NCBI GenBank assembly: GCA_021825225.1
Contig: JAKAIH010000009.1
Span: forward strand, 1-15,283
Direction of reading: 5' to 3'
DNA: 15,283 bases
Origin: Pseudomonadota bacterium
Lineage (GTDB): Bacteria; Pseudomonadota; Gammaproteobacteria; Burkholderiales; SG8-39
Shown in pieces: positions 1-15,283 of this stretch. The notes beneath the pieces are model-generated. The model was given only the letters and a program-made list of their open reading frames with translations. It did no database searches and was not told where the DNA came from. Positions within the stretch are counted from its first letter, which is position 1. Each line of letters opens with the position of its first letter. Both the position numbers and the translations under genes were made by a program.

Positions 1-363
1 CGGCACTTCGCGCAGAATGCGCTCGCGCACGGCGAGCATTTTTTCACGGTTGGCGGCGCGCGTTTGTGCGTCGAACAGGAAGCGCTGCGCCAGTTTCCTG
101 CGCGCGCCGTCGTAGTAGAAATAGAACGCGCCGTTCTCGCCCACCACCGCATCCACCGGCCACATGCGCGCGATATGGTCGCACCAGCCCGCCGGCCGGC
201 CGGTAATCGGCACGACCAGCTTGCCCGCGGCATGCAGCCGCTCCAGCGCGGTGTAGGCGCGTGCAGTGAGCTTGCCCTCGCTGGTCAGGGTGTCGTCGAT
301 ATCGCAGAACACCCCGCGTATGTCCCGCAGCAGCGCGGCGGGCAGCGCCGCGAGCGCTTTCAT
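1..363 (-). CDS. HAD-superfamily hydrolase, IIB/Cof-like (partial, runs off the left edge)
   Basis: This is the N-terminal 121 residues of a HAD phosphatase; the rest lies beyond the window. Motif I is DIDDTLT at residues 21-27, with D21 as the expected nucleophile and D23 as the acid/base. Motif II is the ITGRPAGW segment at about residue 50. The VVGENGAFYFY stretch that follows is typical of the class IIB (Cof-type) subgroup, which acts on small phosphorylated metabolites. The ATG at 363 overlaps the glpD stop as ATGA, so the two genes are almost certainly co-transcribed and translationally coupled. The likely role is phosphatase action on a sugar or polyol phosphate linked to glycerol-3-phosphate metabolism. 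The substrate cannot be told from this part. The family assignment is secure and the function is inferred. Confidence 0.85.
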   Translation of the reverse strand, partial: MKALAALPAALLRDIRGVFCDIDDTLTSEGKLTARAYTALERLHAAGKLVVPITGRPAGWCDHIARMWPVDAVVGENGAFYFYYDGARRKLAQRFLFDAQTRAANREKMLAVRERILREVP

Positions 364-1844
364 CGCGCTCCCGCCAGGCGTTCGGCGACGCGCGTACGCT
401 GTGCCTCGCTCATGTGCAGGCCGCACTTGGTGCGCCGCCACAGCACGTCATCGCCGCTGCGCGCCCATTCGTACTCGGCCAGATAGGCGAGTTCGCGCTC
501 GTACAGGCCGCCGCCGAAATTCTCGCCCAGGTCGGCCTCGCATTTCGCGCCTGCCAGAATCTTCTCGATCAAGGTGCCATGGCGGCGCAGCAGGCGCGCC
601 AGCCAGTGCGGATCGAGCCCGGGATAGCGCGCGCGGAACTCGGCCAGCACCGCGAGATAAGCGCGCCCGCCGAAATCGCCGCCTGGCAGCGCTTCGGCGT
701 GAGTCCAGGAACGGTGCGCCGGGATCCAGTGCGCGAGCTTCTGCATCACCTGCTCTGCGAGCTTGCGGTAGGTGGTGATCTTGCCGCCGAATACGGAGAG
801 CAGCGGCGGACCGTTTTCGTCCAATAGCAGCACGTAATCGCGCGTGATGGCCGAAGGATCCGCTTTGCCGTCGTCGTACAGCGGCCGCACGCCGCTGTAA
901 CTCCACACGACCTGATCCGGCGTAACCTCGCGCGCGCTGTAGCGGCTCGCCGCCGCGCACAGGTAGGCGACCTCGTCGGGCGAGATCGCGGCCGGCAGGT
1001 CCTGCGGCGTGACCTGCACGTCGGTGGTGCCGATGAGCGTGAACTCGCGCTCATAGGGAATCATGAACACCACGCGCCGGTCCGGGTTCTGCAAAATGTA
1101 GGCATAGCGCCGGTCGTGAATGCGCGGCACCACGATGTGGCTGCCTTTGACCAGGCGCACCTGGCCGGCCGATTCGATCTTGAGTTCGCGTTCGAGCAGG
1201 CTTTTCACCCAGGGGCCGGCGGCATTGACCAGGATGCGCGCGCGGATTTCGCTTTCCTTGCCGCTCACCTCGTCGCACAGCGTCACCTGCCAGGCATCAC
1301 CCTCGCGCCGCGCGCCGGTGCAGCGCGTGCGCGCGTGCACGCTCGCCCCATGCGCGCGCGCCGAGGCGAGCGTCAACACCACCAGGCGCGCGTCGTCCAC
1401 CCAGGCATCGTAATAGGCGAAACCCCGGTGGAACTCCGGCTTCAGGCCCGCGCCGTGGCCATCGGGCGCGAGTTTCACGCTGCGCGACCTGGGCAGGCTG
1501 GTGCGGCCGCCGATATGGTCATACAGAAACAGTCCGGCGCGGATCATCCATGCCGGGCGCAAATGCTTTTCGTGCGGCAGCACGAATTCCAGAGGCCAGA
1601 TGATATGCGGCGCGATGTTCAGCATCACTTCGCGCTCGGCCAGCGCCTCGGACACCAGGCGGAATTCGTAGTATTCGAGGTAGCGCAGCCCGCCGTGGAT
1701 CAGCTTGGTGCTGGCCGACGAAGTCGCCGAGGCGAAGTCGTTCTGCTCGGCCAGCAGCACCTTGAGGCCGCGGCCGGCCGCATCGCGCGCGATGCCCGCG
1801 CCGTTGATGCCGCCGCCGATGACGGCGATGTCGTAGAGTTCCAT
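360..1844 (-). CDS. glpD: Glycerol-3-phosphate dehydrogenase (FAD-dependent, GlpD family)
   Basis: The protein has 494 residues, close to the roughly 500 of E. coli GlpD. It opens with MELYDIAVIGGGINGAGIARD, an FAD-binding Rossmann motif at residues 6-20. The family block SSASTKLIHGGLRYLEYYEF follows near residue 45, and a DAO-type core and C-terminal helical domain complete it. GlpD oxidises sn-glycerol-3-phosphate to dihydroxyacetone phosphate at the inner face of the cytoplasmic membrane and passes electrons to quinone. I chose the ATG at 1844. The frame stays open to 2066, but that extension runs back through the FKBP promoter and start and lacks family similarity. No strong Shine-Dalgarno sequence precedes the ATG. 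The stop overlaps the start of the HAD gene by 4 bases. No glycerol kinase or facilitator is in the window, though an FGGY kinase remnant lies at the far end. Confidence 0.93.
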   Translation of the reverse strand: MELYDIAVIGGGINGAGIARDAAGRGLKVLLAEQNDFASATSSASTKLIHGGLRYLEYYEFRLVSEALAEREVMLNIAPHIIWPLEFVLPHEKHLRPAWMIRAGLFLYDHIGGRTSLPRSRSVKLAPDGHGAGLKPEFHRGFAYYDAWVDDARLVVLTLASARAHGASVHARTRCTGARREGDAWQVTLCDEVSGKESEIRARILVNAAGPWVKSLLERELKIESAGQVRLVKGSHIVVPRIHDRRYAYILQNPDRRVVFMIPYEREFTLIGTTDVQVTPQDLPAAISPDEVAYLCAAASRYSAREVTPDQVVWSYSGVRPLYDDGKADPSAITRDYVLLLDENGPPLLSVFGGKITTYRKLAEQVMQKLAHWIPAHRSWTHAEALPGGDFGGRAYLAVLAEFRARYPGLDPHWLARLLRRHGTLIEKILAGAKCEADLGENFGGGLYERELAYLAEYEWARSGDDVLWRRTKCGLHMSEAQRTRVAERLAGAR

Positions 1845-1904
1845 TGAACGGGGTGTGCGAGCGCCGCGCGCCCCTGGACTCAGGCGATAACGGCAGAACG
1901 CCGG

Positions 1905-1910
1905 ATTATA
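1905..1910 (-). promoter_or_regulatory. Candidate -10 box of the glpD promoter
   Basis: On the minus strand this is a perfect TATAAT about 60 bases upstream of the glpD ATG, in the intergenic region shared with the divergent FKBP gene. I found no good -35 hexamer at 16-18 bases, so the promoter may be weak or activator-dependent. Confidence 0.4.
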
Positions 1911-1953
1911 GCAGCGCCCCGCTCCCCGCCCTTTAGCGCGACTGGCCGCGTTC

Positions 1954-1982
1954 GGGACAAGCAAAGTGCAAGGCACTACAAT
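1954..1982 (+). promoter_or_regulatory. Candidate sigma-70 promoter of the FKBP gene
   Basis: GGGACA (4 of 6 to the -35 consensus) and TACAAT (5 of 6 to the -10 consensus) are separated by 17 bases. The -10 box lies 28 bases before the FKBP ATG. This promoter would fire away from the glpD promoter. Confidence 0.5.
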
Positions 1983-2010
1983 GGCCGCTCTTTCCTGAAC
2001 CGAGGTTGTT

Positions 2011-2355
2011 ATGTCTACAAACAAGACTCCCAGCGGATTGACCATCGAGGACCTGGTCCAGGGCACAGGTGCGGCCGCGGCCGCCGGCCACAGCGTGACC
2101 GTGCATTACACTGGCTGGCTCACGAGCGGCAGCAAATTCGATTCGAGCAAGGATCGCAACGACCCCTTCGTGTTCAACCTCGGTGCGGGCCAGGTCATCC
2201 GCGGCTGGGATGAGGGCGTGCAGGGCATGCTGGTGGGGGGCAAGCGCAAACTGACCATCCCGCCCGAACTCGGCTACGGCGCGCGCGGAGCGGGCGGCGT
2301 CATTCCGCCGAATGCGACGCTGATATTCGAAGTCGAACTGCTCGCCATAGGCTGA
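2011..2355 (+). CDS. FKBP-type peptidyl-prolyl cis-trans isomerase (cytosolic, single domain)
   Basis: The 114-residue protein is one complete FKBP domain without a signal peptide. Family landmarks are VTVHYTGWL (about residues 29-37), the F-x-SS-x-D loop, [19 protein letters not shown] (about 60-78), IPPELGYG and the closing [14 protein letters not shown]. These form the hydrophobic pocket that binds proline and, in relatives, FK506. The expected role is catalysing isomerisation of X-Pro bonds during folding in the cytoplasm. The ATG follows a CGAGG Shine-Dalgarno element, and a sigma-70-like promoter lies just upstream. The gene is monocistronic: it diverges from glpD and converges with the cupin gene, whose stop is only 23 bases away. 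Confidence 0.95.
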
Positions 2356-2378
2356 TCCGGCGCGCGATCCGCGGCGGA

Positions 2379-2750
2379 CTACTGGCAGCCGTCCTGCGAG
2401 ACGCCCTCAACGGTCATCCCCGCCGGGGACTCCTTCTGCTCATAGTGCACCGCCAGCCAAAGCGTGAGCGCGGCGGTCGCCTCGACCCGATGCCGCCGAT
2501 GCGGCGCGATATCGACGAAATCGCCCGCTTTCAATAGACGCGGCGCCGGTTCGTCCTCGAAGGCAAGCGTCGCCTCACCCCGCAGCAGCAGCACCCACTC
2601 GGCCCGCGGCTGGTCGTACCAGAATCCCGGTGGGCTGGCCTGTCCGGAGGAAACGATGCGCTCTATCCTCAGGCCGGGGCGCGACAACAGTTCGACTATC
2701 TGCTCCGCGCCGGCATCGGGGACCAGATCGGCATAAAGATTGAGGTTCAT
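2379..2750 (-). CDS. Small cupin-domain protein
   Basis: The protein has 123 residues and a single cupin fold. It begins MNLNLYADLVPDAGAEQIVELL, followed by the family block RIERIVSSGQASPPGFWYDQPRAEWVLLLRGEATL and the second cupin motif LLKAGDFVDIAPHRRHRVEAT. The histidines of PHRRHR fit one half of a cupin metal site. Motif 1 is poor in histidine (W-Y-D-Q-x-x-x-E-W), so metal binding is uncertain. Similar stand-alone cupins are widespread in proteobacteria without an agreed function. I chose the ATG at 2750; the frame extends to a TTG at 2798, but those residues look non-homologous. No clear Shine-Dalgarno sequence is seen. An enzymatic or ligand-binding role is possible but not shown. Confidence 0.85.
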   Translation of the reverse strand: MNLNLYADLVPDAGAEQIVELLSRPGLRIERIVSSGQASPPGFWYDQPRAEWVLLLRGEATLAFEDEPAPRLLKAGDFVDIAPHRRHRVEATAALTLWLAVHYEQKESPAGMTVEGVSQDGCQ

Positions 2751-2872
2751 TTCAAGGTGAGCGGATATCCCCCGGGGGGGCGTTCCCGTCAAGCACAATC
2801 GAGACCTTCGGGGCGCCTTTTCTCATGCTCCCCGGGCTGGCCCCGCTGCGAAATTCCGTTTGCATCGGATTC

Positions 2873-3166
2873 CTAGGCGCCATTCGCGCGCTGCTTTTCC
2901 GCCTCCAGCTGCGACGGCGTGACCCGCGCACGGGCCAGATACTCGCGCAGGATTTTCACCGCGGAACGATCCAGGGTATTGCCGTGATGCGGCCGGTGCA
3001 GAACGTCCTCGTGGCCGTTGAGTTTCACGCGCAGGCGCGCGCCCGAGAGCGATTCGACTTCGGCCCCCAGATGAAGCAGCAGCGACTCCACCTCGCGCCA
3101 GTGCAGGTTGCCGCTGATAGGGTCGCGGAATATGGCTTGTATCAGGTGTTCGTGTTTGTGGCTCAT
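2873..3166 (-). CDS. HicA-fold small protein, probably not an active toxin
   Basis: The protein has 97 residues and starts MSHKHEHLIQAIFRDPISGN. It then follows the HicA double-stranded-RNA-binding-like layout: HWREVESLLLHLGAEVES (about 22-39), SGARLRVKLNGHEDVLHRPHHGN (about 41-63) and AVKILREYL. HicA toxins are mRNA interferases with a catalytic histidine in a G-S-H motif. Here the aligned place reads G42-A43-R44, so that histidine is missing, although the later PHHGN segment is kept. No HicB antitoxin gene lies on either side. I therefore infer a domesticated or RNA-binding member rather than a toxin, although databases are likely to label it HicA toxin. The ATG at 3166 is preferred because residues upstream of it in the frame look random. 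Confidence 0.75.
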   Translation of the reverse strand: MSHKHEHLIQAIFRDPISGNLHWREVESLLLHLGAEVESLSGARLRVKLNGHEDVLHRPHHGNTLDRSAVKILREYLARARVTPSQLEAEKQRANGA

Positions 3167-3339
3167 CGCAGCGGGCCTCGTGCAGGATAGCCTGCACTCA
3201 TGATAGCCGAAGCCGCGAATGCGTGTCGGTGCGCGCACCGCCGCCCGGGCCCAGGCGGTAGCTTAGGTGCGCGAGTTCTGCTCCAGGCTTACTTTTTCAT
3301 TCCGTCCTTGGCCTTGGTTGGTGGGTGAATGAAACGCGC

Positions 3340-3355
3340 CCGGCAGCAATGCCGG
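3340..3355 (-). terminator. Possible terminator of the molybdoenzyme operon
   Basis: A perfect 6-bp stem (CCGGCA/TGCCGG) with a 4-base loop starts 24 bases after the stop of the molybdopterin oxidoreductase. Read on the minus strand it is followed by GCGCGTTTCATT, only a weak T-rich tail, so termination efficiency is uncertain. The rest of 3167-3379 shows nothing else I can support. Confidence 0.35.
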
Positions 3356-3379
3356 TGTTTCGGGGCGGCTGGTCGATCC

Positions 3380-4159
<780 letters not shown>

Positions 4160-4165
4160 CGCTCC

Positions 4166-4762
4166 TCAGCGGCCGCGGATCATGGCCAGCAATGTGCGCG
4201 GCACCAGCGCCACCATCGCCAGATGCACCATGACGAAAGCGACCATCGCCGTCATGGCGAAAAAGTGCACGCGGCGCGCGCTCTCGTAGCCGCCCAGCAG
4301 TTCGCGCAACAGGGGAAACTGCACCGATTTCCACAGCACCAGGCCGGACAGCACCAGCAGCAGCGCATCCGCCACCACGAACAAGTAGGCTGCGCGCTGC
4401 ACCGCGTTGTACTGCCGCAGATCCGCATGCGACAGCCGGCCGCGCAGTGCGGCGAGCAGGTCGGCGGCGATGGCCCGCGGTGACAGCGGGAAGAATTTGT
4501 GCGCGAACCTCCCGCTGGCCACGTTGCACACCAGGTAAATCAAGCCGTTGGCGGCGAGCAGCCACATCGCCGCGAAGTGCCACATGATCGCGCCGCCGAG
4601 CCAACCGCCGAGCGTGATGCCCTTGGCGAACTGGAAGCCGAACAGGGGCGAGGCGTTGTAGATGCGCCAGCCGCTCGTAACCATGATCAGCACCGCAAGC
4701 GCATTGATCCAGTGCGTCGCACGCAGCCAGGCCGGGTGTATGGGGTGGGTGGCGTCGGTCAT
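4166..4762 (-). CDS. Membrane cytochrome b (b561/b6-like), partner of the molybdoenzyme
   Basis: The protein has 198 residues and four predicted transmembrane helices, near residues 17-36, 53-80, 124-145 and 165-188. Histidines placed like b-haem ligands are H17 in helix 1, H62 in helix 2, and H166 and H180 in helix 4, fitting a dihaem cytochrome b of the b561/thiosulfate-reductase class. It should carry electrons from quinol, or back to quinone, to the periplasmic molybdoenzyme encoded 6 bases downstream. It is not MsrQ/YedZ, the usual MsrP partner. I chose the ATG at 4762; a TTG at 4778-4780 is a weaker option. A sigma-F-like promoter lies about 310 bases upstream, separated from this gene by a decayed coding remnant. 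Confidence 0.87.
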   Translation of the reverse strand: MTDATHPIHPAWLRATHWINALAVLIMVTSGWRIYNASPLFGFQFAKGITLGGWLGGAIMWHFAAMWLLAANGLIYLVCNVASGRFAHKFFPLSPRAIAADLLAALRGRLSHADLRQYNAVQRAAYLFVVADALLLVLSGLVLWKSVQFPLLRELLGGYESARRVHFFAMTAMVAFVMVHLAMVALVPRTLLAMIRGR

Positions 4763-4781
4763 AAGCAGGTCCGGTTGCAAA

Positions 4782-5030
4782 TCACGAGCCCACGCATTGG
4801 CGCGCGCTCACCGTCTGCAGCACGCCGCCTGTGCGCTGGTCCTGTACGAATGCGACCAGCTCCAGTCGCCTCCGGTTCCATGTCGATGGCAGGGTTATTT
4901 CGCGCTGCACCCGGGTCGGTGCCGCCGCGCGCGTTGCAGGTGGCAAAACCGTGGCCGGAAGGGTGGCCGTTAGCGCTGCAACGACGTTGCGGTGAGCGAT
5001 TCGACGCAATTTCACGAGCGGGGCGCCTAT
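4782..5030 (-). pseudogene. Remnant resembling the C-terminus of a DUF1223 (thioredoxin-like secreted) protein
   Basis: An open frame of about 82 codons ends 20 bases before the cytochrome b start. Its second half reads RRRLELVAFVQDQRTGGVLQTV and ends SARQCVGS, and an earlier HRNVVAALTATLP resembles the HDHVVRAL segment that precedes it in DUF1223 proteins. This comparison is from memory. The conserved N-terminal thioredoxin-like part is absent. In-frame stops lie just upstream, at 5031-5033 and again within 5060-5072, and the other two frames contain no matching sequence. DUF1223 genes accompany such cytochrome/molybdoenzyme pairs in some betaproteobacteria (recollection). The likely history is a lost first gene of this operon. 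A short expressed peptide from the GTG at 5015 remains possible, though no Shine-Dalgarno is seen. Confidence 0.5.
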
Positions 5031-5073
5031 TCAGTCAATGGATCGACAACGCGTGGTGCGCTGTGAGGACTAT

Positions 5074-5099
5074 TTCGCCGACCAGCGGCCGCCGGTTAC
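5074..5099 (-). promoter_or_regulatory. SigF-type promoter in front of the remnant, cytochrome b and molybdoenzyme genes
   Basis: On the minus strand, GTAACC (5099-5094) and CGAA (5077-5074) are separated by exactly 16 bases. The motif is preceded by GT, as at the msrB promoter. It begins 16 bases after the msrA stop, so it gives this operon its own start. The identical ten positions recur at 6359-6384 and 6446-6471. The pattern matches the Caulobacter sigma-F promoter as I recall it. Confidence 0.75.
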
Positions 5100-5114
5100 A
5101 CGGCCAAGCACGAA

Positions 5115-5744
5115 TTACTTGTCACCCCAGATTTCATGCACTCGCGCGTCCCTGCCGCAGCCGAACCGATAATAGTTATAACGAATCGGATTCTTGCGGT
5201 AGTAGTCCTGGTGATATTCCTCGGCAGGATAGAACGCCGAAGCGGCGACGATTTCAGTGTACACATGCCCGAATCTGCCGCTCTTCAGCAGGGCGTCGCG
5301 GCTTGCCTCGGCGACCTTGCGCTCCGCCTCGTTCTGCCAGAAGATCGCGCTGCGATACTGCGTGCCGACGTCGCAGAACTGGCGGTCCTTGACCGTCGGG
5401 TCTATGTGGTGCCAGAAGTAATCGACCAGTTTTTGATAGCTCAGCTTCGCCGGGTCGTAGCTTACGCGCACCGCCTCGGCATGTCCGGTGCCGCCGGCGC
5501 TGACCTGATCATAGGTCGGTTTCGGAGTCTTGCCGCCGGTATAACCGGATTCGGCCCCGATCACGCCCGGCAGTTTCTCGAAATCGGCTTCCATGCACCA
5601 GAAACAGCCGCCGGCGAAAATTGCCGTCGCAGTCGCCGCCGCGACCTGTGCTGGCCGTGCCGGCGGCGCGTCAGCGGCAAATCCAATGCCGCCTAGCAAC
5701 AGTACCAGCGCAGCGAATGCGGTAAAGCCCAAACGCGTCTTCAT
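5115..5744 (-). CDS. msrA: Peptide-methionine (S)-S-oxide reductase MsrA, exported
   Basis: The 209-residue protein reduces the S-epimer of methionine sulfoxide. The catalytic motif GCFWC has C47 as the sulfenic-acid cysteine; E53, SGYTGG, QYRSAIF and EEYHQDYY are further family blocks. C124 and C196 could act as resolving cysteines. Residues 1-23 form a Sec-type signal peptide (KTR, a hydrophobic core, then GFAADA), so it works in the periplasm, unlike the cytosolic E. coli enzyme. The ATG at 5744 has a strong GGAGGT six bases upstream. Its ATG overlaps the msrB stop as ATGA, so the pair is translationally coupled. A SigF-type promoter precedes msrB. Confidence 0.96.
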   Translation of the reverse strand: MKTRLGFTAFAALVLLLGGIGFAADAPPARPAQVAAATATAIFAGGCFWCMEADFEKLPGVIGAESGYTGGKTPKPTYDQVSAGGTGHAEAVRVSYDPAKLSYQKLVDYFWHHIDPTVKDRQFCDVGTQYRSAIFWQNEAERKVAEASRDALLKSGRFGHVYTEIVAASAFYPAEEYHQDYYRKNPIRYNYYRFGCGRDARVHEIWGDK

Positions 5745-6247
5745 GTGCGCACCTCCGGCAGCTTTTCCGCACGCGGCACAAATCTCAGCGCAACGCCGTT
5801 ATTGCAGTAGCGTTTGCCCGTTGGCCGCGGGCCGTCGTTGAACAGGTGGCCCTGATGACCGCCGCAGCGCATACAGTGGTATTCCGTGCGCGGAAAGATC
5901 AATTTGTAATCGGTCCTGGTCGCCACCGCAGCCGCCAGCGGCTCCCAGAAGCTCGGCCAGCCGGTGCCGCTCTCGTATTTTCTGCTGCTGTCGAACAAAG
6001 GCAGGGAGCAAGCGGCGCAGACGAAGGTTCCGTCGCGCTTTTCCAGATTAAGGGGGCTGGTGCCCGCGCGCTCCGTGTCCTCCTCGAACAATACGCGATA
6101 CGCCAACGGCGGCAATAGCGCCGCCCATTCAGCCTTCGACTTGCGCAAGGCCGGGACGGCGCCGTCTTTTGCCCCCGCGGGCCCGGCATTGACCAATTGC
6201 AATGCGGAAAATCCGCACAGCCATTTCAGTGATCGACGACGATCCAT
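5741..6247 (-). CDS. msrB: Peptide-methionine (R)-S-oxide reductase MsrB, exported
   Basis: The 168-residue protein reduces the R-epimer of methionine sulfoxide and complements MsrA. Two CxxC pairs, C77/C80 (CAAC) and C125/C128 (CMRC), form the usual structural zinc site. The catalytic cysteine is C148 in RYCNNGVAL. SGTGWPSF and GGHQGHLFNDGP are hallmark blocks. The N-terminus MDRRRSLKWLCGFSALQLVNAGPAGA looks like an export signal, possibly Tat because of the RRRSLKW stretch. The ATG at 6247 follows CCGGAGA at good spacing. It is the first gene of the msrB-msrA operon, with a leader of about 105 bases if the SigF-type promoter at 6359-6384 is used. I see no second, resolving cysteine in the usual N-terminal place. 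Confidence 0.95.
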   Translation of the reverse strand: MDRRRSLKWLCGFSALQLVNAGPAGAKDGAVPALRKSKAEWAALLPPLAYRVLFEEDTERAGTSPLNLEKRDGTFVCAACSLPLFDSSRKYESGTGWPSFWEPLAAAVATRTDYKLIFPRTEYHCMRCGGHQGHLFNDGPRPTGKRYCNNGVALRFVPRAEKLPEVRT

Positions 6248-6284
6248 AACATTCTCCGGATGAGTTGCCGCTGGCTCTGCCGCT

Positions 6285-6308
6285 GCGCGCCGGTGCGCCG
6301 GTGCGCCG
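6285..6308. repeat. Three tandem copies of an 8-bp unit in the msrB leader
   Basis: GTGCGCCG occurs twice exactly (6293-6300, 6301-6308) and once with one change (6285-6292). The repeat is followed by further GC-rich, partly self-complementary sequence. It lies in the presumed untranslated leader of msrB and could fold or vary in copy number. It may also be chance low-complexity sequence. Confidence 0.5.
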
Positions 6309-6358
6309 GCTGCGCATTGCGCCTGGGCGACAACACATTGACGCGCGATGCCAGGTAA

Positions 6359-6384
6359 TTCGGCGGAAGCTGGCGCACGGTTAC
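6359..6384 (-). promoter_or_regulatory. SigF-type promoter of msrB-msrA
   Basis: On the minus strand, GTAACC (6384-6379) and CGAA (6362-6359) are separated by 16 bases. Transcription should begin near 6352, about 105 bases before the msrB ATG. It shares GTGTAACC with the promoter at 5074-5099 and lies back-to-back with the plus-strand copy at 6446-6471. Confidence 0.78.
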
Positions 6385-6445
6385 ACGCTCGTGCACAATT
6401 AAACTGCCAGACTACGGGCCAGTATCCATCTTTTTCCCGCGGCTT

Positions 6446-6471
6446 GTAACCAAAGGCGTCGATGCAGCGAA
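6446..6471 (+). promoter_or_regulatory. SigF-type promoter overlapping the start of sigF
   Basis: GTAACC (6446-6451) and CGAA (6468-6471) are separated by 16 bases, identical to the two msr-side copies. It suggests autoregulation of sigF-nrsF. The -10 part lies inside the predicted coding region, six bases after the ATG at 6462, which raises a start-codon problem noted among the findings. Confidence 0.6.
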
Positions 6472-7034
6472 TGCAGGAGACAGGTCGGCTTAACGCGGGC
6501 GAAGCCAGGCTCAGGCATCTGCTGCTGCGCGGACTTGCCGGCGACGAGCCGGCCTACCATGCGTTTTTGCAGGAACTGAGCGCGCATTTGCGCGCATTCC
6601 TGCGCAAGCGTCTCGCCCGCTTGCCGGACGAGGTGGAGGACCTGGTGCAGGAATCGCTGCTGGCCGTACACAATCAACGTCATACCTACGACCCCGGACA
6701 GCCCTTGACGGCCTGGGTGCATGCGATCGCGAAATACAAGCTCGTCGATTTGCTGCGCCGGCGCGCGAAGCGCGACTTGCTCAGCGATCCGCTGGACGAG
6801 GAGTTCGGCTTTGCGACTGCCGGGGACACCGAGGCCGCAGATGCGCAGCGCGATCTGACGAAGCTGCTGGCGCACCTGCCGGAGCGCCAGCGTCTTCCCA
6901 TTGTGCACATGAAACTGGAGGGCCTGTCGGTAGCGGAAGCCGCAAAGCTGACGGGCATGTCGGAGTCGGCGGTCAAGGTGGGCGTGCACCGCGGCCTGAA
7001 GGCGCTGGCGGCGATGATACGAGGCGGCGCATGA
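6462..7034 (+). CDS. sigF: ECF sigma factor, SigF type
   Basis: The protein has up to 190 residues and the two-domain ECF layout. Region 2 spans about residues 30-100, with [15 protein letters not shown] followed by [18 protein letters not shown]. Region 4 spans about 130-185, with the helix-turn-helix [28 protein letters not shown]. The partner nrsF starts inside its stop codon (ATGA), the arrangement seen for SigF/NrsF in Caulobacter and for the reactive-chlorine-responsive SigF of Azospira. It directs RNA polymerase to stress promoters; the three GTAACC-N16-CGAA sites nearby are the likely targets. The start is uncertain. The ATG at 6462 has an AAGG element five bases away and the ATG at 6471 is an alternative, but a transcript from the overlapping promoter would begin after both. 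Confidence 0.9.
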
Positions 7035-7672
7035 GAACCGACGATCTGGTGACCATGCTGGCGACGGGGGCCGGGGCAGTGCACGCGAACCAGGCCGCGC
7101 GCCGCCATGTGGCGGCGATGGCGTGGGGAGCCTTGGGCGCGACGCTGCTGATGGTCGCCTTGCTCGGCCCGCGCCATGACCTGGCGCAGGCAGCGCTGCT
7201 GCCGATGTTCTGGGTGAAGCTTGTGTTTGCCGCTTGCCTCGCCGCGGCCAGCCTGGCTGCGGCTTTGCGCCTTTCACGTCCCGGCCAGCGGCTGGGCTGG
7301 GTACCGGGCGCACTGGCCGCGCCGGTGCTCGCAATGTGGCTGCTCGCGGCAATCGTGCTGGCGCGAGCCGACGCAGCACAGCGCGCAATCCTGTTCTTCG
7401 GCGATACCTGGGACGTGTGCCCCTTCCTGATCGCGACCTTGTCCGCGCCGGGCTTCATTGCGGCGATGCGGGCGATGCGCGAACTTGCGCCTACGCGCCT
7501 GCGCCTGGCCGGCGCGGCCGCGGGGCTGTTGGCCGGCGCAGTGGGCACGCTGGTGTATTGCCTGCACTGCCCCGAAATGGGGGCGCCTTTCATCGCCTTC
7601 TGGTATCTGCTCGGCATGCTGATCCCCGCCGGCGTCGGCGCCCTGCTCGGGCCGCGCCTGCTGCGCTGGTAG
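7031..7672 (+). CDS. nrsF: NrsF-family (DUF1109) membrane anti-sigma factor
   Basis: The protein has 213 residues and about six transmembrane helices, preceded by a short cytoplasmic N-terminus ([18 protein letters not shown]) that typically contacts the sigma factor. Two conserved cysteines stand out: C130 in WDVCPF, and C180 in VYCLHCPE together with C177. Their positions agree with the pair (131 and 181) reported as important in Caulobacter NrsF. NrsF holds SigF at the inner membrane and releases it under heavy-metal or chlorine oxidant stress in studied species. The start overlaps the sigF stop as ATGA, with GAGG six bases upstream, so production is coupled. The inducing signal here is inferred, not shown. 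Confidence 0.92.
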
Positions 7673-7783
7673 CGCCCGCCGCGCTTGCACACTGAACACC
7701 GCGCGAAAGCGAAGTTCCGTTGCACGGCGCAGGCAATCGCGATTCCGGGTTAAACTTGTGCCACCCTGTCTCCGGGAGTCCGG

Positions 7784-8980
7784 ATGCGCTGGCGCATCAC
7801 CTCGCTGCTGCTGAACCTCGCTCACGCGATCGACCATCTGATGCTGCTGGTGTTCGCGACCGCGGTGTCGGCCATCGCGCACGACTTCGGTGTCGGGCGC
7901 TGGGAAGACCTGATGCCCTACACCACCGGCGCCTTCCTCATGTTCGGCATCGGCTCCTTTCCCGCCGGGCGCCTCGGCGACCTGTGGGGACGGCGCGCAA
8001 TGATGCTCGTATTTTTCTTCGGCATGGGCGCCTCCGCCGTGCTGATCGCTCTTACCCGCACCGCCTGGCAACTGGCTTTGGCCTTGGGCCTGATGGGCGC
8101 ATTTTCGTCGATCTATCATCCGGTGGGGATCCCCATGCTGCTGCGGCATGCGCGCAAGCCGGGCATCACCATCGGCTTCAACGGCATGGCCGGCAACCTG
8201 GGTATTGCCGCAGCGGCCATATCGACGGGCTTCCTGGTTCAGTACGCGGACTGGAGGATGGCCTTCATCGTGCCCGGGCTCATCTCGATCGCCTGCGGCC
8301 TGCTGTTCATGAGAATCGCGCCGGCCGAGCAGGGCGCGCCGGGAAAGCAGACGGCAAGGCAGATCGAGCTTGCGCCGGCAACACGCAACCGGGTTTTCCT
8401 GGTGATGACCATGCTCGCGATCACCACCAGCATTCTGTTCAATTTCACCACCAACGGCAACGGTGAACTGCTCAAAGCCAGGTTGCCGATTCTGGTGCAG
8501 CAGCCGGCCCTGCTGGGGACGCTGCTCGCGGTGGTTTATGCGCTGTCTTCGGTGTCGCAGCTGGCCGTAGGGCGCCTGATCGATCGCTATCCGATACGCA
8601 ACGTCATGCTCGGCATCGTCGCCTGCCAGGGCCCGGTTTTCCTGCTCGCCGCGTTCAGCCAGGGATGGACGCTGTACGTAACCATGATCGCGTTCATGAT
8701 GCTGGTTTTTGGTTCCATCCCGTTTACCGACGCGATCATCGCGCGCTTCGTCGATGACAGCATACGCTCCCGCGTAAGCGGCATGCGCCTGGCCGTTTCC
8801 TTCGGCGTGAGCTCGATGGCTGTCTGGGCGCTCGGGCCCGCGGTCAAGGCGGCCGGTTTCGGCTTTGCCCTGCTGGCGCTGGCAGCCGTGGCCGCAGGCT
8901 CGCTCCTGATCACCTGGCAGTTGCCCGACGAACAGAGTATCCGCCGGGCCTCCGAGGCCCCCAGCCCGCAGGCTGCCTGA
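7784..8980 (+). CDS. Major facilitator superfamily transporter
   Basis: The 398-residue protein has about 12 predicted transmembrane helices, the standard MFS size. The loop between helices 2 and 3 carries AGRLGDLWGRRAMML, the classic G-x-L-x-D-x-x-G-R-R motif (about residues 60-75). A degenerate second copy, VGRLIDRYPIRNVML, appears in the second half. The ATG has GGGAG five bases upstream. The gene starts 111 bases after nrsF in the same direction, but no SigF-type motif precedes it, so it is probably separate from that operon. The substrate cannot be read from the sequence. Its sequence style (early HAIDHLMLLVFATAV, then IYHPVGIPMLLRHARKPG) resembles fosmidomycin-resistance-like MFS proteins, which is a weak hint only. 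Confidence 0.9.
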   Translation: MRWRITSLLLNLAHAIDHLMLLVFATAVSAIAHDFGVGRWEDLMPYTTGAFLMFGIGSFPAGRLGDLWGRRAMMLVFFFGMGASAVLIALTRTAWQLALALGLMGAFSSIYHPVGIPMLLRHARKPGITIGFNGMAGNLGIAAAAISTGFLVQYADWRMAFIVPGLISIACGLLFMRIAPAEQGAPGKQTARQIELAPATRNRVFLVMTMLAITTSILFNFTTNGNGELLKARLPILVQQPALLGTLLAVVYALSSVSQLAVGRLIDRYPIRNVMLGIVACQGPVFLLAAFSQGWTLYVTMIAFMMLVFGSIPFTDAIIARFVDDSIRSRVSGMRLAVSFGVSSMAVWALGPAVKAAGFGFALLALAAVAAGSLLITWQLPDEQSIRRASEAPSPQAA

Positions 8981-9021
8981 ACGGCGATTCAATCCACGCG
9001 GTCCGCCGCCTCCCCTCGCCG

Positions 9022-9040
9022 GCGGCTGCCGCGCAGCCGC
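9022..9040 (+). terminator. Stem-loop after the MFS gene, possible terminator
   Basis: A perfect 7-bp stem (GCGGCTG/CAGCCGC) with a 5-base loop begins about 40 bases after the transporter stop. No T-run follows, so it is either a weak terminator or an mRNA-end-protecting hairpin. Confidence 0.3.
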
Positions 9041-9072
9041 AATGAAGCAACTCTGACATTTATCAATATGGC

Positions 9073-9366
9073 ATGCCAAAGCGGGATCAAAGTTCGAAAA
9101 CATTTCGCGAGGTGTTTCAGACAGTGTTCCAGATTGCCCCGGCAATACTCAAGCAAGCCAGCAAGTGCAGACACGACTTTTCCTGTCTCCAGACCGGCCG
9201 CTGCGGCGACAATCCGATGTGCGTCGTGGAAACGGCGCACGGGGAGAATGTCCTGTGCGTAAGCGGCGCGGATTGGCCGCAGTGTTCATACCACCTGGAT
9301 TTCGGCGGAGCCCGGTTTTGCGTCTGCCCGGTGCGTAGTGCAATTCACCGGCAACAGTCGGCCTGA
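9073..9366 (+). CDS. Small cysteine-rich protein of unknown function
   Basis: The 97-residue protein has eight cysteines between residues 32 and 85. The first four (C32, C38, C44, C50) are spaced by exactly six residues. C62, C71, C83 and C85 follow in NVLC, PQCSYHLDFGGARFC and CVCPVRSAIH. The pattern suggests metal or iron-sulfur binding, or a disulfide-rich fold; no signal peptide is visible, which favours a cytoplasmic metal site. Uncharacterised proteins with GRCGD-x-x-MC and a C-terminal C-x-CPV occur in several proteobacteria as far as I recall, so the frame looks real. The ATG at 9073 lacks a convincing Shine-Dalgarno sequence, so the start may differ. I do not recognise a function. 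Confidence 0.7.
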   Translation: MPKRDQSSKTFREVFQTVFQIAPAILKQASKCRHDFSCLQTGRCGDNPMCVVETAHGENVLCVSGADWPQCSYHLDFGGARFCVCPVRSAIHRQQSA

Positions 9367-9598
9367 GCACGGATCACGCCGCTCCCGCGCCTGGTGCCGG
9401 TCGTTTCGCCTGCTCATCCCCGCTCGAACGCGTTGCAGGCGGTGCTGGCGGTTCGCCGCGAGCCGGACGTTCATCGTCGGCGTCGGCGCGGTATCGTGCC
9501 GTCAGCGCCCGGGCGGGCTGCGCCGGCGGCGGCCTGCCCCGGCGTGCAGTAGAATGAGTCCGCGAGCAATAAGCGAGCGATAAAGAGGAGCAGCGCAA

Positions 9599-9916
9599 AT
9601 GCGAGGGACGGTCATCGTATCGTTTGCCCGGGGTCGCGACTACGAGTTGAGAATCACAGCGGGAGACGCACCACTGCCGGCGGCGCAGGAAGGCGAACTG
9701 TGGTTGGCGCAGCAGTTCGATGAATTGGGCTGCACCCCGAGGAGCCTGGTCGGAAAAGTCCTGGTCCTCGACAAGGTTCTCGAAGTGGCGCGCGAAGCGG
9801 GCGAGAAACGCTTCGCCGGCGACATCGCCTGGGCCGAGAAATATGCCCGCGCCGTACTCGCCACGCTCCAGCGCAATAGCGTGCGCGTCGACATCGCGGA
9901 GAACACCGTAGCCTAG
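9599..9916 (+). CDS. Conserved-looking small protein of unknown function
   Basis: The 105-residue, apparently soluble protein begins MRGTVIVSFARGRDYELRITAGD and ends RNSVRVDIAENTVA. An excellent Shine-Dalgarno GAGGAG lies eight bases before the ATG, which supports a real gene. A TAGAAT box at 9550-9555 could be its -10 element, but there is no clear -35. The residue mix (acidic and basic helices such as KVLEVAREAGEKRFAGDIAWAEKYARAVLATL) suggests an alpha/beta fold without catalytic landmarks that I recognise. It converges with the cyclic-nucleotide-domain gene, whose stop is 42 bases away. The 232 bases before it (9367-9598) hold only GC-rich sequence in which I see no gene. Confidence 0.75.
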   Translation: MRGTVIVSFARGRDYELRITAGDAPLPAAQEGELWLAQQFDELGCTPRSLVGKVLVLDKVLEVAREAGEKRFAGDIAWAEKYARAVLATLQRNSVRVDIAENTVA

Positions 9917-9958
9917 GCAGCGCGTCCGCCGCGCGGATTCATCCCGCCGCCGCGGTAC

Positions 9959-10864
9959 TCAAGACTGCAGCTGCGCCACCTGCTGCGCCAGCTGCTGCAT
10001 GCGCGCCGCGATCGATTTCAGCAGCGACGCGCCGAAGGCAGGCTTGACCTTGACCAGGTTGAGGAAGTCGGTGCGATTGATGGCGAGCAGTTTGCATTCG
10101 GCCTCGGCGGTAGCCGAGGCCGCGCGGGCGGAGCGATCGACCAGCGCCATCTCGCCGAACATGCCGCCGGGTCCGACGCGCTCGACCACGTTGTCGCCCA
10201 CCGAGATCGCGACGTGGCCTTCCACCACGACATACATGAACGCGCCGACCGCCCCCGCGCTCATGATGACCTTGCCCGCCGGGAACGTGGCGAGCTCCTG
10301 GGTGGCGAGCTCATGCTGCAAACCGGCCAGGGTCTTGCGGTCGAGAATATCGCTGCGCTCGGCGGGAACGACCGCCGGCCGGGCCGTGCCCAGTTTGACG
10401 ATGCTCTGGCGCAGACGCTGCACCATGGTACTCATCAGCATCAGCGCGAATTCGGGTTTCTTTTCCAGCGCCGCGTGAAACTGCTTTTCATCCTGCGACA
10501 GCACGCGGCAGTTGATCTTCGCCATCGCGGTCGCGCTGCGCGGCAGACCGGCGATCACCGCCAGCTCGCCGAACACGTCGCCAGGCTTGACCACTCCGAA
10601 GAACTTGTTGTGTATCATCAACCCGATTTCGCCTTCGAGCAGCAGGTACATTCTCGCGCCTTTGGAAAACAAGCCGCCCGCTTTCTCGCCTTCGGAGAAG
10701 ATGGGCTTGCCGGCGGGTTTTTCTTCCAGCGTTCCGGCCGAGCGGAAGAATTCCAGTGCCAGCGCCGGCTGATACAGCGGGCTTTGCGCGGCGACCTGCG
10801 CTGCAGCGCGCGCAAGCGCTTCGGGGCGGGGCGTGGGCTTGGCCGAAAAATCGAGATCTTCCAT
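9959..10864 (-). CDS. Tandem cyclic-nucleotide-binding-domain protein
   Basis: The protein has 301 residues and two cNMP-binding (Crp-like beta-barrel) domains, about 45-150 and 180-295, joined by a linker. The first phosphate-binding cassette is GDVFGELAVIAGLPRSATAMA, with E100 and R109 in the places that bind the cyclic nucleotide. The second is GGMFGEMALVDRSARAASATA, with E238 and R247. No helix-turn-helix, kinase, channel or cyclase domain follows, so it is a stand-alone sensor. It may act through a protein partner, or it may have lost ligand binding. I chose the ATG at 10864; the frame is open far upstream only because it shadows the divergent oxidoreductase gene. No Shine-Dalgarno is obvious, and the 138-base divergent gap is unusually AT-rich near this start. 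Confidence 0.85.
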   Translation of the reverse strand: MEDLDFSAKPTPRPEALARAAAQVAAQSPLYQPALALEFFRSAGTLEEKPAGKPIFSEGEKAGGLFSKGARMYLLLEGEIGLMIHNKFFGVVKPGDVFGELAVIAGLPRSATAMAKINCRVLSQDEKQFHAALEKKPEFALMLMSTMVQRLRQSIVKLGTARPAVVPAERSDILDRKTLAGLQHELATQELATFPAGKVIMSAGAVGAFMYVVVEGHVAISVGDNVVERVGPGGMFGEMALVDRSARAASATAEAECKLLAINRTDFLNLVKVKPAFGASLLKSIAARMQQLAQQVAQLQS

Positions 10865-11002
10865 GGATTCGAATATTTTAATCCTTAATTCGGGCGTGGG
10901 CGACGCATTGCGCCCGCCCTGCGGTCGCATCGAACAAGCCCGGCGCGAGCAGATAGAATGGCTTAGGGGCGCACAGATCCCTTTCGCAATCCGGAGGCCC
11001 GC

Positions 11003-12472
11003 TTGTTTCAGATTTCGCAATCGCAACTGACCCTCCCCGAGCAGTCGCTGCCGATCGCCGCGCGTGTCGACGTGCTGGTCTGCGGCGGCGGAGTCGCCGG
11101 CATCGCGGCCGCGGTGACGGCGGCGCGCGCCGGGGCGAAGACGCTGCTGATCGAGCGTGCCGGATTCCTCGGCGGCACCGCAACCGGCTCGGCCATGGGG
11201 CTCATCGTGGTTCCGGCGAGTGCGCTCAGCGGATTTCCACGCGAGTTCTTCACCCGCCTCGCGGGCGAGCAGGGCGCAGGCCTGGGCGAGGTCGTGCCCT
11301 GGGACATCGAAGCCTACAAGCTGACGGCGATGGACATGCTGCTCGAATCCGGAGCGGATGTGCTGCTCTATACCGTGGTGTCGCAGCCGCTGGTGCGGGA
11401 ACGGCGCATCGAGGGCATCATCGTCGACAACAAGTCGGGCCGCCAGGCCATCCTGGCCAAGGTCGTGATCGACACCACCGGCGATGGCGACGTCGCGGCG
11501 CGTGCCGGCCTCGACTTCGTCAAGGGACGCGAACAGGACGGCGCCATGCGTCCGGCCACAGTCATGGGCCGCATCGGCAACGTCGACCTGCGCCGCTTCA
11601 AGGCTTACATCGACGCCCATCCCGAGGATTTTTCGCGCGACGACGGACGGCGCGTGGTCGATCTCGAGCAGGGCATAGTCCGCATCGATGGATTCTTTTC
11701 CATCGTAGAGAAAGCCAAGCGCACAGGCCTGATGAGCGCGGCCACGCCAGTGAATTACCTGCGCTTCAGCGGCGTGAACCTGCCTGAGCACGCCGACCGC
11801 GCGCTGCTCATCTGCAACAGCACGCGCGTCTACGGCATCGACGGCACCGACGCAGCCGACATCACCCGCGCGGAGATCGAAGGGCGCAAACAGCTGCGCG
11901 ACATCCTGCGGGCCTGCCGCGAACTGCTGCCCGGATTCGAGCACTGCTTCCTCGTCGACACCTCGGCCTATCTCGGCATCCGCGAAACCCGGCGCATCAA
12001 AGGCCGCTACACGCTGAGCTACGCCGATGTCGCCGCGGGCAGACGTTTCGCGGACTCGGTGGCGGTCATGACCTCGGTGGACTACGGAACCGCGGAGGTC
12101 CACGGCCCGGACCATGGCCACGAGGGCTCGGCCGGCGACGAATGGGCGCGCAAGCTCGCGCTCAAGCTGATGCGCTTCGAGTTCCCGCTCGCCTGCATGC
12201 TGCCCGAAAATTTCTCCAACCTGGTCATTGCCGGTCGCTGCGCTTCGGTCAGCCACGAGGTCGACAAGTTCTCGCGCAATATGGCGCCGACCGGCCTGAT
12301 GGGACAGGCGGCGGGTGCATTTGCCGCGACCATGGCAGGCGATCCCGGCGTCGACTGGAACCATCCGCCGCTGGCTGCGGTGCGCGCCAGACTCGAGCGG
12401 GAGGGCGTTCAGGTGAGCCTGCCGCCGGGTGCGCCGCATCGTGCGATCGACAAGGAAAGCGCCCTAGATTGA
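11003..12472 (+). CDS. FAD-dependent oxidoreductase (FAD_oxidored family)
   Basis: The 489-residue protein opens with an FAD Rossmann motif, VDVLVCGGGVAGIAAAVTAARAG (about 22-45), then IERAGFLGGTATGS. It also has the VVIDTTGDGDVAARAG block (about 154-169) and the signature GIRETRRIKGRYTLSYADV near residue 325, typical of the PF12831-type oxidoreductases. Substrates in this family are mostly unknown; members sit in sugar and aromatic catabolic clusters. The start is TTG at 11003, with a strong GGAGG five bases upstream and no better ATG, so a non-ATG start seems real. It is followed after 78 bases by oxyR in the same direction and diverges from the cyclic-nucleotide-domain gene, but no shared function is evident. 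Confidence 0.88.
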   Translation: MFQISQSQLTLPEQSLPIAARVDVLVCGGGVAGIAAAVTAARAGAKTLLIERAGFLGGTATGSAMGLIVVPASALSGFPREFFTRLAGEQGAGLGEVVPWDIEAYKLTAMDMLLESGADVLLYTVVSQPLVRERRIEGIIVDNKSGRQAILAKVVIDTTGDGDVAARAGLDFVKGREQDGAMRPATVMGRIGNVDLRRFKAYIDAHPEDFSRDDGRRVVDLEQGIVRIDGFFSIVEKAKRTGLMSAATPVNYLRFSGVNLPEHADRALLICNSTRVYGIDGTDAADITRAEIEGRKQLRDILRACRELLPGFEHCFLVDTSAYLGIRETRRIKGRYTLSYADVAAGRRFADSVAVMTSVDYGTAEVHGPDHGHEGSAGDEWARKLALKLMRFEFPLACMLPENFSNLVIAGRCASVSHEVDKFSRNMAPTGLMGQAAGAFAATMAGDPGVDWNHPPLAAVRARLEREGVQVSLPPGAPHRAIDKESALD

Positions 12473-12481
12473 ATCGGAGCG

Positions 12482-12506
12482 AAGCGAGCTTGGTGAGCGC
12501 TTGCTT
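12482..12506 (+). other. Imperfect hairpin between the FAD oxidoreductase gene and oxyR
   Basis: AAGCGAGC and GCTTGCTT form an 8-bp stem with one G-T pair around a 9-base loop, 10 bases after the oxidoreductase stop. It could be a weak terminator or a protein-binding inverted repeat upstream of the oxyR -10 box. There is no T-run. Confidence 0.25.
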
Positions 12507-12531
12507 ACGCGTCACTCCAGTGTTTGGTTGT

Positions 12532-12537
12532 TATAAT
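12532..12537 (+). promoter_or_regulatory. Candidate -10 box of the oxyR promoter
   Basis: This is a perfect TATAAT 13 bases before the oxyR ATG, giving a predicted leader of only about 7 bases. No good -35 is found at 16-18 bases. A nearly leaderless transcript would explain the lack of a strong Shine-Dalgarno sequence. Confidence 0.5.
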
Positions 12538-12550
12538 CGAGCGAACCGAT

Positions 12551-13495
12551 ATGGCGGCCCTACCCTCCCTGCGTCAGCTCAGCTACCTCGTCGCGCTGGC
12601 GCGGCATCTCAATTTCACGCGCGCGGCCGCCGCCTGCTTCGTCACCCAATCGACGCTCAGCGCCGGGCTGAAGGAGCTGGAGGCGACACTGGGCGCGAGC
12701 CTGGTGGAGCGCGACCGTCAAAGCGTGCTGATGACCCCGCTCGGCCTGGAGGTGGTGGCGCGCGCGCGCGCGCTGCTCGCCGCGGCCGAGGACCTCGCCC
12801 AGCTCGCCGCGGCCTCTGCAGGGCCGATGACCGGGACGTTGCGTCTGGGTGCCATTCCGACAGTCGCGCCATTTCTGCTGCCGCGCATCCTTCCAGGGCT
12901 GCGCGCCAAATATCCGAAGCTGAAGCTTTTGCTGCGCGAAGACGTCAGCGCCAATCTGCTGCAGCGCCTGATGGATGGACAGCTCGATTTCGCGCTGCTG
13001 GCGCTGCCCTTCGACACCGGCGATATGCAGGTACGGCCGCTGTTCGACGACGAGTTCTGGCTGGTCGGGCGCGAGGACGACCCCGCGCTCAAGGCCAGGC
13101 GCGCAAGCGTCAGCGCGCCGGTGGCGGAGCGGCTGGTGCTGCTCGAAGAAGGCCATTGCCTGCGCCAGCATACCCTCGCCGCCTGTCCGCGCAGCGAGGC
13201 GTCCAATCGCTCCGGCGTGGAAGCGACCAGCCTGCTGACGCTGGTGCAGATGGTTGAGTCGGGCATCGGCCTCGCGCTGGTGCCGGAAATCGCGCTCGGC
13301 AGCGGCCTGCTCAATGGCACCAGGCTGGTGGCGCGGCCGCTGACGCCGCCCGCGCCCAGGCGCAGTATCGTGCTGCTGGCGCGGCGCTCCAGCGCAAGAC
13401 AGGCGGAACTCGCGGCGCTGGGCGATTTCATCGAGGCCGCGCGCAAACGCGAGCATTACTCCGTTACTACTTCCAGGGGACGGCGCCGGGTCTGA
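12551..13495 (+). CDS. oxyR: OxyR-type LysR-family peroxide sensor
   Basis: The protein has 314 residues. An N-terminal LysR helix-turn-helix (about 8-65, LRQLSYLVALARHLNFTRAAAACFVTQSTLSAGLKELE) is followed by a substrate-binding-like sensor domain (about 95-300). The key cysteines of OxyR are present: C203 in EEGHCLRQHTLAAC and C212 nine residues later, matching C199 and C208 of E. coli, which form the peroxide-induced disulfide. The following ATSLLTLVQMVESGIGLALVPEIA block is also OxyR-like. It should sense hydrogen peroxide in the cytoplasm and activate detoxification genes. No catalase, AhpC or other classic target adjoins it. I chose the ATG at 12551 because the TATAAT box lies inside the longer open frame from 12524. 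Confidence 0.9.
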   Translation: MAALPSLRQLSYLVALARHLNFTRAAAACFVTQSTLSAGLKELEATLGASLVERDRQSVLMTPLGLEVVARARALLAAAEDLAQLAAASAGPMTGTLRLGAIPTVAPFLLPRILPGLRAKYPKLKLLLREDVSANLLQRLMDGQLDFALLALPFDTGDMQVRPLFDDEFWLVGREDDPALKARRASVSAPVAERLVLLEEGHCLRQHTLAACPRSEASNRSGVEATSLLTLVQMVESGIGLALVPEIALGSGLLNGTRLVARPLTPPAPRRSIVLLARRSSARQAELAALGDFIEAARKREHYSVTTSRGRRRV

Positions 13496-13521
13496 ACCGG
13501 GCGAGGCGTCACGCTGTGCTG

Positions 13522-14883
13522 TCAGCGGCGGGGGCTCGCTTGCGCGCGTGCGAGCAGAGTACGCACGAAAGCGCGCGTATACGCGCCGAAATTCCTGAGC
13601 AACCCGCCGATCATGCCGCTCATCGCCGCCTGCGCGGCGGGCGGCGACTGCTCCAATAAACGGTAAATGTCCACGCCGGGTTCGGTTTCGCCCAAGACAT
13701 ACGCCGGATCGGAGACGTACTTGGCCGGCAGGCTCAGCGCGATCACGCTGTCGGTCGCGCCCGCCAGCGAGCTGGATTCCCTGCTGATCAGTTCACGCAC
13801 TGAGTTTTCGGAAAGGGTTTCGCGGCCGGCATCGGTCGAGAGGTCTGCGGCGGCACGGATCAAGGCGTCGCTCTCGTCGTGGCGCACATAGGCGTCGCGC
13901 ATGCGATGGTACTGGTAATTCTCCAGCGCCAGATGCCTATTGGATACCAGGATGATGGCTTGCTTCCTTGCCTCGTGCCCGCCGAGCAGATCCAGCGTGC
14001 TGATCCACAGCAGGCGCGTCACGCTCACCCCCGGCAGCACACTTGCGTGGTAAGGCTGGGTCAGGTCCTCGATGTAATGCAGCGCCCAGCCGGCGAAGCG
14101 CCAGCCCCAATACGCGTGCCCGGTTTGCAGCGCATAGACGGCCAGCGATTGCCACAGGTGGATGCGGTATTCAGGATAGGTCCGCTGCAAAAAGCCTGCC
14201 GCCTTGTAGACAATCGGGTGCTCGTGGAAAAAGCCCATGTGAAACGGCGCCTGGCTCGCGAACTCCAGCGCCGGATTGCCGAAGGGCTGCTTGCCGAAAC
14301 CATAGGCTCTGCCGTAAGCGGTGCCATTGTCTTCCCACAGGCCGATGTCCATGCCGTAATCCGGCTCGTCGGTCGCGGTGGCGACGACCTCCAGCGGCGC
14401 GACCGGCTCGCCCTCGCGCAATTGCAGGAACACGCTGTCCTGCGCCGCGCTCTCGCGCCGGCGCGTGGTGACCTCGGCCCACGGCAGCGTCGCTTCCCCC
14501 GCCGTGCTTGCGCCGGGCAGCGCCTGCACGAACAGCTTCAACTTCATGTTGGGATTGATGCGCAGCGCAGCAATGAAGCGCCGCCTGAGTTCGGCCGGGG
14601 CGGCGCCCGCCCTGAATGCGAGCGCGTCGGGACGCGCGGGATACAGCGCAACGTGCGCCCTGGCCCAGGCTTCCTCGCGCTGCAGCAGTTGTTCCAGGCC
14701 AGGCGCCTCGGCGGCGAGGAAAGTCTCCAGGGTTTCGGCTTTGATCGCGGGCGCCGCTTTCATTTCCGGTAATGCCGCCAATGCCGGCCATGCCGCAAGG
14801 GTGTGATTGGTCCAGGCTGCCGCCGGGCCGGCGACGCAGGCGAGCACCGCCGCCGCGGCGAGCCGCCCAAGTCTGCGCATCAT
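13522..14883 (-). CDS. Secreted zinc-dependent phospholipase C / P1-nuclease-like protein
   Basis: The precursor has 453 residues. A Sec signal (MMRRLGRLAAAAVLACVAGPAAA) would be cut before W24-T-N-H-T. An N-terminal tryptophan right after the cut is what zinc phospholipase C and P1 nuclease use to bind zinc. Further ligand-like residues are H215, H220 and H222 in FHMGFFHEHP, H256 in TGHAYWGW, and H269, D273 and H279 in LHYIEDLTQPYHAS, which resembles the HY-x-x-D-x-x-QP-x-H signature. The middle (DEPDYGMDIGLWEDN) adds acidic candidates. Members cleave phospholipids or nucleic acids; the substrate here is unknown. I preferred the ATG at 14883, with AGGA seven bases upstream, over the TTG at 14898. 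The stop is 26 bases from that of oxyR, which converges on it. Confidence 0.75.
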   Translation of the reverse strand: MMRRLGRLAAAAVLACVAGPAAAWTNHTLAAWPALAALPEMKAAPAIKAETLETFLAAEAPGLEQLLQREEAWARAHVALYPARPDALAFRAGAAPAELRRRFIAALRINPNMKLKLFVQALPGASTAGEATLPWAEVTTRRRESAAQDSVFLQLREGEPVAPLEVVATATDEPDYGMDIGLWEDNGTAYGRAYGFGKQPFGNPALEFASQAPFHMGFFHEHPIVYKAAGFLQRTYPEYRIHLWQSLAVYALQTGHAYWGWRFAGWALHYIEDLTQPYHASVLPGVSVTRLLWISTLDLLGGHEARKQAIILVSNRHLALENYQYHRMRDAYVRHDESDALIRAAADLSTDAGRETLSENSVRELISRESSSLAGATDSVIALSLPAKYVSDPAYVLGETEPGVDIYRLLEQSPPAAQAAMSGMIGGLLRNFGAYTRAFVRTLLARAQASPRR

Positions 14884-14922
14884 CTTCCAATCCTGCAATC
14901 GGCGATGTTCACGATGCCTATC

Positions 14923-15120
14923 CTAATCGAAGCGGGGATAACCGGTGATCTTCTGGAATTCCAGGTGCAGCGACTTCAGCCGCACATACATTTTCCGGAA
15001 AACGCCATGGTACAACTCGTCGTAGATTCCCCGATGCTCCGGCAGCGGTTCGAACACGCGCGCGATGCTTGTCGTCGCCGCCAGAGACACCCGCGCCCGC
15101 GCGTTCAGCGCTAACTCGAT
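14923..15120 (-). pseudogene. C-terminal remnant of an FGGY-family carbohydrate kinase
   Basis: A frame of 65 codons plus its stop, bounded upstream by an in-frame TGA at 15121-15123, ends with SIARVFEPLPEHRGIYDELY and then a helical tail finishing LEFQKITGYPRFD. This closely resembles the last 50 or so residues of FGGY kinases (FEP-x-P-x-x-H-x-x-Y-x-x-LY, then a helical tail). The ATP-binding core that should precede it is absent, and none of the three minus-strand frames between 15121 and the window edge shows FGGY motifs. It is most simply a decayed or truncated gene. Its stop is 39 bases before the phospholipase-like gene. A sequencing or assembly error cannot be excluded. Confidence 0.65.
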
Positions 15121-15123
15121 TCA

Positions 15124-15283
15124 GTCGTCGCCTCATCGGTTCCGGCGTCGCACCTCCGGTCCTGCCCCGGCGTGTGGATTGATATACTGCCGCGACGATC
15201 CCGGACCGCCGGGGCCACATTGCGACGGCAAATGCCACCTCACCTTAAAGTCCGCAAACAGCACTGCCCATGACGCCAACGCG
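15124..15283. other. Right-end region without a supportable gene
   Basis: The minus strand is open from the edge to a stop near 15130 in one frame, but the encoded residues match nothing I know. An ATG at 15270 on the plus strand could begin a gene beyond the window, yet no Shine-Dalgarno precedes it. A TATACT at 15183-15188 lacks a -35 partner. Confidence 0.3.

Follow-up and report, generated by a model that had tools for sequence, protein, structure and literature searches.

A short stretch of DNA in which one promoter-like motif recurs three times around a sigma factor gene and methionine sulfoxide reductase genes raises two questions: whether these genes form one regulon for methionine repair outside the cytoplasm, and whether that regulon is a new version of a known stress response. 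We addressed both in a window of 15,283 nt (contig JAKAIH010000009.1) from a Pseudomonadota bacterium. The reading that we consider very probable is that of a chromosomal ECF16 SigF/NrsF locus of a betaproteobacterium, serving methionine repair via three promoters (P1 to P3), from which a DUF1223 gene and mrpX have been largely deleted.

Table 1. Features of the SigF/NrsF locus (positions in the window)
Feature	Position	Strand	Evidence
mrpX-type methionine-rich peptide gene, likely 3' remnant	3289..3318	-	translation TKAKDGMKK stop
Small sulfite-oxidase-type molybdoenzyme	3380..4159	-	PF00174 5e-30
Cytochrome b561-type membrane subunit	4166..4780	-	PF01292 1e-23
Remnant of exported thioredoxin-fold DUF1223 gene, CSSC domain deleted	4782..5015	-	flank alignment
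P3, SigF-type promoter, facing DUF1223 remnant/cytochrome b/molybdoenzyme	5074..5099	-	exact GTAACC-N16-CGAA
msrA, signal-peptide-like N-terminus (by eye), GCFWC motif	5115..5744	-	PMSR 2e-62; TIGR00401 above cut-off
msrB, export-type N-terminus (by eye)	5741..6247	-	SelR 1e-41; TIGR00357 above cut-off
P2, SigF-type promoter, facing msrB-msrA	6359..6384	-	exact GTAACC-N16-CGAA
P1, SigF-type promoter, facing sigF-nrsF	6446..6471	+	exact GTAACC-N16-CGAA
sigF, ECF sigma factor	6462..7034	+	Pfam sigma70 r2 + r4; NF009188 306 bits, cut-off 250
nrsF (DUF1109), membrane anti-sigma factor	7031..7672	+	PF06532 3e-68

Three identical motifs in one locus

The window contains three exact sites of GTAACC-N16-CGAA with identical fixed bases and spacing. 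Their positions and strands are those of the original prediction, which had expected about 0.03 such sites by chance; in 200 dinucleotide shuffles of the window the mean was 0.02, and three sites were reached in none. A scan allowing up to two mismatches gave 10 matches against 7.5 expected, which is the chance level, so the signal in the window is confined to the exact sites. Each site indeed adjoins msr-related genes or sigF, with P3 oriented away from msrA and toward the DUF1223 remnant, cytochrome b and molybdoenzyme genes. The -10 element of P2 lies 112 nt from the msrB start. The original prediction linked the motif to Caulobacter sigma-F, in agreement with the literature, where the Caulobacter crescentus SigF promoter is GTAACC-N16-CGAA (PMC3511200) and the ECF16 consensus is quoted as tGTAACc-N16-CGAA (PMC3420878). 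Motifs of this form precede both sigF and its putative targets in the window.

The genes of the locus

The assignment of sigF and nrsF was supported by Pfam and family-model matches. The sigma factor has regions 2 and 4 and its gene adjoins a DUF1109/NrsF gene, as in ECF16 systems. NrsF scored 230 bits against PF06532 (cut-off 26.8) and 146 bits against the stricter NF042994 model, under the cut-off of 300; both conserved cysteines of the family, C130 and C180, are kept in all 13 aligned sequences, the window included.

The PDB relatives of the msrA product are MsrA proteins. The molybdoenzyme has a Tat-like N-terminus with a lipobox (by eye), a cysteine (Cys145) kept in six of six aligned sequences, and a bacterial sulfite oxidase (1xdq) as its best PDB match. 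It reached 69 bits against the MsrP equivalog model, far under the cut-off of 207, so an activity on methionine sulfoxide is suggested by its gene company. The membrane partner in MsrPQ systems is MsrQ-type and ferric-reductase-like. No MsrQ-type subunit was found in the window, where the partner is of the cytochrome b561 type (PF01292). In a class survey of six other molybdoenzyme matches, only one (L188) adjoined SigF and NrsF, and four others were weak relatives. As in loci of the SigF-yedYZ-mrpX hypochlorite system, the molybdoenzyme and its membrane subunit lie behind a SigF-type promoter (P3). The predicted role in repairing periplasmic methionine sulfoxide is supported by the enzyme families and by published homologous systems.

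The motif across NrsF loci and genomes

We searched 80 named loci, which were the best among 388 confirmed NrsF loci, for the pattern GTAACN-N16-CG[A/T]A. Some of these loci are the same records as genomes in our other sets of relatives, and, judged by contig names, three pairs each come from one assembly (L128/L151, L150/L153 and L161/L162). The motif was present at the P1 position in 76 of these best 80 loci and absent in four. A motif divergent from sigF was found in 69, with differing first genes, and was absent in 11. In L123 and L175, from Dechloromonas and Propionivibrio isolates, the genes behind the divergent motif include cytochrome b, the molybdoenzyme and mrpX. Among exact motifs in 1.01 Mb, 132 lay beside sigF and 12 elsewhere, compared with one for the reversed pattern and counts of 0-7 when each of 12 other spacings was tried. 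The -35 and -10 elements and their spacing are exact across beta- and gammaproteobacterial loci, whereas parts of the spacer vary. P3 has counterparts at the same position before intact DUF1223 genes in three relatives' loci (L040, L051 and L058), a GTAACT variant before an intact gene in L046, and a counterpart before a DUF1223 gene cut by the contig end in L044. The predicted function of the sites as promoters is well supported by this comparison of loci.

Gene content was counted in the 52 of these best 80 loci that extend 4 kb or more upstream of sigF; the 28 shorter ones were left out. Genes were called by tblastn or small home-made HMMs, and MrpX by a pattern rule. Cytochrome b, the molybdoenzyme and a match to the MrpX rule were each found in 33 of the 52, MsrA in 28, and MsrB and DUF1223 in 13 each. 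An MrpX-type peptide was present in 30 of the 33 molybdoenzyme-bearing loci that were long enough.

Genome-wide, the motif was less telling. The genome is a MAG of 3.13 Mb in 544 contigs (84.67% complete), and the scan called for by the original prediction gave six exact sites against two for a reversed control. The three outside the window do not resemble regulon members: one (L001) is antisense inside a gene, one (L003) is antisense inside an adhE-like gene, and one (L002) precedes an argC-like start at a distance of about 87 nt. The like-spaced counterpart of this last site is rare, with a single case (G005, judged by spacer letters) in the match list for 14 genus genomes. We rejected all three as regulon members on these grounds. 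Across the 14 genus genomes the exact motif occurred 88 times, compared with 60 for its reversed control; the four genomes without an NrsF match still gave 16 against 12. The motif alone is weakly specific genome-wide; its clustering and placement are the unusual part. That the regulon is self-contained is no more than plausible at the level of the exact sites scanned, since one outside site precedes argC and the assembly lacks about 15% of the genome.

Two genes that appear to survive as fragments

Pairwise local alignment to relatives located the junctions of both shortened genes. In the DUF1223 remnant, the signal-peptide region and the C-terminus remain, and the window holds no intact DUF1223 domain with a CxxC motif. 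Both flanks align to five relatives, and about 530-540 bp are missing relative to those inspected; intact relatives belong to PF06764. The remnant has GTG in place of ATG as its start codon, and 77 nt separate this codon from the first Cys codon position, compared with 78 in four of four relatives.

The original prediction had noted that the window lacks a methionine-rich peptide. This holds for an intact gene, and the window thereby departs from the SigF-yedYZ-mrpX arrangement, but a likely 3' fragment is present, with the start and most repeats gone. Its leader flank aligns in five of five relatives. The coding end is short, matching at 18-20 of 21-23 bases, and aligns with the true 3' end in two of the five and with inner repeats in three. 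These relatives carry intact peptides in the same gene row. A TIGR02953 search of the genome itself found no match and, having no positive control, was repeated on the 14 genus genomes. Six were positive, and eight, our genome among them, had no match. Given the peptide in relatives and its likely 3' end in the window, loss is likelier than another design. Both deletions rest on a single assembly of a fragmented MAG, and the alignment that identifies the mrpX fragment spans about 23 bases.

DUF1223 and MsrA co-occur among the NrsF loci (Fisher 6e-5, a value that ignores kinship and is hence overstated). DUF1223 was matched in 60 genomes, and of the best-scoring 30 loci retrieved from these, 25 had no SigF-type motif upstream and 29 had no MsrA/MsrB within roughly 3.6 kb (L203 was the only positive), so DUF1223 is not tied to Msr in general. 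DUF1223 as a recurrent, but not universal, candidate SigF target beside periplasmic MsrA/MsrB is the fresh lead from this locus.

Comparison with known systems

A SigF regulon for periplasmic methionine repair is supported, but its novelty is not, as ECF16 control of Msr enzymes has been published (PMC3420878; PMC8315932). The window shares with Azospira suillum the sigma/anti-sigma pair and a molybdoenzyme with a membrane subunit (PMC5748585, PMC4623255, PMC8315932). There, SigF/NrsF is accompanied by yedY1, a membrane subunit and mrpX, and close relatives of the window also have a methionine-rich peptide; msrBA and the DUF1223 remnant are additional in the window, where mrpX is probably reduced to a fragment. 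In perchlorate islands, sigF/nrsF, yedYZ and mrpX count among the key genes, and the islands of Propionivibrio militaris MP and Dechlorobacter hydrogenophilus LT-1 also encode exported MsrA and MsrB; the available text neither states SigF control of these msr genes nor mentions DUF1223 (PMC4623255). We rejected a perchlorate-island setting for the window because none of the 14 genus genomes, our own included, matched chlorite dismutase, compared with seven of 14 control genomes.

Bradyrhizobium japonicum EcfF/OsrA likewise pairs an ECF16 sigma factor with a DUF1109 anti-sigma factor that has two conserved cysteines. A near-identical promoter serves its Msr enzymes, one of which is predicted to be periplasmic, and a transcription start overlaps the annotated sigma factor start. 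It differs in that its targets form seven units under separate locus numbers, and in its proposed redox partners, Bll1026/1027 rather than DUF1223 (PMC3420878). DUF1223 is not named as a redox partner of MsrA/MsrB in the available text of the related-system papers. Caulobacter crescentus shares the promoter, NrsF and a YedY-type molybdoenzyme target. Its other targets are DUF692, DUF2063, DUF2282 and DoxX genes, and its msrA homologues were unchanged, which counts against SigF control of msr (PMC3511200). The HOCl-induced BcrS/AbcS-bcrXQP system of Brucella melitensis shares divergent paired promoters, a methionine-rich peptide and an Msr system; its membrane partner, unlike that of the window, is annotated as MsrQ-type, and no MsrA/MsrB is reported at the locus in the available text (PMC8315932). 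The locus type is therefore already known, and in the window two of its usual genes, DUF1223 and mrpX, appear to survive as fragments.

A model for the locus and its alternatives

We propose that NrsF, whose studied homologues are membrane proteins with six helices, keeps SigF inactive at rest. SigF would be released by oxidation outside the cytoplasm, which work in Caulobacter and Bradyrhizobium suggests is sensed at the NrsF cysteines or close to them. Freed SigF would transcribe sigF itself and nrsF from P1, exported MsrB and MsrA from P2, and the cytochrome b561-type subunit and molybdoenzyme from P3. MsrA and MsrB would reduce S- and R-methionine sulfoxide, respectively, in envelope proteins, and the molybdoenzyme, judged by its family and gene company, may do the same repair, probably with quinol electrons via cytochrome b. 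The ancestral row would also have included the thioredoxin-fold DUF1223 protein and a sacrificial methionine-rich MrpX, both largely deleted in this lineage.

The alternative raised by the original prediction is a distinct chlorine/metal response without MrpX. On this view, selection would have shaped MsrA, MsrB and the molybdoenzyme to function in the absence of a methionine sink. The lack of an intact mrpX in the window and its genome agrees with this, as do the eight genus genomes without a TIGR02953 match, which include two (G005 and G006) with a readable locus. Against it stand the likely mrpX 3' codons and leader in the window and three genomes of the same genus (G007, G010 and G012) in which mrpX adjoins the molybdoenzyme; moreover, decay explains the joint loss of mrpX and DUF1223 just as well as redesign does. 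We regard a separate design as quite unlikely. An assembly error in both shortened genes, with the full row of P3, DUF1223, cytochrome b, molybdoenzyme and mrpX in the living strain, would otherwise be compatible with a SigF regulon. The fragmented MAG, the repetitive mrpX and the single assembly make such an error conceivable, but the junctions share only about 6-7 nt (by eye), presumably less than usual assembly overlaps, and the altered start and spacing of the DUF1223 fragment also speak against it; we judge it unlikely.

The operons could also be read mainly from other promoters, with real motifs but a minor share for SigF. The true sigF start is uncertain: the listed ATG falls within P1, which is hard to reconcile with P1 as the sole promoter of sigF. 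An ATG occupies this position in 44 of the 69 same-frame named loci as well. For Caulobacter (PMC3511200) and Brucella (PMC8315932), an additional regulator or sigma factor has been proposed to account for basal sigF-type expression. A minor role for SigF nevertheless seems very unlikely beside the exact conservation of motif and spacing despite varying spacer parts, and the sharing of one motif by differing first genes.

Under the preferred reading, that of a SigF/NrsF repair locus with two decayed genes, a very short promoter signature would be tied to one job, extracytoplasmic methionine repair, in many beta- and gammaproteobacterial loci. The sigma factor, anti-sigma factor, cytochrome b, molybdoenzyme and methionine-rich peptide are the most recurrent parts, and MsrA, MsrB and DUF1223 the variable ones. 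A further idea, speculative and on balance rather improbable, is that DUF1223 (GCSSCPPAD) is the envelope reductant of exported MsrA/MsrB and that the b561-type cytochrome replaces MsrQ for the molybdoenzyme, so that SigF loci would be self-supplied with electrons. If DUF1223 does feed these enzymes, the question of their envelope reductant would become directly testable, and the window would be a natural experiment in which the methionine sink and the reductant were lost while three reductases stay behind SigF promoters.

Promoter sites and their specificity

The window contains three exact GTAACC-N16-CGAA sites, all precisely where the original prediction had placed them, against a mean of 0.02 in shuffled windows. 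When two mismatches were permitted, the window scan returned matches at chance level, and therefore only exact sites are informative. The source genome (a MAG of 3.13 Mb, 84.67% completeness) had six exact sites against two for the reversed control; three are those of the SigF locus, while the others are antisense within genes (L001 and L003) or precede an argC-like gene. This last site (L002 1501-1526, contig C41) lies about 87 nt 5' of the gene, and a similar spacer occurred only on contig C141 of the same-genus genome G005.

Summed over 14 genomes of the genus, exact sites numbered 88 versus 60 for the reversed pattern, and the four genomes without an NrsF match still had 16 versus 12. The motif alone is therefore a weak marker at whole-genome scale; the signal is in its placement. 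In 80 NrsF loci with organism names (L101-L180, 1.01 Mb), the best 80 of 388, exact motifs occurred 132 times adjacent to sigF and 12 times in other places. In the same DNA, the 12 alternative spacings gave 0 to 7 matches each, and the reversed pattern one. The pattern was present at sigF in 76 of these best 80 loci and divergently in 69. Conservation also extends into their spacers: P1 has AAAGGC and ATGCAA, the divergent promoter has CGCC, and both have G and C at spacer positions 11-12. An extra contact or a second regulator site is possible.

Features of the SigF locus in the window
Feature	Position	Strand	Remark
P1	6446-6471	+	faces sigF-nrsF
sigF	6462-7034	+
nrsF	7031-7672	+
MFS transporter gene	7784-8980		3' of nrsF
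P2	6359-6384	-	divergent; faces msrB-msrA
msrB	6247-5741	-
msrA	5744-5115	-
P3	5074-5099	-	faces DUF1223 remnant
77-codon ORF (DUF1223 remnant)	5015-4782	-	GTG start
Cytochrome b561-type subunit	4780-4166	-	PF01292
Sulfite-oxidase-type molybdoenzyme	4159-3380	-
mrpX 3' codons (likely)	3318-3289	-
HicA-type domain protein	2873-3238		PF07927

Genes of the locus

MsrA, MsrB and the molybdoenzyme have export-type N-termini, as judged by eye. Because the molybdoenzyme scores 69 bits against an MsrP cut-off of 207 and its partner belongs to PF01292, we class the enzyme by sequence as MsrP-like and not MsrPQ proper. The HicA-type protein adjoins the operon here and also in L040, L043, L050 and L051; no HicB model match was found among the ten window proteins scanned. 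The MFS transporter gene has counterparts with 87-93% identity in six same-genus loci (L040, L043, L044, L050, L051 and L053), and no motif was listed before it.

NrsF residues C130 and C180 are invariant (13/13 aligned) and correspond, by residue number, to C131/C181 of Caulobacter NrsF (PMC3511200) and C129/C179 of Bradyrhizobium OsrA (PMC3420878). In the stretch 6446-6480, both the listed sigF ATG (6462) and the next (6471) fall within or at the end of P1, 5' of the expected start of a SigF-driven transcript. Of 69 same-frame named loci, 44 have an ATG at the equivalent position, and Bradyrhizobium ecfF has the same conflict (PMC3420878). Either a longer SigF is made from a second promoter, or translation starts further 3'.

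Composition of related loci

Of 149 related genomes, 40 encode NrsF (37 above the cut-off), the source genome among them; within the genus the figure is 10 of 14. P1 and the divergent motif (GTAACN form) occur in all nine genus loci whose contig spans that stretch. P3 occurs in five of the six with msrB and readable DNA beyond (G000, G002, G007, G010 and G012) and is absent from G005.

Among the best 80 loci, 52 have at least 4 kb upstream; these contain a molybdoenzyme (33), cytochrome b (33), MsrA (28), MsrB (13) and DUF1223 (13). An MrpX-type peptide accompanies 30 of the 33 molybdoenzyme loci versus 3 of the 19 without a molybdoenzyme. By these counts, cytochrome b, molybdoenzyme and methionine-rich peptide are therefore the commonest modules, and MsrA, MsrB and DUF1223 are variable. 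Of 274 genomes in a class-wide survey, seven, including the window's, encode the molybdoenzyme (E < 1e-30). One of the other six loci (L188) has SigF, NrsF and the motif; another (L189) has MsrA and a methionine-rich peptide close by and no SigF/NrsF match. The four weaker matches had neither kind of company.

Different modules are missing within the one genus, each time in an incomplete MAG: cytochrome b, molybdoenzyme and mrpX at the G005 locus (L043), msrBA and mrpX in G006 (L050), and an msrA match behind msrB in G007 (L046). L067, with a distant SigF (39%), is an alternative arrangement of the same targets: a single SigF-type promoter precedes consecutive genes for MsrA, cytochrome b, the molybdoenzyme and a methionine-rich peptide. 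Two loci (L161, L162) come from a MAG titled Klebsiella pneumoniae; they resemble betaproteobacterial ones, and the label is probably wrong.

Likely remnants of two genes

Behind P3, four relatives (L040, L051, L058 and L046) carry an intact exported DUF1223 gene; the proteins of L040, L050 and L051 match PF06764. The fold is that of thioredoxin (PDB 2axo match), as supported by PMC3091736. All eight intact relatives checked have a GCSSCPPAD motif, which is missing in the window, where the two ends of the ORF remain (signal-peptide region and final ~45 codons) and about 530-540 bp between them are gone. From the start to the first Cys codon the ORF measures 77 nt, versus 78 in 4/4 relatives. 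The source genome, at its 84.67% completeness, gave no DUF1223 match.

The original prediction suggested that the locus may be a distinct version without a methionine-rich peptide, a reading that the comparison does not favor. Relatives encode MrpX-type peptides with M-x-K-D repeats 3' of the molybdoenzyme. The window keeps the MrpX leader (alignable in 5/5 relatives), followed by a short CCAAGG repeat and then codons for TKAKDGMKK and a stop. This short coding end matches at 18-20 of 21-23 bases, aligning with the true 3' end in L040 and L051 and with inner repeats in the other three relatives. TIGR02953 had no match in the source genome and is positive in 6 of the 14 genus genomes. Since leader and likely coding end remain and relatives have MrpX, the absence is most simply explained as a loss, which seems likelier than either a separate design or an error of assembly.

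Relation to known systems

The ECF16 promoter and its sigma/anti-sigma pair are already in print (PMC3420878, PMC3511200). Bradyrhizobium EcfF/OsrA controls three Msr enzymes, one predicted to be periplasmic (PMC3420878), Caulobacter SigF a YedY (PMC3511200), Brucella BcrS bcrXQP (PMC8315932) and Azospira SigF yedY1 and mrpX (via PMC5748585). The Brucella study points out that Msr genes are common to several ECF16 regulons (PMC8315932). Perchlorate islands described in 2015 combine sigF/nrsF, yedYZ, mrpX and exported msrA and msrB (PMC4623255); the genus genomes gave no sign of a perchlorate setting for the window. In light of these regulons and islands, the window has a partly decayed, newly found locus of an already known type.

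Our analysis establishes the anatomy of this locus, the conservation of its promoters by comparison and, likely, its losses. NrsF-type proteins hold back SigF-type factors in a cysteine-dependent manner (PMC3511200, PMC3420878), and Msr genes are driven from SigF-type promoters in studied homologues (PMC3420878). Envelope oxidation would release SigF at the window locus, and quinol electrons would pass through cytochrome b to the molybdoenzyme, which may reduce a sulfoxide. Candidate inducers are those reported for homologues: hypochlorite, peroxide, singlet oxygen, chromium and cadmium.

A possible role for DUF1223

MsrA is present in 13/13 DUF1223 loci versus 15/39 others among the 52 named loci, a statistic that ignores relatedness. 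An order-wide survey found DUF1223 in 60 of 250 genomes. In the best 30 of these 60, five loci had a co-oriented GTAAC-N17-CGAA no more than 600 nt upstream, versus one match for ten other spacings together; the motif-bearing loci were 3 of 4 in genomes with NrsF and 2 of 26 without. Only one of the best 30 has Msr neighbors (L203: promoter, DUF1223, msrB, msrA), and no sigF was found in the L203 stretch examined. Our literature search was limited, and a link between DUF1223 and SigF/Msr may already be in print. The survey results fit a possible role for DUF1223 as the reductant of exported MsrA and MsrB in SigF-bearing genomes; elsewhere, it must serve another purpose.
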